Shown here: positions 1-64,000 of the stretch, piece by piece
Layout of the letters: each line of letters begins with the position of its first letter
How positions within the stretch are numbered: position 1 is the stretch's first letter
Origin: Microbacterium maritypicum
Lineage (GTDB): Bacteria; Actinomycetota; Actinomycetes; Actinomycetales; Microbacteriaceae
Length of the DNA: 64,000 bases
Direction: 5' to 3'
Assembly: GCF_041529975.1 (NCBI RefSeq)
Contig: NZ_CP168030.1
Coordinates: forward strand, 1,550,001-1,614,000
Program-made: the position numbers and the translations under genes
The notes under the pieces: generated by a model
What the model saw: only the letters and a program-made list of their open reading frames with translations
The model's database searches: none
Told to the model about the DNA's origin: nothing

Positions 1-801
1 GAAGACCTGCTCGGTCGTTGGATGAGGGATCGCGGCAACCGCGACGCGCTCCGCATCGCCACCAAGCTCGGTGCCGCGCAGAAGGACCCGTCGAAGCCGC
101 TGTCGAACACCCCGCCGACGAACTTCGAGGGACTCTCCGCCGAGGTCATCCGCCGGCAGGCCCCGGAGAGCGCCCGGCACCTCGGCATCGACCACATCGA
201 CGTGCTCTACGGCCACGTGGACGACCGCGATGTGGCTCTGACCGAGACGGTCGGCGCCTTCGGCGAGCTCCAGGAAGAAGGGCTCGTCGTCATCACCGGA
301 ATCTCCAACGTGCCGACCTGGCGCGTGGTCGAGGCGCGAGAGGAGGCGCGGCGGCAGAGCATCGCGCCCTATGGAGTGGTGCAGCAGCAGTACAGCTATC
401 TGTACCCCGCGCCGCGCATCGGGCGGAACAACTTCGTCACGCCCGACCTGCTCGACTATGCGGCATCCACCGGCACGCCCGAGCGTCCGCAGCTCGCCAT
501 CACCGTGTACTCGCCGTTGCACCAGGGTGGGATCGCGCGTCTCGACAAGCCGCTGTGGGGTGGGGTCGATCACCCGACCAGCCACGCCCGCCGCGCGCTG
601 CTGCACGAGGTCGCGGCGGAGATCGGCGCGACGCCGAACCAGGTCGCGCTCGCCTGGCTCCTCGGTGCGGAGGTCCCCGTGATCCCCGTCGTCGGGGTCT
701 CTTCCCTCGAGCAGCTGGAAGAGTCGCTGGGCGCTGCCGACCTGGTGCTGGACGACGAGGTGCGCGCGCGCCTCGACGCCGAACCGAGTGACATGCGCTG
801 A
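1..801 (+). CDS. Aldo/keto reductase, 5'-truncated by window edge
   Basis: The frame is open from the first base, so the gene starts upstream; 266 residues are visible. The protein resembles the AKR superfamily of NAD(P)H-dependent carbonyl reductases. Visible features are a barrel segment with LGIDHIDVLYGHVDDRD, the VITGISNVPTWRVVEAREEAR stretch typical of the strand that reads G(I/V)SN in AKRs, VVQQQYSYLYPAPR in place of the usual QxxYNLL, and a C-terminal ATPNQVALAWLL...VPVIPVVGVSSLEQLEESLGA block that forms the cofactor phosphate site in this family. The catalytic Asp/Tyr region lies upstream of the window, so activity cannot be judged. The substrate is unknown. It is followed after 13 bp by a convergent gene. 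Confidence 0.85.
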   Translation, partial: EDLLGRWMRDRGNRDALRIATKLGAAQKDPSKPLSNTPPTNFEGLSAEVIRRQAPESARHLGIDHIDVLYGHVDDRDVALTETVGAFGELQEEGLVVITGISNVPTWRVVEAREEARRQSIAPYGVVQQQYSYLYPAPRIGRNNFVTPDLLDYAASTGTPERPQLAITVYSPLHQGGIARLDKPLWGGVDHPTSHARRALLHEVAAEIGATPNQVALAWLLGAEVPVIPVVGVSSLEQLEESLGAADLVLDDEVRARLDAEPSDMR

Positions 802-814
802 GCGGTCGGGTGGA

Positions 815-1246
815 TCAGGCTCCGTAGGAGGCCGGCAGCGAGCAGTAGTCGGCGAACCGCCGCACCGGATGCGCGGGGTCGCTCACATCGACGATCGACC
901 CCGCGACCGTGTGCGGCGGCTCGTCGCCGGCCAGCTGCCACACCGCGTAGTTCCACATGCCCCTCGTGCGCTCGCCGAGCAGACCGGCCGGCCCCGAGGC
1001 GAGCAGGATGCCCTCGCTCTTCGGGTCTTCGCGGAAAGCGGTGACCGTCGCGCGCACCCCGGCTTCGTCACCCTCGGGCGAGTGCTCGCGGCGAACCGGC
1101 TGCCCCGCCTTCGTCAGCGCGGCCGCGAGGTCGTCGGCCGCCTGTCGCGAGCGCTCGGCATCTGCTCCGGCGACCGCGAGCAGCCGTCGGCCGCGCGGGT
1201 AGAAGTGCAGGAACTCGGAGGCGATGTCCGCCCAGACGTCGGTCAT
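815..1246 (-). CDS. Small protein with degenerate uridine-kinase-like look
   Basis: This is a 143-residue protein I cannot assign with certainty. The N-terminus (GRRLLAVAGADAERSRQAADDLAAAL) has the layout of the P-loop segment of actinobacterial uridine-kinase-like proteins, but the GxxGxGKS/T motif is absent. The C-terminus (SIVDVSDPAHPVRRFADYC) resembles the tail of the same proteins. I infer a P-loop-kinase relative that has lost nucleotide binding, or chance similarity. The start is supported by a TAGCCT box 6 nt before ATG on the minus strand, the leaderless arrangement seen repeatedly in this window. A GGAGG lies between box and ATG but is too close to be a normal ribosome-binding site. 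Confidence 0.6.
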   Translation of the reverse strand: MTDVWADIASEFLHFYPRGRRLLAVAGADAERSRQAADDLAAALTKAGQPVRREHSPEGDEAGVRATVTAFREDPKSEGILLASGPAGLLGERTRGMWNYAVWQLAGDEPPHTVAGSIVDVSDPAHPVRRFADYCSLPASYGA

Positions 1247-1290
1247 GCCTCCAGGCTACGCCCGCCTGTCGGCACCGGCTCCGGACGCGG

Positions 1291-1332
1291 AAGAGCCCCC
1301 GAGCGCGGCATCGGCCGCGGTCGGGGGCTCTT
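1291..1332 (-). terminator. Terminator hairpin after aceB
   Basis: A perfect 12-bp stem (1291-1302 with 1321-1332, AAGAGCCCCCGA against its complement) with an 18-nt loop lies just beyond the aceB stop codon. No strong U-tract follows on the minus strand. It sits between convergently read aceB and open downstream sequence, so it may work in both directions. Confidence 0.7.
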
Positions 1333-1340
1333 GCGTGCGC

Positions 1341-2996
1341 TCAGTCCTCGTCGACCAGGAACCGGCTGTAGGCGCCCAGCGTGAGGAAGGTCGGGAACTC
1401 CTCCTGCAGGGCGACCTCGCGGAAGATCTCCGCCGCGTCGTCGTACCGGTCGCCGTGGCTGCGCGTCGCCTGTGCGAGCACCTGCGTGATCAGTCCCTCG
1501 ATGTACTCCGCCGTGATGGGGGTGCCGTCCTGTGTCGTCCGGTCCTGGTGGATCCACTGCCACACCTGCGAGCGGCTGATCTCGGCCGTCGCGGCATCCT
1601 CCATCAGGTTGTCGATCGCGACCGCGCCGAGTCCGCGCAGCCAGGCCTCCAGGTAGCGGATGGCGACCGACACGTTGTCCCGCACACCCTGCGCCGTGAT
1701 CGGCCGACCGATGTGCAGGTCGAGCAGATCGCGGGCCTCGACGTGCACGTCGTCGCGCTGGCGGTCGACCTGGTTGGGGCGGTCGCCCAGCACCGCGTCG
1801 AACTCCGCCTGAGCCGTGGGGATCAGGTCGGGGTGGGCCACCCAGGTGCCGTCGAAGCCGTCGCCCGCCTCGCGCCTCTTGTCGGCCGTGACCTTCTCGA
1901 TCGCGCGGGCCGTCACCTCGGGGTCGCGGCGGTTGGGGATGAACGCGCTCATGCCGCCGATCGCGAAGGCTCCGCGCTTGTGGCAGGTCTGCACGAGCAG
2001 GTCGGTGTACGCCCGCATGAACGGCACCGTCATCGTCACCTCGCTGCGGTCGGGGAGCACGAAGCGCGCTCCGCGGCCGCGGTAGTTCTTGATGATCGAG
2101 AAGATGTAGTCCCAGCGGCCGGCGTTCAACCCCGCGCAGTGGTCGCGCAGCTCGTACAGGATCTCGTCCATCTCGAACGCGGCCGGCAGGGTCTCGATCA
2201 GCACCGTCGCGCGGATAGTGCCGTGCGGGATGCCGATGTACTCCTCGCTGAACGAGAAGACGTCGTCCCACAGCTTCGCCTCCTCGCTCGACTCGAGCTT
2301 GGCGATGTAGAAGTAGGGGCCGCGGCCGCCGTCGATCAGTGCCTGCGCGTTGTGCAGGAAGTAGAGGCCGAAGTCGACGAGGGAACCGGATGTCGACGTG
2401 CGACGACCGGCGCGGTCGATGAAGGCGATGTGCTTCTCGGGCAGGTGCCACCCGCGCGGACGCATCACGATCGTGGGCGTGCGCTCGGCCGTGACCCGGT
2501 ACTCCTTCCCTTCCGGGGAGGTGAAGGACAGCTCGCCGCGGATTGCATCTCGCAGCGACAGCTGACCCTCGATCACGTTCTTCCAGGTCGGGCTCGTGGC
2601 ATCCTCCTGGTCGGCGAGCCACACGCGGGCCCCGGAGTTGAGGGCGTTGATCGTCATCTTCGGGTCGGTCGGCCCGGTGATCTCGATGCGGCGGTCGTCG
2701 AGACCGGGACCGGCACCGGCGACCCGCCAGTCGCGGTCCTCGCGGATGTGTGCCGTGTCTTCGCGGAAGCGCGGGTCGTGCCCGTTGCCGATCTCGAAGC
2801 GGCGGCGCATCCGGTCGGCCAGCCGGTCGTGACGGCGGGAGGCGAACCGGTGGTGCAGCTCGGTGAGGAAGGCGATGGCCTCGGGGGTGAGGATCTCCTC
2901 GTAGCGGTCGCGGATGGGTCCGGTGACCTCGATCGCCGGGCCCTGCTGGGTCGTCTGGATCGGAGCCGTGGTCGGGGGAGCGGTGGGAATGGTCAT
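1341..2996 (-). CDS. aceB: Malate synthase A
   Basis: A 551-residue protein that condenses glyoxylate with acetyl-CoA to malate in the glyoxylate shunt. Family stretches visible include DFEDATSPTW-like DQEDATSPTW near residue 170, TIVMRPRGWHLPEKH, YFYIAKLESSEEAKLWDDVF and RATVLIETLPAAFEMDEILYELRDHCAGLNAGRWDYIFS, the last being the malate synthase A signature. Length matches the bacterial A isoform (about 530-550). I chose ATG at 2996 because AAGGA lies 7-9 nt upstream; an in-frame ATG at 3044 has no ribosome site and would add 16 residues unlike the family. It lies 67 bp downstream of aceA on the same strand, so the two probably form one acetate/fatty-acid-induced operon under RamB control. 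Confidence 0.95.
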   Translation of the reverse strand: MTIPTAPPTTAPIQTTQQGPAIEVTGPIRDRYEEILTPEAIAFLTELHHRFASRRHDRLADRMRRRFEIGNGHDPRFREDTAHIREDRDWRVAGAGPGLDDRRIEITGPTDPKMTINALNSGARVWLADQEDATSPTWKNVIEGQLSLRDAIRGELSFTSPEGKEYRVTAERTPTIVMRPRGWHLPEKHIAFIDRAGRRTSTSGSLVDFGLYFLHNAQALIDGGRGPYFYIAKLESSEEAKLWDDVFSFSEEYIGIPHGTIRATVLIETLPAAFEMDEILYELRDHCAGLNAGRWDYIFSIIKNYRGRGARFVLPDRSEVTMTVPFMRAYTDLLVQTCHKRGAFAIGGMSAFIPNRRDPEVTARAIEKVTADKRREAGDGFDGTWVAHPDLIPTAQAEFDAVLGDRPNQVDRQRDDVHVEARDLLDLHIGRPITAQGVRDNVSVAIRYLEAWLRGLGAVAIDNLMEDAATAEISRSQVWQWIHQDRTTQDGTPITAEYIEGLITQVLAQATRSHGDRYDDAAEIFREVALQEEFPTFLTLGAYSRFLVDED

Positions 2997-3063
2997 GATC
3001 GTGAGTCCTTCAGTTGGTGTCGAACGATGCGACAAGAGGGCCACGCGCGGAGGGGCGTGGGGA

Positions 3064-4389
3064 TCAGTGGAACTGCGAGGCTTCGGTGGAGCCGGCGAGG
3101 GCGAGCGTCGCGCTGTCGGGGTTGAGCGCGGTGGAGATGACGTCGAAGTAGCCGGTGCCCGCCTCGCGCTGGTGCTTGGTGGCGGTATAGCCGTGGGCTT
3201 CGGCGGCGAACTCGGCTTCCTGAAGCTCGACGTAGGCGCTCATGGCGCGATCGGCGTAGCCGCGGGCGAGGTCGAACATCGAGTGGTTCAGGGCGTGGAA
3301 GCCGGCGAGCGTGATGAACTGGAACTTGTAGCCCAGGTCAGCCAACTCCTGCTGGAACGTCGCGATCTCGGCGTCGGACAGGTGCTTCTTCCAGTTGAAA
3401 CTCGGAGAGCAGTTGTAGGCCAGGAGCTTACCCGGGAACTGCGCGTGGATTGCTGCTGCGAAGTTGCGCGCGAGCTCGATGTCCGGCTCGCCCGTCTCCA
3501 CCCACAGCAGGTCGGCATAGGGGGCGAACGCCAGACCACGGCTGATGACCGATTCGAGTCCCGGCTCGATCCGGTAGAAACCCTCCGTCGTGCGCTCGCC
3601 GGTGGTGAACTGCTGGTCGCGTTCGTCGACGTCGCTGGTGAGCAGGTCGGCGGCGAGGGCATCCGTGCGGGCGATGATCACGGTCGGCACGCCCGCGACG
3701 TCCGCCGCGAGCCTGGCCGCGTTCAGGGTGCGGATGTGCTGCTGGGTCGGCACGAGCACCTTGCCTCCGAGGTGGCCGCACTTCTTCTCGCTGGCCAGCT
3801 GGTCCTCCCAGTGGATGCCGGCGGCGCCGGACTGGATGAGCGACTGTGCGAGCTCGTACGCGTTCAGCGGTCCCCCAAAGCCGGCCTCGGCGTCGGCGAC
3901 GATCGGTGCGAGCCAGTCCTGCGTGATCTCGCCTTCGGCATGCTCGAGCTGGTCCTGGCGGATGAGGGCGTTGTTGATGCGGCGAACCACCGCCGGGACC
4001 GAGTTCGCGGGGTACAGCGACTGGTCGGGGTAGGTCTGGCCGGCGAGGTTGCCGTCGGCAGCGACCTGCCACCCCGAGAGGTAGATGGCTTTCAGTCCTG
4101 CCCGCACCTGCTGCACGGCCTGACCGCCGGTGTAGGCGCCGAGCGCCCGGACGTAGTCCTCGGTGTGCAGGAGGTTCCAGAGGTTCTCGGCGCCGCGGTG
4201 GGCGAGGGTCGACTCTTCGCGGACCGAGCCACGGATGCGGATGACGTCTTCTGCCGAGTAGGTGCGCTCGACGCCGTCCCAGCGGGGATCGGTATCCCAG
4301 ATCTCCTGGAGCTCGGCGGCCGTCTGAACCTGGTCGCCGGCTCGCAGACCGGCGGGGCGGGGCGTCGGGGTGTGGGCGGTGTTCGTCAT
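3064..4389 (-). CDS. aceA: Isocitrate lyase
   Basis: A 441-residue protein that cleaves isocitrate to succinate and glyoxylate, the first glyoxylate-shunt step. The catalytic KKCGH motif is intact at residues 202-206 (Cys204). Other family segments are [42 protein letters not shown] and [15 protein letters not shown]. The start at 4389 follows GAGGAGA at a good distance; longer in-frame starts run into the divergent promoter region. It is divergent from ramB, with 133 bp between the start codons, and upstream of aceB. In corynebacteria RamB represses aceA/aceB on glucose and RamA activates them; this arrangement suggests the same kind of control. Confidence 0.97.
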
Positions 4390-4494
4390 GGTGTCTCCTC
4401 GGTGGATCCGGCGGCTGTGCCGGTGTGGCGTGGTTCCACTGTGCGTGAAGATCGGGACATCGAACCGCCGATACCGGAGAGAAGATCGATCGAA

Positions 4495-4515
4495 ATTCTG
4501 TTTCTGTGACAGAAT
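4495..4515. promoter_or_regulatory. Candidate RamB operator overlapping the ramB -10
   Basis: Perfect inverted repeat ATTCTGT (4495-4501), 7-nt spacer, ACAGAAT (4509-4515) in the ramB-aceA intergenic region. CAGAAT (4510-4515) stands 7 nt before the ramB ATG and so may also be its -10 box. A protein bound here would block ramB and could also affect the divergent aceA promoter. The site is inferred from symmetry and position only. Confidence 0.55.
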
Positions 4516-4522
4516 CTGCCGC

Positions 4523-5974
4523 ATGAGCACCATCGACGCTGCAGAAGAGACCGACGCCCTCACGATCGGTCGCCGCATCCGCCGGCTCCGCACGGCGAAG
4601 GGCATGACGCTCGACGACCTCGCCTCCGCCGTCGATCGGGCGCCGAGTCAGATGTCGATGATCGAGACCGGCAAGCGCGAACCCAAGCTCACGCAACTGC
4701 AGGCGATCGCCCGCGCCCTGGGTGTGACGATCGACGCCCTGCTCGAGGGCGAGCCGCTCGACGAGCGCAGTGCCGTCGAGATCGCCCTGGAGCGCGCGAT
4801 GAAGGGGCAGACGTTCCAGGCCCTGGGCATCGAGCCGTTCCGCATCGCGAAGAGTCTGCCGACCGATGCGCTGAAGGCCCTGCTCGCGCTGCACGGGGAG
4901 ATCGACCGGCTCAGGGACGAGCGGGCCGCGACGCCGGAGGAGGCCAGGCGGGCGAACGTCGAGCTGCGGCACCTGATGCGCAGACAGGACAACCACTTCG
5001 CCGACCTCGAGGCCAAGGCTGCCGAGATCCTCGCCGCGGTCGGCCACCCCGGCGGCCCTCTGACACAGCGCACCGCATCCGAGATCGCGGCCTACCTCGG
5101 CTTCACCCTGCATTACGCGCCAGACCTGCCGCAGACCACCCGCAGTGTCGCCGATCTCGCGAACGGTCGGCTGTACCTGTCGAGCAGCGTGCCCGCGAAG
5201 GGCGATGCTCGCACCGCGGTGCTGCAGGCGCTGTCGAGCCGCATCCTCGGGCACTCCGAGCCGCGCAGCTATGCCGAGTTCCTGCGGCAGCGCGTCGAGA
5301 CCAACTACCTCACGGGCGCCCTCCTCATCCCGGAGGCGCATGTCGTGCCCGCGTTGAGGGATGCCAAGCAGCGGCGGGCGATCTCGATCGAAGACCTCCG
5401 CGATGCGTATTCGGTGTCGTACGAGACGGCCGCGCACCGCTTCACGAACCTCGCGACACGTCACCTCGACATCCCGGTGCACTTCCTGAAGGTGCATGAG
5501 TCGGGCACGATCACCAAGGCGTACGAGAACGACGACGTGAACTTCCCGACCGACCGCCTCGGCGCCATCGAGGGGCAGATGTGCTGCCGCCGGTGGACCT
5601 CGCGCGTGGTGTTCGACGAGGACGACCGCTTCAACCCGTACTACCAATACACCGACACCGGCAACGGCACGTACTGGTGCACGGCGCGGGTCGAGTCCTC
5701 GAGCGAGGGGCTGCACTCGGTGAGCGTTGGTGTGCGCTTCGACGACACCAAGTGGTTCGTGGGGAGGGACACCCCGCACCGCGGCGTCTCGAAGCACTCG
5801 GTCGAGGTGTGCTGCCGCCGGGCTCCCGCCGAGTTGGAAGACCGCTGGCGGGAGAACTCCTGGCCGAACGTGAAGACGCCGCGCACGCTGCTCGCGACGC
5901 TGCCGACCGGCGCGTTCCCCGGGGTCGACACGACTGATGTGTACGAGTTCCTGGAGGCGCACGCGCCGCAGTGA
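4523..5974 (+). CDS. ramB: RamB-family XRE/ScfR transcriptional regulator
   Basis: A 483-residue regulator with an N-terminal XRE helix-turn-helix (about residues 12-70: [48 protein letters not shown], a textbook Cro/CI fold), a central IrrE-like/DUF955 region (about 180-290) and a C-terminal short-chain fatty acyl regulator domain with conserved Cys pairs (MCCRRW, YWC, VCCRR). This architecture is that of RamB, regulator of acetate and propionate metabolism in Corynebacterium and Mycobacterium. Its position divergent from aceA supports the assignment. The ATG at 4523 lacks a Shine-Dalgarno site but has CAGAAT 7 nt upstream, suggesting a leaderless transcript. Confidence 0.88.
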
Positions 5975-6021
5975 GTTCAGAGAGTCCCCGCTGTTTCGTC
6001 AAAAGTTAGTTTCATCTTGCT

Positions 6022-6037
6022 TAGTCAATCTTGACTA
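6022..6037. promoter_or_regulatory. Riboflavin-regulon palindrome, copy 1
   Basis: Perfect 16-bp palindrome TAGTCAA-TC-TTGACTA, 49 bp before the binding-protein start. The same palindrome with a different central dinucleotide occurs at 11873-11888. A weak promoter, TTGCTT (6017-6022), 18 bp, TACTTT (6041-6046), would place the palindrome in the spacer. The local sequence is markedly AT-richer than its surroundings. Confidence 0.75.
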
Positions 6038-6086
6038 TGTTACTTTCGACGAGCCATCAATGACGAACGGCCGAGAAGGGACCCTC

Positions 6087-7190
6087 ATGGCTACTTCCTC
6101 TGCGGAAACCCGATTCCGCATCACTGCCACCCTGACGTGCGTTCTCGCCGCCACGCTGACGCTCGGAGCATGCTCCGCGCAGACGCCAGGCGGCGATACC
6201 GCCCCCACGAGTGCGAGCGACACCGACGCCTGCAAGCGCAATCAGGATGCCGGCACCATCACCTACATCTCCGGCTACGGCTACTCCGCCAGCGCCGGAC
6301 AGCTCGACGTGTTCCTCGCCGAGGAGCTGGGCTATTTCGACGACCTCTGCCTCGATGTCGAGATCAACGCCTCCGGTGCGAACGGGCAGCAGCTCGTGGC
6401 ATCCGGTCAGGCGCAGTTCACGGCGCTCGGCTCCGCATCCGACGTGATGCTGGCCGCGGCGAACAGCAAGAACCTCACGGCCGTCGCCACCTACGGCACC
6501 ACCCCGCCGTTCTCCATCTTCGGTAACGAGAAGCTCGACAGCCTCAAGGATCTCGAGGGGGGATCGCTCGGGTACTTCATCAACCTGACCCCGATCGCCT
6601 CGGCCATGCTCGACGAGGCCGGCGTCGATGTCTCGAAGGTCGAGATGGTCAAGATGACCAACTACGACCCGACGGTCGTGGTGCGCGAGCAGGTCGATGC
6701 GATCGTCGGCTACGCCTCGAACCAGCCGCAGTCGCTCAAGGCGCAGGACCTGCCGTTCAGCGAGTTCCTCCCCTCCGACCTCGGCGTCGAGGGCACGTAC
6801 AACGTGATGGAGGTCAATTCCCGCTTCCTCGACGAGCACCGCGAGGTCGCCGCCGACTTCATGCGGGCGAGCCTCAAGGCGCTGCAGTACTGCCTCGACG
6901 AGTCGGATGCCTGCATCGACAAGCTCGCGAAGCTGGCCGAGGACAACAACCAGGGCGCCGCGTTCCCGCGCGACCAGCTGGCCCGCACCTGGGAGGTGGA
7001 GTCCGCCTGGGTCCGCGAGAGCGCCGGTGGCAACCCCGGTGTGCAGAACGAGTCGATGTGGGAGCCGGAGTACGCGCTCGTCGAGAAGTACGGCGACGTC
7101 AAGGACCTGCCCGCGATCGCCGACATGATGGACGCCGATCTCGTCGCCGACCTCTACGACGGCGACACCCTCATCTGGCAGGCCGAGTGA
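6087..7190 (+). CDS. Riboflavin-type ABC transporter binding lipoprotein (NMT1/RibY-like)
   Basis: A 367-residue substrate-binding protein of the NMT1/THI5-like family. The signal peptide ends in lipobox LTLGAC (Cys29), so it is a membrane-anchored lipoprotein. Family stretches are GYGYSASAGQLDVFLAEELGYF, ASGQAQFTALGSASDVMLAA and VVREQVDAIVGYASNQPQSL. Family members carry thiamine precursors, nitrate/sulfonates or riboflavin (RibY). Here the operon continues with riboflavin-degrading enzymes, so I infer riboflavin as the ligand. ATG at 6087 follows GAGAAGGGA; earlier in-frame starts are non-family. It overlaps the ATPase start by 1 base (TGATG), so translation is coupled. A palindromic operator lies at 6022. 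Confidence 0.85.
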   Translation: MATSSAETRFRITATLTCVLAATLTLGACSAQTPGGDTAPTSASDTDACKRNQDAGTITYISGYGYSASAGQLDVFLAEELGYFDDLCLDVEINASGANGQQLVASGQAQFTALGSASDVMLAAANSKNLTAVATYGTTPPFSIFGNEKLDSLKDLEGGSLGYFINLTPIASAMLDEAGVDVSKVEMVKMTNYDPTVVVREQVDAIVGYASNQPQSLKAQDLPFSEFLPSDLGVEGTYNVMEVNSRFLDEHREVAADFMRASLKALQYCLDESDACIDKLAKLAEDNNQGAAFPRDQLARTWEVESAWVRESAGGNPGVQNESMWEPEYALVEKYGDVKDLPAIADMMDADLVADLYDGDTLIWQAE

Positions 7191-7987
7191 TGTCGGTCGC
7201 ACAGGGAGCAGGCGTCGAAGTCAGGAACGTCTCGAAGTCCTTCGGCGTCGACGGCGCGAAGGTCACCGTGCTCGACGACGTGAGTCTCACGATCGGCATG
7301 GGCGAGTTCGTGTCGGTGATCGGTCCGAGCGGCTGTGGCAAGTCCACGCTGCTCAAGGTGGTCGCCGGTCTCCTCGACGCCGACTCGGGCACCGTCACGA
7401 TCGACGGCGAGAGCGTCACCGCGGCCTCGCGCGACAAGAAGATCGGCCTCGTGCCGCAGTCGCCCGCGCTGTTGCCGTGGAAGACCGTGCGCGAGAACGT
7501 CGAACTGCCGGTGCGCATCAACGCCAAGGCGAACTCCGGGCGAGCGCTGCGCGACCCCGCGGAGCTGCTGGCGACCTTCGGCCTCGGTCAGGCGATGACG
7601 AAGTACCCCGGTCAGCTGTCCGGCGGCATGCAGCAGCGTGCCGCGATCGCCAGGGCGTTCGTGTTCGACCCGGCCATCATGCTGATGGACGAGCCGTTCT
7701 CGGCGCTCGACGAGATGAACCGTGACCTGCAGCGCATCGCCCTGCTGGAGTTCTGGCAGTCCAACCGCAAGGCCGTCATGTTCGTCACGCACTCCGTGCC
7801 GGAGGCGATCATGCTCTCCGACCGCATCGTGGTGATGGCCGCCCACCCGGGGCGCATCGCCCAGGTGATCGACGTGAACCTGCCGCGGCCGCGCGACGAG
7901 CAGTCGTATGCCACGGAGGAGTTCCGCGAGATGGAAGCAGTCGTGCGCGATGCGCTGCGTGCGCAGACGGAGAAGGCCCATGTCTGA
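7190..7987 (+). CDS. ABC transporter ATP-binding protein (riboflavin-type uptake)
   Basis: A 265-residue ATPase of the nitrate/sulfonate/taurine (SsuB/TauB, RibZ-like) importer type. Walker A GPSGCGKST is near residue 47, signature LSGGMQQRAAIARAF near 145, Walker B IMLMDEPFSALDE near 165, and switch His in VTHSVPEAI near 197. The Q-loop reads VPQSPALLPWKTVRENV. The start ATG overlaps the previous stop by one base; longer in-frame extensions are out-of-family arginine-rich sequence. It should energise import of the ligand held by the lipoprotein encoded just upstream, together with the permease encoded just downstream. Confidence 0.92.
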   Translation: MSVAQGAGVEVRNVSKSFGVDGAKVTVLDDVSLTIGMGEFVSVIGPSGCGKSTLLKVVAGLLDADSGTVTIDGESVTAASRDKKIGLVPQSPALLPWKTVRENVELPVRINAKANSGRALRDPAELLATFGLGQAMTKYPGQLSGGMQQRAAIARAFVFDPAIMLMDEPFSALDEMNRDLQRIALLEFWQSNRKAVMFVTHSVPEAIMLSDRIVVMAAHPGRIAQVIDVNLPRPRDEQSYATEEFREMEAVVRDALRAQTEKAHV

Positions 7988-8828
7988 GCTGACGATGAGA
8001 GACACGACCGCGACCCTCGCGACCGCCCGCCTGAAGGCCCAGCCGCGCCGTGGCGTCCCGACCTGGCTGCGCTGGGGGTCGTGGGGACCCACCCTGATCA
8101 CGTTCGTGATCGCCGCGCTGCTCTGGCAGGTCGTGGCCTGGACCAACCCGTACGTGCTCCCGACGCTGGAGGCGATCGGCGGCAGCCTCGTCGACGACGC
8201 CGGCATGTACTGGTCGAACTTCCTCGTCACGCTGCTCGAAGTGGTGGTCGGAGCCTCCGCCGGCATCCTCGCCGGTTTCCTGCTGGCCGTGGTCATGGCC
8301 GAGTTCCAGATCATCGAGCGGGCCGTGATGCCGCTCGTGATCATCGTGATGGTGACCCCGATCGTGGCGATCGCCCCGGCGCTGGTCGTGGCCTTCGGGT
8401 TCGGCATGGTGCCGAAGTTCATCGTGACGGGGCTCGTGGTCTTCTTCCCGATGCTCGTGAACTCGCTGGCGGGTCTGCGCGACGTCGACCAGAAGGCGCT
8501 CGACGTCTTCAAGACGCTGCATGCCTCGCGGTGGGAGATCTTCCGGGAACTGCGCTTCCCCGGCAGCATGCCCTATGTGTTCGCGGGTCTCCGCATCGCC
8601 CTGCCGCTCGCCGTCGTCGGCGCCGCGGTCGCCGAGTTCGTGGCAGCGGGACAGCAGGCCGGTCTCGGCTCGCTCGTCACCACCTCCGCCGCCCAGGCGA
8701 ACCTGCCGGTCACCTGGGCCAGCATCGCCCTGCTGTGCCTGCTCGGTGTGCTGCTGATCATCGTCCTCGCCCTGGTGCGCAAGCGCGTGCTCTGGTGGAG
8801 CGACGGCGAGGTCACGGCCAAGGGCTGA
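7980..8828 (+). CDS. ABC transporter permease (riboflavin-type uptake)
   Basis: A 282-residue membrane protein with about six hydrophobic segments and the binding-protein-dependent permease motif (FKTLHASRWEIFRELRFPGSMPYVFAGLRIALPLAVVGAAVAEF, around residues 175-220), the EAA loop that docks on the ATPase. It belongs to the SsuC/TauC/RibX type. It overlaps the ATPase gene by 8 nt (7980-7987). The first 25 codons of a longer reading frame lie inside the ATPase gene and were rejected. A strong hairpin follows before the riboflavin lyase gene, which could raise or lower the expression of one half of the operon relative to the other. Confidence 0.9.
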   Translation: MSELTMRDTTATLATARLKAQPRRGVPTWLRWGSWGPTLITFVIAALLWQVVAWTNPYVLPTLEAIGGSLVDDAGMYWSNFLVTLLEVVVGASAGILAGFLLAVVMAEFQIIERAVMPLVIIVMVTPIVAIAPALVVAFGFGMVPKFIVTGLVVFFPMLVNSLAGLRDVDQKALDVFKTLHASRWEIFRELRFPGSMPYVFAGLRIALPLAVVGAAVAEFVAAGQQAGLGSLVTTSAAQANLPVTWASIALLCLLGVLLIIVLALVRKRVLWWSDGEVTAKG

Positions 8829-8842
8829 CACGGCATCCGGAT

Positions 8843-8871
8843 CCCGGGGCGGGCGCTCCACCCGCCCCGGG
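8843..8871 (+). terminator. Intra-operon GC hairpin between permease and rcaE
   Basis: Perfect 11-bp stem CCCGGGGCGGG (8843-8853) with CCCGCCCCGGG (8861-8871), 7-nt loop, no U-tract after it. It lies 14 bp after the permease stop and 66 bp before rcaE. It may be an attenuator, a processing or stability element, or a partial terminator. Confidence 0.55.
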
Positions 8872-8937
8872 GTTCCTCCGGCGTGCCCGGAACCACTCGA
8901 GAACGACCAGAACCACCCACAAGGAAGGCACCCGCAC

Positions 8938-10317
8938 ATGACCGATCAGAACACCGTCAAGCCGCTGCGTCTCGGCCTCTTCGAGAACGCGCAGGCGAAC
9001 GACTCCGGCACCGCCACCTGGCGTCACCCCGACAACGGGCGCTACCTGTTCGACAAGCTGGAGTACTGGCGCGACACCGCACGCATGGTCGAAGACGCCG
9101 GGTTCGACTTCCTGTTCCTCGCGGATGCCTGGGGCTGGGCCGACGTCGCGGGCGAACGCCCCGACATCTGCTCCGTCGAAGGGCTCGATCTGCCCCGCCT
9201 CGACCCGGCGATCATCCTCGCCGCCCTGATCCCCGAGACCACGCGGCTGGGTCTCGTCGCCACCGGCTCGACCCTCCTCGAGCCGCCCTACTCGTTCGCG
9301 CGCCGGATGGCGACACTCGACATCCTCTCCGGCGGACGCATCGGATGGAACGTGGTGACCACGGGGACGGCCGACACCGCGGTGCAGGGCTTCGGGGTGC
9401 CGATGGTCGGTCATGACGAGCGCTACCTGATGGCCGACGACTTCATGCAGGTCGTGTACAAGCTGTGGGAGCAGGCGTGGGAGGACGGGGCGCTGGAGCG
9501 CGACAAGTCCGGCCGTTTCGCTGACCCCTCCAAGGTGCACCGCATCGCGCATGACGGCCCCTACTTCCGTTCGCACGGCTACGGCAACACCTCGCGCTCG
9601 CCGCAGGGCACCCCGGTGCTGTTCCAGGCCGGGGCGTCGCCCGCCGGCCGGGAGTTCGGAGGCAAGCACGGCGAGGCGATCTTCGTCGGCAGCGGCTCGG
9701 TCGAGCAGCTCCGCGCGCACTCCTCGGCGATCCGGGAGGAGGCCGTGAAGAACGGCCGCGGAGCCGACGAGGTCAAGATCATGTCGGCGTTCGCCGCGAT
9801 CGTCGGCAGCACGGAGGAAGAGGCGCAGCGCAAGTACGCCGAGGTCGCCGACGCGCAGAACCCCGACGTCACCGTCGCCTCCTACGCCTGGTTCACCGGC
9901 CTCGACCTGTCGGCGTACGCGCCGAACACGCCGATGTCCGAGCTCAGCACCGAGCTGTCGCAGACCCAGGTCGCCCGCTTCGCCGACAAGACCGTCGGCG
10001 ACGTGCTCGGAGACTGGCACGCGCACGGTGTCGGCGCCCGCCCGATCGTGGGCACCCCCGAGCAGGTGGCTGACCGCATGATCGAGCTCGCCGACGGCGC
10101 CGACCTCGACGGATTCCTCTTCGCCCCCGTGATCCCGCCGGCATCGACCGTCGACTTCATCGAGCACGTGCTGCCGATCCTCAAGGAGCGCGGCGCGATC
10201 GTCGAGCCGTCGTCGGAGCCGCAGTCGCTGCGGGAGCGCCTGATCGGCACATCGACTCCGGCACTCGCCGATTCGCACACCGGATCGCAGTACCGGCGGA
10301 CGATGTCGCGTGTCTGA
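8938..10317 (+). CDS. rcaE: Riboflavin lyase (LLM-class flavin monooxygenase)
   Basis: A 459-residue luciferase-like monooxygenase of the NtaA/SnaA/DszA-type group. Family signatures are RLGLFENAQANDSGTATWRHP, DFLFLADAWGW, LVATGSTLLEPPYSFARRMATLDILSGGRIGWNVVTT and GTPVLFQAGASPAGREFGGKHGEAIFVG. RcaE of Microbacterium maritypicum uses reduced FMN to split riboflavin into lumichrome and ribose, and its published cluster also contains a riboflavin kinase, flavin reductase and ribokinase. All four types occur within 4 kb here, which is the main reason for the specific call. AAGGAAGG precedes the ATG. The 3' end overlaps the ribokinase gene by 8 nt. Reduced flavin would come from the RcaB-like protein. 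Confidence 0.85.
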   Translation: MTDQNTVKPLRLGLFENAQANDSGTATWRHPDNGRYLFDKLEYWRDTARMVEDAGFDFLFLADAWGWADVAGERPDICSVEGLDLPRLDPAIILAALIPETTRLGLVATGSTLLEPPYSFARRMATLDILSGGRIGWNVVTTGTADTAVQGFGVPMVGHDERYLMADDFMQVVYKLWEQAWEDGALERDKSGRFADPSKVHRIAHDGPYFRSHGYGNTSRSPQGTPVLFQAGASPAGREFGGKHGEAIFVGSGSVEQLRAHSSAIREEAVKNGRGADEVKIMSAFAAIVGSTEEEAQRKYAEVADAQNPDVTVASYAWFTGLDLSAYAPNTPMSELSTELSQTQVARFADKTVGDVLGDWHAHGVGARPIVGTPEQVADRMIELADGADLDGFLFAPVIPPASTVDFIEHVLPILKERGAIVEPSSEPQSLRERLIGTSTPALADSHTGSQYRRTMSRV

Positions 10318-11194
10318 CACCCTCACCGGTGTCGCCGTCGTGGGGAGCGCGAACCTCGACCTCGTGGTCGAGGTCTCGCGCCCCCCACGCGTCGGCGAGA
10401 CCCTCCTCGGACGAGCCGGCGGACGCTTCTCCGGCGGCAAGGGGCTGAATCAGGCCGTGGCGTCCGCCCGCAGCGGGGCGCCCACGAGGTTCTGCGCGGT
10501 CGTCGGAGGCGATGAGGCCGCCGACGTGCTGCAGCAGACGCTGACGGAGGCCGGAGTCGTGGCGGCCCTCCGCCGCAGCGCCACCGCTCCGACCGGAGTG
10601 GCGCACGTGCTCGCCCTCGACGGCGGGGACAACAGTATCGTCGTCGCGGCGGGTGCCAACGCCGATCTCACCCCGGAAGACGCGGTCGGCGGGATCGCAG
10701 GAGCCGGGGTCGTGCTCGCGCAGCTGGAGGTGCCCGTCGAGAGCGTGGCCGCAGGGTTGCGTGCGGGGCGCGCTGCCGGCGCACTGACGATCCTCAACGC
10801 CGCCCCCGCGCATGCCGCGACGATCGGGATGCTCGCCGACGTCGATGTTCTCGTCGTGAACGAGACCGAGTGCGTCGAACTCGGCGGCGTCGACCGACTC
10901 CATGCGGCCGGTGCGCAGACGGTCGTTCTCACGCAGGGTGCCGGGGGAGTGACGCTCCATCGCTCGGGGAGCGATCCCGTGCACGTCGCCGCCTTCCGGA
11001 TCGATTCGGTGGACACGACGGGAGCCGGCGATGCCTTCTGCGGTGCGCTCGCCGCGGCGCTCGCCCAGGGGATGGCGATCGAGGACGCCCTGGTCAGAGC
11101 CTGCGCGGCAGGAGCCGTCGTGGCTCAGCACCGCGGGGCGACCACGCCGCAGTTGACGCCCGGGTCGATCGCGGCGTTCGTCGACTCGCGCTGA
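10310..11194 (+). CDS. rcaD: Ribokinase of riboflavin catabolism
   Basis: A 294-residue PfkB-family sugar kinase. The N-terminal substrate motif reads GRFSGGKGLNQAVASARSGA (about residues 38-57) and the C-terminal signature SVDTTGAGDAFCGALAAAL (about 236-254) holds the catalytic Asp of the GAGD motif. It starts with GTG inside the end of rcaE (8-nt overlap), so it is translationally coupled. In the M. maritypicum pathway RcaD phosphorylates ribose released by the lyase, feeding it to the pentose phosphate pathway. It meets the regulator gene tail to tail with 4 bp between stop codons. Confidence 0.88.
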   Translation: MSDTLTGVAVVGSANLDLVVEVSRPPRVGETLLGRAGGRFSGGKGLNQAVASARSGAPTRFCAVVGGDEAADVLQQTLTEAGVVAALRRSATAPTGVAHVLALDGGDNSIVVAAGANADLTPEDAVGGIAGAGVVLAQLEVPVESVAAGLRAGRAAGALTILNAAPAHAATIGMLADVDVLVVNETECVELGGVDRLHAAGAQTVVLTQGAGGVTLHRSGSDPVHVAAFRIDSVDTTGAGDAFCGALAAALAQGMAIEDALVRACAAGAVVAQHRGATTPQLTPGSIAAFVDSR

Positions 11195-11198
11195 GCCG

Positions 11199-11801
11199 CT
11201 ACCGCGCAGGGGGCGTGGCGGGCGATGCGACCTCTTCCGCCTCGCCGGCGAACGTGTACTCACCCCCGCGCAGGCGCTCCAGCAGGTCGAGCAGCCACTG
11301 CTTCTCGGCGGTGAGGCGGGCGGTGGAGAGGTCGAAGATCTCCCGCACGTACTTCGGTGTCGTCTCGGAGCGCAGAGTGTCCTGCACGTCGAAGCCGTTC
11401 TGGGTGATGATCGCGTCGCTCTTGATGAGGCGGTGCTCGAGGCCGGCGATCACCTCCTGGCGGCTCAGCACGAACATGAACGAGGCCACGGTCATGATGG
11501 CCTGGGTGTCGAAGGCTGCGACGTTCCAGAGGTTCTCGCGCAGCATGCGCTGGAGCTCGACCTCGCCGGCCGGAGTGATGCGGTAGGTCGTGCGTGCCGG
11601 GCGCTTGCCCTCGGCTTCGGTGCCGCTCTCGGCGATGTAGCCGTCGACCTCGAGGGCGCGCAGGGCGTTGTAGATCGAGCCGGGCTGGATGTGCGCCCAT
11701 TCGTCGACGTGCCACGTCATGAGCTCGCGGCGGAGGAAGTAACCGTGCACGGGCTGGAACTGCTTCACGGCGCCGAGGACGACGAGGCGGGTGGTCGACA
11801 T
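11199..11801 (-). CDS. PadR-family regulator, likely of the riboflavin genes
   Basis: A 200-residue PadR/Vir-type regulator. The N-terminal winged helix runs to about residue 85 (LVVLGAVKQFQPVHGYFLRRELM, WAHIQPGSIYNALRALEVDGYI, RTTYRITPAGEVELQRML). The C-terminal helical part matches the PadR dimerisation/effector region. I prefer ATG at 11801 because TAGCAT stands 7 nt before it (leaderless pattern); an alternative ATG lies at 11810. It is divergent from rcaB and convergent with rcaD, so it sits between the two riboflavin transcripts. I infer that it binds the TAGTCAA-N2-TTGACTA palindrome present at both promoters and responds to riboflavin or a flavin product; the ligand is not shown by the sequence. 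Confidence 0.82.
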   Translation of the reverse strand: MSTTRLVVLGAVKQFQPVHGYFLRRELMTWHVDEWAHIQPGSIYNALRALEVDGYIAESGTEAEGKRPARTTYRITPAGEVELQRMLRENLWNVAAFDTQAIMTVASFMFVLSRQEVIAGLEHRLIKSDAIITQNGFDVQDTLRSETTPKYVREIFDLSTARLTAEKQWLLDLLERLRGGEYTFAGEAEEVASPATPPAR

Positions 11802-11837
11802 GCCCCTCATGCTAACGGCTGGTGTCCCACATTCTTA

Positions 11838-11866
11838 TTGTTTGCATGATCAAACTTGCCTATTAT
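11838..11866 (+). promoter_or_regulatory. rcaB promoter
   Basis: TTGTTT (11838-11843), 17-bp spacer, TATTAT (11861-11866): a good -35/-10 pair in an AT-rich stretch upstream of rcaB. The palindrome at 11873-11888 begins 7 bp downstream of the -10, so it would cover the transcription start. Confidence 0.7.
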
Positions 11867-11872
11867 GAGTAC

Positions 11873-11888
11873 TAGTCAAAGTTGACTA
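11873..11888. promoter_or_regulatory. Riboflavin-regulon palindrome, copy 2
   Basis: Perfect 16-bp palindrome TAGTCAA-AG-TTGACTA, immediately downstream of the rcaB -10 box. Its arms are identical to those of the copy at 6022-6037; only the central two bases differ. The position fits a repressor that blocks initiation or early elongation. Confidence 0.8.
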
Positions 11889-11904
11889 ACGAAAGGAAGC
11901 CGAA

Positions 11905-12414
11905 ATGACGACTGCCGTGACCGACGCCCTGCCGCGCGACCTCGCCCTCCGCCGGGCGTTCTCGGTGTATCCGACCGGCGTCGTAGCCCTCGCCGCGCAT
12001 GTCGATGACCGCGCTGTCGGGATGGCGGTCAACTCCTTCACCTCGATCTCGCTCGAGCCCGCCCTCGTCGCGATCAGCGCGGCGCGGACCTCGAAGACCT
12101 GGCCGCTGCTCCGCGAGGTGCCCGAGCTCGGCATGAGCGTGCTGGCCGCGCATCACGAGCCGCTCAGTCGCTCGCTCTCGGCGCGTGAGGGCGATCGCTT
12201 CGGCGGGCATGACTGGCAGCGCACCGAGGGCGGCGCCGTGCTGATCTCGGATGCCGCGCTCTGGCTCACCTGCCGCCTGCACAGCACCTTCGATGGCGGG
12301 GACCACGAGATCGCCCTGTACGAGATCGCCGACATCACCCTGTTCGACGATGTGGAGCCGCTGGTCTTCCATCAGAGCCGCTATCGGTCGATCGCCGGGT
12401 CTGCGAGCGCGTGA
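11905..12414 (+). CDS. rcaB: Flavin reductase of riboflavin catabolism
   Basis: A 169-residue protein of the flavin-reductase-like FMN-binding family. Typical stretches are RRAFSVYPTGVVALAAHVDDRAVGMAVNSFTSISLEPALVAISAARTSKTWPLL and RFGGHDW with ISDAALWLTCRLHSTFDGGDHEIALYEI, which hold the FMN and NAD(P)H pockets in relatives. It should supply reduced flavin to the riboflavin lyase. GAAAGGAAG gives a clear ribosome site for ATG 11905. The palindrome and promoter lie directly upstream. It overlaps the kinase gene by 4 nt, making a two-gene operon. Confidence 0.9.
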   Translation: MTTAVTDALPRDLALRRAFSVYPTGVVALAAHVDDRAVGMAVNSFTSISLEPALVAISAARTSKTWPLLREVPELGMSVLAAHHEPLSRSLSAREGDRFGGHDWQRTEGGAVLISDAALWLTCRLHSTFDGGDHEIALYEIADITLFDDVEPLVFHQSRYRSIAGSASA

Positions 12415-12821
12415 GCGCTTCGCCGTCCGCGATCGTCGTCGGCGTGGTCGTGCCCGGTGACGGGCGGGGGCGCGAGCTCGGCTTCCCGACGGCGAACCTG
12501 GCGCTGGACGGCAGCGACCTGCCCGCCGATGGGATCTACGCGGCGTGGACGCGTATCGACGACGAACCGGAGGTCTGGCCCGCGAGCGTCAGCGTCGGGA
12601 CGAATCCGACCTTTGCCGGCGACCGGGAGAGGCGGGTCGAGGTGTATCTGCATGATGTGAACCTCGATCTGTACGGCCGGACGCTGGCGGTGACGCTCGT
12701 CGCCCGCCTGCGGCCCACGCTGCACTTCGAGGGGGTCGATGCGCTGGTCTCGCAGAGTGCGGACGATGTCCGCCGCTGTCGACGGCTCCTGGCTGGTCGT
12801 GGACCGGCTGGGGTCGCCTGA
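12411..12821 (+). CDS. rcaA: Stand-alone riboflavin kinase
   Basis: A 136-residue protein equivalent to only the C-terminal riboflavin kinase domain of bifunctional RibF. Motifs are GVVVPGDGRGRELGFPTANL (about residues 10-29, with the PTAN ATP/Mg motif), SVGTNPTFAG, and VEVYLHDVNLDLYG containing the catalytic Glu position. There is no FAD synthetase (nucleotidyltransferase) domain. It makes FMN from riboflavin, the cofactor the lyase needs in reduced form. It starts with GTG in a 4-nt overlap with rcaB (GTGA). RcaA in M. maritypicum was characterised as a riboflavin kinase. The housekeeping ribF is presumably elsewhere. Confidence 0.9.
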   Translation: MSASPSAIVVGVVVPGDGRGRELGFPTANLALDGSDLPADGIYAAWTRIDDEPEVWPASVSVGTNPTFAGDRERRVEVYLHDVNLDLYGRTLAVTLVARLRPTLHFEGVDALVSQSADDVRRCRRLLAGRGPAGVA

Positions 12822-12910
12822 GAGGCGAGGACCGCCGCAGATCGAGTACTGTTTTACATTTCACTCCTGTGGTACTTTCTCCGCATCACCGACGATCCGG
12901 AGGAAAACCC

Positions 12911-13384
12911 ATGCTCGCCCGCAAGAAGACCGCTTTCTTCACGTCCGCCGTCGTGGCACTCACCCTGTCGCTGACAGGTGTGTCATCGGCCCATGGCGCC
13001 ACCGGCTACTCCGCGCCCGAAGCTGCGGCTGCGACGAGCGCCGGGCTGCAGGCCGCGGGCGACGAGGCCGACCTCGATCCTCGCCTCGCGTCGTCGACCG
13101 ACCTGGAGCTGCTGCTCCTTGTCATGACGGGACGCGGAGCCCTCGCCGATGCGCACCCCGAACTGATCGCCGAGCTCGGCATCACTGTGTCCACACAGGC
13201 GCAGGCCGACGCGATGGCGGCCGTCGCCGCGCAGTTCCTCACCGTCTCTCCCGCATTCTCCGCGACATGGGCGCCCGCGATCAGGAGTACCGACCCGGCC
13301 GTGAGGGATCAGGGCATCTCCGGATTCATGACGGACTTCATGGCTTACGTGATGTCGCACTGCCGACCCTCGTGCACCGTGTGA
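12911..13384 (+). CDS. Small secreted protein of unknown function
   Basis: A 157-residue protein I do not recognise. A typical Sec signal peptide is present (MLARKKTAFFTSAVVALTLSL..., hydrophobic residues 8-24, likely cleavage after AHG/A around residue 29). The mature part is Ala-rich and helical, with two Cys near the C-terminus (SHCRPSC) that could form a disulfide. ATG at 12911 has GGAGGAAAA upstream; a longer in-frame start at 12869 would lose the signal peptide layout. The preceding 70 bp are unusually AT-rich for this genome, consistent with its own promoter. It is convergent with the sensor kinase gene. Confidence 0.65.
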   Translation: MLARKKTAFFTSAVVALTLSLTGVSSAHGATGYSAPEAAAATSAGLQAAGDEADLDPRLASSTDLELLLLVMTGRGALADAHPELIAELGITVSTQAQADAMAAVAAQFLTVSPAFSATWAPAIRSTDPAVRDQGISGFMTDFMAYVMSHCRPSCTV

Positions 13385-13411
13385 GCGGTCGGCCCCGACC
13401 GCAGCGGATGC

Positions 13412-15196
13412 TCACTCCGACGAGGTGCCGCGCGGCAGTTCGTGCCGGGTGCCGCCGTCACTGCGGCGACGCCCCGTCGGAGGAGGCCCCTCGTCGGACA
13501 GCACGGTGCGGGGGACGCTCCAGCGTGCCGTGGTTCCGCGCTCCGTCCGCTGATCCAGTGTGAAGGTGCCGCCATGCAGCGCCGCACGTTCGGCGAGGTT
13601 CTCGGTCCCTCCGGGGTCGCCGAGGGACTCCGCGATCCCGTCACCGTCGTCCTGCACCGAGACGATGACCTCTCTCTCCGAGACGGCGACCGTGACGGCG
13701 CAGGTGCTGGCCTGGGCATGGTGGGCGACGTTGGCGAGCGCCTCGCGGATGACGGCGATGACGTCATCCGCGAGCTTCCCGGTGACGACCGGATCGACCG
13801 GCCCCACGAAGGTGATCGTCGGCGCGGACGGCAGCGCGGGAGTGAGTTCGGTGATCACGTCGAGCGCGCGCCGGCGCACAGGACGGTCTTTTCTCTTCAC
13901 CCGGCGCGTGCGGAGCGAGAATATCCCGGAGCGGATGTCGGTGATGGCCGCGTCGATCTCCGCGACGTGCTGCTCGAGTTCTTCGGCGTGGGCGGGGTCG
14001 GTGGCAGCGAACGCCTGCAGGCTCATCCCCGTCGCGAACAGCCGCTGGATGACGTTGTCATGCAGGTCGCGGGCGATGCGGTTGCGCTCTTCGATGATGT
14101 CGAGGTGCTGCCGATCCTCTCGAGCCCAGGCGAGTGAGGTCGCGAGACCCGCCTGGGCGACGAAATCGGAGATCGCGTCGATCTCGCTCGGGGAGAAGTC
14201 GCTGCCGGATGCCACTCGCGTGACGCACAGCGCCCCGATCGCATGCCCGGCAGCCACCAGGGGGACGGCCACCGTGGGCCCTGCGGCATCCTGGTCTCCG
14301 GCCAGGCTGGCGTGGGTGTCCTCATCGGTGAGGCTTCCGCTCACCACCCTTCCGCTGGCGATGGCGTGCGCGGCGACCGAGCTCGCCGCCGGGAGGACCC
14401 CGTGTTCGTATGCGGCGGACAGCGGTCCGCGGGCGGCGTCGATGCGGAGACGGTCGGCATCCACGTGGACGACGATCGTCACCAGGTCGCAGGCGACCAC
14501 GTGAGTGACGCGCTCGGCCATGACGTCGAGGATGTCCTCGCGCTGAGGGGTCAGGAGCACGGCGCTCACGTCCGAGAGCGCTCGATTCAGTCGCTGCTGG
14601 CGACGAGCCTCTTCGGCCGCGCGGGCGTTGTGGATGGTGATTCCCGCGGTCGCGGCCATCGACTCGATGAGCTCCTCATCCTCGAGCGTGAAGACACCGG
14701 TTCGCCGATTCGACAGCACGAGGACGCCGCACACCTCGCCGTGGCTTCGGACCGGGACCCCGAGGAACCCCTCCATGGCAGGGTGATGCGGGGGGAAACC
14801 CGCGGACCGAGGGTCATCGCTCATCTGGTTCAGACGGATCGTGCGTCCGCTGTCGACCACCGCGCGGAACAGGGTCCCCGGCTCGGGCGGATCGGCGATC
14901 GTGGCCGCACTTCGCTGGTCGATGCCCACGTGGATGAATCGCTCGACAGCGCCGGCCGCGTCGATCACGATCAGCGCGCCGTATCGGGCTTGGATGAGGT
15001 CGGCGGCAGCTCGGACGATGCGTGTGAGAATCCTGTCGGCGTCGAGTTGGTCCGACGCGTCCGGCGAGAAGTCGACGAGACCGCGGAGCTGGCGGCGGGT
15101 GGCGAGGAGCCGAGGTGCGCGTGTCACGGGAGCGTCGTCCCCGTCGTCCTGCTGGGGGCCGGGCGTAATATGCGTCTGTCGGCATCTGTCCTGCAT
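13412..15196 (-). CDS. DevS/DosS-like GAF-GAF sensor histidine kinase
   Basis: A 594-residue cytoplasmic histidine kinase with no membrane segments. Two GAF domains (about residues 45-195 and 205-360; the first contains GFPPHHPAMEGFLGVPV, strongly like DevS/DosS GAF-A) precede a HisKA_3 dimerisation box (ERNRIARDLHDNVIQRLFATGMSLQ, phospho-His at about 379) and a HATPase domain with VIREALANVAHHA and DDGDGI. DevS and DosT of mycobacteria sense O2, NO or CO through haem in GAF-A; haem binding here cannot be decided by eye. I chose ATG at 15196 because GAAGG lies upstream; an in-frame ATG at 15313 lies within the palindrome of the shared promoter region. It is divergent from its response regulator. 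Confidence 0.85.
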   Translation of the reverse strand: MQDRCRQTHITPGPQQDDGDDAPVTRAPRLLATRRQLRGLVDFSPDASDQLDADRILTRIVRAAADLIQARYGALIVIDAAGAVERFIHVGIDQRSAATIADPPEPGTLFRAVVDSGRTIRLNQMSDDPRSAGFPPHHPAMEGFLGVPVRSHGEVCGVLVLSNRRTGVFTLEDEELIESMAATAGITIHNARAAEEARRQQRLNRALSDVSAVLLTPQREDILDVMAERVTHVVACDLVTIVVHVDADRLRIDAARGPLSAAYEHGVLPAASSVAAHAIASGRVVSGSLTDEDTHASLAGDQDAAGPTVAVPLVAAGHAIGALCVTRVASGSDFSPSEIDAISDFVAQAGLATSLAWAREDRQHLDIIEERNRIARDLHDNVIQRLFATGMSLQAFAATDPAHAEELEQHVAEIDAAITDIRSGIFSLRTRRVKRKDRPVRRRALDVITELTPALPSAPTITFVGPVDPVVTGKLADDVIAVIREALANVAHHAQASTCAVTVAVSEREVIVSVQDDGDGIAESLGDPGGTENLAERAALHGGTFTLDQRTERGTTARWSVPRTVLSDEGPPPTGRRRSDGGTRHELPRGTSSE

Positions 15197-15305
15197 CCCT
15201 CCACCTTCCCCGGAGACCGACCCGTCTGCAACGCTCAGCCGGTATATGGCAGGCGCGTCGCCGGCAGGACTCCCGCTGCCGGAGGCCCGCTTTCCCGATC
15301 GAGCG

Positions 15306-15319
15306 GGGACCATGGTCCC
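15306..15319. promoter_or_regulatory. DevR-box-like palindrome between kinase and regulator genes
   Basis: Perfect 14-bp palindrome GGGACCATGGTCCC, 90 bp before the response-regulator start and 110 bp before the kinase start. It closely matches the mycobacterial DevR/DosR consensus core GGGACTWWAGTCCC. It suggests that the DevR-like regulator controls this divergent pair. Confidence 0.65.
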
Positions 15320-15408
15320 GGCCGAGGCCGCGAAACGCCCGTTACGGTGCGAGAGACGTGCCTGGGCAGACCGGGCGGGCGAGCAGGCAGGAACGGGAGA
15401 GTGCGGGC

Positions 15409-16053
15409 ATGACCTCAGTGTTCCTGGTCGACGACCATGAGATGGTGCGCAGGGGTGTCGCCGCTGTGATCCAGGCCACCCCGGATCTCGATGTCGTCGG
15501 TGAGGCGGGGGGCTACCGGGAGGCGACGAGGCGGATCGCGGCCACTCTTCCCGATGTCGTGGTCCTCGATGTGCACCTGCCGGACGGCAGCGGAATCGAC
15601 CTGTGCCGGGCGATCCGGCAGAAGCATCCGGGGATGCGGTGCCTGATCCTCACGGCCTACGACGACGACGACGCGGTGATCGCGGCCGTGATGGCGGGGG
15701 CGGACGGGCATCTGCTCAAGACGGTGCGCGCTGCGGACCTTCCCGAAGCGGTGCGTGCCGTCGCTGCCGGACGTCGGCTGCTCGATCCCGCCACGGTGCG
15801 TCGGGCGACGGGCCAGGTCGCCTCGGGGTCGGCTGATTCCGCTGATCCCCGGTTCGCGTCCTTGACCATGCGCGAACGGCAGATCCTCGCTCTCATCGCC
15901 GACGCCCTGACGAACCGTCAGATCGCGGACCGGCTCGGTCTCGCTGAGAAGACGGTCAAGAACTACGTCACCTCGATGCTCGGGAAGCTGGGTTTCACCC
16001 ACCGGACGCAGGCGGCGGTCTTCGAACTCTCGCGGATGCACGACGAAGGCTGA
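15409..16053 (+). CDS. DevR/DosR-like NarL-family response regulator
   Basis: A 214-residue regulator. The receiver domain (1-120) has acidic pocket VDDHEMVR, phospho-acceptor Asp54 in VVVLDVHLPDGSG, LTAY and Lys in LLKTV. The LuxR-type helix-turn-helix (about 150-205) reads LTMRERQILALIADALTNRQIADRLGLAEKTVKNYVTSMLGKLGFTHRTQAAVF, very close to the DevR C-terminus, including AEKTVKNYVS/T and RTQAAVF. In mycobacteria DevR drives the dormancy/hypoxia regulon. ATG at 15409 is preceded by ACGGGAGAG; an earlier in-frame ATG adds 17 residues ahead of the receiver fold. It is divergent from the sensor kinase, with a DevR-like box between them. Confidence 0.88.
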   Translation: MTSVFLVDDHEMVRRGVAAVIQATPDLDVVGEAGGYREATRRIAATLPDVVVLDVHLPDGSGIDLCRAIRQKHPGMRCLILTAYDDDDAVIAAVMAGADGHLLKTVRAADLPEAVRAVAAGRRLLDPATVRRATGQVASGSADSADPRFASLTMRERQILALIADALTNRQIADRLGLAEKTVKNYVTSMLGKLGFTHRTQAAVFELSRMHDEG

Positions 16054-16496
16054 CGCGCGGACGAGGATCCTCCCGGCGGGAGGCCGAGGGACGAAGGGCC
16101 CTAGAGCGCTGCTGTCTTCTGAGTGAGGGTGGCAGAGGACGATCTGGAGTCAGGCGAAGGGACGAGACGGTGAGCATTGCGATGCACAGCGACGCCGTGG
16201 GACTTCGGGCGCGAGGGGTGGAGGGCGGAGCGAACGACGATGGGGGCGTTCGCCCGGTGATGGGGACTGCGTGGGTGGCCGGGGGAGCCGTCCGAGCGGT
16301 TGCGGGGCTGTGCGGGTGGCTGTGGGAGCTGCGCGGACGGCTGTCCGGGGTTGCGGATGGCGGGGGCGCCGTCCGGGGGACGTGGACGGCTGTGGGAGCG
16401 GTCCACGGATGAACGGATGGCTGTGGGGAGCTGTTCGGGCAGCGAGGGGCGGGCAGGCCACCCGCCCCTCGCTGGTCGTCCGCGAGTCGCGCGAAG
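16054..16496. other. 443-bp gene-free stretch with G-rich degenerate repeats
   Basis: No convincing gene is visible. From about 16200 to 16440 the plus strand is strongly G-rich and contains three copies of a motif like GGCTGTGGGAGC, near 16318, 16388 and 16418 (the third with one extra G). Short frames here have no recognisable product or ribosome sites. A strong hairpin closes the region at 16441-16473. Confidence 0.6.
16441..16473. terminator. Bidirectional terminator-like hairpin after pucR-type gene
   Basis: Perfect 13-bp stem AGCGAGGGGCGGG (16441-16453) with its complement (16461-16473) and a 7-nt loop, 23 bp beyond the stop codon of the minus-strand regulator. No U-tract on either side. 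Confidence 0.6.
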
Positions 16497-18011
16497 TCAG
16501 TCCCGTGCCGTCTGCAGGAGGGTCCACAGTTCAGCCCGTGCGGGAAAAGTCGAGAGGTCGATGTCGAGCAGGCCTCCGGCCTGAGCGATGCGGGACCGCA
16601 GGGTGTGCCGATGCACGCCGAGTGCCGTCGCCGCGGATTCCGCCTTGGCATCGTGCTCCAGCCAGGTGCGCAACGAGCGCTCCAGCTCGGCGCCGGTGCG
16701 GGCATCGTGCTCGCGCAGCGGCGCGAGACGTGACTCCGCGACCAGGCGGGCCTCATCGGTCGCCAGCGCGGTGAGGATGCTGGAGCCCACCGTCTCGGAG
16801 TATCGTGCCGCCCCGTGTGTTCCCTGCTGGCGAAGAGCCGTCAGTGCTTGCGCGTGCGCCCGGGCGAACGAGTCGTACCCGTCGGGATCGGAGACGCCGA
16901 TGCGGATGCCGAAGCGCGTGGCGACCTCGTCGAGCAGTGCTTCCTCGCCGGCGGAGACGCACATGGTCACGCCGTCCTCGGATTCGGCGAGGAAGACGGG
17001 AGTGCCGTGCTCGGAGCGATGCCGCTCCCACCATTCGCCCAGCGGACCGGCCGGGGCATCCGCGGCGACGGCCACGATCACCGGAGCGGGGGGCAGGCCG
17101 CCGAGCACTCTCCTCGCCAGCGTGGGATCGTCGGCGAGCAGGGAGCCGAGGAGCTGGGCGTGCAGGCGCCGCCGGCTCCGTGCGAGCTGCTCGCTCTGCT
17201 CCATCGCGAGCCCTGCCATCGCGATCACCGACGTCACGACCGACCGGGCTTCGGGATCGAGCGCATCGAGTGCCAGCGCGATCACCCCTCGCAGATGCCC
17301 TCCGCGGCCCACGGTGAACAGCATGAACGCGTGCTCGCCGAGGGGGAGCGACTGACTCGCTTCCAATCCGCGCGTGAGGATCTCCATCACCCGCCCGCTC
17401 AGGGCGTCGAGTAGCTCGGCATGGAGGCGGTCGCGCGGGTGGGCGGCGACGACCGCGCCCGCGGCATCGAACATCCCCGCCCAGACGTCGAGGCGTCGTC
17501 CGAGTTCCGCGATGGTCGCCTCGAGCCCGCTGGGGCGGAGAGCTGCGAGGGCGAGGGCGCGCTGGGTGTCGAGCGCCCAGGATCGCCGGGCGTACGCCTG
17601 AGCGGCGATCGCCTCGGAGTGGGCGCGGGCCACAGCGATGAACGGCGTGCGATACGGCACCGCGAACAGCGGCATCCCGTGTGTGGCGCACGAGGCGACG
17701 AGCTCCTCCGGAATGCCCGATCGATGGACCTCGGTGCCGAAGCCGAGCCCGAGGACGCCCCGGTCGGCGAGGCGTCCCACGTAGGTGTCGATATCGATCG
17801 CCCGGTCGAACTGCGTACCCGTGGTCAGCAATGCCAGGTCCTCGGAGAGGAAGGGGGTCGGGTCTGCGAGGTCGGAACTGTGCACCCAACGCAGCGGGCG
17901 GTCGAGAGCACCCTCGGGCAGGTCCTCCTCAAGCGGTACGAGTGCGAGCCCGAGGTCCCGACGGCGCAGCAGCGCCCGCAGAGTCGGCTGCTCCGGTTCG
18001 GTGGCGGCCAT
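16497..18011 (-). CDS. PucR-family regulator of the putrescine/GABA operon
   Basis: A 504-residue PucR-type regulator. The N-terminal PucR domain (about 10-130) contains LRWVHSSDLADPTPFLSEDLALLTTGTQF, which is diagnostic. A middle GGDEF-like region of the CdaR type follows (about 290-400), then the C-terminal HTH_30 (about 445-495: LRTWLEHDAKAESAATALGVHRHTLRSRIAQAGGLLDIDL). Relatives control purine, polyamine, amino-acid or GABA catabolism. It is divergent from gabT with 97 bp between the starts, and two TGTACA palindromes lie in that gap, so it probably senses a polyamine or GABA pathway compound and controls the operon and itself. Confidence 0.88.
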   Translation of the reverse strand: MAATEPEQPTLRALLRRRDLGLALVPLEEDLPEGALDRPLRWVHSSDLADPTPFLSEDLALLTTGTQFDRAIDIDTYVGRLADRGVLGLGFGTEVHRSGIPEELVASCATHGMPLFAVPYRTPFIAVARAHSEAIAAQAYARRSWALDTQRALALAALRPSGLEATIAELGRRLDVWAGMFDAAGAVVAAHPRDRLHAELLDALSGRVMEILTRGLEASQSLPLGEHAFMLFTVGRGGHLRGVIALALDALDPEARSVVTSVIAMAGLAMEQSEQLARSRRRLHAQLLGSLLADDPTLARRVLGGLPPAPVIVAVAADAPAGPLGEWWERHRSEHGTPVFLAESEDGVTMCVSAGEEALLDEVATRFGIRIGVSDPDGYDSFARAHAQALTALRQQGTHGAARYSETVGSSILTALATDEARLVAESRLAPLREHDARTGAELERSLRTWLEHDAKAESAATALGVHRHTLRSRIAQAGGLLDIDLSTFPARAELWTLLQTARD

Positions 18012-18025
18012 GAGGAACCTTTCCG

Positions 18026-18063
18026 CTGTACAGTCGGGCGAACTCTTCGCCTAGATTGTACAA
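18026..18063. promoter_or_regulatory. Paired TGTACA palindromes in pucR-gabT promoter region
   Basis: CTGTACAG (18026-18033) and TTGTACAA (18056-18063) are perfect 8-bp palindromes whose centres lie exactly 30 bp apart, about three helical turns. They are the likely binding sites of the divergent PucR-type regulator. TAGATT (18052-18057) or TACGCT (18096-18101, 7 nt before the gabT ATG) could be the gabT -10. Confidence 0.65.
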
Positions 18064-18108
18064 GTTGGCTAGTGCGGCGGCCTCCGTTGCCGCCGTACGC
18101 TCGCGAAC

Positions 18109-19470
18109 ATGGCACTCCTCGACACCGCAGCCCCCGCAGTCCCTCTCGGCGGACCCGACCTCCCGCAGGAGCGTCGCCTGGTCACGGACCTCCCCGGACC
18201 TCGCTCGGCCGAGATCCTCGCACGCAAGGCGGATGCCGTCGCGGCCGGTGTGGGGCACACCGTGCCGATCGCGGCCGTGGCAGCCGGCGGCGGAGTGATC
18301 GTCGACGCGGACGGCAACTCGCTCATCGACCTCGGCTCCGGTATCGCCGTGACCACGGTCGGCAACGCGCACCCCAAGGTCGCCGCAGCCGTGGCCGCGC
18401 AGGCCGCGCAGTTCACGCACACCTGCTTCATGATCTCGCCCTACGAGTCGTACGTCGGCGTCGCCGAGGCCCTCAACCGCGTCACCCCCGGCGACTTCGC
18501 GAAGAAGAGTGCCCTGTTCAACTCGGGTGCGGAGGCCGTCGAGAACGCGATCAAGATCGCCCGCAAGCACACCGGACGTCAGGCGGTCGTCGCCTTCGAT
18601 CACGGCTACCACGGCCGCACGAACCTGACCATGGCGCTCACCGCCAAGTCGATGCCGTACAAGAGCGGCTTCGGTCCGTTCGCCCCGGAGGTGTACCGCG
18701 CTCCGATGTCGTACCCGTTCCGCGATGGGCTCGACGGAAACGAGGCCGCGGCCCGCGTCATCCTCCAGCTCGAGAAGCAGATCGGCGCCGACAACCTCGC
18801 CGCGGTCATCATCGAGCCGATCCAGGGCGAGGGCGGCTTCATCGTCCCGGCCGACGGTTTCCTGCCGGCGATCGTCGACTGGTGCCGCGCGAACGGCGTC
18901 GTCTTCATCGCGGACGAGGTGCAGACCGGATTCGCCCGCACCGGGCACATGTTCGCGAGCGAGATCTTCGGCATCGAGCCCGACCTGATCACCACGGCCA
19001 AGGGCATCGCCGGCGGTCTCCCGCTCGCGGCCGTCACCGGTCGCGCCGAGATCGTGGACGCCTCGCACTCCGGCGGCCTCGGAGGTACCTACGGCGGCAA
19101 CCCGATCGCCTGCGCTGCCGCCCTCGCCTCGATCGATGTGTTCGAGAACGACGGCGTGATCGAGCGTGCCCGTGAGATCGGGGCGACCCTCACGCAGCGT
19201 CTCACCGCGATCCAGCAGAACGACCCGCGCGTCGGCGACGTCCGCGGCCACGGTGCGATGATCGCCGCCGAGTTCGTCGACCCCGAGACCCAGGCCCCGG
19301 ATGCCGCTCTCACGGCCGCCGTCGCGAAGGCGTGCATCGCCCAGGGCGTCGTCGTCCTCACCTGCGGAACCTACGGGAACGTCATCCGCTTCCTTCCCCC
19401 GCTCTCGATCGGCGACGATCTGCTGAACGAAGGACTCGACATCGTCGCTGCGGCGCTCGCCGCGGCCTGA
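18109..19470 (+). CDS. gabT: 4-aminobutyrate aminotransferase
   Basis: A 453-residue class III PLP aminotransferase that converts GABA plus 2-oxoglutarate to succinate semialdehyde plus glutamate. Seen motifs: FNSGAEAVENAIKIAR (phosphate-binding GAEAVENA), FDHGYHGRTNLTMALT, IIEPIQGEGGF, FIADEVQTGFARTG with PLP-ring Asp269, and TTAKGIAGGLPLAA with Schiff-base Lys298. Length and motifs are typical of actinobacterial GabT. ATG at 18109 lacks a Shine-Dalgarno site but has TACGCT 7 nt upstream, so it may be leaderless. It is first in a putrescine/GABA operon and divergent from the PucR-type regulator. Confidence 0.93.
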   Translation: MALLDTAAPAVPLGGPDLPQERRLVTDLPGPRSAEILARKADAVAAGVGHTVPIAAVAAGGGVIVDADGNSLIDLGSGIAVTTVGNAHPKVAAAVAAQAAQFTHTCFMISPYESYVGVAEALNRVTPGDFAKKSALFNSGAEAVENAIKIARKHTGRQAVVAFDHGYHGRTNLTMALTAKSMPYKSGFGPFAPEVYRAPMSYPFRDGLDGNEAAARVILQLEKQIGADNLAAVIIEPIQGEGGFIVPADGFLPAIVDWCRANGVVFIADEVQTGFARTGHMFASEIFGIEPDLITTAKGIAGGLPLAAVTGRAEIVDASHSGGLGGTYGGNPIACAAALASIDVFENDGVIERAREIGATLTQRLTAIQQNDPRVGDVRGHGAMIAAEFVDPETQAPDAALTAAVAKACIAQGVVVLTCGTYGNVIRFLPPLSIGDDLLNEGLDIVAAALAAA

Positions 19471-19479
19471 CACCCCTGT

Positions 19480-19520
19480 CCGGTCGCGACCCCGATCGGG
19501 GGATTTCGGGTCGCGACCGG
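19480..19520 (+). terminator. Intra-operon hairpin between gabT and amine oxidase
   Basis: Perfect 13-bp inverted repeat CCGGTCGCGACCC (19480-19492) with its complement (19508-19520), 15-nt loop, no U-tract. It lies between gabT and the next gene and may be an attenuator or mRNA-stability element that sets gabT expression apart from the rest. Confidence 0.55.
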
Positions 19521-19549
19521 CACTGTTTCACCCAACGAAGGAGTTGCAG

Positions 19550-20932
19550 ATGGCTGAGATCACACGCGACGTACTGATCATCGGTGCCGGAGCCGCAGGG
19601 CTCACGGCGGCGAACGACCTCCGCAAGGCCGGCCTCTCGGTCGCCGTGCTGGAGGCCCGTGACCGCGTCGGCGGGCGCCTGTGGACCGACGTGATCGAGG
19701 GCGCCATGCTCGAGATCGGCGGCCAGTGGGTGTCGCCCGACCAGGACGCGCTCAAGGACACGATCGAGGAGCTGGGGCTCGAGACCTACAGCCGCTACCG
19801 TGAAGGCGACAGCGTCTATGTCGGCCCCGACGGGAAGGCACACCGCTTCACGGGCGAGATGTTCCCGGTGGCGCCCGAGACCGAGGCCGAGATCGCCAGG
19901 GTCACCGAGATCCTCGACGCACTGGTCGCCGAGATCGACCCGGACCGTCCCTGGGCCCACCCCAGCGCCGAGGACTGGGACACGATCACCTGGGACGCCT
20001 GGCTGCGCTCGCAGACCGACGACGACGAGGCCGTGCGCAACCTGGCCTTCGCCACCGGTTCCGCGATGCTCACCAAGCCCACTCACTCCTTCTCACTGCT
20101 GCAGTCGCTGCTGATGGCCGCGTCCGCAGGTTCCTACTCGAACCTCGTCGACGCCGACTTCATCCTCGACAAGCGAGTGGTCGGCGGTCTGCAGCAGGTT
20201 CCGCTGCGCCTCGCTGAGCGCCTGGGCGACGACGTGCTGCTGAACCAGCCAGTGCGCGGCCTCGAATGGTCCGACACGGGTGTCGTCGCCACCACCGATC
20301 AGCACACGGTGCGCGCCCGCCACGCGATCCTCGCGCACGCGCCGGTGCTCTACAGCCGCATCGCGTTCGACCCTCCGCTGCCGCGCCGACAGCATCAGCT
20401 GCACCAACACCTGTCGATGGGCTTCGTCATCAAGGTGCACGCCGTGTACGACCGGCCGTTCTGGCGCGAGCAGGGCCTCAGCGGCACCGCCTTCAGCCCG
20501 TACGAGCTCTCGCACGAGGCTTATGACAACACCAACCACGGCGACGAGCGCGGCACCCTGGTCGGCTTCGTCTCCGACGCCAACGCCGACGGCGTGTTCG
20601 AGCTGTCGGCCGAGGAGCGCAAGGAGCGCATCCTCGAGTCGCTGTCGCACTACTACGGACCCGAGGCCAAGAACCCGGTCGTATACTACGAGAGCGACTG
20701 GGGCAGCGAGGAGTGGACGCGCGGCGCCTACGCCGCGAGCTTCGACATGGGGGGCCTGCACCGCTACGGCGCGGACCTCCGCACGGCGGTCGGCCCGATC
20801 CACTTCGCGTGCAGCGACATGGCCGGCGCCGGGTACCAGCACGTCGACGGGGCGATCCGCATGGGCCACCTCGTCGCATCGAACATCGTCGACGCGAGTC
20901 GCGACGCCGGCGCTGTCGAGAGCGGCAGCTGA
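19550..20932 (+). CDS. puo: Putrescine oxidase-type flavin amine oxidase
   Basis: A 460-residue FAD-dependent monoamine oxidase family protein. The N-terminal dinucleotide fold reads VLIIGAGAAGLTAANDLRKAGLSVAVLEARDRVGGRLWT (about residues 8-46). The C-terminal FAD site holds TRGAYAASF and the segment ending HFACSDMAGAGYQHVDGAIRMG. It resembles putrescine oxidases of Rhodococcus and Kocuria, which turn putrescine into 4-aminobutanal, NH3 and H2O2. Operon context with gabT and two aldehyde dehydrogenases supports putrescine. AAGGAG 6 nt before ATG 19550 decides that start over a TTG at 19544. It overlaps the next gene by 1 nt. Confidence 0.87.
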   Translation: MAEITRDVLIIGAGAAGLTAANDLRKAGLSVAVLEARDRVGGRLWTDVIEGAMLEIGGQWVSPDQDALKDTIEELGLETYSRYREGDSVYVGPDGKAHRFTGEMFPVAPETEAEIARVTEILDALVAEIDPDRPWAHPSAEDWDTITWDAWLRSQTDDDEAVRNLAFATGSAMLTKPTHSFSLLQSLLMAASAGSYSNLVDADFILDKRVVGGLQQVPLRLAERLGDDVLLNQPVRGLEWSDTGVVATTDQHTVRARHAILAHAPVLYSRIAFDPPLPRRQHQLHQHLSMGFVIKVHAVYDRPFWREQGLSGTAFSPYELSHEAYDNTNHGDERGTLVGFVSDANADGVFELSAEERKERILESLSHYYGPEAKNPVVYYESDWGSEEWTRGAYAASFDMGGLHRYGADLRTAVGPIHFACSDMAGAGYQHVDGAIRMGHLVASNIVDASRDAGAVESGS

Positions 20933-21816
20933 TGACCGGCTCGGTCGTCGTCGGATACACGGCGACGGACGCGGGAGCGGATGCCGCGGCACTCGGCGCC
21001 CGGCTCGCTCGCAGCCTCGGTGCGACCCTGCACCTGGTGATCGTGCTGCCGAACGAGGGCACGCGCAGCGCGGCAGTCCCACCGGAGCGCGCGTACGAGG
21101 AGCACGTCAAGGCGCAGGCGCGGCAGTGGCTCAAAGACGCCGTGGTCCGGCTCCCGCAGGAGCTGACCCGCAGCGGTCACGTGCGCTTCTCCGAATCGTT
21201 CGCCGAGGGCCTGATCGCCGCCGGCGAGGAATTCGGCGCCAGGGTGATCGTGATCGGCGCGGCCGGGGGCGGCATCTTCGGACGCCACCGTCTCGGCAGC
21301 GTCGCCTCCGAGCTGCTGCACTCGTCGACCATTCCGGTGGCGCTCGCGCCCGTGGGCGCCGCCCAGCAGGACGATCACGTCCTGCCGCGCGTGACGGTCG
21401 CCGTCGGATCCCGACCCGGTGCCGACGCCCTCCTCGACGAGGCCGTCGCGCTCGCCGGAGACAGCGGTGTCGACCTCCGGCTCGTATCCCTCGTTCCGTT
21501 CGACGTTCCCCCCGGACTCGACACCGGAGCGATCCGCACGGTCGGCGACACCCACGGACAGGAGGTGCTCGCCGTCGCCGCGGAGTTGCTGCCGGACGGT
21601 CGCACGGCCGCGGTCGAGAGGGCACCGGGCGACTCGGTCGAAGACGCCGTCGCCCATCTCTCCTGGCTTCCCGGCGAGGTCGTCCTGGTCGGCTCCAGCA
21701 GGCTGGCGCAACCGCGTCGTCTGTTCCTGGGCTCCACGGCAGCGAAGATGCTGCACGAACTGCCCGTTCCCATGATCGTCGTCCCGCGTACCCGCAACGA
21801 AGCAGGAGACCGCTGA
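20932..21816 (+). CDS. Tandem universal stress protein
   Basis: A 294-residue protein with two UspA domains in tandem (about 1-145 and 150-290). Each begins with a VVVGYTATDAGADA / VTVAVGSRPGADAL strand. The first ends GGIFGRHRLGSVASELLHSSTIPVALAP and the second RRLFLGSTAAKMLHELPVPMIVVP, matching the ATP-binding G-x2-G-x9-G(S/T) pattern only approximately. It overlaps both neighbours by one base (TGATG on each side), so it is translationally coupled between the amine oxidase and the permease. That placement suggests a role tied to polyamine use, perhaps stress from H2O2 or aldehyde; this is inference. Confidence 0.88.
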   Translation: MTGSVVVGYTATDAGADAAALGARLARSLGATLHLVIVLPNEGTRSAAVPPERAYEEHVKAQARQWLKDAVVRLPQELTRSGHVRFSESFAEGLIAAGEEFGARVIVIGAAGGGIFGRHRLGSVASELLHSSTIPVALAPVGAAQQDDHVLPRVTVAVGSRPGADALLDEAVALAGDSGVDLRLVSLVPFDVPPGLDTGAIRTVGDTHGQEVLAVAAELLPDGRTAAVERAPGDSVEDAVAHLSWLPGEVVLVGSSRLAQPRRLFLGSTAAKMLHELPVPMIVVPRTRNEAGDR

Positions 21817-23363
21817 TGAGCAGCACGAACCGGGCGACGGAGCCCGAATCCGGTGTCACGACCGGCATCTCCACCAAAGGCCTGAGCGCCGGAACGGTCG
21901 GCCTGATCGGCGCGGTCGTGATCGGCATCTCGTGCATCGCCCCCGCGTACACCTTCACCGCCGCCGTCGGCCCCACGGCATCCGAGGTCGGGGCGCAGAT
22001 CCCGGCCATCATCCTCGTCGGCTTCATCCCGATGCTCCTCGTCGCCTTCGGCTACCGCGAGCTCAACAATCGGATGCCGGACTCCGGCACGTCGTTCACC
22101 TGGGCGGCCCGAGCGTTCGGACCGTGGGTCGGCTGGATGGCCGGCTGGGGTCTGGTCGTCGCGACGATCCTGGTGCTGTCGAACCTCGCCGGCGTCGCGG
22201 TCGACTTCCTCTTCCTGCTGCTGTCGCAGATCACCGGGAACCCGGAGATCGGCGACCTCGCCGGTGTCACCTGGATCAACATCGGTGTCTGCCTGCTGTT
22301 CATGCTCGGTGCGACGTGGATCTCGTATCGCGACATGCAGACGACGCAGAAGCTGCAGTACTGGCTCGTCAGCTTCCAGATCCTGGTGCTGGTGTTCTTC
22401 GCCGTCGCGGCCATCGTGCAGGCGGTGAACGGCAACGGCTTCGACTACCAGCCGTTCGACCTGAACTGGTTCAACCCGTTCGCGATCTCCTCCTTCAGCG
22501 CGGTCGCCGCGGGCCTCTCCCTCTCGATCTTCATCTTCTGGGGCTGGGATGTCACCCTCACCATGAACGAGGAGACCAAGGATCCGGAGAGGACACCGGG
22601 TCGCGCGGCCACCGTCACGGTGCTCACGATCGTGTCGCTGTACCTGCTGCTCGCGGTCGCGATGATCATGTTCGCCGGCGTCGGCACCGGGGCGCTGGGG
22701 CTCGGCAACGCGGACATCCAGGAGAACGTGTTCTTCCACCTCTCCGGCCCGATCCTGGGGCCGCTCGCGTTCCTGGTGTCGCTGGCCGTTCTGACCAGCT
22801 CCGCGTCGTCGCTGCAGTCCACGTTCGTGGGCCCGGCGCGCACACTGCTGGCCATGGGGCACTACGGCGCACTGCCGAAGGCGTTCGCGAAGGTCAGCCC
22901 CCGCTTCTTCACGCCGGGGTACGCGACCATCATCTCGGCGATCGTGGCCTCCGCGTTCTACGCCGTGATGCGCGTCGTCAGCGAAGACACGCTGTGGGAC
23001 ACGATCCTCACGCTCGGCATGATGATCTGCTTCTACTACGGGATCACCGCGTTCGCGTGCGTGTGGTACTTCCGCAAGCAGTGGTTCGACTCGACGCGGA
23101 ACGTCTTCTTCACGTTCCTCTTCCCGCTCGTCGGTGGCGCGATCCTCGCGGTGCTGTTCTTCACGACGCTGATCGACTCGATGGACCCGGAATACGGTTC
23201 CGGATCGCAGATCGGCGGGGTCGGCATCGTCTTCATCCTCGGGATGCTGATCATCGTCGTCGGCATCGCGGTCATGATCTGGAACGCGGTCCGCCGGCCC
23301 GCCTTCTTCCGCGGCGAGACGCTGGGCATCGACGCACCGCCCAGCCGACGCAAGCGCGCATAG
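21816..23363 (+). CDS. APC-family amino acid/polyamine permease
   Basis: A 515-residue integral membrane transporter of the amino acid-polyamine-organocation superfamily, with about 12 hydrophobic segments. The first helix has GAVVIGISCIAPAYTF, the unwound-helix substrate site, followed by FGYRELNNRMPDSGTSFTWAARAFGPWVGWMAGWG, a strong APC signature. FFWGWD-like FIFWGWDVTLTMNEETKDPERTPGRA marks the second substrate helix. Translation is coupled to the Usp gene by a 1-nt overlap. In this operon the likely substrate is putrescine or GABA. The specific substrate cannot be read from sequence. Confidence 0.9.
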   Translation: MSSTNRATEPESGVTTGISTKGLSAGTVGLIGAVVIGISCIAPAYTFTAAVGPTASEVGAQIPAIILVGFIPMLLVAFGYRELNNRMPDSGTSFTWAARAFGPWVGWMAGWGLVVATILVLSNLAGVAVDFLFLLLSQITGNPEIGDLAGVTWINIGVCLLFMLGATWISYRDMQTTQKLQYWLVSFQILVLVFFAVAAIVQAVNGNGFDYQPFDLNWFNPFAISSFSAVAAGLSLSIFIFWGWDVTLTMNEETKDPERTPGRAATVTVLTIVSLYLLLAVAMIMFAGVGTGALGLGNADIQENVFFHLSGPILGPLAFLVSLAVLTSSASSLQSTFVGPARTLLAMGHYGALPKAFAKVSPRFFTPGYATIISAIVASAFYAVMRVVSEDTLWDTILTLGMMICFYYGITAFACVWYFRKQWFDSTRNVFFTFLFPLVGGAILAVLFFTTLIDSMDPEYGSGSQIGGVGIVFILGMLIIVVGIAVMIWNAVRRPAFFRGETLGIDAPPSRRKRA

Positions 23364-23385
23364 CCCTCCTCACAGAAAGAGAATC

Positions 23386-24852
23386 ATGAGCACTCAGACC
23401 GAACAGGCGCTCCTCGACAGCATCCCCACCGGCCTCTTCATCGGCGGGCAGTGGATCGACGGCGAGACCGGCGGCACCTTCGACGTGCAGGACCCGGCGA
23501 CCGGCACGGTGATCCGGACGATCGCCGACGCGACGCCGGCCGACGGCATCCGTGCTCTCGACGCCGCGGTCGCCGCTCAGGACGAGTGGGCGGCCACCGC
23601 CCCGCGCGTGCGCAGCGAGATCCTCCGCACGGCGTTCGACCTCGTGCAGGAGCACAAGGAGGACCTGGCGCTGCTCATGACGCTCGAGATGGGCAAGCCC
23701 CTCGCCGAGGCCCGTGGCGAGGTCGTCTACGGCGGCGAGTTCCTGCGCTGGTTCAGCGAGGAGGCCGTGCGCATCAGCGGTCGCTACGGCATCAACCCCG
23801 AGGGCACCGGCCACATGGTCGTGTCGCAGCGTCCGGTCGGACCGTCGTTCTTCGTGACGCCGTGGAACTTCCCCTTCGCGATGGCCACCCGCAAGATCGC
23901 TCCGGCACTCGCGGCCGGGTGCACGGTCGTCATCAAGCCCCCGGCGCTGACTCCCTTGACGACGATCTTCTTCGTCTCGCTGCTCGAGAAGGCAGGGCTC
24001 CCGGCGGGCGTCGTCAACGTCGTGCAGACGTCGAAGTCCAGCGCGCTGTCGGCACCGATCATCGCCGACCCGCGGCTGCGCAAGCTCTCCTTCACCGGAT
24101 CGACCGAGGTGGGGCGCAAGCTCATCGCCCAGGCGGCCGAGGGCGTGCTGCGGGTGTCGATGGAGCTCGGCGGCAACGCGCCGTTCGTGGTGTTCGACGA
24201 CGCCGACCTGGACAAGGCGGTGGAGGGTGCACTCGCCGCGAAGTTCCGCAACATCGGCCAGGCCTGCACCGCAGCCAACCGCTTCATCGTGCACAAGGAC
24301 GTCGCGGGTGAGTTCGCCAAGCGTGTCACCGAGCGCGTCAACGGCATGAAGATCGGTCGCGGTACCGAGGAAGGTGTGGCGATCGGACCGCTCATCGACG
24401 CGGATGCCGTCGCCAAGGCGGGCGAGCTCGTCGACGAGGCCGTCGGTCGCGGTGCGACTCTGCTCGCCGGTGGCAAGGCCGTCGAGGGCACCGGCACGTT
24501 CTACGAGCCCACCGTGCTCACCGACGTCGTCGCCGGCAGCGCGATCCTCCGCGAGGAGATCTTCGGCCCGGTGCTCGCGATCGCGACCTTCGAGACCGAG
24601 GACGAGGCCGTACACCTGGCGAACGACACCGAGTACGGGCTCGTCTCGTACGTGTTCACCGAGAACCTGCAGCGCGGCCAGCGGATGATCGACAAGCTCG
24701 AGACCGGCATGATGGGTCTCAACGTGGGCGTCGTCTCCAACGCCGCCGCACCCTTCGGCGGAGTGAAGCAGTCCGGCGTCGGACGCGAGGGCGGATTCGA
24801 GGGCATCCACGAGTACCTGTCCACCAAGTACACGCTGATCCCGGTCTCCTGA
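23386..24852 (+). CDS. gabD: NAD(P)-dependent aldehyde dehydrogenase, succinate-semialdehyde type
   Basis: A 488-residue aldehyde dehydrogenase with the full catalytic set: VTPWNFPFAMATRKIAPALAAGCTVVIKPP (oxyanion Asn, cofactor Lys), FTGSTEVGRKLI, ELGGNAPFVVFDDADLD (general-base Glu) and GQACTAANRF (nucleophile Cys). The sequence reads like GabD-type succinate-semialdehyde dehydrogenases, including EIFGPVLAI and VGVVSNAAAPFGGVKQSGVGREGG. It would finish the route putrescine to 4-aminobutanal to GABA to succinate semialdehyde to succinate. It cannot be distinguished by eye from a 4-aminobutanal dehydrogenase; the neighbouring enzyme may take that step. It is the fifth gene of the operon, 22 bp after the permease. 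Confidence 0.85.
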   Translation: MSTQTEQALLDSIPTGLFIGGQWIDGETGGTFDVQDPATGTVIRTIADATPADGIRALDAAVAAQDEWAATAPRVRSEILRTAFDLVQEHKEDLALLMTLEMGKPLAEARGEVVYGGEFLRWFSEEAVRISGRYGINPEGTGHMVVSQRPVGPSFFVTPWNFPFAMATRKIAPALAAGCTVVIKPPALTPLTTIFFVSLLEKAGLPAGVVNVVQTSKSSALSAPIIADPRLRKLSFTGSTEVGRKLIAQAAEGVLRVSMELGGNAPFVVFDDADLDKAVEGALAAKFRNIGQACTAANRFIVHKDVAGEFAKRVTERVNGMKIGRGTEEGVAIGPLIDADAVAKAGELVDEAVGRGATLLAGGKAVEGTGTFYEPTVLTDVVAGSAILREEIFGPVLAIATFETEDEAVHLANDTEYGLVSYVFTENLQRGQRMIDKLETGMMGLNVGVVSNAAAPFGGVKQSGVGREGGFEGIHEYLSTKYTLIPVS

Positions 24853-24877
24853 CCGAGCAGCCAGAGGAGGAGAGAAC

Positions 24878-26242
24878 ATGACCGACTACGCCGTCATCAA
24901 CCCCGCCACCGGAGAGACGCTGGCGTCCTTCGACACCTTCACCGACGCTCAGATCGAGGAGGCGGTCGCCGCCGCCGACGAGGCCCACCGCGAGTGGTCC
25001 CGTTCGTCGACCGTCGCTGAGCGTTCAGCCCTCGTCCGCCGCGCGGCCGAGCTGCACCGCGAGCGTCGGGAGGAGCTCGCCGACATCTTCGTGCGCGAGA
25101 TGGGCAAGCCCCGCGAGGCCGCCCTCGGGGAGGTCGACTTCGCCGCCGACATCGCCGAGTACTACGCCGACCAGGCGGAGTCGATCATGGCCGACCAGCC
25201 GATCGCGATCCTGGGGGAGGGGTCGGCCATCATCCGCCGCTCCTCGCTCGGCCCGCTCGTCGGCATCATGCCGTGGAACTTCCCGGCGTACCAGATCGTG
25301 CGCTTCGCGGCTCCGAACCTGATCGTGGGCAACACGATCCTGCTCAAGCCCGCGCCGCAGTGCCCGGAGTCCTCGTCCGCGATCGAGGCGATCTACCACG
25401 ATGCCGGCTTCCCGAAGGGTGCCTACCAGAACGTGCTCGCCACGAACGAGCAGATCGCGACGATGATCGCCGACCCGCGCGTGCAGGGCGTCTCGCTCAC
25501 CGGGTCCGAGCGTGCCGGGGCCGCCGTCGCCGAGATCGCCGGTCGCAACCTCAAGAAGGTCGCCCTCGAGCTGGGCGGGTCCGACCCGTTCATCGTGCTC
25601 TCGACAGACGACCTCGACGCGACGGTGCAGGCCGGCGTCGACGCACGCCTCGACAACAACGGTCAGGCGTGCAACGGCGCCAAGCGTTTCATCATCGTCG
25701 ACGGGCTGTACGACGCGTTCGTCGAGAAGTTCACGGAGAAGATGGCCGCTGTCGAGGCGACGGATCCGACGCTCGACGACACGGTCCTCGGACCGGTGGC
25801 CTCCGAAGCCGCGGCCGAGAACCTGCAGAAGCAGATCGATCAGGCCGTCGAGCAGGGCGCGACGCTGCTCACCGGCGGCACCCGCGACGGAGCATTCTTC
25901 GCGCCGACCGTGCTCACCGACGTGACGCCCGAGATGAACGTGTACCGCGAGGAACTCTTCGGTCCCGCAGCCGTCGTCTACCGCGTGGCCGACGAGGACG
26001 CGGCGGTCGAGCTCGCGAACGACACCACCTTCGGCCTCGGCTCCTACGTCTTCACGACGGATGCCGAACAGGCCGAGCGCGTCGCCGACAAGATCGAGGC
26101 GGGCATGGTCTACGTCAACCTCGTGCTGGCAGACAGCCCCGAGCTGCCTTTCGGTGGCGTCAAGCGCAGCGGCACGGCCCGCGAGCTGGGCCACCTGGCC
26201 GCCGACGAGTTCGTGAACAAGAAGCTGATCCGCATCGGCTGA
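24878..26242 (+). CDS. Second aldehyde dehydrogenase of the putrescine operon
   Basis: A 454-residue aldehyde dehydrogenase, shorter than its neighbour and of the GabD1-like NADP type (INPATGETLASFDTF start, MPWNFPAYQIVRFAAPNLIVGNTILLKPAP, LTGSERAGAAVAEIAGRNLKKVALELGGSDPFIVL, NNGQACNGAKRF with catalytic Cys, PELPFGGVKRSGTARELG). Two such enzymes are needed for complete putrescine breakdown: 4-aminobutanal to GABA and succinate semialdehyde to succinate. Which gene does which is not clear from sequence. GAGGAGGAG precedes the ATG, 25 bp after the previous stop. A very large hairpin follows and likely ends the operon. Confidence 0.87.
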   Translation: MTDYAVINPATGETLASFDTFTDAQIEEAVAAADEAHREWSRSSTVAERSALVRRAAELHRERREELADIFVREMGKPREAALGEVDFAADIAEYYADQAESIMADQPIAILGEGSAIIRRSSLGPLVGIMPWNFPAYQIVRFAAPNLIVGNTILLKPAPQCPESSSAIEAIYHDAGFPKGAYQNVLATNEQIATMIADPRVQGVSLTGSERAGAAVAEIAGRNLKKVALELGGSDPFIVLSTDDLDATVQAGVDARLDNNGQACNGAKRFIIVDGLYDAFVEKFTEKMAAVEATDPTLDDTVLGPVASEAAAENLQKQIDQAVEQGATLLTGGTRDGAFFAPTVLTDVTPEMNVYREELFGPAAVVYRVADEDAAVELANDTTFGLGSYVFTTDAEQAERVADKIEAGMVYVNLVLADSPELPFGGVKRSGTARELGHLAADEFVNKKLIRIG

Positions 26243-26268
26243 CGCGAGCAGGTCGGGGGCTCGCGCCC

Positions 26269-26337
26269 GGAAGGAGATCTCGCGGAATGAAGGAGCGGAT
26301 GCCGCATCCACTCCTTCACACCGTGAGATCTCCTTCC
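26269..26337 (+). terminator. Very large imperfect palindrome ending the putrescine operon
   Basis: Two 34-nt arms (26269-26302 and 26304-26337) separated by one base pair at 30 of 34 positions, with one more position a G-U wobble in RNA. The outer 13 bp (GGAAGGAGATCTC and complement), TGAAGGAG/CTCCTTCA and the inner GGATGC/GCATCC are perfect. A short T-run follows (26338-26340). It is much larger than the other terminators in this window. Confidence 0.7.
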
Positions 26338-26417
26338 TTTCGTGCGACCTCGGAGAGGTGGTGCGTCGTCCTGTCAACGCCCGAGCCGCCGTCGCTGCTC
26401 GGGCGTAGGGTCGAAGC

Positions 26418-28142
26418 ATGGCCAACGTCGCTGAGAACATCGTCAAGACTCTGCATGCCAACGGGATCGACCGTGTCTACGGCATCCCCGGGGACTCGCT
26501 GAACGGCTTCACGGACGCGCTGCGCAAAGACGGCACGATTCGCTGGGTGCACGTGCGGCACGAAGAATCCGCCGCCTTCGCGGCCGCCGCGGATGCCGCC
26601 ACCACGGGAGAGCTCGCGGTCGTCGCCGGCTCGTGTGGTCCGGGCAACCTGCACCTCATCAACGGCCTCTACGACGCCAACCGCTCGCGCGTGCCCGTGC
26701 TCGCGATCGCCGCGCACATCCCCACCACCGAGATCGGCACCGGGTACTTCCAGGAGACGCATCCGCAGGAGCTCTTCCGCGAGTGCAGCGTCTACGTCGA
26801 GTACGTCGCCGACCCGAAGCAGATGCCGAGACTGCTCGAGATCGCCATGCGCGCCGCGATCGAGGAGCGGGGAGTCGCGGTGCTCGTGATCCCGGGCGAC
26901 GTCGCCCTCGCCGACATCGCCGACGACCGCGCCGTCGTGATCGAGCGCGCGCGGCCCGTGGTGGTCCCCAGCGGGGCCGAGCTCGAGAGGGCAGCCACTC
27001 TGCTGAACGCCGCGAAGAACGTGACGATCCTCGCCGGTGCCGGTGTCGAGGGTGCGCACGACGAGGTCATCGCCCTCGCCGACAAGTTGGGCGCTCCCAT
27101 CGTGCACGCGCTCCGCGGCAAGGAGTTCATCGAGTACGACAACCCCTTCGATGTCGGGATGACGGGCCTGCTGGGCTTCGCCTCCGGCTTCCGCGCCATG
27201 GAGGCCGCCGACGCCCTGCTGGTGCTGGGCAGCGACTTCCCGTACGAGCAGTTCTACCCGGACCACGCCAAGACCATCCAGGTCGACATCCGCGGCGCGC
27301 AGCTCGGCAAACGGCATCCGCTCGATCTGGGGCTGGTCGGCGACGTGCGTGCGACGGCCGACGCGCTGCTGCCGCGAGTGGCGAAGAAAGACGACCGCGG
27401 CCATCTCGATGACGCGATCGCGCACTACCGCAAGACGAGGAAGAAGCTCGACGAGCTCGCCGTCCCCGCCAAGGGAAAGCGCCCCATCCACCCCCAGTAC
27501 CTGGCCCGACTCCTGGACGAGCATGCTGCCGACGACGCGATCTTCACCGCCGACGTGGGATCACCGACCGTGTGGGCGGCGCGCTACCTCTCGATGACGG
27601 AGCAGCGTCGCCTGATCGGCTCCTTCACACACGGCTCGATGGCGAACGCCCTGATGCACGGCATCGGCGCGCAGGCCGCGCATCCCGACCGTCAGGTGGT
27701 CGCGCTGGCCGGCGACGGCGGGCTCGCGATGATGCTCGGCGAGCTCCTCACGCTCACGCAGAACAAGCTGCCGGTGAAGACGATCGTGGTCAACAACTCC
27801 TCGCTGAACTTCGTCGAGCTCGAGATGAAGGCCGCGGGCTTCGTCACTTACGGGACCGGCCTGGAGAACCCGAGCTTCGCGGCGATCGCCGAAGCCATGG
27901 GCATCTTCGCGCGTCGGGTGGAACGCAGCGAAGACCTCCCGGATGCCGTGCGCGAGGTGCTCGCACACGACGGGCCCGCCCTGCTCGACGTCGTCACCGA
28001 GCGGCAGGAACTCTCCATGCCGCCGGCGATCGAGGCCGCGCAGGTCAAGGGGTTCGCGCTCTATGCGATCCGCACGGTGATGTCCGGCCGCGGCGACGAG
28101 CTCCTCGACCTCGCGAAGGCCAACTGGCGCCAGCTCTTCTGA
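26418..28142 (+). CDS. poxB: Pyruvate:quinone oxidoreductase (PoxB/Pqo type)
   Basis: A 574-residue thiamine-diphosphate enzyme. The N-terminal Pyr domain has YGIPGDSLNGFTDAL and the cofactor-activating Glu in HVRHEESAAFAAAADA; the middle domain (about 190-320) is of the FAD-binding pyruvate oxidase type; the C-terminal PP domain has the GDGG...N motif (LAGDGGLAMMLGELLTLTQNKLPVKTIVVNNSSLNFV). It decarboxylates pyruvate to acetate and passes electrons to quinone at the membrane. C. glutamicum Pqo is the nearest kind I can name. The C-terminal tail resembles the membrane-binding end of PoxB only loosely. TAGGGT 6 nt before ATG suggests a leaderless transcript. Confidence 0.88.
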   Translation: MANVAENIVKTLHANGIDRVYGIPGDSLNGFTDALRKDGTIRWVHVRHEESAAFAAAADAATTGELAVVAGSCGPGNLHLINGLYDANRSRVPVLAIAAHIPTTEIGTGYFQETHPQELFRECSVYVEYVADPKQMPRLLEIAMRAAIEERGVAVLVIPGDVALADIADDRAVVIERARPVVVPSGAELERAATLLNAAKNVTILAGAGVEGAHDEVIALADKLGAPIVHALRGKEFIEYDNPFDVGMTGLLGFASGFRAMEAADALLVLGSDFPYEQFYPDHAKTIQVDIRGAQLGKRHPLDLGLVGDVRATADALLPRVAKKDDRGHLDDAIAHYRKTRKKLDELAVPAKGKRPIHPQYLARLLDEHAADDAIFTADVGSPTVWAARYLSMTEQRRLIGSFTHGSMANALMHGIGAQAAHPDRQVVALAGDGGLAMMLGELLTLTQNKLPVKTIVVNNSSLNFVELEMKAAGFVTYGTGLENPSFAAIAEAMGIFARRVERSEDLPDAVREVLAHDGPALLDVVTERQELSMPPAIEAAQVKGFALYAIRTVMSGRGDELLDLAKANWRQLF

Positions 28143-28150
28143 CCCGCAGG

Positions 28151-30949
28151 TCAGCTCTGCACGAGGGCCCGCACCTCGGCCGCCTCACCGTGCCGCCCGA
28201 GCGACTCGAGCACGTTGCCGAGCTCGAGGGCTGCGACCTGGAGCAGCGGAGGGTGGTCGGCGGCGTGGTCGATGGTGCTGCGGTAGAGGGGTACGGCATC
28301 GGCTGCGCGGTCGTTCCCTGCCAGCACGCGGGCGGCGAAGAGCTCGGAGCCGCCGGCCGAGCCGAGGTCGCCGAGCGCGGCGAACCCGTCGGCTGCGGTG
28401 AGGGCGGCGGCGACCGCTTCGTCGATCCGGCCGAGCTCGGCCAACGCACGTCCGCGGGAATCGGTGACGTCGGCGAGGAGCCACTCCGCCTCGTGCTGCT
28501 GTGCGAGGGCGGCGACCTCGTCGAAGAGCGCGAACGCACGTTCGTCGCCGCGTCCGCCGTACGCCTGGCCGAGGCTGTGCAGCACTTCGCTCAGCGCGCC
28601 CACGGCCTCGGGTGCGCGCCGCACGGTCTCGGCGGCGGACTCGAGCAGTTCGATCGCGTCGTCGTGCTCGTCGAAGCGGGCGAGGATCTTGGCCTGCTCG
28701 GTCATGGACATCGCCTGGTCGGCGTGTTCCTCTGCCTGTCCGAAGAGCTCGGAGGCGTAGCTGTGAGCACCGACGGCCTGGCCGAACTCACCGGCCGCGC
28801 TCAGTGACCGTGCCAGCATCGAGGCGGTCATCGCGCGCGAGCCGGCGGCCACGTCTGCTTCCTCCTCGCGCTGCAGGACGTCACCGAACAGCTCTGCGGC
28901 CTCTTCGGCGTCGCCGGCGCGCAGCATGACCCTGGCGAGTCGGAAGTCCACGCCGGTCGAGTCGCCGTCGCCTTCGCTCGCGATGTGCGCGGCGAGACGG
29001 TAACGGGAGACGGCCTTCTCCGGTTCGTCCGCGTCTTCCCAGAGCGCCCCGGCGAGCAGGTGCGCATCGCCGAGAGCGCGGGTCGCGCCCAGTTCTGCGA
29101 GCAGCCGGCATACCTCGTCGGCGTCGGCAGCGCCCTCGGCATAGCTGTTGCCGCCGCCGCGCACGCGAGCCCTGGTCTGCAGGGCCTGCGCGCGATGCCC
29201 GGTGCTGAGGTCTTCCTGAGAGAGGAAACGGTCGAGCAATGCGGTCGCCGCCTCCATGTCGCCCTTGCGCAGCACGGCCGAGATCGCCACCAGAGTCGTC
29301 GTGTTCGCGAGCCGCGTGTCATCCGCCTCCGCGAAGGAGCGCGCGGCGAGCTCGGCGAGGTCCAGCGCGGCGTCCGCCTCCCCGGCCTGCAGGTGAAGTG
29401 CGGCGCGGCTGAGGGCCAGGTCGCCGCGCGACCAGGCGGGCAGCGACGCGGCATCGGCGATCGCGTCCTCGAGGTCGGCCGTCGCCTCCGGCGTGTCGAT
29501 CCCGAAGGTCGCAAGGCCCAGATGTTCCTCCAGCGCGGCCTGCTCATCGCGCCCGGCGGCGCGGAGTGCGGCGATGCGCTGGGGAAGCAGCTCCAGGGCC
29601 TCGTCGGCGCGTTCGAAGGCGATGAGGATCCCGAGGCGCATGGAGAGCAGCTGGGCGCGCTTGTACGGGTCCTCGACCTCGAGGGCGCGGGGGAGGGCGT
29701 CGAGGGTCTCGTGCTCCGCACCGAACTGGGCGAGCTGCATGGCGCGCTCGAACCACCCGTCGGCGTCCACCGGAGCTGTCGAGGGGGCAGGGGCCACGAA
29801 CGCGTCCGAGCGGATCGGCACGTCGTACTGCTCGTCGGAGAGCGCACGCATGCGCCCCAGGCTGCGTGCGTGGCCGTCGGTGCCGTCGCGCTCGTCGAAC
29901 GCGGTGGCGATGCGGTCTGCGGCCGTCCAGGCGGACGCCGCGAGTTCGGCGGCGCTCCAGCGGCCCTCATGCTCGCCGAAGAACGGCACGAGCGCCGGCG
30001 AATCCGCTCCGCGTACCGGGGTGTCGCCGTAGCCGGCAGCCGTGACGCGGTCGAGCGCGACGGCGAGGGCGGCGAGGGCGGCGAAGTGCGCGTCGACGTT
30101 CAGCCCATCGTGGGCGAGCCAGGCGATGTGCTTCTCGACAAGTGCGAGCGCACGGGCCTCGTTCCCGGTGAGCGCCGCGAAGACGATGTTGTTGGCGACG
30201 ATGCGCAGGTTGTCGGGGTTGTCCTTGGCCAATCGGTAACTGCGCAGGTGCGCGGTCTTCGCCTCGTCGAAGCGCCCGGCGCGGAGGTAGGGGAGGAGCA
30301 CGCGGGAGAGGGCGTGCTCAGGCTCCTCTCCGCACGAGAAGCCGCCCTCGATCATCTCTTCCACCAGGACGATGGCCTCCGCGTCGCGGTCGGTGTCCGC
30401 GAAGAAGCCCGCGATCTGGCTCCGACCGCAGGCGTCGCAGTGGCTGTGGTCGTCGCGCGGTGTGGCTTCCAGCTGCACCCGCAGCGTCTCGGCTTCGTCG
30501 ATGCGTCCGGCATCCCAGGCGTCCTCGAAACGGGCGGTGAGCACACCGCTCAGGCCGAGGCCGCCGGCGCGGTAGTGCTTCTCCATGTCGTCGAGGACGG
30601 CGGCGATCTGGTCCTGGGAGAACGCCGGCGAGGAGCGCAGAGACGCCGCCATCCACTTGAACTGCCACATCAGGTCGGCGCCGCCGTTGTCGAGGTCGGC
30701 GGGGAACCGCTGCGGGTCGGCCTCGTGGTGTGCGAGGCACCAGGCGAACGAGTTCAGCATCACATCGGTCGCGCCGCCCATGTTCGCCGAGGCCGTCTGC
30801 CGCATCCGCGCCTCGTACTCGAGTCGCTCGTCGCCGATCTCCACGGCCAGCGCCACCGCCTCCGAGACCAGGGCCTGCTCGGCGGGCCCCCACGGGGTGC
30901 GGTCGATCTCCTCGATCAGCTGCTGGAAGCGCTTCTTCGGACGTGCCAT
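28151..30949 (-). CDS. Large TPR protein paired with HSP90-family gene
   Basis: A 932-residue soluble protein made largely of degenerate tetratricopeptide-like helical repeats (Ala/Leu/Glu-rich, about 34-residue periodicity, for example ARSLGDAHLLAGALWEDADEPEKAVSRYRLAAH and related units). No enzymatic motif is visible. There is an isolated CDACGRS near residue 160. The start at 30949 follows GAAGGGTT; upstream in-frame sequence belongs to the HSP90 gene in another frame. It begins 23 bp after the HSP90-family gene ends, so they are co-transcribed. TPR proteins commonly act as HSP90 co-chaperones in eukaryotes, and I infer a comparable partnership, without direct evidence. Confidence 0.82.
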   Translation of the reverse strand: MARPKKRFQQLIEEIDRTPWGPAEQALVSEAVALAVEIGDERLEYEARMRQTASANMGGATDVMLNSFAWCLAHHEADPQRFPADLDNGGADLMWQFKWMAASLRSSPAFSQDQIAAVLDDMEKHYRAGGLGLSGVLTARFEDAWDAGRIDEAETLRVQLEATPRDDHSHCDACGRSQIAGFFADTDRDAEAIVLVEEMIEGGFSCGEEPEHALSRVLLPYLRAGRFDEAKTAHLRSYRLAKDNPDNLRIVANNIVFAALTGNEARALALVEKHIAWLAHDGLNVDAHFAALAALAVALDRVTAAGYGDTPVRGADSPALVPFFGEHEGRWSAAELAASAWTAADRIATAFDERDGTDGHARSLGRMRALSDEQYDVPIRSDAFVAPAPSTAPVDADGWFERAMQLAQFGAEHETLDALPRALEVEDPYKRAQLLSMRLGILIAFERADEALELLPQRIAALRAAGRDEQAALEEHLGLATFGIDTPEATADLEDAIADAASLPAWSRGDLALSRAALHLQAGEADAALDLAELAARSFAEADDTRLANTTTLVAISAVLRKGDMEAATALLDRFLSQEDLSTGHRAQALQTRARVRGGGNSYAEGAADADEVCRLLAELGATRALGDAHLLAGALWEDADEPEKAVSRYRLAAHIASEGDGDSTGVDFRLARVMLRAGDAEEAAELFGDVLQREEEADVAAGSRAMTASMLARSLSAAGEFGQAVGAHSYASELFGQAEEHADQAMSMTEQAKILARFDEHDDAIELLESAAETVRRAPEAVGALSEVLHSLGQAYGGRGDERAFALFDEVAALAQQHEAEWLLADVTDSRGRALAELGRIDEAVAAALTAADGFAALGDLGSAGGSELFAARVLAGNDRAADAVPLYRSTIDHAADHPPLLQVAALELGNVLESLGRHGEAAEVRALVQS

Positions 30950-30972
30950 GGGGAACCCTTCGGTGGGATGTG

Positions 30973-32796
30973 TCAGCGGACGTCGCCGAAGGGGATCTGG
31001 TCCCCTTCGATGCCGGCTGAGAGGGAGACGAGGTCGGCGAGCGCGCTGGTCATCAGCGCACGGTCGGCGTCGGCGAGCGGATGGTGTCCGGCGAGCAGCG
31101 CCTGGATGTACAGGAGCTGCACGGTGCGGGCGAAGACGGCGTCGTCCTGCACGCGCACCAGGGCGCGGACCACCCGGTTCGACCAGTTCAGGCACAGGCG
31201 GGCGCGGACGTCGTCGTCGCGGGCCGCGGACAGGGTCTTGTCGATGCGGTCCAGCACGCCGCCCCACAGTGCGCCGGTGACGCCCTTGGTGCGGCCGCGG
31301 TCGATCGCGCGCAGCACCTCCGGGTCGGCGACGTAGAGCCCGGCGAGATCGGCGCGGTCGATCGAGCGCACGACCACGGAGCAGTCGGATGCGGCGAGCA
31401 CGGCGCCCGCGCGCGTCTCCAGCGCCACGGCGGCGTCGCGGTCGTCGAGCGGGGGCGGATCGAGGCGGTCGAGCTCTCCGGTGACGTCGACCTGCTCGAC
31501 GGTGACGTGCGGGTACAGGTCGGGCAGCATCCGGATCAGGTCGGCGTCGTACAGGTATCCACCGTTGACGAGCACCTCTCCGGCGGGGGAGATGCCGGCC
31601 ACCTGACGGAACTCGTCGACGGTCTGCGCATAGCGGATGTGCGGGTATCGCTCGACGAGGTCGCCGATCCGCACCGTGCCGTGCGTGGTCTCGACCGTCA
31701 GCCAGCGGGAGATGAAGTGTGCCAGCTCCTCGTCGTGGCGTACGAGGGACTTGAGTCCGACCTCGTGCACGGCGACGAACTGAGCGAGGCGATGCGGCTC
31801 GCTCAGCCCCAGCTCCAGGACCCAACGGCGGATGCCGGCGCCGAGCTGCGCGCGGACCCGCTCGAGCGCCGCGTCGTCGACGAGCGACTCCCTGCTCGCG
31901 GTGGGGGCGAGCCCGGTGGAGTCGACCACGGCGCGGACGAAGAACGCCCATTCGGGGAGGACGTCGTCGACGCGCTCGGAGAGCAGCATCCGTCCCAGAT
32001 ACATGCGCGTCGCCTGACGTGCGCCCGGCGGCGGAGCGTAGGGCAGCACGTAGGCGAGGCCGCGGGTGCCGGTGGCGGGCTCGCTCAGCTCGATCACGTC
32101 GAGCGGACTCGCTCCGAGGAGGTCGCGCCCGTACTGCACGGCGGACTCCGGGTCCTGGGCGGCGTCGAGGAACGGCGCGTCCCTGGTGATGTCGATGTCG
32201 CCGCCGGCGGTGTCGATCGTGACCCGCACGGGCAGGAACTCGCCGAACGTCGTCGCGAGCTCGTGCACGGCGGCGGGACGCAGCAGATCGTCGGCGTCGA
32301 AGCGCGGCACGAGGTGCACGCTGGTGCCGATGGGGAGCTCCTCGTCGATCTCCGCCACCTGGAACGTTCCGTCGGCGCTTCCCGTCCACTCGACCGAGGC
32401 GCCGCCCCGGGCGCTGCGGGAGCGGATGACGATGGTGTCGGCGACCATGAAGCAGCTGAGCAGACCGATGCCGAACTGACCGAGGTAGTCGCTGCGCGGG
32501 AGGTCGAAGATGTCGCGCTTGGAGCTGCGCCCGACGGTGGCCAGCAGATCGGCCACCTCGGTGACCGTCAGGCCCACGCCGTCGTCGCGCAGGACGAACT
32601 CGCCGTTCTCCGCGGTCAGCGGGGTGATCCGGATGCGTCCGCCGCCGCCGTCGACCTCGCGGCGTGCAGTGATCGCGTCGCGGGCGTTCTGCAGGAGTTC
32701 CCGCAGGTACACCCGTGGACTGGAGTAGATGTGTCTGCTGAGCAGATCGACCACTCCGCGCAGATCCACCTGGAACTGCTGCACCTCAGCGCTCAC
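30973..32796 (-). CDS. HSP90-family chaperone-like ATPase
   Basis: A 607-residue GHKL ATPase of the HSP90 family but clearly diverged from HtpG. N-domain motifs are intact: YLRELLQNARDAI (catalytic Glu33, Mg-binding Asn37), RDDGVGLT (Asp71/Asp72 region), GQFGIGLLSCFMVAD (lid/GxxGxG, 106-120). The middle domain keeps the catalytic-loop Arg in ASRESLVDD. There is no C-terminal MEEVD. I chose GTG at 32796 because AGGAGGAGGGAG precedes it at proper distance; the ATG at 32817 has no ribosome site and its codons form that very Shine-Dalgarno stretch. The TPR gene follows at once. Confidence 0.88.
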   Translation of the reverse strand: MSAEVQQFQVDLRGVVDLLSRHIYSSPRVYLRELLQNARDAITARREVDGGGGRIRITPLTAENGEFVLRDDGVGLTVTEVADLLATVGRSSKRDIFDLPRSDYLGQFGIGLLSCFMVADTIVIRSRSARGGASVEWTGSADGTFQVAEIDEELPIGTSVHLVPRFDADDLLRPAAVHELATTFGEFLPVRVTIDTAGGDIDITRDAPFLDAAQDPESAVQYGRDLLGASPLDVIELSEPATGTRGLAYVLPYAPPPGARQATRMYLGRMLLSERVDDVLPEWAFFVRAVVDSTGLAPTASRESLVDDAALERVRAQLGAGIRRWVLELGLSEPHRLAQFVAVHEVGLKSLVRHDEELAHFISRWLTVETTHGTVRIGDLVERYPHIRYAQTVDEFRQVAGISPAGEVLVNGGYLYDADLIRMLPDLYPHVTVEQVDVTGELDRLDPPPLDDRDAAVALETRAGAVLAASDCSVVVRSIDRADLAGLYVADPEVLRAIDRGRTKGVTGALWGGVLDRIDKTLSAARDDDVRARLCLNWSNRVVRALVRVQDDAVFARTVQLLYIQALLAGHHPLADADRALMTSALADLVSLSAGIEGDQIPFGDVR

Positions 32797-32991
32797 CGGC
32801 GCTCCCTCCTCCTGCATACGCTCGCTGAGCCTAACAAGAACACGCCTTCGCGATCCCGGTTCGGCGCCACCGGATCGATGCCGTATGCTTGTGGGGCAGT
32901 TGTTCTCTGCATTCTTTCGCCATGCCTGGGGTCTCCCGATCACAGTCACGGTGGCAGAGTGGAGAGAGAACCCCGAGACCTCCCGGTCTCT

Positions 32992-33064
<73 letters not shown>

Positions 33065-33104
33065 CGCGTCAGCGCAACGCTGACACACGAAAGGTACATT
33101 CAGG

Positions 33105-33377
33105 ATGGATCAGGACGAACCGCGCGGCGAGGTCGTCGCGGCCGGCGCCACCCGCGAGAAGAAGGGCAACCCCTTCTCACGGTTCTTCGGGGGTATCGCC
33201 CTGTTCATCCGCCAGGTCATCGCCGAGCTCCGCAAGGTCGTCACCCCGACTCGCAAGGAGCTGTTCAAGTTCACCCTGGTGGTGCTCGTCTTCGTTCTGA
33301 TCGTCATGGGCATCGTCTACGGCTTGGACACGCTGTTCGCGTTCTTGACGCACTGGGTGTTCGGAATCCCTGGCTGA
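33105..33377 (+). CDS. secE: Preprotein translocase subunit SecE
   Basis: A 90-residue single-span membrane protein that clamps SecY in the Sec translocon. The conserved cytoplasmic amphipathic segment FFGGIALFIRQVIAELRKVVTPTRKELFKFT (about 28-58) leads into one hydrophobic helix (about 59-80), as in actinobacterial SecE with one transmembrane segment. ATG is preceded by GAAAGGTA. It lies 40 bp after tRNA-Trp and 42 bp before nusG. Confidence 0.95.
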   Translation: MDQDEPRGEVVAAGATREKKGNPFSRFFGGIALFIRQVIAELRKVVTPTRKELFKFTLVVLVFVLIVMGIVYGLDTLFAFLTHWVFGIPG

Positions 33378-33419
33378 TGACCCCCGCGGCTCGCGCCGCA
33401 GCTATGGAGAAGAAACAAC

Positions 33420-34463
33420 GTGTCTGAACGATATTCCGACGACGCCGACTGGGCGACCGCCGCAGAGCAGTCCAGCGAGGAAGACGAAGCCCAGGAGGGC
33501 AACGTCCTCGCTGAGGAAGAGCTCTCGGCCACCCCGGCCGAGCACATCGCGGTTCACGTCGAAGACGAGGACGGCGAAGAGGATGACACGGCTGACATCG
33601 ACATCGACATCGACGACCCGGAGGCGGACGCGATCGTGAACGACGCTCTGAACCTGGACGAAGCGGCTGAGTCTGAGGCTGCCGCTGAGGTCCTCAACGA
33701 ATCTGTGGCCGAAGAGGCCGCCGACCTCGACGCGGCTGCGGCCGACGAGGTCACCCCGTACGACGGCCCCGAGCTCGGTGCGGACGACGTGCAGGGCGAC
33801 GAGGACTCCTCCGCCGATGAAGTTGACGAGGACGCCGAGGAAGACCCGTACGAGGCCTTCCGCATGGACCTCCGCATGCTCCCGGGCAAGTGGTATGTCA
33901 TCCACTCCTACGCCGGCTTCGAGCGCAAGGTGAAGGCGAACATCGAGCAGCGCAAGTCGACGCTCGAGGTCGAGGACGAGATCTACCAGATCGAGGTCCC
34001 GATGGAAGACGTGGTCGAGATCAAGAACGGCCAGCGCAAGATGGTCACCCGCGTGCGCATCCCCGGCTACGTGCTGGTGCGCATGGAGCTCACGGAAGAC
34101 ACCTGGTCGGTCGTGCGTCACACCCCGGGTGTCACCGGTTTCGTGGGCAACGCCCACAACCCGACGCCGCTGCGCTTCGAAGAGGCCTTCAACATGCTGA
34201 AGTCGCTCGTCGAGGTCAAGGACGTCCCCACGGCCAAGAACATCGCGTCGAAGGGCGGCGTCGCCGTCGCTCGTCCGCTGCCGGCCGAGGTCGACTTCGA
34301 GGTCGGCGAGACCATCACGATCAAGGAGGGCTCGTTCGCGGGTCTTCCCGGTTCGATCAGCGAGATCAAGCCCGAGAGCGGCAAGCTCACGGTCCTCGTC
34401 TCGCTCTTCGAGCGTGAGACCCCGGTCGAGCTGTCGTTCGACCAGGTCACCAAGATGGTCTGA
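33420..34463 (+). CDS. nusG: Transcription factor NusG with long acidic N-terminal extension
   Basis: A 347-residue NusG. The NGN domain starts at about residue 157 ([22 protein letters not shown]) and contains [29 protein letters not shown]. The KOW domain is at the C-terminus ([49 protein letters not shown]). The first ~150 residues are an acidic, low-complexity extension rich in Asp/Glu/Ala, longer than is usual even for actinobacteria. NusG binds RNA polymerase and couples it to Rho or ribosomes. The start codon is GTG with GAGAAG upstream. A good terminator follows. Confidence 0.96.
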
Positions 34464-34476
34464 CACATCCTGAGAG

Positions 34477-34507
34477 CGGCCGTCCCTTTCGGGGCGGCCG
34501 TTCTTGC
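34477..34507 (+). terminator. Rho-independent terminator after nusG
   Basis: A 10-bp stem (34477-34486 with 34491-34500, one G-U pair) with loop TTTC, followed by TTCTTGC. It separates secE-nusG from the rplK-rplA transcript. Confidence 0.8.
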
Positions 34508-34623
34508 GTTCGCTCTCTCCTTGCGAGGGGCCAGAACACGCCGCAGTACGTCGGGCGGTTGCGGCGTGTCTTGGCTCCTCAGCGCGGGGTGGTGCGGCGT
34601 TCGTGCTGTGCGGCACGATCAGG

Positions 34624-34720
34624 TAGACTTGTGTGGTTTGTGTGCCGCTTCGGCGTGCGCAGAGACGACCACGATCCGGAAACGCCGGATCTGTGGGAGA
34701 AGCGGATGCTCCGGCATCCG
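34624..34720 (+). promoter_or_regulatory. rplK promoter and structured leader
   Basis: TAGACT (34624-34629) is a likely -10. The leader before rplK holds two perfect 7-bp hairpins: GATCCGG-AAACG-CCGGATC (34673-34691) and CGGATGC-TCCG-GCATCCG (34703-34720). In other bacteria ribosomal protein L1 binds the L11-L1 mRNA leader to repress translation; one of these hairpins may serve that purpose here, by inference. Confidence 0.5.
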
Positions 34721-34740
34721 ATTCGATGAAAGGAAAGAGA

Positions 34741-35172
34741 ATGGCACCGAAGAAGAAGGTGACCGGCCTGATCAAGCTTCAGATCAACGCCGGTGCAGCC
34801 AACCCGGCGCCGCCGATCGGCCCTGCGCTCGGTCAGCATGGCGTCAACATCATGGAGTTCTGCAAGGCGTACAACGCCGCGACCGAGTCGCAGCGCGGCA
34901 ACGTCATCCCCGTCGAGATCACCGTCTACGAGGACCGCAGCTTCACCTTCGTCCTGAAGACCCCGCCGGCGGCGGAGCTCATCAAGAAGGCCGCAGGCGT
35001 CCCCAAGGGCTCCGCGACCCCGCACACCGTCAAGGTCGCGAAGATCACCAAGGACCAGGTCCGCCAGATCGCTGAGACCAAGCAGGCCGACCTGAACGCG
35101 AACGACATCGAGGCCGCGATCTCGATCATCGCCGGCACCGCCCGTTCCATGGGCATCACGGTCGAGGGCTGA
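34741..35172 (+). CDS. rplK: Large ribosomal subunit protein L11
   Basis: A 143-residue ribosomal protein of the GTPase-associated centre. The N-terminal [25 protein letters not shown] and C-terminal RNA-binding part ([28 protein letters not shown]) are standard. ATG at 34741 has GAAAGGAAAGAG upstream, which decides it over upstream in-frame codons. It is followed after 11 bp by rplA. Confidence 0.98.
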
Positions 35173-35183
35173 GGAGAATAATC

Positions 35184-35873
35184 ATGGCTACCAAGTCCAA
35201 GGCTTACAAGGCTGCCGCCGAGAAGATCGAGGCAGACCGTTTCTACACCCCGACCGAGGCAGTCGCCCTCGCGAAGGAGACCGGCTCGTCGAAGTTCGAC
35301 TCGACCGTCGAGGTCGCGCTGAAGCTCGCGGTCGACCCCCGCAAGGCAGACCAGATGGTGCGCGGCACCGTCATCCTGCCCCACGGCACCGGTAAGACCG
35401 CCCGCGTCATCGTCTTCGCCACCGGCCCCGCGGCTGAGGCAGCGATCGCCGCAGGTGCGGATGAGGTCGGCGGCGCCGAGCTCATCCAGAAGGTCGCCGA
35501 TGGCTGGACCAACTTCGACGCCGCAGTCTCCACCCCGGAGCTCATGGGCCAGGTCGGTCGTCTCGGAAAGGTGCTCGGACCGCGTGGTCTGATGCCGAAC
35601 CCGAAGACCGGAACCGTGACCCCGAACCCGGCCAAGGCCGTCGAGGAGATCAAGGGCGGAAAGATCGAGTTCCGCGTCGACAAGCACGCCAACGTGCACT
35701 TCGTCGTCGGCAAGGCGTCCTTCACCGCAGAGCAGCTCGACGAGAACATCGGCGCAGCGCTCGAGGAGATCGTCCGCCTCAAGCCCTCGAGCTCGAAGGG
35801 CCGTTACATCCAGAAGGGTGCGGTGTCGACCACGTTCGGCCCCGGCATCCCGCTGGACGTCAACTCCATCTGA
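35184..35873 (+). CDS. rplA: Large ribosomal subunit protein L1
   Basis: A 229-residue protein of the L1 stalk. Conserved segments include [63 protein letters not shown] (seen as [23 protein letters not shown]) and [22 protein letters not shown]. It often represses its own mRNA in bacteria. A long perfect terminator hairpin follows. Confidence 0.98.
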
Positions 35874-35881
35874 GTCTGCTC

Positions 35882-35921
35882 CGCAGAAACGCCCCCGGGT
35901 TCTCCCGGGGGCGTTTCTGCG
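35882..35921 (+). terminator. Terminator after rplA
   Basis: A perfect 18-bp stem (35882-35899 with 35904-35921) with tetraloop TTCT, GC-rich core CGCCCCCGGG, followed by TTGTC. It is the strongest conventional terminator of the window. Confidence 0.85.
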
Positions 35922-35956
35922 TTGTCGGAGAGGGGCCGGGGTGGCAGGATGCCGTG

Positions 35957-36310
35957 ATGGGCACTGTCGACGACTATCTCGAAGAACTTGTTCCTGCGGA
36001 TCGTGACGCGATCGACCGCGTGTACGCGGTCGCACGTCGGGAGGCTCCGGATGCCGAGCAGGGCAAGGGCTACGGCATGCCGGCCCTCGTCCACGCCGGG
36101 AAGCCGCTGCTGTCGGTGATGCGCGCCAAGAAGCACATCGGCATCTATCCGTTCAGCCCGGGTGCCGTCGCGGCCGTGGCGGGAGCGCTGGAGGGTCATC
36201 CGGGTGTCAGCGTCGACAAGGGGACCATCCGGTTCCAGCCGGAGCATCCGATCCCCGATGACGTGCTCGAGCAGCTGGTCCGGGCGCGGGTGGCGCAGAT
36301 CGACGGCTGA
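35957..36310 (+). CDS. DUF1801 protein (YdhG/iron-chaperone-like)
   Basis: A 117-residue protein of the DUF1801 family, whose members include YdhG and the Fra frataxin-like iron proteins of Bacillus. Typical features are VDDYLEELVPADRDAIDRVYAVARREAPDAEQGKGYGMPALVHAGKPLLSVMRAKKHIGIYPFSPGAV and the C-terminal GTIRFQPEHPIPDDVLEQLVRARV. The function here is unknown. A GTG at 35954 is possible, but ATG at 35957 has CAGGAT 6 nt upstream, consistent with a leaderless mRNA. It is convergent with the lysE-type gene, 4 bp apart. Confidence 0.85.
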   Translation: MGTVDDYLEELVPADRDAIDRVYAVARREAPDAEQGKGYGMPALVHAGKPLLSVMRAKKHIGIYPFSPGAVAAVAGALEGHPGVSVDKGTIRFQPEHPIPDDVLEQLVRARVAQIDG

Positions 36311-36314
36311 TCGG

Positions 36315-36977
36315 TCAGCCGCCCAGTACCGGCAGCACGAGACTGATCGCGATGGCGATCATGATCACGGCGATCACCGCATCCAGGATGCGCCAGGAGC
36401 GCGGCGTACGCAGCCAGCGTCCCAGATAGCGCGCACCGAACCCCAGCGCTGTGAACCACAGGATGCTGGCGGCCATGGCGCCGCCCGCGAACAGCCAGCG
36501 TTCCTCGCCGTGAGTGGCCGCGATCGAGCCGAGCATCAGCACGGTGTCGAGGTAGACATGCGGGTTGAGCCACGTGAGCGCGAGCGTGGTCAGGACGACA
36601 GGCGCCAGCCGGGTGCGGGTGAGGGTCGCCGTCGCGCTGCCCGGCGTCGCCGCGGCCGAGTCGGCGGCATCCGCTCCGTCCACCCGCAGCTCTTCGCCGC
36701 CGCGCCAGGCGCGGCGCGCGGCCAGGACGCCGTAGCCCAGCAGGAACAGCGCCCCCGCCCAACGAGCCACGATGACGAGCCAGGGGGCGGCCGACAGCAC
36801 GAATCCGAGCCCCGCGACGCCCGCGGCGATCAGTGCGGCATCCGACAGGGCGCAGATGATCACGACAGCCCACACGTGCTCGCGGCGGATTCCCTGGCGC
36901 AGCACGAAGACGTTCTGCGCGCCGATGGCGACGATGAGGGAGAGGCCGAGTCCGAGGCCGGCGAGAACGGTGAGCAT
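36315..36977 (-). CDS. LysE/ArgO-family amino acid exporter
   Basis: A 220-residue membrane protein with about six hydrophobic segments. The N-terminus GLGLSLIVAIGAQNVFVLRQGIRREHVWAVVIICALSDAALI is the LysE/ArgO signature. Family members export lysine and arginine. It is divergent from a LysG-type LysR regulator, the classical lysE-lysG layout of Corynebacterium. TAGGCT stands 6 nt before the ATG, so the transcript may be leaderless. A 20-residue polar insert sits in the middle loop (around residues 95-115). Confidence 0.9.
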   Translation of the reverse strand: MLTVLAGLGLGLSLIVAIGAQNVFVLRQGIRREHVWAVVIICALSDAALIAAGVAGLGFVLSAAPWLVIVARWAGALFLLGYGVLAARRAWRGGEELRVDGADAADSAAATPGSATATLTRTRLAPVVLTTLALTWLNPHVYLDTVLMLGSIAATHGEERWLFAGGAMAASILWFTALGFGARYLGRWLRTPRSWRILDAVIAVIMIAIAISLVLPVLGG

Positions 36978-36988
36978 GGGTCCAGCCT

Positions 36989-37024
36989 AGGAATCTCGCA
37001 TCATGAAGAGAAGCGAAGATTCCT
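36989..37024. promoter_or_regulatory. Candidate LysG operator
   Basis: Inverted repeat AGGAATCT (36989-36996) and AGATTCCT (37017-37024), perfect 8-bp arms with 28 bp between centres, in the gap between the exporter and the regulator. It overlaps the likely lysE -10 (TAGGCT). Confidence 0.5.
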
Positions 37025-37047
37025 ACCGAACCATTAGCATCGCTTAT

Positions 37048-37992
37048 GTGAGAATCGACCCGGAACTCGCCGCCACGCTCGCCGCGATCGTCGACGAGGG
37101 CACGCTCGACGCCGCTTCCAGGCGACTGCAGATCACGCCGTCGGCGGTGAGTCAGCGCCTGAAGACGCTGGAGCAGCAACTCGGTCGGATCCTGGTCGTG
37201 CGTACGAAGCCCGCGCAGTTGACCGAGGCGGGGGAGGCCGTCGTCCGCCTAGCCCGCCAGATAGCTCTGCTCGAGCACGACGCGCTCCTCGGCGTGGGGA
37301 TCGACGAGGTCGCGGAGAGCCGGCGGATCAGCATCCCGCTCGCCGTGAACGCCGATTCGATGGCGACGTGGTTCCTCGCGCCGCTCTCCCGGCTCGCGGC
37401 CGGCCACGACATCGACTTCGATCTGCACCGCGACGACCAGAACTTCACCGCCCGGCTCCTGGAATCCGGTACCGTGATGGCCGCGGTCACGAGCGAGGCC
37501 GCGCCGGTCGCCGGATGCTCGGTGTCGCCGCTCGGCGTACTCGAATACCGGGCGATGGCGGAACCGGGGTTCGCAGCGCGCTGGTTCGCCGACGGAGTGA
37601 CGGCGGAGGCCCTGACGGCCGCACCGTTCGTCGACTTCGACCGGCGGGATACGCTGCAGCACGAGTGGCTCCGGGCGATGTCCGTCAGCGAGGCGGGGGT
37701 GCCGCGGCACTACGTTCCGGCGTCCCATGACTATGCGCTCGCCGTCGGGCTCGGGCTCGGGTGGGGGATGGTCCCGCTCCTGCAGGAGTCCTCCGGGCTG
37801 ATCCCGTTGGGCGGCCCGACGCTTCGGGTCCAGCTCTACTGGCAGCAGTGGAACCTGCGCTCAGAGCTGCTCGACACCATCGCTGCCGAGATCGCCGCCG
37901 AGGCACGTCGGGTGCTCGGGGAGACGTCCCTCACTCCGAAGCGATCGCGTCCGGGCTCGCGCCCGAAGCGAGGGCGTGCAGCAGGCGGGTGA
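37048..37992 (+). CDS. lysG: LysG/ArgP-type LysR regulator
   Basis: A 314-residue LysR-family regulator of the ArgP/LysG subfamily. The N-terminal HTH reads LAATLAAIVDEGTLDAASRRLQITPSAVSQRLKTLEQQLGRILVVRTKPAQLTEAGE, strongly ArgP-like, followed by the substrate-binding domain with IPLAVNADSMATWFL. It should activate the divergent exporter in response to Lys, Arg or similar. I chose GTG at 37048 rather than ATG at 37003: the ATG would run through the inverted repeat, while GTG has TAGCAT 7 nt upstream and fits the family start. Its last 62 bp overlap the convergent MarR gene, so the basic C-terminal tail is encoded antisense to it. Confidence 0.87.
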   Translation: MRIDPELAATLAAIVDEGTLDAASRRLQITPSAVSQRLKTLEQQLGRILVVRTKPAQLTEAGEAVVRLARQIALLEHDALLGVGIDEVAESRRISIPLAVNADSMATWFLAPLSRLAAGHDIDFDLHRDDQNFTARLLESGTVMAAVTSEAAPVAGCSVSPLGVLEYRAMAEPGFAARWFADGVTAEALTAAPFVDFDRRDTLQHEWLRAMSVSEAGVPRHYVPASHDYALAVGLGLGWGMVPLLQESSGLIPLGGPTLRVQLYWQQWNLRSELLDTIAAEIAAEARRVLGETSLTPKRSRPGSRPKRGRAAGG

Positions 37993-38419
37993 GGCTCCCG
38001 ATGTCGGCGAGGCTCCAGTCCTCGAGCGTGCGGAGCAGCCGGCCTTCCTGAGGGAGCCGCGCGGCTGCGAGGCGCTCTTCCCCCAGGTGCGTGAGCTGCA
38101 GCAGGAAGGAGCGCCCGTCGGCGGGATCGGTCGAGCGTTCGACGAGATCGAGCTCCTCGAGCTCGCGCACCATCCGACTGACCTGCCCCTTGTCCAGCAG
38201 CATCCGCTCGGACAGCGACGACACCGTGACGGTCTCGCACCGGGCGATCGTGGTGAAGATCTTGTACGCGCCCGGCAGCAGGCCTGGACTCACGCGGTTT
38301 GCGTTCTCCGAGATCACCCGACGGAAGTGCGTGATCAGTTCGCCGAACTCCGCCTCGAGGGCGCGGACTGCAGCGGCCCGCGCCTCGGGGGTGTCGGAGA
38401 GGTGATCAACGTCCGGCAT
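37931..38419 (-). CDS. MarR-family regulator of the adjacent MFS pump
   Basis: A 162-residue MarR regulator. The winged helix (about residues 50-125) reads TIARCETVTVSSLSERMLLDKGQVSRMVRELEELDLVERSTDPADGRSFLLQLTHLGEERL with the DxRS/x wing. It follows the MFS gene with a 14-bp overlap (38406-38419), so both come from one transcript. Its 3' end overlaps the LysR-type gene by 62 bp. Two GTTGA-N6-TCAAC palindromes upstream of the MFS start are the likely binding sites, which would make this an autoregulated efflux operon induced by the pump's substrates. Confidence 0.87.
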   Translation of the reverse strand: MPDVDHLSDTPEARAAAVRALEAEFGELITHFRRVISENANRVSPGLLPGAYKIFTTIARCETVTVSSLSERMLLDKGQVSRMVRELEELDLVERSTDPADGRSFLLQLTHLGEERLAAARLPQEGRLLRTLEDWSLADIGSLTRLLHALASGASPDAIASE

Positions 38420-40142
38420 CGGCGGCCGTATCGTCGTGTGCGTCGCGTGTGCGACCGGCCACGGTGACGGTGCCGGTGGTCGGTGCACCGGAGAGCGCCG
38501 TGGCATCGGCGATCGCGACGTCTGCCGCGTCGTCGACCGGGGTGGCATCGTCGTCTGCGGCCGAGTCCGCCTTCGCCGCATCCGCCTGCGCCCGCTCGCT
38601 CGTCGTCATCGTGGTGAGCGGACGGTTCGGCAGGAACAGGATCGCGATGAGGCTGATCACCGCGAGCGGGATGCCGATCAGGAACGCATGCGAGATGGCC
38701 TGCGCGTAGAAGTCCTCGATGATCGAACGCACCGGCTCCGGAAGCAGCCGGACCTCGGGCAGCGTTCCGCTGGAGAGCTGCGCGGCGACATCGGCGCCCT
38801 TGTCGCCGAGCTGGGCGATCGCCGCCCCGATACGCTCCTTGCCGTCGCTGAACAGGCTGGTGAGACTGTTCGCCAGTACGGCGCCCATGACCGAGACCCC
38901 GACCGTGCCGCCGAGGCTGCGGAAGAACGTCACGCCCGAACTCGCGACACCCATCTCGCTCGGCTTCGCGACGTTCTGCACGATGAGGACGAGGTTCTGC
39001 ATGGTCATGCCGACGCCGGCGCCCATCACGAACATGTAGATCGAGACGAGGACGAAGTTCGTGTCGTAGTGCAGCGTCGACAGCATGACGGAACCGGCGA
39101 TCAGCAGCACGGAGCCGAGGATCAGATAGCCCTTCCACTTGCCGAAGCGGGTCACGAGCTGGCCGATGACCATCGACGAGATCAGGAGCCCCGCCATCAT
39201 CGGCAGCGTCATGAGGCCGGCCTCGGTCGGCGTGGCGCCACGGGAGAGCTGCATGTACTGCGCGAGGTACACCGAGGTGCCGAACATCGCGACGCCGATC
39301 GAGATCGATGCCAGGACCGACAGGGTGAACGTGCGACCGCGGAAGAGCGTGAGCGGGATGAGTGGCTCGCGGACCTTGAGCTCGACGATGATGAAGGCGA
39401 TGGCCGAGACGATCGCGCCGCCGACCATGAGCACGGTCTCGGTGCTCCACCAGTCGAACGTCGAGCCGGCGTTCGTGATCCAGATGAGGATCAGCGACAC
39501 CGCGGCCGAGAGCAGCACGATGCCGACGTAGTCGATTGAGACCTTGCGGGTGCGCTCGGTGCTGATGTGCAGCGTCTTCTGCAGGATGATCAGCGCGGCC
39601 ACGGCGAAGGGGAGGGCGACGAAGAAGTTCCAGCGCCAGTTCGCGACGTCGGTGATCCAGCCGCCGAGGAGCGGGCCGCCGACGGTGGCGACGGCCATCA
39701 CGGCGCCGAACAGCCCCATGTACCGGCCGCGCTCGCGCGGGCTGATGATGTCGGCCATGATGACCTGGCTGAGGGCGGCGAGCCCGCCACCGCCGATGCC
39801 CTGGATGGCGCGGAAGGCGATGAGGGTGTTGGTGTCCTGCGCGAATCCGGCCGCCGCAGTCGCTCCGACGAAGATGACGATCGCGATCTGGATCAGGAGC
39901 TTGCGGTTGAAGAGGTCGGCGAGCTTGCCCCAGATCGGCGTGGAGATCGCTGTCGTCAGGAGGGTCGCGGTGATGACCCAGGTGTATGCGGCCTGGTCGC
40001 CGCCGAGGTCATGGACGATGACCGGCATCGAGGTGGAGACCACCGTGGTGGCGATCATCGAGACGAACATGCCGAGGAGGAGCCCGGTGAGGGCTTCGAG
40101 CACCTGGCGATGCGTCATCTTGACGGGGGAGTCCGTGGTCAT
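38406..40142 (-). CDS. DHA2-family (EmrB/QacA-type) MFS drug transporter
   Basis: A 578-residue transporter with about 14 hydrophobic segments. Motif A appears as GKLADLFNRKLLIQIAIVIF, motif C-like as GRYMGLFGAVMAVATVGGPLLGGWITD (near residue 150), and RAIQGIGGGGLAALSQVIMADIISPRERGRY is diagnostic of this family. The C-terminal ~60 residues are an Ala/Asp/Thr-rich cytoplasmic tail. It likely exports hydrophobic drugs in exchange for protons. GAAAGG lies upstream of ATG 40142. It is first in a two-gene operon with marR, behind two MarR-type palindromes. Confidence 0.92.
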   Translation of the reverse strand: MTTDSPVKMTHRQVLEALTGLLLGMFVSMIATTVVSTSMPVIVHDLGGDQAAYTWVITATLLTTAISTPIWGKLADLFNRKLLIQIAIVIFVGATAAAGFAQDTNTLIAFRAIQGIGGGGLAALSQVIMADIISPRERGRYMGLFGAVMAVATVGGPLLGGWITDVANWRWNFFVALPFAVAALIILQKTLHISTERTRKVSIDYVGIVLLSAAVSLILIWITNAGSTFDWWSTETVLMVGGAIVSAIAFIIVELKVREPLIPLTLFRGRTFTLSVLASISIGVAMFGTSVYLAQYMQLSRGATPTEAGLMTLPMMAGLLISSMVIGQLVTRFGKWKGYLILGSVLLIAGSVMLSTLHYDTNFVLVSIYMFVMGAGVGMTMQNLVLIVQNVAKPSEMGVASSGVTFFRSLGGTVGVSVMGAVLANSLTSLFSDGKERIGAAIAQLGDKGADVAAQLSSGTLPEVRLLPEPVRSIIEDFYAQAISHAFLIGIPLAVISLIAILFLPNRPLTTMTTSERAQADAAKADSAADDDATPVDDAADVAIADATALSGAPTTGTVTVAGRTRDAHDDTAADAGR

Positions 40143-40201
40143 GCGAGACCTTTCGCGGTCGGAAGGACGGATGCTGCGACAGCTCTGGCGCGCGCAAGAT
40201 G

Positions 40202-40245
40202 GTTGAACTGCGTCAACTATATGGGAATCGTTGATCTACGTCAAC
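40202..40245. promoter_or_regulatory. Twin MarR-type operators upstream of the MFS gene
   Basis: GTTGA-ACTGCG-TCAAC (40202-40217) and GTTGA-TCTACG-TCAAC (40230-40245): two copies of one palindrome, centres 28 bp apart, 60-103 bp before the MFS start. The pocket between them is AT-rich (TATATGGGAATC) and may hold the promoter. Confidence 0.75.
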
Positions 40246-40415
40246 CATTGTGGCGGGAAATGCGGTGCGCGCGATGTGCCTCGGACGTGCGCGAAATCGC
40301 CTTGTTCTGGGGGAAGGCGTCAGTGAGGATGAGGGCACGGCGGGGATGCGGGGCCTCTGCGAGGCGGTCGTTCTCAGGCATTCACGCGATCGCCTGATTC
40401 CTGAGGGGGACTCCG

Positions 40416-40973
40416 ATGGCTACCAAAGACACGCAGCGCAAGGTTCTCGCCGTCCTGGCGGGCGGACTCGTCCTCGGAGTGGGGGTGGCCGTCACACTCG
40501 CCGCGTGGAACGACTCCGAGTTCGCGAACGGCACCTTCACCGCCGGATCCTTCACGTTCACGGGCTCCACCGACGGAACGACGTTCAGCGAGCACGCGAC
40601 CGACGACGCGGCAGCTTCGCTGACCTTCGAGCTCAACCCGACGAACCTCAGCCCGGGCGACGTGGTGTACGCGCCGTACGCCCTGCGTCTCGGCGGCACC
40701 TACGACGCCACGCTCGACGCCGTCGCTCCCGTCGGGGCAGGCGACTTCGTCACCGCGGGCAAGCTGACCTACGACGTCGTGTCGACGGGGACGACCTTCG
40801 GCTGCGACGAGACCGCGTTCGCCGCGGGAACCGCGGTGCCTGCGACGATGACGCCGGGCACGGACGTCAACCTGTGCATCCAGGTCACCGCCGCCTCCGG
40901 TGCGGGCGGGATCGAGCAGGGCGACACGGGAACCGTCACATGGCAGTGGAACGCGACCTCGGTGCAGCCGTAG
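40416..40973 (+). CDS. SipW-dependent TasA/CalY-like surface protein 1
   Basis: A 185-residue protein with a SipW-type signal region: KVLAVLAGGLVLGVGVAVTLAAWNDSEFANGTFTAGSFTF, i.e. a hydrophobic helix ending TLAAW-(N/T)D followed by a conserved xFxAGSF strand. This is the signature of TasA/camelysin-like proteins that are cleaved by ER-type signal peptidase and, in Bacillus, form biofilm fibres. The rest is beta-rich with one Cys pair (FGCDE, NLCIQV). GAGGGGG precedes the ATG. It overlaps the next gene by 34 nt. It heads a five-gene locus with its own signal peptidase. Confidence 0.85.
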   Translation: MATKDTQRKVLAVLAGGLVLGVGVAVTLAAWNDSEFANGTFTAGSFTFTGSTDGTTFSEHATDDAAASLTFELNPTNLSPGDVVYAPYALRLGGTYDATLDAVAPVGAGDFVTAGKLTYDVVSTGTTFGCDETAFAAGTAVPATMTPGTDVNLCIQVTAASGAGGIEQGDTGTVTWQWNATSVQP

Positions 40974-41605
40974 CGCCCACCCGCCGCTCGTTGCGCGCGT
41001 CCGTTCGCCCGCGGCCCTCGCGTGCATTTCGGCGCGTGCGGGCCCTGCTCGCCGGCGGGCTGGTGCTCGGCGTCGGCGCGACGATGACGATCGCGGCGTG
41101 GACCGACCAGGAACTTGCGACGAGCACGGTCAGCGCCGGGAGCTTCTCGATCGTGTCACGGTCCGATCAGGGGGCATTCGCGTCGCACGGACCCACCGAG
41201 ACCGTGCTCACCGTGCCTCTCGACGCGACGGGCCTCTACCCCGGGGTGAAGAAGGCGGCGTATGTGCAGGTGCAGGCGTCGGGCACCCTGGGTGGCACGG
41301 TCAACCTCACCGCCGTCGCTGTGACGAACAACGCGGGCACGGCGCCGACCGGAGCAGACCTCGCGCTGCAGAACGCGATCAGGGTCAACATCGCCGTGGT
41401 CGCTGCACCCGCCAACTGCACGACGACGGCGACCGCGACGGCCGCTCTGACCGCGGTTCCCGCGCTTCCCGCGCAGACACTCACCGTGACCCCGCTCAAC
41501 ACGATCACGTATTGCATCGTGCTCGAGCTGCCCTCAGATGCGACCGGAACGGCGCAGGGCGGCACCGTGAAACCGACCTGGACCTTCACCGGAAGCACGA
41601 GCTGA
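40940..41605 (+). CDS. SipW-dependent TasA/CalY-like surface protein 2
   Basis: A 221-residue paralogue of the preceding protein: RALLAGGLVLGVGATMTIAAWTDQELATSTVSAGSFSIVSRSD repeats the same signal and AGSF strand, here after a basic ~30-residue N-terminal extension. The body is beta-rich, Thr/Ala-rich, with a Cys pair (ANCTTT, TYCIVL). ATG at 40940 lies inside the previous gene (34-nt overlap); GTG at 40946 or an internal GTG nearer the hydrophobic segment is also possible. It likely forms surface fibres or a sheath with its partner; that function is inferred from TasA. Confidence 0.78.
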   Translation: MAVERDLGAAVAPTRRSLRASVRPRPSRAFRRVRALLAGGLVLGVGATMTIAAWTDQELATSTVSAGSFSIVSRSDQGAFASHGPTETVLTVPLDATGLYPGVKKAAYVQVQASGTLGGTVNLTAVAVTNNAGTAPTGADLALQNAIRVNIAVVAAPANCTTTATATAALTAVPALPAQTLTVTPLNTITYCIVLELPSDATGTAQGGTVKPTWTFTGSTS

Positions 41606-41613
41606 GAGGCGAC

Positions 41614-42219
41614 ATGGCCACCATCGCACGCGGCGCCCGCGCAGTGGGACGCGGAGTGCGCGAGGTGCTGCTCACTCTGGCGGCCATCGGCGGTGTGATC
41701 TGCATCGTGCTCGTGATCATGGCCTTCACCGGTGGCTATTCGCTCATCATGTTCAAGACCGGGTCGATGGCGCCGACCATCCCTGCTGGATCCGTCGCAC
41801 TCGTGCAGAAGATACCCGCTTCCGACATCGCGGTCGGTGACGTCGTGACGGTGGATCGGGATGCAGCCCTGCCGATCACGCACCGCGTCACCGGGGTCGA
41901 GCCGGCGGATGCGGGCGACATGCGCACCCTCACCATGAAGGGTGACGCGAACGACGTCGAGGATCCGGCGCCGTACATCGTGTCCGACGTCCGCATCGTC
42001 CGTGGCTCGGTGCCCGCCCTCGCGAATGTCATCGTCTGGTTCGGCAGTCCGTGGGTGCTCGGCGGGGTCACGCTCGGTGCATCGCTGCTGGTCGTGTGGG
42101 CGTTCTGGCCGCGGAGGGAGCGCATGGCGCCGGAGGAATCCTCCGACGACGTCGAGGAGCCAGCGGCTCCGGAGGCGCTGGTCGCGGCGGGGGCCAGACG
42201 GAGGGATCGGCGCCCATGA
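41614..42219 (+). CDS. sipW: SipW/ER-type signal peptidase I
   Basis: A 201-residue membrane-bound signal peptidase of the eukaryotic/archaeal-like type. The first helix (about 19-45) leads to FKTGSMAPTIPAGSVALV with nucleophile Ser51, followed by GDVVTV and LPITHRVTGV with His90 in place of the catalytic Lys of ordinary signal peptidase I. A second hydrophobic segment lies near residue 155, then a charged tail. It should process the neighbouring TasA-like proteins. It lies 8 bp after the second surface-protein gene and overlaps the next by 4 nt. Confidence 0.9.
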   Translation: MATIARGARAVGRGVREVLLTLAAIGGVICIVLVIMAFTGGYSLIMFKTGSMAPTIPAGSVALVQKIPASDIAVGDVVTVDRDAALPITHRVTGVEPADAGDMRTLTMKGDANDVEDPAPYIVSDVRIVRGSVPALANVIVWFGSPWVLGGVTLGASLLVVWAFWPRRERMAPEESSDDVEEPAAPEALVAAGARRRDRRP

Positions 42220-42857
42220 GACGCCTGAGCGTCGGAGTCGTCGTGCTCTTCATGCTGCTCGGCTCGGCGGCCCCTGCGTGGGCGTCGCCGACGACGGAGA
42301 TCATCCAGGGGCGCATCCTGCGGCTCGTCTCGGTGGCGGACTGGGAAGCCGCCGGATCGCTGCTCCCCGGGCAGCAGGTGCGATGGGATGTCGCCGTCAG
42401 TGCTGTGGCACCGGATCCGGGGGTCGTGACGATAGCCCTGAGCGCCACCGGCGAAGCGCCGCTGGTCCTCGACGTGTCCATCTGTCTGCGCGCCTGGGAG
42501 GGGAGCGCATGCCCCGGCGGTGCCGTGATCGTGCGCTCGGCATGGCAGGTGCCGCGCGACGGCGGCGAGGTGCGGCTCGGCGAGGTCACCGACACCGACG
42601 TCGCGCACGTCCGGCTTTCCATCGGGCTCGGCGAAGAGGCGGCGGGCTCGACGACCCTCCGCCTCCATGCCAGCGGCATCGGTGAAGACGTGATCGTCGG
42701 TCCCGGTGGAGGCCTGGCAGCGACCGGCCCGACGCCGCTGCCGCCGTGGGTGCTCGCCGGTGCATCGGCGCTGGTCGTCGTCGGTGTCCTGCTCGTCGCT
42801 CGTCGTCGTGCCGTGTCGATCGGTGTCGAGCCGCGTGAACCCGGCGGTGTCCGATGA
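42216..42857 (+). CDS. Secreted protein with LAATG sortase anchor
   Basis: A 213-residue exported protein: signal peptide (VVVLFMLLGSAAPAWAS, cleavage near residue 24), a beta-rich body of about 135 residues with one Cys pair (SICLRAWEGSACPG), and a C-terminal wall-sorting signal LAATG followed by a hydrophobic helix and RRRA. LAxTG is the motif used by actinobacterial class E sortases. Its place in the SipW locus suggests it anchors or caps the TasA-like structure on the peptidoglycan. Start and end both overlap neighbours by 4 nt (ATGA). No homologous name is recognised. Confidence 0.8.
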   Translation: MRRLSVGVVVLFMLLGSAAPAWASPTTEIIQGRILRLVSVADWEAAGSLLPGQQVRWDVAVSAVAPDPGVVTIALSATGEAPLVLDVSICLRAWEGSACPGGAVIVRSAWQVPRDGGEVRLGEVTDTDVAHVRLSIGLGEEAAGSTTLRLHASGIGEDVIVGPGGGLAATGPTPLPPWVLAGASALVVVGVLLVARRRAVSIGVEPREPGGVR

Positions 42858-43396
42858 GTCCCGAGAAGCGTCTGCGGTCGGCGGGCGCCGTGCTCGGGAT
42901 CTCGCTGCTGATCGGGGTCGGCCTCGCCCCGACCGTCCCGTCGACCGAGGCGGCGTGGACCGATGCCGAGCGGGCGACCGCGACCGGAGCCTCGATCAAC
43001 GTCCCGGAACCCATCGCCTCCGCATCTCCCGGCTGCGTGGCGAGTAGCGGACTGCTGGGCGCCAACCCGAAGGTGACCATCTCCTGGCGGGCGCCGGCCG
43101 CCGCGACGGGGTACGACCTGACGAAAGCCGAGTTCGGGCAGATCGTCAATCAGGGCCTCCTCGAGCCGATCCTGAGCAATCTCCTCGGGAACGTCCAGAC
43201 GACGGGATCCGCGGCTGCCTACGTCACCGTCATCGACGGGGGCCTGCTCACGGGGCTTCTGGGGGCGACGAAGACCTTCGGCATCCGCTTCACCGGGCCG
43301 GGCGGGTGGAAGTCCGACTGGCTCGTGGCGAACGCGACCATGGGACTGCTCGGCGCGAACCCGCAGTGCACGATGGGCACCGCAGCCAGCTACTAG
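42854..43396 (+). CDS. Exported protein with SipW-like signal, last of the surface locus
   Basis: A 180-residue secreted protein. The N-terminus (GAVLGISLLIGVGLAPTVPSTEAAWTDAERATATGASINV) ends with the EAAWTD(A)E element seen in SipW substrates. The mature part has one likely Cys pair (GCVAS, QCTMG) and a fibronectin-like stretch (KVTISWRAPAAATGYDLT). It lacks a sorting signal. ATGA overlap with the preceding gene. I infer a minor subunit or matrix component of the same surface structure; the specific function is unknown. Confidence 0.75.
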   Translation: MSPEKRLRSAGAVLGISLLIGVGLAPTVPSTEAAWTDAERATATGASINVPEPIASASPGCVASSGLLGANPKVTISWRAPAAATGYDLTKAEFGQIVNQGLLEPILSNLLGNVQTTGSAAAYVTVIDGGLLTGLLGATKTFGIRFTGPGGWKSDWLVANATMGLLGANPQCTMGTAASY

Positions 43397-43411
43397 GTCG
43401 AAGCCGAGAGG

Positions 43412-44095
43412 TCAGTCGGCCAGTGCCAGTGCACGGAACGCGTCGCGTTCGCGGAGCTGCTCGCGGCGGCTGGCTGCGGCATCCTCCGGAGTGAGGCTCG
43501 GGACCTGCCGGCCGGTGGTGCGTCGGTAGAGCTCGTCGATGAGGTCGGTGGCGAGGCCGACCAGCTTGGCGATCTCGCGGTCGTCGCGGTCGATCCATAC
43601 ACAGCGCGGCTCGTCGTGGATCGGGGAGAAGTCGACGTGCTCCTCCCAGACGAACAGTGTCCGCTCGGCGCCGAGGACGTGCTGCTGCCACCAGATCTGG
43701 CGGAGGTAGGTGCGCGGGATGCCGCGGAACGCCTTGTTGGTCGTCTTGATCTCGGCGAGCTTCACTCGCCCCTCGGCGTCGACCGCGATGCCGTCGGGCG
43801 TGGCCAGGTGCCGGTGCTCGACCTCGGCGCGGAACAGGGCGGAAGACGGGAGGATGCCGTGGGTCGCTGCCACCCACGCCGCGATCTCGGGCTCCCGCCG
43901 CCGGCCGTGATCGGTGTAGGCGTTGCCGCCGAAGCGGGGGCCTCCGCCGAGCTTGGAGTCCGCCGCGCGAGCGATCGACTTCTCGGAGGTGAGTCCGGCG
44001 ACGTCGGTGGCGGTGATCCCCCGGGAGCGTGCGCGCATCCACGCCACGCGGTCGCGAGAATCCGCGACGATGCGGGCGGCGAGTTCGGGGGTCAC
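43412..44095 (-). CDS. YqaJ-like nuclease family protein
   Basis: A 227-residue protein of the YqaJ viral-recombinase/lambda-exonuclease fold, a PD-(D/E)XK-type nuclease. Visible are ITATDVAGL, GRRREPEIAAWVAATHG, HLATPDGIAVDAEGRVKLAEIKTTNKAFRG (catalytic D...ExK) and YLRQIWWQQHVLGA. In phages it works with a single-strand annealing protein, but no partner or phage gene is near. The start is GTG at 44095 with TAGGGT 6 nt upstream (leaderless pattern). It is convergent with the surface locus (15 bp gap). Its role in the chromosome is unclear; DNA repair is possible. Confidence 0.8.
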   Translation of the reverse strand: MTPELAARIVADSRDRVAWMRARSRGITATDVAGLTSEKSIARAADSKLGGGPRFGGNAYTDHGRRREPEIAAWVAATHGILPSSALFRAEVEHRHLATPDGIAVDAEGRVKLAEIKTTNKAFRGIPRTYLRQIWWQQHVLGAERTLFVWEEHVDFSPIHDEPRCVWIDRDDREIAKLVGLATDLIDELYRRTTGRQVPSLTPEDAAASRREQLRERDAFRALALAD

Positions 44096-44195
44096 CCTTC
44101 GACCCTAACCCCGCCCGCCGACCCTCCCTCGCACACACGCCGCCCTCCCGCCCCCGCATCCCTCGCCCTCCCCTTCCGCCCGCCCTCCCCTTCCG

Positions 44196-44274
44196 CCGAG
44201 TGCACGGCTTGATGCCGAGCGCACGGCCCGTTCACGCGTGTAGCCCGTGCGCTCGGCAGCATCCGGTGCACTCG
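44196..44274. repeat. Cluster of palindromic GTGCACTCGG-type repeats, left
   Basis: Copies of one palindromic motif in alternating orientation: CCGAGTGCACGG (44196-44207), GCCGAGCGCACGG (44214-44226), its exact inverse CCGTGCGCTCGGC (44245-44257) and CCGGTGCACTCG (44263-44274). The middle two form a 13-bp perfect stem. Similar units recur right of the next gene. Confidence 0.6.
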
Positions 44275-44375
44275 CGGTGTGGCACTCGTCCTGCACAACG
44301 AGCCGGGAGCAGCAAGAAGAGGGGAGACGGTGGGGAGGAGGGATGCCGGGAAGGGGGACGGCGGAACTATGAGGC

Positions 44376-45353
44376 ATGCCGATGACAACTGTGCCTGTCC
44401 TCACCCAGCTCGTCCGATCGCGGGCAGATCTCTTTCTGAACGGGTGGACGGATCGGAGGATCGCCGCCGCGCTGCAGAGCGGAGTGCTGTTCAGCATCCG
44501 GCGAGGGTGGTTCATGGACACCGCCGATCGGGAGTCTCTGCTGCCGGAACAGCGGCACCACGCGCACGTCATCGCTGTGGCCCGAGATGCGAGCGGTTCC
44601 GCGGTCATGTCCCATGCGTCGGCGGCCGTGCTGTGGGGACTGCCGCTGTACGCGATGCGCCTCGCCCGTGTCCATATGACCACTCCGTCGCCGCGGAGGA
44701 TCTCGAGTGCGCCGGACGTGTTCCGTCATGTCGCGCCGCTCCCGATCTCCGACGTCACAGTGCGCAGCGGCATCCGGTGCACCACCTTGTCGCGTACGGT
44801 GTTCGATCTCATCCGCGCATTGACGCCGCCCGCGGCCGTGGCACTGGCGGACGCTGCGGAGCGGCAGATGGCGGAGCGGCAGTGGGAGTGGGACATGGAT
44901 GCCGTCCTCTCTTGGCGTCGTGAACTTGCGGCCAGGTTGACCGCTGCCGGGGGAGCGCGGGGGATCCGTCAGGCGCGGTGGGTCGCGGACTTCGCCGACG
45001 GGCGGGCGCAGCTTCCCGGTGAGAGTGTGAGCCGGTTGCATCTGCACAGACTCGGCTTCGCCGCCCCGGACCTGCAGGTGCCGGTGGACGGGCCCGGCGG
45101 CACTCGCTACTTCGTCGACTTCGGGCTCGCCGATGTCCGCAGTTTCGGAGAGTTCGACGGCAAGACGAAATACCTCGACGAGGCTCTGCGCTCGGGGCGC
45201 ACGCTCGAGCAGGTCCTGCTCGCGGAGAAGCAGCGCGAGGACTGGATCCGGGGTCGCACGCAGTGGCGTTTCGCCCGATGGGGGTCGGAGCACATCGGGT
45301 CGCCCGCCGCCCTCGCCGCGCGCCTCGCCACCTTCCACATCACTCCTCCCTGA
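44376..45353 (+). CDS. AbiEi-antitoxin-domain/DUF559-like protein
   Basis: A 325-residue protein. The N-terminal ~170 residues resemble the AbiEi type IV antitoxin domain (LTQLVRSRADLFLNGWTDRRIAAALQSGVLFSIRRGWFM, winged-helix, then HASAAVLWGLPL and RTVFDLIR). The C-terminal ~100 resemble DUF559/Vsr-type endonuclease-like sequence (YFVDFGLADVRSFGEFDGKTKYLDE...LLAEKQREDWIRG, with D-x-G...E-F-D-G-K acidic/basic residues). Such genes are abundant in Microbacteriaceae without a toxin partner, and none is next to this one. Function is not known. It is bordered by palindromic repeats on both sides. An ATG at 44382 is an alternative start. Confidence 0.7.
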   Translation: MPMTTVPVLTQLVRSRADLFLNGWTDRRIAAALQSGVLFSIRRGWFMDTADRESLLPEQRHHAHVIAVARDASGSAVMSHASAAVLWGLPLYAMRLARVHMTTPSPRRISSAPDVFRHVAPLPISDVTVRSGIRCTTLSRTVFDLIRALTPPAAVALADAAERQMAERQWEWDMDAVLSWRRELAARLTAAGGARGIRQARWVADFADGRAQLPGESVSRLHLHRLGFAAPDLQVPVDGPGGTRYFVDFGLADVRSFGEFDGKTKYLDEALRSGRTLEQVLLAEKQREDWIRGRTQWRFARWGSEHIGSPAALAARLATFHITPP

Positions 45354-45394
45354 CCCTCGCCGCCCCATCGAGACGCCGACTGTGCGGCCCGCCG

Positions 45395-45455
45395 CCGAGC
45401 GCACCGCGTATTCACGGCAACAACCCGTGCATTCGTCAACAACCCGTGCACTCGG
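45395..45455. repeat. Palindromic repeats, right, with 19-nt tandem repeat
   Basis: CCGAGCGCACCG (45395-45406) is followed by two tandem 19-nt units (45418-45436 and 45437-45455) that agree at 17 of 19 positions and read CAACAACCCGTGCAYTCGK. The CCGTGCACTCGG core is the same as in the cluster at 44196-44274. Confidence 0.6.
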
Positions 45456-45469
45456 CGAAGAGGAGAGGA

Positions 45470-45487
45470 GGGGAGGGAGGGAGGGGG
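45470..45487 (+). other. G-quadruplex-type tract upstream of rplJ promoter
   Basis: GGGG-A-GGG-A-GGG-A-GGGGG: four G-runs separated by single A residues, a classical G4 motif. It ends 3 bp before the likely -35 box of rplJ. Confidence 0.6.
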
Positions 45488-45489
45488 AT

Positions 45490-45518
45490 TTGGGGGAGAG
45501 GAGCGGGTGAGGTAGAGT
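45490..45518 (+). promoter_or_regulatory. rplJ-rplL promoter
   Basis: TTGGGG (45490-45495), 17-bp spacer, TAGAGT (45513-45518). The -35 hexamer lies in the G-rich tract. Transcription would start near 45525 and give a leader of about 185 nt. Confidence 0.55.
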
Positions 45519-45524
45519 TGTGGC

Positions 45525-45650
45525 AACCGAAGACCGCTGGTCATCAGGCGTGCGCAATCACGCAGGATCGAAGCTCTGCACAGCAGGGGCCCGCGCAGGA
45601 CACGAACTTCTCAAAGCTCCGTGCGCTTGCGCCGGAGCTTTTTTCTGTGC
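45525..45650 (+). promoter_or_regulatory. L10-type ribosomal leader with attenuator hairpin
   Basis: The leader before rplJ ends in hairpin AAAGCTCCG (45613-45621) with CGGAGCTTT (45633-45641) followed by a T-run to 45644, a rho-independent terminator form, yet the ribosomal genes lie 67 bp further. This is the expected layout of an L10 leader, where L10-L7/L12 binding upstream controls transcription or translation. Exact leader boundaries are estimated. Confidence 0.7.
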
Positions 45651-45710
45651 AGGTGGTCCAGGTCGGCGCCCCACCACCGTGCGGCGCCTCGTACACACCA
45701 AGGAGTGACC

Positions 45711-46199
45711 ATGGCGCAGAAGGATGCATCGGTCGCCGAGCTCACGAAGTCATTCGAGAACTCGAACGCCGTCCTGCTGACCGAGTACCGCGGTCTGACG
45801 GTTGCCCAGCTCAAGGAGCTGCGCAACAGCATCCGTCAGGACGCTGAGTACGCCGTGGTGAAGAACACGCTGACCAAGATCGCCGCCAACAAGGCTGGCA
45901 TCTCCGCGCTGGACGACGACCTCAAGGGTCCGTCGGCTGTCGCGTTCGTGCACGGTGACTTCGTCGCCACCGCCAAGGCTCTGCGTGACTTCGCCAAGGC
46001 CAACCCGCTTCTCGTGATCAAGTCCGGCATCTTCGAGGGCAACGCCCTCACCGCGGACGAGGTCAACAAGTACGCCGCGCTCGAGAGCCGTGAGGTTCTG
46101 CTGGCGAAGGCTGCGGGCATGATGAAGGCGACGATGGGCAAGGCTGCCGCCACCATCGATGCTCTTCGCGAAAAGCTGGAGACCGCAGAGGCCGCGTAA
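45711..46199 (+). CDS. rplJ: Large ribosomal subunit protein L10
   Basis: A 162-residue protein that anchors L7/L12 dimers on the ribosomal stalk. Conserved parts are [51 protein letters not shown] and the C-terminal helix with ALREKLE that binds L7/L12. ATG at 45711 has AAGGAG upstream and decides against a longer in-frame codon inside the leader. It is preceded by an L10-type leader and followed after 48 bp by rplL. Confidence 0.97.
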
Positions 46200-46247
46200 G
46201 CGACCTGCGATCTCGTCTACAAACCCCATCTATCTAGGAGATACATC

Positions 46248-46631
46248 ATGGCTAAGCTCACCACTGAGGAGCTGCTCGAGCAGTTCGCCGGCCTGACCCT
46301 CGTCGAGCTCAACGACTTCGTCAAGGCGTTCGAGGAGAAGTTCGAGGTCACCGCTGCTGCTCCCGTCGCCGTTGCCGGTGCTGCGGGTGGCGCAGGCGCC
46401 GCTGAGGCTGAGGAAGAGAAGGACTCCTTCGACGTCATCCTCGAGGCTGCTGGCGACAAGAAGATCCAGGTCATCAAGACCGTCCGCGAGCTCACCTCGC
46501 TGGGTCTCGGCGAGGCCAAGGCTGTCGTCGACGGTGCCCCGAAGGCTGTCCTTGAGGGCGCCAACAAGGAGACCGCCGAGAAGGCCAAGGCTGCTCTCGA
46601 AGAGGCAGGCGCCACGGTTACCCTCAAGTAA
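46248..46631 (+). CDS. rplL: Large ribosomal subunit protein L7/L12
   Basis: A 127-residue stalk protein that recruits translation factors. The N-terminal dimerisation part ([43 protein letters not shown]), Ala-rich hinge and C-terminal domain ([44 protein letters not shown]) are all standard. AGGAGA precedes the ATG. Codon usage is strongly biased as expected for a highly expressed gene. A terminator follows. Confidence 0.98.
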
Positions 46632-46655
46632 TCGCGACGCTCACGCGTTTCTGAT

Positions 46656-46690
46656 CGAAGGCCCCGGGTTCGCCCGGGGCCTTCGTGCGT
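46656..46690 (+). terminator. Terminator after rplL
   Basis: Perfect 13-bp stem (46656-46668 with 46673-46685, CGAAGGCCCCGGG) and loop TTCG. The downstream U-tract is weak (TGCGTCT). Confidence 0.8.
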
Positions 46691-46711
46691 CTCCGGCGCT
46701 TTCCGCGCAGG

Positions 46712-47716
46712 TCAGCGCGGCGGAGCGGTGGAGTTGCGCACCACGAGGGCGGATGCCGCCGCCACATGTTCGAGCGGAGCATCCGGCCTGTCGATCCGCT
46801 GCATCAGGAGGCGCACGGCCTCGTGTCCCTGTTCGCGGGGCGATTGCCCGATCGTGGTCAGGGCGAACATGTCGGCGTGCTGATGGTCATCGATGCCGAC
46901 GACGCTGAGTTCGGTAGGCACCGCGATGCCCAGGCGACGCGCGGCGATGATCGCGCCGATGGCCGCCTCGTCGCACACTCCGACGATCGCGGTCGGGCGG
47001 TTCCGACGGTCGCCGAGCAGACCGGCCGTCGCCGCGTAGCCGCCCGGCATGGTGGGAGCGGCACCGGCGACCCGCGCGTGCTCGGTGAGTCCCGCGGCGC
47101 GGAGTGCGCCGCGATAGCCGTCGAGTCGCCGGGCGTCGCCGAGGCTCAGCGCTTTCCCGTCGGACGCGCCGCCGACGAAGGCGATATCGGTGTGACCGAG
47201 TTCGATGAGATGCTCGGTCGCGATGCGGGCTGCGGCGGCGTCGTCGATGGAGACGGCAGTGGATCCTTCGCTGTACGGACCCACGCTCACCAGCGGACGC
47301 CCGGTGAGCTGCAGGCGTTCGAGCTCGAGGGCGCTGGGCTGGATGTCCACGGCGATGATGCCGTCGAATCGTCGCCCGGGAAGCACGTTCTCGAACAGCC
47401 GATCTCGCATCTGCGAACCTTCGGGCACGCCGTAGAGCGCGAGGTCGTAGTCGAGCGTCAACAGAGAGTCCTGGATGCCCGCCAGCAGTTCGGCGAAGAA
47501 CCAGCGGTCCACGGGCGGCATCACGACGCCGACGGTCTGCGTGCGACCGGTGGCCAGGCTCGTCGCGGAGGAGTGCGCGACATACGACAGCTCGCGCGCC
47601 GCATCCGTGACGCGGGTACGGGTGTCCTCCGAGACATAACCGCGCCCGCTCAGCGCACGGCTCGCGGTGGCCTTCGACACCCCGGCACGCGCAGCGACGT
47701 CCGCGATCGTGCTCAT
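46712..47716 (-). CDS. LacI-family repressor of the adjacent sugar transporter
   Basis: A 334-residue LacI-type regulator. The N-terminal HTH and hinge read TIADVAARAGVSKATASRALSGRGYVSEDTRTRVTDAARELSYVAHSSATSLATGRT. The periplasmic-binding-like effector domain follows (VGVVMPPVDRWFFAELLAGIQDSLL, GIIAVDI, HTDIAFVGG, VVGIDDHQ). GAGGAGGACC precedes the ATG. It is divergent from the sugar ABC transporter; two GGAAYCGGTTCC sites in the gap are probable operators, so it likely represses the transporter and itself until its sugar is present. Confidence 0.92.
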   Translation of the reverse strand: MSTIADVAARAGVSKATASRALSGRGYVSEDTRTRVTDAARELSYVAHSSATSLATGRTQTVGVVMPPVDRWFFAELLAGIQDSLLTLDYDLALYGVPEGSQMRDRLFENVLPGRRFDGIIAVDIQPSALELERLQLTGRPLVSVGPYSEGSTAVSIDDAAAARIATEHLIELGHTDIAFVGGASDGKALSLGDARRLDGYRGALRAAGLTEHARVAGAAPTMPGGYAATAGLLGDRRNRPTAIVGVCDEAAIGAIIAARRLGIAVPTELSVVGIDDHQHADMFALTTIGQSPREQGHEAVRLLMQRIDRPDAPLEHVAAASALVVRNSTAPPR

Positions 47717-47804
47717 CGGTCCTCCTCGACCTGATCACGCGGTTGCGTGGGTGGCGGCGCGGTCGCCGCGCCGGGTGACAGCGTAGTCCTCGAAGCGCTC
47801 AAAA

Positions 47805-47816
47805 GGAACCGGTTCC
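47805..47816. promoter_or_regulatory. LacI-type operator 1
   Basis: Perfect 12-bp palindrome GGAACCGGTTCC with the central CG typical of LacI-family sites, 89 bp from the repressor start. A near copy lies at 47929-47940, centre to centre 124 bp. Confidence 0.75.
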
Positions 47817-47928
47817 ACACTGTGCGCGAGGGAGCGCTCCCATCGACGGCGTCGATCTGAGTCGAATGGTTGTGAGCTTGTGACCCTTCCGTGTTGTGCC
47901 GGGATATCGATCGCCAGTAGGTTGGCCT

Positions 47929-47940
47929 GGAATCGGTTCC
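47929..47940. promoter_or_regulatory. LacI-type operator 2
   Basis: GGAATCGGTTCC, one base different from the perfect palindrome at 47805-47816, 63 bp before the binding-protein start. Two spaced sites would allow looping between the divergent promoters. Confidence 0.7.
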
Positions 47941-48003
47941 CTACCGGTGCCGCGGGGTGGCATCGCATCAGGTGGGACCCTGTACTCGAAGAGGAGAATT
48001 CAC

Positions 48004-49320
48004 ATGGCTCTGTCACAGCGTTCCCGGCGTTACGCGCCGCTCGCCCTGCTGGGGGTCGCGGGCATCGCGCTCGCCGGATGCGGGGCTCCCGGTGGGACCT
48101 CCGGAGGCGGCGGTGGTGGCGGCGGAGACAACACCGTCACGATCTACGGCACGATCGTCGAGGGCGAAGCAGAACTCCTCGCGGAATCCTGGGCGGATTT
48201 CGAGAAGGAGAACGACATCGAGATCAAATACGAGGGCAGCCAGGACTTCGAGACGCAGCTCGGCACCCGCGCACAGGGCGGCAACCCGCCCGACATCGCG
48301 ATCTTCCCGCAGCCCGGCCTGTTCGCGGACTACGCGTCGCGTGACCTGCTGAAGCCGGCTCCGGAGGCGGTCAAGAAGAACGCCGAGGAGTACTGGACGC
48401 AGGGCTGGGTCGACTTCGGCACCTACGACGGCACGTTCTACGGCGCACCGCTGATGGCGAGCGTCAAGGGGTGGGTCTGGTACTCGCCGACCAAGTTCGC
48501 CGAGTGGGGCGTCGAGGAGCCGACCAGCTGGGACGAGCTGCTGACGCTGACGCAGACCATCAAGGACAAGAGCGGCGCCGCCCCGTGGTGCGCCGGCTTC
48601 GAGTCGGGCGTCGCGACCGGCTGGCCGGGCACCGACTGGATCGAAGACCTCGTGCTCCGCAACGCGGGTCCTGACGTCTATGACCAGTGGGTCAAGAACG
48701 AGATCCCCTTCACCGATCCGCAGATCAAGGAGGCGTTCGACGCCACCGGTGAGATCCTGCTGAACCCGGAGTACGTCAACGCCGGCTTCGGTGACGTGCG
48801 TTCGATCAACTCCACCGCGTTCGGTGACGTGGCCGCGAAGGTCGCGAGCGGCGAGTGTGGGCTGACCCACCAGGCCTCGTTCCTGTCGGGCTTCTACCCC
48901 GAGGGCACGAACTTCGCCGAGGACGGCGATGTCTGGGCGTTCCTGACGCCGAGCCCGAACCCGGACGAGACTCTCATCACCGGTGGTGGCGAGATCGTCG
49001 GCGCGTTCAGCGACTCGGAGGCGACGCAGAAGGTGCTCGAGTACCTGTCCAGCCCCGAGTGGGCCAACAGCCGTCTCGCCCTGGGTGGCGTGACGTCGGC
49101 CAACAAGGGTGTCGACCTCGACGTGGTCGAGGACCCGATCCTGCAGGAGTCGATCAAGCTCCTCCAGGACGACTCGGTGACGTTCCGCTTCGACGGTTCG
49201 GACCAGATGCCCGGTGCTGTCGGCTCCGGAACCTTCTGGAAGGGCATGGTCGCCTGGATCAACGGGACCTCCACCGATGAGGTGCTGACCCAGATCGAGA
49301 CCGGCTGGCCTTCCAGCTGA
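48004..49320 (+). CDS. Carbohydrate ABC transporter binding lipoprotein
   Basis: A 438-residue solute-binding protein of the extracellular family 1 (MalE/AglE-like). Signal peptide with lipobox LAGC (Cys26), then a Gly-rich linker. Typical stretches are GTIVEGEAELLAESWADFEKENDIEIKYEGSQDFETQL, GNPPDIAIFPQPG and FYGAPLMASVKGWVWYSPTKF with a tryptophan-rich sugar pocket (DWIEDLVLRNAG). It resembles alpha-glucoside binding proteins more than other sugars, but the ligand is not certain. GAAGAGGAG lies upstream. A strong hairpin follows, so it may be expressed above the permeases. Confidence 0.88.
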   Translation: MALSQRSRRYAPLALLGVAGIALAGCGAPGGTSGGGGGGGGDNTVTIYGTIVEGEAELLAESWADFEKENDIEIKYEGSQDFETQLGTRAQGGNPPDIAIFPQPGLFADYASRDLLKPAPEAVKKNAEEYWTQGWVDFGTYDGTFYGAPLMASVKGWVWYSPTKFAEWGVEEPTSWDELLTLTQTIKDKSGAAPWCAGFESGVATGWPGTDWIEDLVLRNAGPDVYDQWVKNEIPFTDPQIKEAFDATGEILLNPEYVNAGFGDVRSINSTAFGDVAAKVASGECGLTHQASFLSGFYPEGTNFAEDGDVWAFLTPSPNPDETLITGGGEIVGAFSDSEATQKVLEYLSSPEWANSRLALGGVTSANKGVDLDVVEDPILQESIKLLQDDSVTFRFDGSDQMPGAVGSGTFWKGMVAWINGTSTDEVLTQIETGWPSS

Positions 49321-49328
49321 TCGGATGA

Positions 49329-49356
49329 GGAGGGCCGCCCCGCGGGGCGGCCCTCC
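49329..49356 (+). terminator. Intra-operon hairpin after the sugar-binding protein
   Basis: Perfect 13-bp stem GGAGGGCCGCCCC (49329-49341) with its complement (49344-49356), a 2-base gap that opens to a small loop, followed by TTCTC. Between the binding protein and permease it may cause partial termination or stabilise the upstream mRNA. Confidence 0.65.
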
Positions 49357-49423
49357 TTCTCACACCCGGTCCGCGCATCGCCGCGCCGACCGCTGATCAG
49401 CTCCGTCTCATGAAGGGGAATCC

Positions 49424-50563
49424 ATGAACGCGACTGTGTTCTTCCAATGGATCGGGACACTCCCGCCGATCCTCCAGGCGCTCGCCGTGGTCATCGCATT
49501 CGCGGTGGTCGTGGTGGTGATCCTGCTGCTCGTCGACATCGCCCCGCGAAAGGGCGCTCTCTACACCGGCATCCGCCTCGCGATGTGCCTGCTCATCCCG
49601 CTCGCGGTGATGTGGTTCTTCAACTCCTATTACTGGGCGATGGGAGTCGCGGTCGCCGTCGGTGCACTGTTCTTCTTCCTGGACTACCGGTCCCGCGACG
49701 GCGCGGGCTACCTGATCCAGCTCGTGGCCTTCATGGCTCCGGCGATGCTGCTGCTTCTCGCCGGCCTCATCCTGCCGTCGATCCAAACCGTCTATGCGTC
49801 GTTCTGGAACTCGACCGGCAGCGACTTCGTCGGGTTCTCCAACTATCTCTGGATCTTCACGCAGTCGGACGGCGTGACCTCGGTGATCAACACGATCGTG
49901 TGGGTGCTGCTCGTCCCGACGCTCTCCACGATGATCGGCCTCGGGTACGCGGTGTTCATCGATCGGACCCGCGGCGAGAAGATCTACAAGCTGCTGGTGT
50001 TCATGCCGATGGCGATCTCGTTCGTCGGTGCCAGCATCATCTGGCGCTTCGTGTACGCCTACCGAGGCCCGGAGTTCGAGCAGATCGGTCTGCTCAACCA
50101 GATCCTGGTGTGGTTCGGCGGCGAGCCGCAGCAATTCCTGTTGAACGGTCCGTGGAACAACCTGGCGCTCATCGTGGTGCTGATCTGGGTGCAGACCGGT
50201 TTCGCGATGGTCGTGCTCTCGGCGTCGATCAAGGGCGTGCCGGCCGAGCTGCTGGAAGCGGCGGAGCTCGACGGCGCCAACGCCTGGGAGCGTTTCAAGT
50301 CGGTGACGATCCCGTCGATCCGTCCGGCGCTCATCGTCGTGCTGACCACGATCTCGATCGCCTCCCTGAAGGTGTTCGACATCGTTCGCACGATGACCGG
50401 TGGAAACTACGGCACGTCGGTGCTGGCGAATGAGATGTACACCCAGTTCTCGAAGTTCGAGGCGGGTCGCAGTGCTGCGCTCTCCGTCATCCTGTTCATC
50501 CTGGTGCTGCCGATCGTCATCTACAACGCACGCCAGATCAAGAAGCAGCGGGAGATCCGATGA
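49424..50563 (+). CDS. Sugar ABC transporter permease 1 (AglF/MalF-like)
   Basis: A 379-residue permease with about eight hydrophobic segments; the extra N-terminal two helices are unusual compared with the ~300-residue norm. The core has MAPAMLLLLAGLILPSIQTVYASFWN, NTIVWVLLVPTLSTMIGLGYAVFIDR and the EAA motif (VPAELLEAAELDGANAWERFKSVTIPSIRPAL, about residues 272-303). It pairs with the second permease and a shared sugar ATPase encoded elsewhere. It begins 103 bp after the binding protein gene and overlaps the next gene by 4 nt. Confidence 0.92.
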   Translation: MNATVFFQWIGTLPPILQALAVVIAFAVVVVVILLLVDIAPRKGALYTGIRLAMCLLIPLAVMWFFNSYYWAMGVAVAVGALFFFLDYRSRDGAGYLIQLVAFMAPAMLLLLAGLILPSIQTVYASFWNSTGSDFVGFSNYLWIFTQSDGVTSVINTIVWVLLVPTLSTMIGLGYAVFIDRTRGEKIYKLLVFMPMAISFVGASIIWRFVYAYRGPEFEQIGLLNQILVWFGGEPQQFLLNGPWNNLALIVVLIWVQTGFAMVVLSASIKGVPAELLEAAELDGANAWERFKSVTIPSIRPALIVVLTTISIASLKVFDIVRTMTGGNYGTSVLANEMYTQFSKFEAGRSAALSVILFILVLPIVIYNARQIKKQREIR

Positions 50564-51519
50564 CCGACACCGTGAATTCCGACACTGGCGCCAGCACCCG
50601 CGCGATCACGACCTCCGGTCGATTCGAGGCCTCGGCCGGACGAGCGCGCAAGCGGCTCAGCCGGCCCTGGGCGAGCGTCGCCGCGATCATCATCGCCGTC
50701 GTGTGGACCGTTCCGACGCTCGGCCTCTTCATCTCGTCGTTCCGCGACCGGGAAGCGATCGAGACCACCGGTTGGTGGACGGTCTTCACCGACCCGAGGC
50801 TGACACTCGACAACTACGCGGCGGTGCTGCAGTCCGGCACCACGCAGTTGACGATCCTGGAATCCTTCTTCAACTCGATCGTCATCACGATCCCGGCGAC
50901 GCTCATCCCGCTGATGATCGCGGCGATGGCGGCGTATGCGTTCTCGTGGATCGAGTTCAAGGGGCGCAACGCGCTGTTCATCTTCGTGTTCGCGCTGCAG
51001 ATCGTTCCCATCCAGATGGCTCTGGTGCCTCTCCTGTCATCGTTCTCCCGAGGGATCAACCTGTTCGGTGTGCAGGTGACGGAGGGGCTCGACGTCGCCG
51101 GCGGCTATGCGCAAGTGTGGATCGCCCACACGATGTTCGCGTTGCCGCTCGCGATCTACCTGCTGCACAACTTCATGTCGGAGATCCCCGGCGAGATCAT
51201 CGAGGCCGCGCGCGTCGACGGCGCGTCCCGCGGACAGATCTTCTTCCGCGTGGTGCTTCCGCTCACGATGCCGGCGATCGCGTCCGTGGCGATCTTCCAG
51301 TTCCTCTGGGTCTGGAACGATCTGCTCGTGGCGCTCGTGTTCGCCGACGGTGCCGCCTCTCCGATCACGAAGGTGCTCGCCGAGATCACCGGCCGCGGTG
51401 AGGGCTGGTACCTGCTCACTGCGGGTGCGTTCGTGTCGATCATCGTGCCGCTGATCGTGTTCTTCGCGCTGCAGCGGTACTTCGTCCGCGGTCTGCTGGC
51501 CGGTTCGACGAAGGGCTGA
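50560..51519 (+). CDS. Sugar ABC transporter permease 2 (AglG/MalG-like)
   Basis: A 319-residue permease with six predicted membrane segments. Hallmarks are VWTVPTLGLFISSFRD, NSIVITIPATLIPLMIAAMAAYAFSW, the EAA motif IPGEIIEAARVDGASRGQIFFRVVLPLTMPAIASVAIFQFLWVWNDLLVAL and the C-terminal FFALQRYFVRGLLAGSTKG, the last being the classical end of MalG-type permeases. ATGA overlap with permease 1. No ATPase gene follows, so the system must use a general MsiK/SugC-type ATPase. Confidence 0.94.
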   Translation: MTDTVNSDTGASTRAITTSGRFEASAGRARKRLSRPWASVAAIIIAVVWTVPTLGLFISSFRDREAIETTGWWTVFTDPRLTLDNYAAVLQSGTTQLTILESFFNSIVITIPATLIPLMIAAMAAYAFSWIEFKGRNALFIFVFALQIVPIQMALVPLLSSFSRGINLFGVQVTEGLDVAGGYAQVWIAHTMFALPLAIYLLHNFMSEIPGEIIEAARVDGASRGQIFFRVVLPLTMPAIASVAIFQFLWVWNDLLVALVFADGAASPITKVLAEITGRGEGWYLLTAGAFVSIIVPLIVFFALQRYFVRGLLAGSTKG

Positions 51520-51617
51520 CGCTTCGGAAGACACCGGGGGGCCTTTCGTGAGAACGGATGCCGCGGGTGGGCGAAACACAGCCCCGCCCGCGGCATCCGC
51601 GCGTCTACCCTGAAGTC

Positions 51618-52994
<1,377 letters not shown>

Positions 52995-53066
52995 GCGCTC
53001 CGACGTCGCCTGACCCCGGGCGTAACGGGAGGGCCTCCGCTGCGGGGGCGGTCGTAGGCTGAGGGC

Positions 53067-54221
53067 ATGTCCGACCACGCCTTCGCCACTCGCGCCATCC
53101 ATGCAGGACAAGCTCCCGACCCGACGACGGGGGCGATCATCCCGCCGATCTACCAGTCCTCCACGCACGTGCAGGACGGCATCGGCGGTTTCCGCGAGGG
53201 CTACGAATACAACCGTGCCGGCAACCCCACGCGGTCGTCGCTCGAGACGCAGCTGGCCGCGCTCGAAGGCGGCGCGAGCGCACTCTCCTTCGCCTCGGGT
53301 CTTGCCGCCGAAGACGCTCTGCTGCGCGGCATCCTGAAGCCGGGCGATCATGTGCTGCTCGGCAACGACGTGTACGGCGGCACGTACCGACTGCTCACCA
53401 AGGTGCTCTCGCCGTGGGGAATCGACACGACGACGGTCGAGCTCTCGGATGTCGATGTGCTCCGCGCCGCGATCCGCCCCGAGACGAAGATCGTCTGGCT
53501 GGAGACGCCGAGCAACCCGCTGCTGAAGGTCGTGGACATCGCGCTCATCGCCGAGATCGCGCACGAGTCCGGTGCGATCGTGGTCGTGGACAACACCTTC
53601 GCCTCGCCCGCGCTCCAGCAGCCGCTCGCGCTCGGGGCCGACCTGGTCGTGCACTCCACGACGAAGTACCTCGGCGGCCACTCGGACGTGCTCGGGGGCG
53701 CCGTCGTGTTCAGCGACGACCGCTTCTTCGATCAGGTGAAGTTCCAGCAGTTCGCGGTCGGTGCGGTATCCGCGCCCCTGGACGCCTGGCTCACCACGCG
53801 GGGTATCAAGACGCTGGCGCTGCGGATGCGGCAGCACTCCGAGAACGCGCAGGCGATCGCGGAGTGGGCGGCAGCGCGCCCCGAGTTCGCGCAGGTGTAT
53901 TACCCCGGACTCGCCTCGCACCCCGGTCACGAGATCGCCGCGAAGCAGATGAGCCGCTTCGGCGGGATGCTCTCGCTCGGGCTCGCCGCGGGCGCTGACG
54001 CCGCACGGGCCTTCGCCGAGAGCACCTCGCTGTTCCAACTGGCGGAGTCGCTGGGCGGAGTCGAATCCCTCATCGGGTACCCGCCGGACATGACCCACGC
54101 GTCGGTGCGCGGCACCGAGCTCGCCGTCCCGGAGAACGTCGTGCGGCTCTCGGTCGGGATCGAGGACATCGGCGACCTGCTCGCCGACCTCGAGCAGGGT
54201 CTGGAGCGCATCGCGCGCTGA
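53067..54221 (+). CDS. metB: Cystathionine gamma-synthase/lyase
   Basis: A 384-residue Cys/Met-metabolism PLP enzyme. Motifs: FATRAIHAGQAPDPTTGAIIPPIYQSSTHVQDG, YNRAGNPTRSSLETQLAALEGG, LETPSNPLLKVVDI, VVVDNTFASPALQQPL and HSTTKYLGGHSDVLGG with the PLP Lys (about residue 198). The gene order cbs-metB is common in actinobacteria. Family sequence cannot cleanly separate synthase from gamma-lyase; with an adjacent cbs, reverse transsulfuration to cysteine is plausible. TAGGCT stands 6 nt before the ATG. Confidence 0.9.
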   Translation: MSDHAFATRAIHAGQAPDPTTGAIIPPIYQSSTHVQDGIGGFREGYEYNRAGNPTRSSLETQLAALEGGASALSFASGLAAEDALLRGILKPGDHVLLGNDVYGGTYRLLTKVLSPWGIDTTTVELSDVDVLRAAIRPETKIVWLETPSNPLLKVVDIALIAEIAHESGAIVVVDNTFASPALQQPLALGADLVVHSTTKYLGGHSDVLGGAVVFSDDRFFDQVKFQQFAVGAVSAPLDAWLTTRGIKTLALRMRQHSENAQAIAEWAAARPEFAQVYYPGLASHPGHEIAAKQMSRFGGMLSLGLAAGADAARAFAESTSLFQLAESLGGVESLIGYPPDMTHASVRGTELAVPENVVRLSVGIEDIGDLLADLEQGLERIAR

Positions 54222-54327
54222 CCTCCCGCCCGGAGCCATCGCGGGGGTGGGGTCGGGTCGGCGGTAGCATGGGTTCTTCCCCTGGCGAATCGATTCGACC
54301 ACGCACCCCGAACACTGGAAGGACGTC

Positions 54328-55722
54328 GTGTCCGACGCTCCCCGCACTGACTCCATCCCCACCTCGCGACCCGACGGGTCGGACGCCGTTCCTCCCGCAG
54401 AGCCCGAGCGCACCGCCACCGGCAGCATCCGCACCTCCACCGCCACCGGCGCCATCCGCACCCTCGGCGCGAACCCGGCGACAGCGCCCATCATGCTGCA
54501 CCCGGGGGATGCGATCTCCCTCGGTCGCCGGACGCTGTACATCATCCTGCTCGGCGCGCTCACGGCACTCGGGCCGTTCACGATCGACCTCTACCTCCCC
54601 GCCTTCCCGGTGCTGGAGGAGGACTTCCAGACCACGGCTGCGGCGATCCAGCTGACCCTCACCGGCACGATGATCGGCTTCGCCCTCGGGCAGCTCGTCG
54701 TCGGTCCGCTCAGCGACAAGGTCGGCCGCCGGGTGCCGCTGATCGCGGTCACCGCCCTGCACGTGCTCGCCAGCGTCGGAGCGGCGTTCGCTCCGGACCT
54801 CGGTCTGCTCAGCGCCGCGCGCGTCCTCATGGGTGTGGGAGCCGCGGCCGGTGGCGTCGTGGCCATGGCCATCGTGCGTGACCTGTTCGGCGGCCGCCGC
54901 CTGGTGGTCATGCTCTCGCGTCTCGCGCTGGTGTCGGGTGTTGCCCCGGTCATCGCGCCGCTCATCGGCTCCTGGCTGCTGACTCTCATGCCCTGGCGGG
55001 GGATCTTCGTCGTCCTCGCCGCCTACGGCGTCGTGATGCTGGCCTCGGCGATCCTGTTCATCCCGGAGACGCTGCCCGTCGCCCGCCGACAGGACCGCGG
55101 TGGCGCGACGATGCTGCAGCGCTATCGCTCGGTGCTCTCGGATCGGGTCTTCCTCGGTGTGCTGGTGATCGGCGGCATGACCTTCTCGGGGCTGTTCTCC
55201 TACCTCTCGGCTTCGCCGTTCCTGTTCCAGGTCACGCACGGACTCGATGCGCAGCAATACGGCCTGCTCTTCGCCGTGAACTCGCTCGGCGTCGTCGCGG
55301 GCGTCCAGACCGCGTCTCGTCTCGCCGCCCGGTTCGGACCGCAGTGGGTCATGGCCTACTCCACCGCCGTGCTGCTGCTCGCCGGCGTCGCGATCATCGT
55401 CACCGACCAGCTCGGGCTCGGACTCTGGGGAACGGTCATCCCGCTCTTCGTGTTCATGACCGCCTGCGGTTTCACGTTCCCCAACGTGCAGGTGCTGGCG
55501 TTGGACCGCCACGGGAAAGCGGCCGGCACCGCGGCCTCCATCATCGGCGCGACGAACTTCGGTGTCGCCGGGCTCATCTCACCGGTCGTCGGATGGCTCT
55601 CCCACGACGCCGGGATCACCGCGACGACGATGGCCTCGGTCATGGTCGGCTGCGCGGCCATCGGCATCCTCTCGCTCTGGTTCGTCGTGCGTCCGCGGAC
55701 CGTCGGGATGCTCAATCCCTGA
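54328..55722 (+). CDS. Bcr/CflA-family drug efflux MFS transporter
   Basis: A 464-residue transporter with 12 hydrophobic segments after a ~60-residue Thr/Ala-rich polar N-terminus. Family signature: LGALTALGPFTIDLYLPAFPVLEEDFQTTAAAIQLTLTGTMIGFALGQLVVGPLSDKVGRRVPLIA, with the Asp of FTIDLYLPA and motif A GPLSDKVGRR. Relatives export chloramphenicol, bicyclomycin or related compounds. The start is GTG with GGAAGGA upstream. No regulator is next to it. Downstream is an independent phosphatase gene. Confidence 0.92.
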   Translation: MSDAPRTDSIPTSRPDGSDAVPPAEPERTATGSIRTSTATGAIRTLGANPATAPIMLHPGDAISLGRRTLYIILLGALTALGPFTIDLYLPAFPVLEEDFQTTAAAIQLTLTGTMIGFALGQLVVGPLSDKVGRRVPLIAVTALHVLASVGAAFAPDLGLLSAARVLMGVGAAAGGVVAMAIVRDLFGGRRLVVMLSRLALVSGVAPVIAPLIGSWLLTLMPWRGIFVVLAAYGVVMLASAILFIPETLPVARRQDRGGATMLQRYRSVLSDRVFLGVLVIGGMTFSGLFSYLSASPFLFQVTHGLDAQQYGLLFAVNSLGVVAGVQTASRLAARFGPQWVMAYSTAVLLLAGVAIIVTDQLGLGLWGTVIPLFVFMTACGFTFPNVQVLALDRHGKAAGTAASIIGATNFGVAGLISPVVGWLSHDAGITATTMASVMVGCAAIGILSLWFVVRPRTVGMLNP

Positions 55723-55753
55723 TCGGCAGGGCCTCGTCCCGCAGAATGGGACG

Positions 55754-56383
55754 ATGGACAGGCGGATGCTGCTGTGGTGGGGGGCGGGCCTCCTCGCGCT
55801 CGCGACGGTGCTCGGTGCCCTGGTGGTGTTCGTGTATCCGGAGACGCCCGGCTTCGACCACTGGTGGAACGAGACGGTCGCCGGCATCCGGGGTGACTGG
55901 CTGCTGCAGTTCGCGCTGGTCATGGACTGGATCGGCGGCGGCTGGGTGGCGATCCTCGGGGTGCCGCTGCTGGCGATCCTCGTGCTCGTGCTCGCACGAC
56001 GCTGGCGTGGTGCGGTCTTCGCGGCCGTGTGCTTCGCCGCGAGCGCCGGTGCGGTGCAGCTGCTCAAACAGCTCTTCGGAAGAGCGCGCCCGGAGGACAT
56101 GCTGGTGGTGAGCGACTACGGCTCGTTCCCATCCGGCCACACCGCGAACGCGGCGACGATCGCGCTCGTGGTCTGGGTGCTGTTCCCGCGGGTCTGGACC
56201 GCGATCCTCGGTGTGCTGTGGGTGCTGGCGATGGCGCTCTCGCGGACATTCCTGTCGGTGCACTGGGCCACCGACACGCTCGGCGGTGCGCTCGTCGGCG
56301 CCGGCGTCGTGCTCGTGCTGGCGGCGTGGCTGCTGCCCTGGGTGCAGCAGAAGAAGTCCGAGGTGGAGGCGCCGATAGGCTGA
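55754..56383 (+). CDS. PAP2-family membrane phosphatase
   Basis: A 209-residue phosphatidic acid phosphatase type 2 protein with about five or six hydrophobic segments. All three phosphatase motifs are present: KQLFGRARPED (KxxxxxxRP, about residue 110), PSGHT (about 125) and SRTFLSVHWATD (SRxxxxxHxxxD, about 160). Likely substrates are undecaprenyl pyrophosphate or phosphatidylglycerol phosphate. ATG at 55754 has CAGAAT 6 nt upstream (leaderless-like). It ends 28 bp before the acetyltransferase gene. Confidence 0.9.
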   Translation: MDRRMLLWWGAGLLALATVLGALVVFVYPETPGFDHWWNETVAGIRGDWLLQFALVMDWIGGGWVAILGVPLLAILVLVLARRWRGAVFAAVCFAASAGAVQLLKQLFGRARPEDMLVVSDYGSFPSGHTANAATIALVVWVLFPRVWTAILGVLWVLAMALSRTFLSVHWATDTLGGALVGAGVVLVLAAWLLPWVQQKKSEVEAPIG

Positions 56384-56411
56384 ACCGGACCGTTCAGTCA
56401 GAGGAGCCTTC

Positions 56412-57014
56412 GTGTCGCGCATCCGTCCCTACCGCCCCACCGATCGTGCCGCGCTGTACGAGATCTGCGTGCAGACCGCCGACGCGGGCGGGGATGCGAC
56501 CGGCATCCTCCCCGACGACTCGCTGTGGGGCGACCTGTTCGCCGTTCCTTATGCCGAGCGGCATCCCGACCTCGCCTGGGTGGTCGAGAGCGACGACGAG
56601 CGCACCATCGGGTACATCGTGGCGACGGACGACACCGACGCTTTCTACACCTGGTTCCGCGACGAGTGGTGGCCCGGGCTGCAGGAGCGATACCCCCGGT
56701 CTGCGGAGCCCGCGACCCGGGAGGAGCGGATGGTCGAGTACGGGTACGAGCGAGCCCCCGGCATCGAGCCGAACGCCGCCGAGTACCCCGCCCACCTGCA
56801 CATCGATCTGCTCCCCGAGACGCAGGGGCAGGGGCTGGGGCGCGGTCTCATGGAGACCCTGTTCGCCGAGCTGACCCGCCGCGGGGTGCGCGGACTGCAC
56901 CTGGGGATCGACCCGAACAACGCCGGAGCGGCCGCGTTCTACGAGCGGCTCGGGATGACGCGACTGCCCGCGGCGCCCGGTGGGCAGATCTACGGCGTGC
57001 GCTTCGACGGCTGA
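56412..57014 (+). CDS. GNAT-family N-acetyltransferase
   Basis: A 200-residue acetyltransferase. The N-terminal IRPYRPTDRAALYEICVQTADAGGDAT and the acetyl-CoA-binding motif A (HLHIDLLPETQGQGLGRGLMETLFAELTRRGVRGLHLGIDPNNAGAAAFYERLGM, about 128-185) with QGQGLGRG are typical. It resembles actinobacterial GNATs related to N-acetylglucosaminidase-fused acetyltransferases. The substrate is unknown. Start is GTG with AGAGGAG upstream. A convergent tRNA-Ser gene follows across a strong hairpin. Confidence 0.85.
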   Translation: MSRIRPYRPTDRAALYEICVQTADAGGDATGILPDDSLWGDLFAVPYAERHPDLAWVVESDDERTIGYIVATDDTDAFYTWFRDEWWPGLQERYPRSAEPATREERMVEYGYERAPGIEPNAAEYPAHLHIDLLPETQGQGLGRGLMETLFAELTRRGVRGLHLGIDPNNAGAAAFYERLGMTRLPAAPGGQIYGVRFDG

Positions 57015-57068
57015 GTGAGCCGGGGGCGTATCCCGGCGCTCGCTCCTCCCCGAATCCCCGTACTGGAG

Positions 57069-57118
57069 AGAAACGCAAGAAGGGCCCCCGCTGGCGCGGA
57101 GACCCTTCTTGCGTTTCT
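57069..57118. terminator. Bidirectional terminator between GNAT and tRNA-Ser
   Basis: Perfect 16-bp inverted repeat (57069-57084 with 57103-57118) with an 18-nt loop, sited between two convergent genes. On the minus strand it follows the tRNA by 2 bp. Confidence 0.8.
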
Positions 57119-57120
57119 GG

Positions 57121-57205
57121 CGGTGACGGCGGGATTCGAACCCGCGGTTGCTTGCACAACACACGCTTTCCAAGCGTGCTCCTTCGGCCGCTCGGACACG
57201 TCACC
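57121..57205 (-). tRNA. tRNA-Ser(GGA)
   Basis: An 85-nt class II tRNA on the minus strand. The acceptor stem GGTGACG (57205-57199) pairs with CGTCACC (57128-57122), discriminator G at 57121. The anticodon loop is CTTGGAAA with GGA, there is a long variable arm, and the T-arm reads CGGGTTCGAATCCCG. CCA is not encoded. Confidence 0.97.
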
Positions 57206-57304
57206 AGGAACAACCTGTCCATCCTATCCGATCGGGGGAGGGTGGCGTGACAGAGCCGTGACGCGCGGCCCTCGGCCGGTCGCGAGGATGCCGCGGGCAG
57301 AATA

Positions 57305-57342
57305 TTGCATGTCACACGTCAGCTGTATAGCCTCAGATGAGG
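57305..57342 (+). promoter_or_regulatory. Promoter and candidate operator of the peptide operon
   Basis: TTGCAT (57305-57310), 17 bp, TAGCCT (57328-57333) is a plausible promoter in the 180-bp gap before the peptide cluster. The inverted repeat CCTCA-GA-TGAGG (57331-57342) overlaps the -10 and is itself flanked by CTGT and ACAG. The regulator that would bind it is not within the window. Confidence 0.5.
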
Positions 57343-57385
57343 ACAGATCGTGTTCGATCAAGGTCCTCGTCGTCTGGGGGAGAGT

Positions 57386-58450
57386 ATGCAGGACAGCGCG
57401 ACCACGGCATCACGGCCGAGCCACCGCACGGCCACTGCTTTCGAGCAGTACGTCAGCGGAAGGCGGGGAATCGTCGAGGGCGCCGTGTTCTTCCTCGAAT
57501 CCGGAGACCACATCGAGGAGGTGCTGCACGCGGCGGAGCCCTGCGACATCGTGATCGCCCCCATACGACATTCCGATCCGCGGACCATCGCGTACGACGG
57601 TTCCTTCCTCGAACCCGGCGATGAGATCACCCTCGGCGGGCGCCACACCTTCGAACTGCAGGACTACGTCGCTGTTCCCTTCACCACCTTCGCCGGTCCG
57701 ACCGTCGTCCGGCAGTTCTCGGCAGTGGGGATCGCCGCCTTCCTGAGCGATGCCGACACGGCGCGGAACTCCGGCGTCTTCGTGGGTCAGCTACTGAACA
57801 CGGAAGTGCTGTTGGATTCCTGGGCCTCCTCTCTCGCGGCGGACCTCATCGGCGACTCACTCGGTCGGGTCCACGTCACGCGTCATGGGGAGTATCGAGA
57901 CGGGCCTGACGGGCTTCTGCTCGGGAGCGTGGGCGATGAACGGGCCGATATCGAGGCGACGGCCGCGGCGGGAGCAGGGCGAGGGCGCTCGTTTGCCGGG
58001 GTCGTCGACCCTCGCGTCCTCGAGGCGGACCTCGACGACCGCCCGTGGTTCGGGCGGTATCTGGCGGCTCTCGATCTGATGCGAGGGTGGGAGGGCGCAC
58101 CGCCTCGTGCTGCCATCTCCGGATTCGGCCGCCACCTTGTCGCGGTGCTCGACGAGGGTGGGGCATATCCCTCGATACTGGCTGCCGATGCACCCTTCCT
58201 CGTTACAGGGGACGGCGAGGAGTACATCCTGGTTGATCGAGTGAGCCACAGACGTCTCCGACTCGGAGTCGATTCCGCGAGGGCTGCGGAATGCCTGATC
58301 GCGACCTCGGAGGAGTTTGAGGCGACGGCCCTGCTCGCCACCGAACTCGGCACGCGGGTGAGCAGGGTCGCTCCGCTGGTGCGTGCGCTGCAGGACAGGT
58401 TTGCGGCGACGGGATTCGATGTCACCGGCTACCGGCGGCACGGGTCATGA
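57386..58450 (+). CDS. Daptide-cluster RiPP-recognition-type protein, copy 1 (MpaB-like)
   Basis: A 354-residue soluble protein without a known enzymatic motif. It is a clear paralogue of the next gene: shared marks are EPGDE (76-80), ELQDY (90-94), GPT (104-106), then (D)RPWFGRYLAALDLM and SGFG. In daptide clusters of Microbacterium a protein of this size is annotated as the RiPP recognition protein (B protein); that name is from memory and the match is by context and length. ATG at 57386 has GGGGGAGAG upstream; an earlier in-frame ATG at 57350 has none. It is first in the operon, with a 4-nt overlap to copy 2. I infer it binds the precursor leader and delivers it to the modifying enzymes. 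Confidence 0.7.
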   Translation: MQDSATTASRPSHRTATAFEQYVSGRRGIVEGAVFFLESGDHIEEVLHAAEPCDIVIAPIRHSDPRTIAYDGSFLEPGDEITLGGRHTFELQDYVAVPFTTFAGPTVVRQFSAVGIAAFLSDADTARNSGVFVGQLLNTEVLLDSWASSLAADLIGDSLGRVHVTRHGEYRDGPDGLLLGSVGDERADIEATAAAGAGRGRSFAGVVDPRVLEADLDDRPWFGRYLAALDLMRGWEGAPPRAAISGFGRHLVAVLDEGGAYPSILAADAPFLVTGDGEEYILVDRVSHRRLRLGVDSARAAECLIATSEEFEATALLATELGTRVSRVAPLVRALQDRFAATGFDVTGYRRHGS

Positions 58451-59499
58451 CGCGCGACGAAGAAGGGGCGGTCGATATCGAACGCGTCGGAGCCCGGGCA
58501 CTGCGTGAATGGATCACCGGAGTGCGCGATCAGCACACGCGGGTGTACCTCGTGGATGTCGGAGCCTCGGCACGGAACCTGGACGCGGTGACCAGTAAGG
58601 ACGACGTCATGCTGTTGCCGACAGGAAGCGATCCGTACAGAGGACCTGCCACGGCCGTCCATTACAACGGCGCACTGCGCGACCCCGGAGACGAGCTGTT
58701 TTTCGGAGAACGTGGAGTCGAACTCCAGGACTATTCGGCTGCGGAGTTCGTTCAGATCGTCGGCCCCACTGCGGTGTGCTTCTTCGATGAGTCGAGCTGG
58801 CGCGCCTTCCTCGATGACGCTGAACTCGCCCGACGGACGGGCATCTTTCCCTCGACTCTGCTCGACCCCCGGATTCTTCTCGCGGACCGCAGAGCGCTTG
58901 CCGACCCCCGCGGACTGGAGACTCCGAGCGCCATCCGCTTGAGTTCCGATGGCAGAGTGAGCATCGGTGTGCGCGGCGCCGACATCGGCCATGTCGATGA
59001 CCTGCCGGCGGTACTCACGATCCCGCTTCCGGGTGTCGCCGCGTGGGACGACATCGCGCCCAGAGATGTGCTCCTCGCCGACCTCGCGAATCGGGAGTGG
59101 ATCGGTCGATACCTCCAGGCGACGGATCTCATGAAGATGCTCCGGCTTGCCAACGGTGCGGCGAGAATCACGGGGTTCGGCTGGTCCCTGGTCGACGACA
59201 ACCTCTCCGATGCCGAACCGCCCATCCGCGATCCATTCCTGCTCGAGATGGCAGACGGTTTCATACTGGCCGACCCCACCACACTGCGTCGCCAGCTGCT
59301 GTCGCCCATGACTGCCGCGGTGGTCGCCGTCGCCCAGACTTCCAGCACGCTCGCCCTCGCGGCTGAGCGGGTGGCGCGAAAACTCGGCATCTCTGTCTCG
59401 GAAGCGGAGACCCTGTGCCGTGCAGCCCTCGCAGCTCTCGGCGTCCACTCCGGCAGACGCGCTGCCGCCGCACCACGCCCCACGGGAGTCGACGCATGA
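58447..59499 (+). CDS. Daptide-cluster RiPP-recognition-type protein, copy 2 (MpaB-like)
   Basis: A 350-residue paralogue of the preceding protein: DPGDE (79-83), ELQDY (92-96), GPT (106-108), then REWIGRYLQATDLM and TGFG. The N-terminal 60 residues and C-terminal 60 residues diverge, the latter being Ala-rich. ATGA overlaps with both neighbours imply strict co-translation. Two copies may form a heterodimer or serve different precursors; three different precursor genes lie downstream. No catalytic residues are recognisable. Confidence 0.7.
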   Translation: MTRDEEGAVDIERVGARALREWITGVRDQHTRVYLVDVGASARNLDAVTSKDDVMLLPTGSDPYRGPATAVHYNGALRDPGDELFFGERGVELQDYSAAEFVQIVGPTAVCFFDESSWRAFLDDAELARRTGIFPSTLLDPRILLADRRALADPRGLETPSAIRLSSDGRVSIGVRGADIGHVDDLPAVLTIPLPGVAAWDDIAPRDVLLADLANREWIGRYLQATDLMKMLRLANGAARITGFGWSLVDDNLSDAEPPIRDPFLLEMADGFILADPTTLRRQLLSPMTAAVVAVAQTSSTLALAAERVARKLGISVSEAETLCRAALAALGVHSGRRAAAAPRPTGVDA

Positions 59500-60755
59500 C
59501 CGACCCGCACGCGCTGTGGACCTCGATGCTCCCGGCCGACGTCACCTTCGCGCCTGACCGAGTGGCCGTCGGCGCGTCAGGAAACCGCATCGAGTTCGCT
59601 GACGGATCCACGCGCCTCTGTGCGACGAGCGGGCTGTGGAATGTCCCCCTCGGCTTCGGCAACGCTGCGGTGACCGAAGCGGTGAGCAGAGCGACACATG
59701 ATGCCTCGTACCTGTCCCTGTTCAGAGCGCCGCACAGGTATGCGGAAATCGCGGCGGAGGCTCTCATCGAACTGGCGAAACCGAGCAGGTACCGCCGTGT
59801 CATCTTCTCGACGTCGGGCGGGGCGGCGAACGATGCCGCCGTGAAGCTGGCGCGACAGTACTGGGTGCAGAAGGGCTCCGGGTCCCGATCGCTCGTCGTC
59901 GGACTGAAGGGTAGCTATCACGGCACCATGTACGGCAGCCATGCACTGAGTGGCGATGAACTCCACCAAGCGGTCTATTCGGTCGATCGCAGATCGGTGA
60001 GGCACGTGTCGCACAGCGATGACGGGGAGGAGCTGGCGACACTGCTCTCACGCGAAGGGTCGCGGGTGGCCTCGGTCGTCGTCGAGCCCGTCCTTGGCAG
60101 CGGCGCGTACGCGCTCTCAGATGCCTTCGTGCACCGTCTTCTCGCTTTGAGGGAGGAGTACGGGTTTCTGATCGTCGCTGATGAGGTCGCGACGGGATTC
60201 GGCCGCACCGGGACGATGTTCGCTACCGACCGCTGGGCGGCCGCGCCCGACGTCCTCATCCTCTCGAAAGCACTGACGAACGGCGCGATGGGCGCCGCAG
60301 CACTCCTTGTCGGGCACCGTGTGGCCTCCGAGTTCGTCCGAGGAGGCTGGACGTTCATCCACGGCGAGACGCAGGCGGGGACACCAGGGTGTTCGGCGGC
60401 GATCGTCGCCGTCATCGAGGAGCTGCACCGCATCGACGTGGAATCGGTAACCATGTCACTGGCAGACGAGTTGTCACAGCTCACGACACGATTGGTGTCG
60501 GACGGCATCGTCACCGGGGTCACGGGACGCGGCTGCTTTCTCGGGTTGGAACTCTGCGACCAGGATGGGAATCCGCTCTCCGGTCCCGAGGTTCTTCGCG
60601 TCGTCTCCGCGGTCGCGGCGAACGGCGTCCTTGTGCAGCCGGGGCCGAGCTCCATCGAACTGATTCCGGCGTACGGGTTCACCCCCGGGGAACTCGTGGA
60701 AATGGATACCGCGGTGCGTGCGGGTGTGGCGCAGTCACGGGAGATCTCCGCATGA
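59496..60755 (+). CDS. Daptide-type class III aminotransferase (MpaD-like)
   Basis: A 419-residue PLP aminotransferase of the class III (GabT/BioA) fold. Motifs: FSTSGGAANDAAVKLAR, GLKGSYHGTMYGSHAL, VVVEPVLGSGAYALSD, LIVADEVATGFGRTGTMFA (PLP-ring Asp229) and LILSKALTNGAMGAAALL with Schiff-base Lys258. In daptide biosynthesis the D protein transaminates the C-terminal ketone left after oxidative decarboxylation of Thr, giving a 1,2-propanediamine terminus. The context of precursors ending in Thr supports this specialised role over ordinary amino acid metabolism. ATGA overlaps on both sides. Confidence 0.83.
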   Translation: MTDPHALWTSMLPADVTFAPDRVAVGASGNRIEFADGSTRLCATSGLWNVPLGFGNAAVTEAVSRATHDASYLSLFRAPHRYAEIAAEALIELAKPSRYRRVIFSTSGGAANDAAVKLARQYWVQKGSGSRSLVVGLKGSYHGTMYGSHALSGDELHQAVYSVDRRSVRHVSHSDDGEELATLLSREGSRVASVVVEPVLGSGAYALSDAFVHRLLALREEYGFLIVADEVATGFGRTGTMFATDRWAAAPDVLILSKALTNGAMGAAALLVGHRVASEFVRGGWTFIHGETQAGTPGCSAAIVAVIEELHRIDVESVTMSLADELSQLTTRLVSDGIVTGVTGRGCFLGLELCDQDGNPLSGPEVLRVVSAVAANGVLVQPGPSSIELIPAYGFTPGELVEMDTAVRAGVAQSREISA

Positions 60756-61879
60756 ATAGAGGCTTTGCGGGGCGCGTTCCCACGCTATGGCACGGAAGCG
60801 GGATCGCACGGGAGGCGGTGGGGCGCCTCACGGCGGGACGGGAGACCTTGGTGATCGCTGATGCGGCCGTCACGGTTCCCTTCCTGGACGACGGCAACGC
60901 CAGGATGATCGACATCGACGCACTCGCCTCAGACGTCACGACGGTGGTAGCTATCGCGCGCGAGATCGTTCGCCGCCCTCCACGCGTCATCGTGGCAGTC
61001 GGTGGAGGGAGCGTACTCGACGCCAGCAAGCTCGCCGCGCTCGCGCTCGCCAATGGGCGGGTGTTCGACTACGCCGTCGAACATGCGTCGAGGGCGCCAC
61101 TGACATTCCTGCCCGATGCTCCGCCGCCCGTCGACATCGTCACCATGCCGACTACGCTCGGCACCTCGTCGGAGACGAACAGTGTCGCCATCCTCAGAAA
61201 CGAACACGGCAATCGCCTCATCGTCGGGCGCTCCCTGAGGCCGCGTCACGCCATCATCGATCCCTGCAATTCGGTCACCCTCCGGCCGACTTCGGTCAGG
61301 GAGGGAGCGCTGGAGGCGTTCCTTCGCCTGGCAGGGGCGTCGACGAGTCCGGGAAGGAGTGCGAGGGCGAAAAGCGACGCCGTCACGCTCGGTAGGGCAC
61401 TCCTCGAGACCGCCGCTCGTCACTCGGGTTCCCCCACGGGAAGGTTGCGCGTCGCGCGTCTGAGCGCAGCGACCCAGCGCACCGCAGCGCTCAGGGGCCC
61501 CGACCCCTACGGCGCCCGTCATTGGTACCTGGCGAACGAAGTCGCGTTCGTGCTCGGGGTTCGCAAGATGGTCGCAACGGCTGGCATCATCGCTGCCGTG
61601 TGGCGGCGAATCTGCTCGGGTGAGTCACGCTGGGGGGATCGTGAGAGCCTCCAGGATTTCTGGGCCGGGGTCACCGCCGGGACCGGGTTGCCTCTCGATC
61701 CGCCCGCCGGCGCGGCTGCGCTCGTCGACGGGTGGGGAATCCCGTGCCCGGCGAAGCCGACGGCTGACGAGATCGGTCGCATCTCCACGGCCACCGAGAA
61801 AGCGTGGGGGCATCGCCAACCGATGCTTCGCGGACTTCTCGCGGCGGACTTCCGTGATGTGCTCCGCGATTCGTGCTAG
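60752..61879 (+). CDS. Daptide-type dehydrogenase/oxidative decarboxylase (MpaC-like)
   Basis: A 375-residue protein of the iron-containing alcohol dehydrogenase/glycerol dehydrogenase fold. The nucleotide part is clear: VIVAVGGGSVLDASKLAAL (84-93 GGGSVLDASK) and TMPTTLGTSSETNSVA (134-141). The metal site is not: the GMDALxHxxE block reads GALEAFLRL (185-193) without His, and the usual VPHG block appears as GVRKM (269-273), leaving only His257 nearby. In daptide biosynthesis the C protein oxidises the hydroxyl of the C-terminal Thr, after which CO2 is lost. It ends 64 bp before the first precursor gene. Confidence 0.8.
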   Translation: MNRGFAGRVPTLWHGSGIAREAVGRLTAGRETLVIADAAVTVPFLDDGNARMIDIDALASDVTTVVAIAREIVRRPPRVIVAVGGGSVLDASKLAALALANGRVFDYAVEHASRAPLTFLPDAPPPVDIVTMPTTLGTSSETNSVAILRNEHGNRLIVGRSLRPRHAIIDPCNSVTLRPTSVREGALEAFLRLAGASTSPGRSARAKSDAVTLGRALLETAARHSGSPTGRLRVARLSAATQRTAALRGPDPYGARHWYLANEVAFVLGVRKMVATAGIIAAVWRRICSGESRWGDRESLQDFWAGVTAGTGLPLDPPAGAAALVDGWGIPCPAKPTADEIGRISTATEKAWGHRQPMLRGLLAADFRDVLRDSC

Positions 61880-61943
61880 AACGCTCAGCCCGTTGGCACC
61901 CCCATGCCAACCTCTCACGTTCGACATGAAGGAGGTGAATTCA

Positions 61944-62078
61944 ATGAACAACGGTGTTGAAAGGCAGATCTGCTTTCAAGAACTCGACGAAATGGAAGCC
62001 CCCAGCTGGGAGAGCTTCTATGAAGGCGCGATCGGCGCACTGATACTCATCGGAATCGGCGCAGCCGCAGCGACGTGA
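61944..62078 (+). CDS. Daptide precursor peptide 1, 44 residues, C-terminal Thr
   Basis: A 44-codon gene behind a perfect AAGGAGGTG ribosome site (61929-61937). The leader contains the motif FQELDEMEA (residues 11-19). The core is hydrophobic and helix-prone (GALILIGIGAAAAT) and ends in Ala-Thr. All three small genes here share F-x-E-L-(D/E)-x-(M/I)-(E/D)-A and a C-terminal Thr, exactly what the neighbouring enzymes would modify into a dimethylated propanediamine end. The mature peptide would be a short membrane-active helix. The cleavage site cannot be placed with certainty; the acidic-aromatic stretch SWESFYEG (21-28) is near the leader-core border. Confidence 0.82.
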   Translation: MNNGVERQICFQELDEMEAPSWESFYEGAIGALILIGIGAAAAT

Positions 62079-62120
62079 TCTCGTCGACCCGATGAGGGTG
62101 ACGAAACGAAAGGAGGAAAT

Positions 62121-62246
62121 ATGCAGGCCACGATGCCGAAGCTCGAGTTCACCGAACTCGAGGCCATGGAAGCGCTGAACGACGGCGAGGACTTCCTGCG
62201 GGGATTCGCCGCGGGCGTCATCATCGGGATTCTCGCGCTGACGTAG
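62121..62246 (+). CDS. Daptide precursor peptide 2, 41 residues, C-terminal Thr
   Basis: A 41-codon gene with AAGGAGG (62109-62115) 5 nt before ATG. The leader motif is FTELEAMEA (residues 10-18). The core runs GFAAGVIIGILALT and ends Leu-Thr, followed by tandem stop codons TAG TAG. Leader similarity and the C-terminal Thr mark it as a second substrate of the same modification enzymes. The gene is too short for most automated gene callers. Confidence 0.82.
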   Translation: MQATMPKLEFTELEAMEALNDGEDFLRGFAAGVIIGILALT

Positions 62247-62281
62247 TAGTCGTATCCGACTACCGATTGAGGAGGTACCAA

Positions 62282-62401
62282 ATGCTGACGAGATCGCTGG
62301 AATTCCAGGAACTCGAACAGATCGACGCACCACTCGAATGGTGGGAGCACGCGGGCTACATCATCGCCATCATCGGCGGTGCGGCAGCGATCGCAACCTG
62401 A
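62282..62401 (+). CDS. Daptide precursor peptide 3, 39 residues, C-terminal Thr
   Basis: A 39-codon gene with TGAGGAGG (62268-62275) upstream of ATG 62282. The leader motif is FQELEQIDA (residues 8-16), followed by the aromatic-acidic PLEWWEHAG and a hydrophobic core YIIAIIGGAAAIAT ending Ala-Thr. It has the shortest leader of the three. A hairpin follows its stop codon by 7 bp. As with the other two, the expected modification is on the terminal Thr. Confidence 0.82.
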   Translation: MLTRSLEFQELEQIDAPLEWWEHAGYIIAIIGGAAAIAT

Positions 62402-62408
62402 CCGAGGG

Positions 62409-62435
62409 GTGCGGGCGGACCACACCCGCCCGCAC
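62409..62435 (+). terminator. Hairpin after the three precursor genes
   Basis: Perfect 10-bp stem GTGCGGGCGG (62409-62418) with CCGCCCGCAC (62426-62435), 7-nt loop, no U-tract. It lies between precursor 3 and the methyltransferase and could protect the precursor mRNA or reduce read-through so that precursors outnumber enzymes. Confidence 0.6.
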
Positions 62436-62463
62436 TCCACTGCTCACGCTGAGAGGCCATCGA

Positions 62464-63291
62464 ATGCCAGGACTGATCACCGAAGCCATGCAGGCGCGAC
62501 TCGACCTGGTCGGGGCGCGTCCCCGGGAACAAGACCTGTACGAAGGGGAGGGCACCGACTTCTATGAGCGACTCGTCGGCCCCGACCGTGCCGAGATTCG
62601 AGAGATGCTGGCACTCGCGAGAGATGCCGCGGGGCCTGTACTCGATCTCGCCGCGGGAAGCGGGAGAGTGACGATCCCGCTGGTGAGATCCGGCAAGCGA
62701 GTCACCGCCATCGACCTTTCGGACGACATGCTCGCCCACCTGCGACGCGCCTTGCCGGAGCGGTCGGCCGTCGAGTGCATCGTCGCGGACATGCGTCACT
62801 TCTCGCTGGAGGCCCGGTACGAGCTCGTCATCATCGGCGCGACGTCCATCACCTTGCTCGATCACGAAGGAAGGTCGCTTCTCTACGCGAACGTGCGGCG
62901 TCACCTCGCCCCCGGCGGCGTCTTCGCCTTCACCGTCGCCACAGGTGCGTCTGCGCAGAGTCTCGCCGTGCCGACAGAGCGTGAGATCAGAGTCCCTGGT
63001 AGAGGCCAAGACGACATCTATCTCTTCTCCCAGCAGGTGGAAGCGGACGGCGCGGCGCGGGTGGTCAATTGGGTCCGTGCCTCAGACGTGACCCCTGGCG
63101 GCGAAGTCACCATCCTCACCAGCCGATTGCAGCTGCTCAGCCACGAGGTTCTCGCGAGAGAACTCGTCGAAGCCGGCTTCCACGAACCTGCCGTATCTCC
63201 TGTTCGAACGCACCTCGGAGCGGAGATCCTCCTTCTCAAGACGTCGTGGGCGGGGGCCTGGGGAATGGCGGATGGCGATGTTTCCGACTAG
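62464..63291 (+). CDS. Daptide-type N-methyltransferase (MpaM-like)
   Basis: A 275-residue class I SAM-dependent methyltransferase. Motif I is PVLDLAAGSGRVTIPL (58-73), the Asp at the end of strand 2 is in VTAIDLSDDML, and motif II/III appear as IVADMRHF and ELVIIGATSITLL. Between residues 30 and 35 TDFYERL is typical of this family's N-terminal cap. In daptide biosynthesis the M protein dimethylates the new C-terminal amine. GAGAGG precedes ATG 62464. It overlaps the metalloprotease gene by 20 nt. Confidence 0.82.
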   Translation: MPGLITEAMQARLDLVGARPREQDLYEGEGTDFYERLVGPDRAEIREMLALARDAAGPVLDLAAGSGRVTIPLVRSGKRVTAIDLSDDMLAHLRRALPERSAVECIVADMRHFSLEARYELVIIGATSITLLDHEGRSLLYANVRRHLAPGGVFAFTVATGASAQSLAVPTEREIRVPGRGQDDIYLFSQQVEADGAARVVNWVRASDVTPGGEVTILTSRLQLLSHEVLARELVEAGFHEPAVSPVRTHLGAEILLLKTSWAGAWGMADGDVSD

Positions 63292-64000
63292 TTCCCTTCG
63301 GAGGAGAAAGAGCTCCGCACCAGCACCGCTCACTGCAGACACGTGTCCGCTTCTGTCGACCGGAGTCACGTTCGTGGGAGTCGGCGATGAATCGACGGGG
63401 ATAGCAGTGCTGCACGGCGTGCCTTCATCCAGGGTTTCGCGGCCGGTCGTCGACCTGCTGTCGGCGATGGACGGCACGACCTCGCTTCACGATCTGCATC
63501 TGCGCTTCGCCGCATCCGAGTCCTCCGAGAGCTTCCTCCAGCTGGTCCAGCGTTTCCGCGCCACGGGGCTGCTCGAGGGCGACACCAAGCTGCCGCCCGG
63601 TCGGCTGACCTATCGGCCCCCGTTCACGCTGCAGATCGCAACCCTTCGTGCGGCCGCCATCTTCGGTCGACTGCACCGTCTGATCGCGCCCCTCCCACGC
63701 CGGGCGATCCTGGTATCCGTTGCGGCCGTGCTCAGCCTGGGGTTCATGGCGGCCATCCTTCAGGCGAGAGAGCTGCTGAACGTCGTCACCACGCCCATGC
63801 CTTTGGGGGCGATCGTGGTTCTCGTCGCCGTCCTCGCGTGCCTCACCCTGCTCCATGAGAGCGCCCACGGCCTCACACTCACGCGCTACGGCGGCAGGTC
63901 CCGGCGCGCCGGCGTCATGCTCTTCTATCTCGCTCCCGCCTTTTTCGTCGATGTGACGGATGGCTGGCGCCTGCCTCGCCGTCGGCAGCGCGTGGAAGTC
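63272..64000 (+). CDS. Daptide-type intramembrane metalloprotease, truncated by window edge (MpaP-like)
   Basis: The frame from ATG 63272 (or 63278) stays open to the last base: 243 residues are visible and the gene continues past the window. Residues ~25-115 form a small soluble domain rich in short helices, similar in style to PqqD/RRE-type domains (GVPSSRVSRPVVDLLSAMDGTTSLHDLHLRF). Two hydrophobic helices follow (about 143-165 and 175-193), the second ending in zinc-protease motif HESAH (195-199, HExxH), then FFVDVTDGW. This is a site-2/M50-type protease fused to a leader-binding-like domain and probably removes the leader of the precursors. It overlaps the methyltransferase gene by 20 nt. 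Confidence 0.8.
   Translation, partial: MAMFPTSSLRRRKSSAPAPLTADTCPLLSTGVTFVGVGDESTGIAVLHGVPSSRVSRPVVDLLSAMDGTTSLHDLHLRFAASESSESFLQLVQRFRATGLLEGDTKLPPGRLTYRPPFTLQIATLRAAAIFGRLHRLIAPLPRRAILVSVAAVLSLGFMAAILQARELLNVVTTPMPLGAIVVLVAVLACLTLLHESAHGLTLTRYGGRSRRAGVMLFYLAPAFFVDVTDGWRLPRRRQRVEV

Follow-up and report, generated by a model that had tools for sequence, protein, structure and literature searches.

A daptide-type gene cluster with a second DapB-like gene in Microbacterium maritypicum

Overview

The window analysed here, a stretch of 64,000 nucleotides of the Microbacterium maritypicum genome, contains three short genes (A1–A3) which very probably encode daptide precursors of the MpaA1, MpaA2, and MpaA3 types, together with enzymes predicted to convert the C-terminal threonine (Thr) of each peptide into a dimethylated diamine (Dmp), in an operon that opens with a gene for a second DapB-like protein. 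The cluster is a new case within the known daptide class, with core sequences that are new in their exact form, and is otherwise an ordinary relative of the mpa cluster described in 2023, the second DapB being its one unusual part. The cluster adds predicted daptide masses that can be sought at once, as well as a natural variant of the leader cutting site, although the second DapB is of greater importance than either of these.

Gene content and organization of the cluster

The features of the cluster are listed in Table 1, in which the models are the curated NCBIfam profiles, each with its own cut-off.

Table 1. Features of the cluster, with positions in the window, profile matches, and predicted cores
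Feature	Position	Strand	Product	Length (aa)	Model, score and cut-off (bits)	Predicted core
tRNA-Ser(GGA)	57118..57205	-	tRNA, upstream of the cluster			
B1	57386..58450	+	Second DapB-like leader-recognition protein	354	NF041823 daptide_RRE, 200.6 (150), scored on the frame begun at the upstream GTG, 57350	
B2	58447..59499	+	DapB (MpaB ortholog)	350	NF041823, 261.6 (150)	
DapD	59496..60755	+	Aminotransferase	419	NF041821 daptide_amino, 557.9 (450); PF00202	
DapC	60752..61879	+	Dehydrogenase of the iron-ADH fold, predicted oxidative decarboxylase	375	NF041822 daptide_DH, 329.1 (300); PF00465	
A1	61944..62078	+	Precursor (MpaA1 family)	44	NF041805, 92.3 (40)	SWESFYEGAIGALILIGIGAAAAT
A2	62121..62246	+	Precursor (MpaA2 family)	41	NF041806, 92.4 (40)	NDGEDFLRGFAAGVIIGILALT
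A3	62282..62401	+	Precursor (MpaA3 family)	39	NF041807, 86 (40)	LEWWEHAGYIIAIIGGAAAIAT
DapM	62464..63291	+	Methyltransferase	275	NF041820 daptide_MTase, 265 (175)	
DapP	63272..64000, extends beyond the window	+	Intramembrane metalloprotease	559 (whole gene, L035:7272-8951)	NF041824, 380.6 (300), whole gene	

A first-pass annotation of this DNA had described three consecutive frames of 44, 41, and 39 codons, each ending in Thr, each preceded by a ribosome site and bearing a common leader motif, between an ADH-like gene and a methyltransferase gene, and had read them as part of a daptide-like cluster. The coordinates and translations agree with this description: each peptide begins with ATG and has Thr as the last residue before the stop, the purine-rich sites upstream of the three genes include the bases AAGGAGGTG, AAAGGAGG, and GAGGAGGT, and the frames do lie between the DapC and DapM genes. 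In the six reading frames of the window, there are exactly three instances of the motif F-x-E-L-[DE]-x-[MI]-[ED]-A, one in each peptide. All three peptides combine a leader resembling ELxxMEAP with a hydrophobic core and a C-terminal Thr, and the comparison with known daptide precursors proposed in that annotation places each of them well above the cut-off of its model. The earlier view of “three new precursors” holds for the exact core sequences, although each peptide belongs to a named family. The general precursor model NF041808 finds three matches in the whole 3.9 Mb genome (E ≤ 0.001), all of them A1–A3, with no fourth at this threshold, and none in 14 control genomes.

The daptide-specific models are matched by all nine proteins of the cluster (the three peptides and six neighbors), eight of them above the cut-off inside the window, and DapP once the gene is taken whole, given that the 243 residues inside the window score 218.1 bits. 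DapC exceeds the cut-offs of both PF00465 and NF041822, as expected of a daptide dehydrogenase, DapD and DapM exceed those of their own daptide models, the translation of DapP contains the motifs HESAH and NLIPFVRFDG (read by eye), and an accessory protein with a C-terminal RRE domain, as in DapB, is also encoded. When DapC was aligned to YqhD, the four columns which we take to be the metal-ligand positions of the latter hold Glu, Arg, Trp, and Lys, versus Asp, His, His, and His, in a part of the alignment that is weak. These apparent substitutions agree with the loss of the usual metal ligands stated for the DapC of Thermobifida fusca, TfDapC (PMC12670281).

The B1/B2, B2/DapD, and DapD/DapC genes overlap by four bases each, and DapM/DapP by 20 bases, which suggests that the cluster is read as a single transcript, of which B1 is apparently the first gene; a consensus scan for promoters and terminators performed no better than on shuffled sequences. 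Downstream of DapP lie a gene for an ABC ATPase (L035:8965-9681, PF00005 above cut-off), two frames of 242 and 262 aa, which may be the membrane subunits of the transporter and which have no family match above cut-off, and then TrhO. A tRNA-Ser(GGA), like the one upstream of the cluster, was found by ARAGORN in 24 of 26 loci, including that of the window (L035), though not in L022 and L025, in a count that leaves out L008, L026, and L028–L033. In four loci (L006, L015, L034, and L018), the place of B1 between the tRNA-Ser and DapB is occupied by other genes, three of these loci carrying a frame that resembles a phosphotransferase and the remaining one a DeoR-like regulator (read by eye), so this slot seems to be open to the exchange of genes.

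Predicted pathway and products

All the steps of the pathway are predicted by analogy with other daptide clusters. The RRE domain of DapB would bind the leader motif and present the Thr to DapC, as in the mpa and tfDap clusters, DapB being likely a helper that holds the peptide for the first enzyme. DapC would then remove CO2 and two hydrogens from the Thr to give an aminoacetone, which DapD would transaminate and to which DapM would add two methyl groups, yielding Dmp. DapP would cut the leader after the proline at position -1 (Pro(-1)), or after Leu(-1) in the case of A2, and an ABC transporter would export a hydrophobic helical peptide, positively charged at its two ends. Oxidative decarboxylation by DapB and DapC has been shown in other daptide clusters, as have the transamination by DapD and the dimethylation by DapM, including those of tfDap (PMC10036551, PMC12670281), and the removal of the leader has been credited to DapP (PMC10036551).

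The calculated [M+H]+ values of the predicted Dmp products are 2364.30, 2245.27, and 2309.28, the second of which assumes that A2 is cut after Leu(-1). The processing of A2 is less certain, because it lacks the Pro(-1) that precedes the published leader cut, and has a Leu where Pro stands in the A2 of the reference locus L016 (see below). Daptides 1–3 of the mpa cluster cause haemolysis, by analogy with which the predicted peptides of the window may also be active on membranes; the growth of the tested microbes was not significantly inhibited by daptides 1–3 (PMC10036551).

The second DapB

The two DapB genes upstream of DapD did not figure in the first-pass annotation. B1 is 32% identical to B2, and in the predicted model of B1, the C-terminal part (approximately residues 261–347) consists of three strands followed by three helices, and resembles the solved leader-binding domains of the RiPPs, as do residues 255–332 of the B2 model. 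The fold search, which was slight for the first domain of both proteins, reported no clear solved relative of that part. No description of a second DapB was found in the passages searched of PMC10036551 and PMC12670281, although it may be mentioned in their supplements, which lay outside the search.

A DapB match was found in 68 of 366 Microbacterium genomes, and an adjacent B1–B2 pair in 18 of these (table read by eye), leaving 50 with no pair. The locus set was drawn from 58 of the 68 genomes and, with the window counted in, comprises 59 Microbacterium loci. Among the 396 genomes sampled in the order, the nine matching genomes of other genera have no tandem DapB; in two of these (G370 and G416), a single DapB gene is in two pieces. 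B1 covers nearly the whole length of the profile in 14 loci, and ends before the RRE in four (L070, L071, L075, and L079), where it is an open frame of 255–278 residues beside a full-length B2. The B1 set includes some near-copies (the window and L068, L061 and L063, and L071 and L075). Two observations on B2 may be added here. In L011 and L096, which represent one sequenced species, the frame of B1 is open and that of B2 is split in two. In L078 (genome G246, minus strand, approximately 7900–9000), a lone B2-type DapB lies directly before a TrhO-like frame, with no match to DapD, DapC, DapM, or DapP in the surrounding stretch, as if the rest of the daptide cluster had been deleted where other genomes keep it whole.

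In a quick, unrooted tree of 83 DapB rows, 20 B1-type rows are grouped (SH-aLRT 100), separate from 55 B2-type rows (SH-aLRT 99), and the B1-type group includes the sole DapB of L089 and L090; its joins with L100/L103 and with L088 are flagged as possible long-branch joins. It is improbable that B1 arose by a recent duplication of B2, because B1 groups with the DapB of L089 and L090, clusters that are otherwise far from that of the window, and the two groups are separate and have long stems. The transfer of B1 between daptide clusters agrees best with these patterns; being unrooted, the tree gives no direction for it. On a tree of DapD, DapC, DapM, and DapP (54 loci), six changes are required to account for the presence of B1, scored in 53 loci, and two for the absence of the RRE. 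The Nei-Gojobori dN/dS of B1 is 0.23–0.33 over the first 235 residues and 0.20–0.30 over the rest, in pairs with dS above 0.3, similar to B2, with values of 0.23–0.26 in the RRE-less forms. In the pairs that could be measured, then, B1 is under purifying selection. The idea that B1 might serve orphan precursors like that of L089, encoded at some other place in the genome, was rejected, given that a search with the L089 precursor finds only A1–A3, and weakly.

Alternative explanations

Many short hydrophobic peptides are bacteriocins, and A1–A3 might be membrane peptides of this kind, either unmodified or modified in some other way, with the neighboring enzymes serving a different pathway. This is very improbable, however, given that these neighbors score above the cut-offs of daptide-specific models, the peptides carry both the leader motif and the terminal Thr, and the cluster appears to be the ortholog of one with a proven Dmp product.

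For B1, the most likely role is that of a second helper that acts with DapC or with B2. One possible, though tentative, form of this reading is a hybrid system, in which B2 and a B1 derived from a different daptide lineage work together and non-redundantly on one DapC and one set of precursors, B1 having shed its RRE in some lineages, where its first domain alone would be active. Somewhat less plausible is that B1 is the decaying and functionless remnant of another daptide cluster, as might be suggested by its grouping with the sole DapB of L089 and L090, the loss of the RRE in four of the 18 B1 genes, and the 50 genomes without the pair; against this, the dN/dS of B1 is as low as that of B2, even in the RRE-less forms, and the B1 of the window is an uninterrupted, full-length frame, with an RRE-like fold at the end of its model. 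It is improbable that B1 is a dedicated carrier for an A2 that lacks Pro(-1). While Leu(-1) is present in the A2 of all 18 clusters with B1, versus 12 of the 35 without it (counted by eye, excluding L053, in which the contig ends too early), those 12 clusters have the variant without B1, and once relatedness is counted, four independent pairs on starred branches remain, with a median p of 1. The co-evolution of B1 and Leu(-1) was thus rejected, the striking raw counts being empty after this correction. If the hybrid reading of B1 is true, the leader-binding and enzyme-activating roles of DapB would be split between two proteins. MpaB without its RRE (residues 1–266) forms no ketone (PMC10036551), whereas RRE-less forms of B1, which end near the same point, are kept beside a full B2 in four genomes, under purifying selection in the measurable pairs, so the role of the first domain of DapB for DapC is testable with natural proteins.

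Comparison with known daptide clusters

Among the closest known clusters is the mpa cluster of Microbacterium paraoxydans DSM 15019, whose daptides 1–3 have m/z values of 2363, 2232, and 2339, are cut after a conserved Pro, and are 17 Da lighter than the core (PMC10036551). This cluster was compared through L016 (Microbacterium sp. LCT-H2), which stands in for it because the Dmp masses calculated from its cores (2363.31, 2232.27, and 2339.29) equal the published values, and its A1 leader, ELDPMEAP, matches the published residues at positions -8 to -1. The masses of daptides 1–3 are not reproduced by the cores of L012, a contig that bears the title M. paraoxydans EaN35-6.

The search with DapD, which reaches close relatives only, recovered 33 loci from named genomes, every one of which is titled Microbacterium, and most of these loci share the gene order B-D-C-precursors-M-P. 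The nearest is L002 (Microbacterium sp. MYb45), with a DapD 100% identical to that of the window and the same three precursors. Two loci from other genera of the order (L098 and L099) have a single precursor hit, a leader that ends in DAL rather than DAP, and no BLAST match to the DapM of the window.

More distant are the tfDap cluster of T. fusca and the saDap cluster of Streptomyces azureus, which share with the window the logic of DapB, C, D, M, and P plus a transporter, the latter probable in the window, and a DapC that lacks the usual metal ligands (PMC12670281), as that of the window appears to do. The window differs from them in that none of the genes examined from 57386 to TrhO is a YcaO, a dehydratase, or a luciferase-like tailoring gene. 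In the Microbacterium clusters of the L089/L090 type (genomes G286 and G109), the sole DapB is of the B1 kind, there are two precursors with other core sequences, and DapC and DapD are 35% and 52% identical to those of the window.

The mpa cluster has the same three precursor families and the same set of DapB, C, D, M, and P, and we infer from the sequences that the cluster of the window is its ortholog, with core sequences of its own. In comparison with L016, the cores are identical at 20 of 24 residues in A1, 16 of 22 in A2, and 21 of 22 in A3 (thus differing at four, six, and one), and the A2 of the window has Leu(-1). The mpaABCDMP genes are enough for the product, although the whole clone gives a stronger signal; flanking genes may, in the view of the authors, enhance productivity (PMC10036551). 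Where L016 has a single DapB gene, the window has two, and the additional one, B1, opens the operon.
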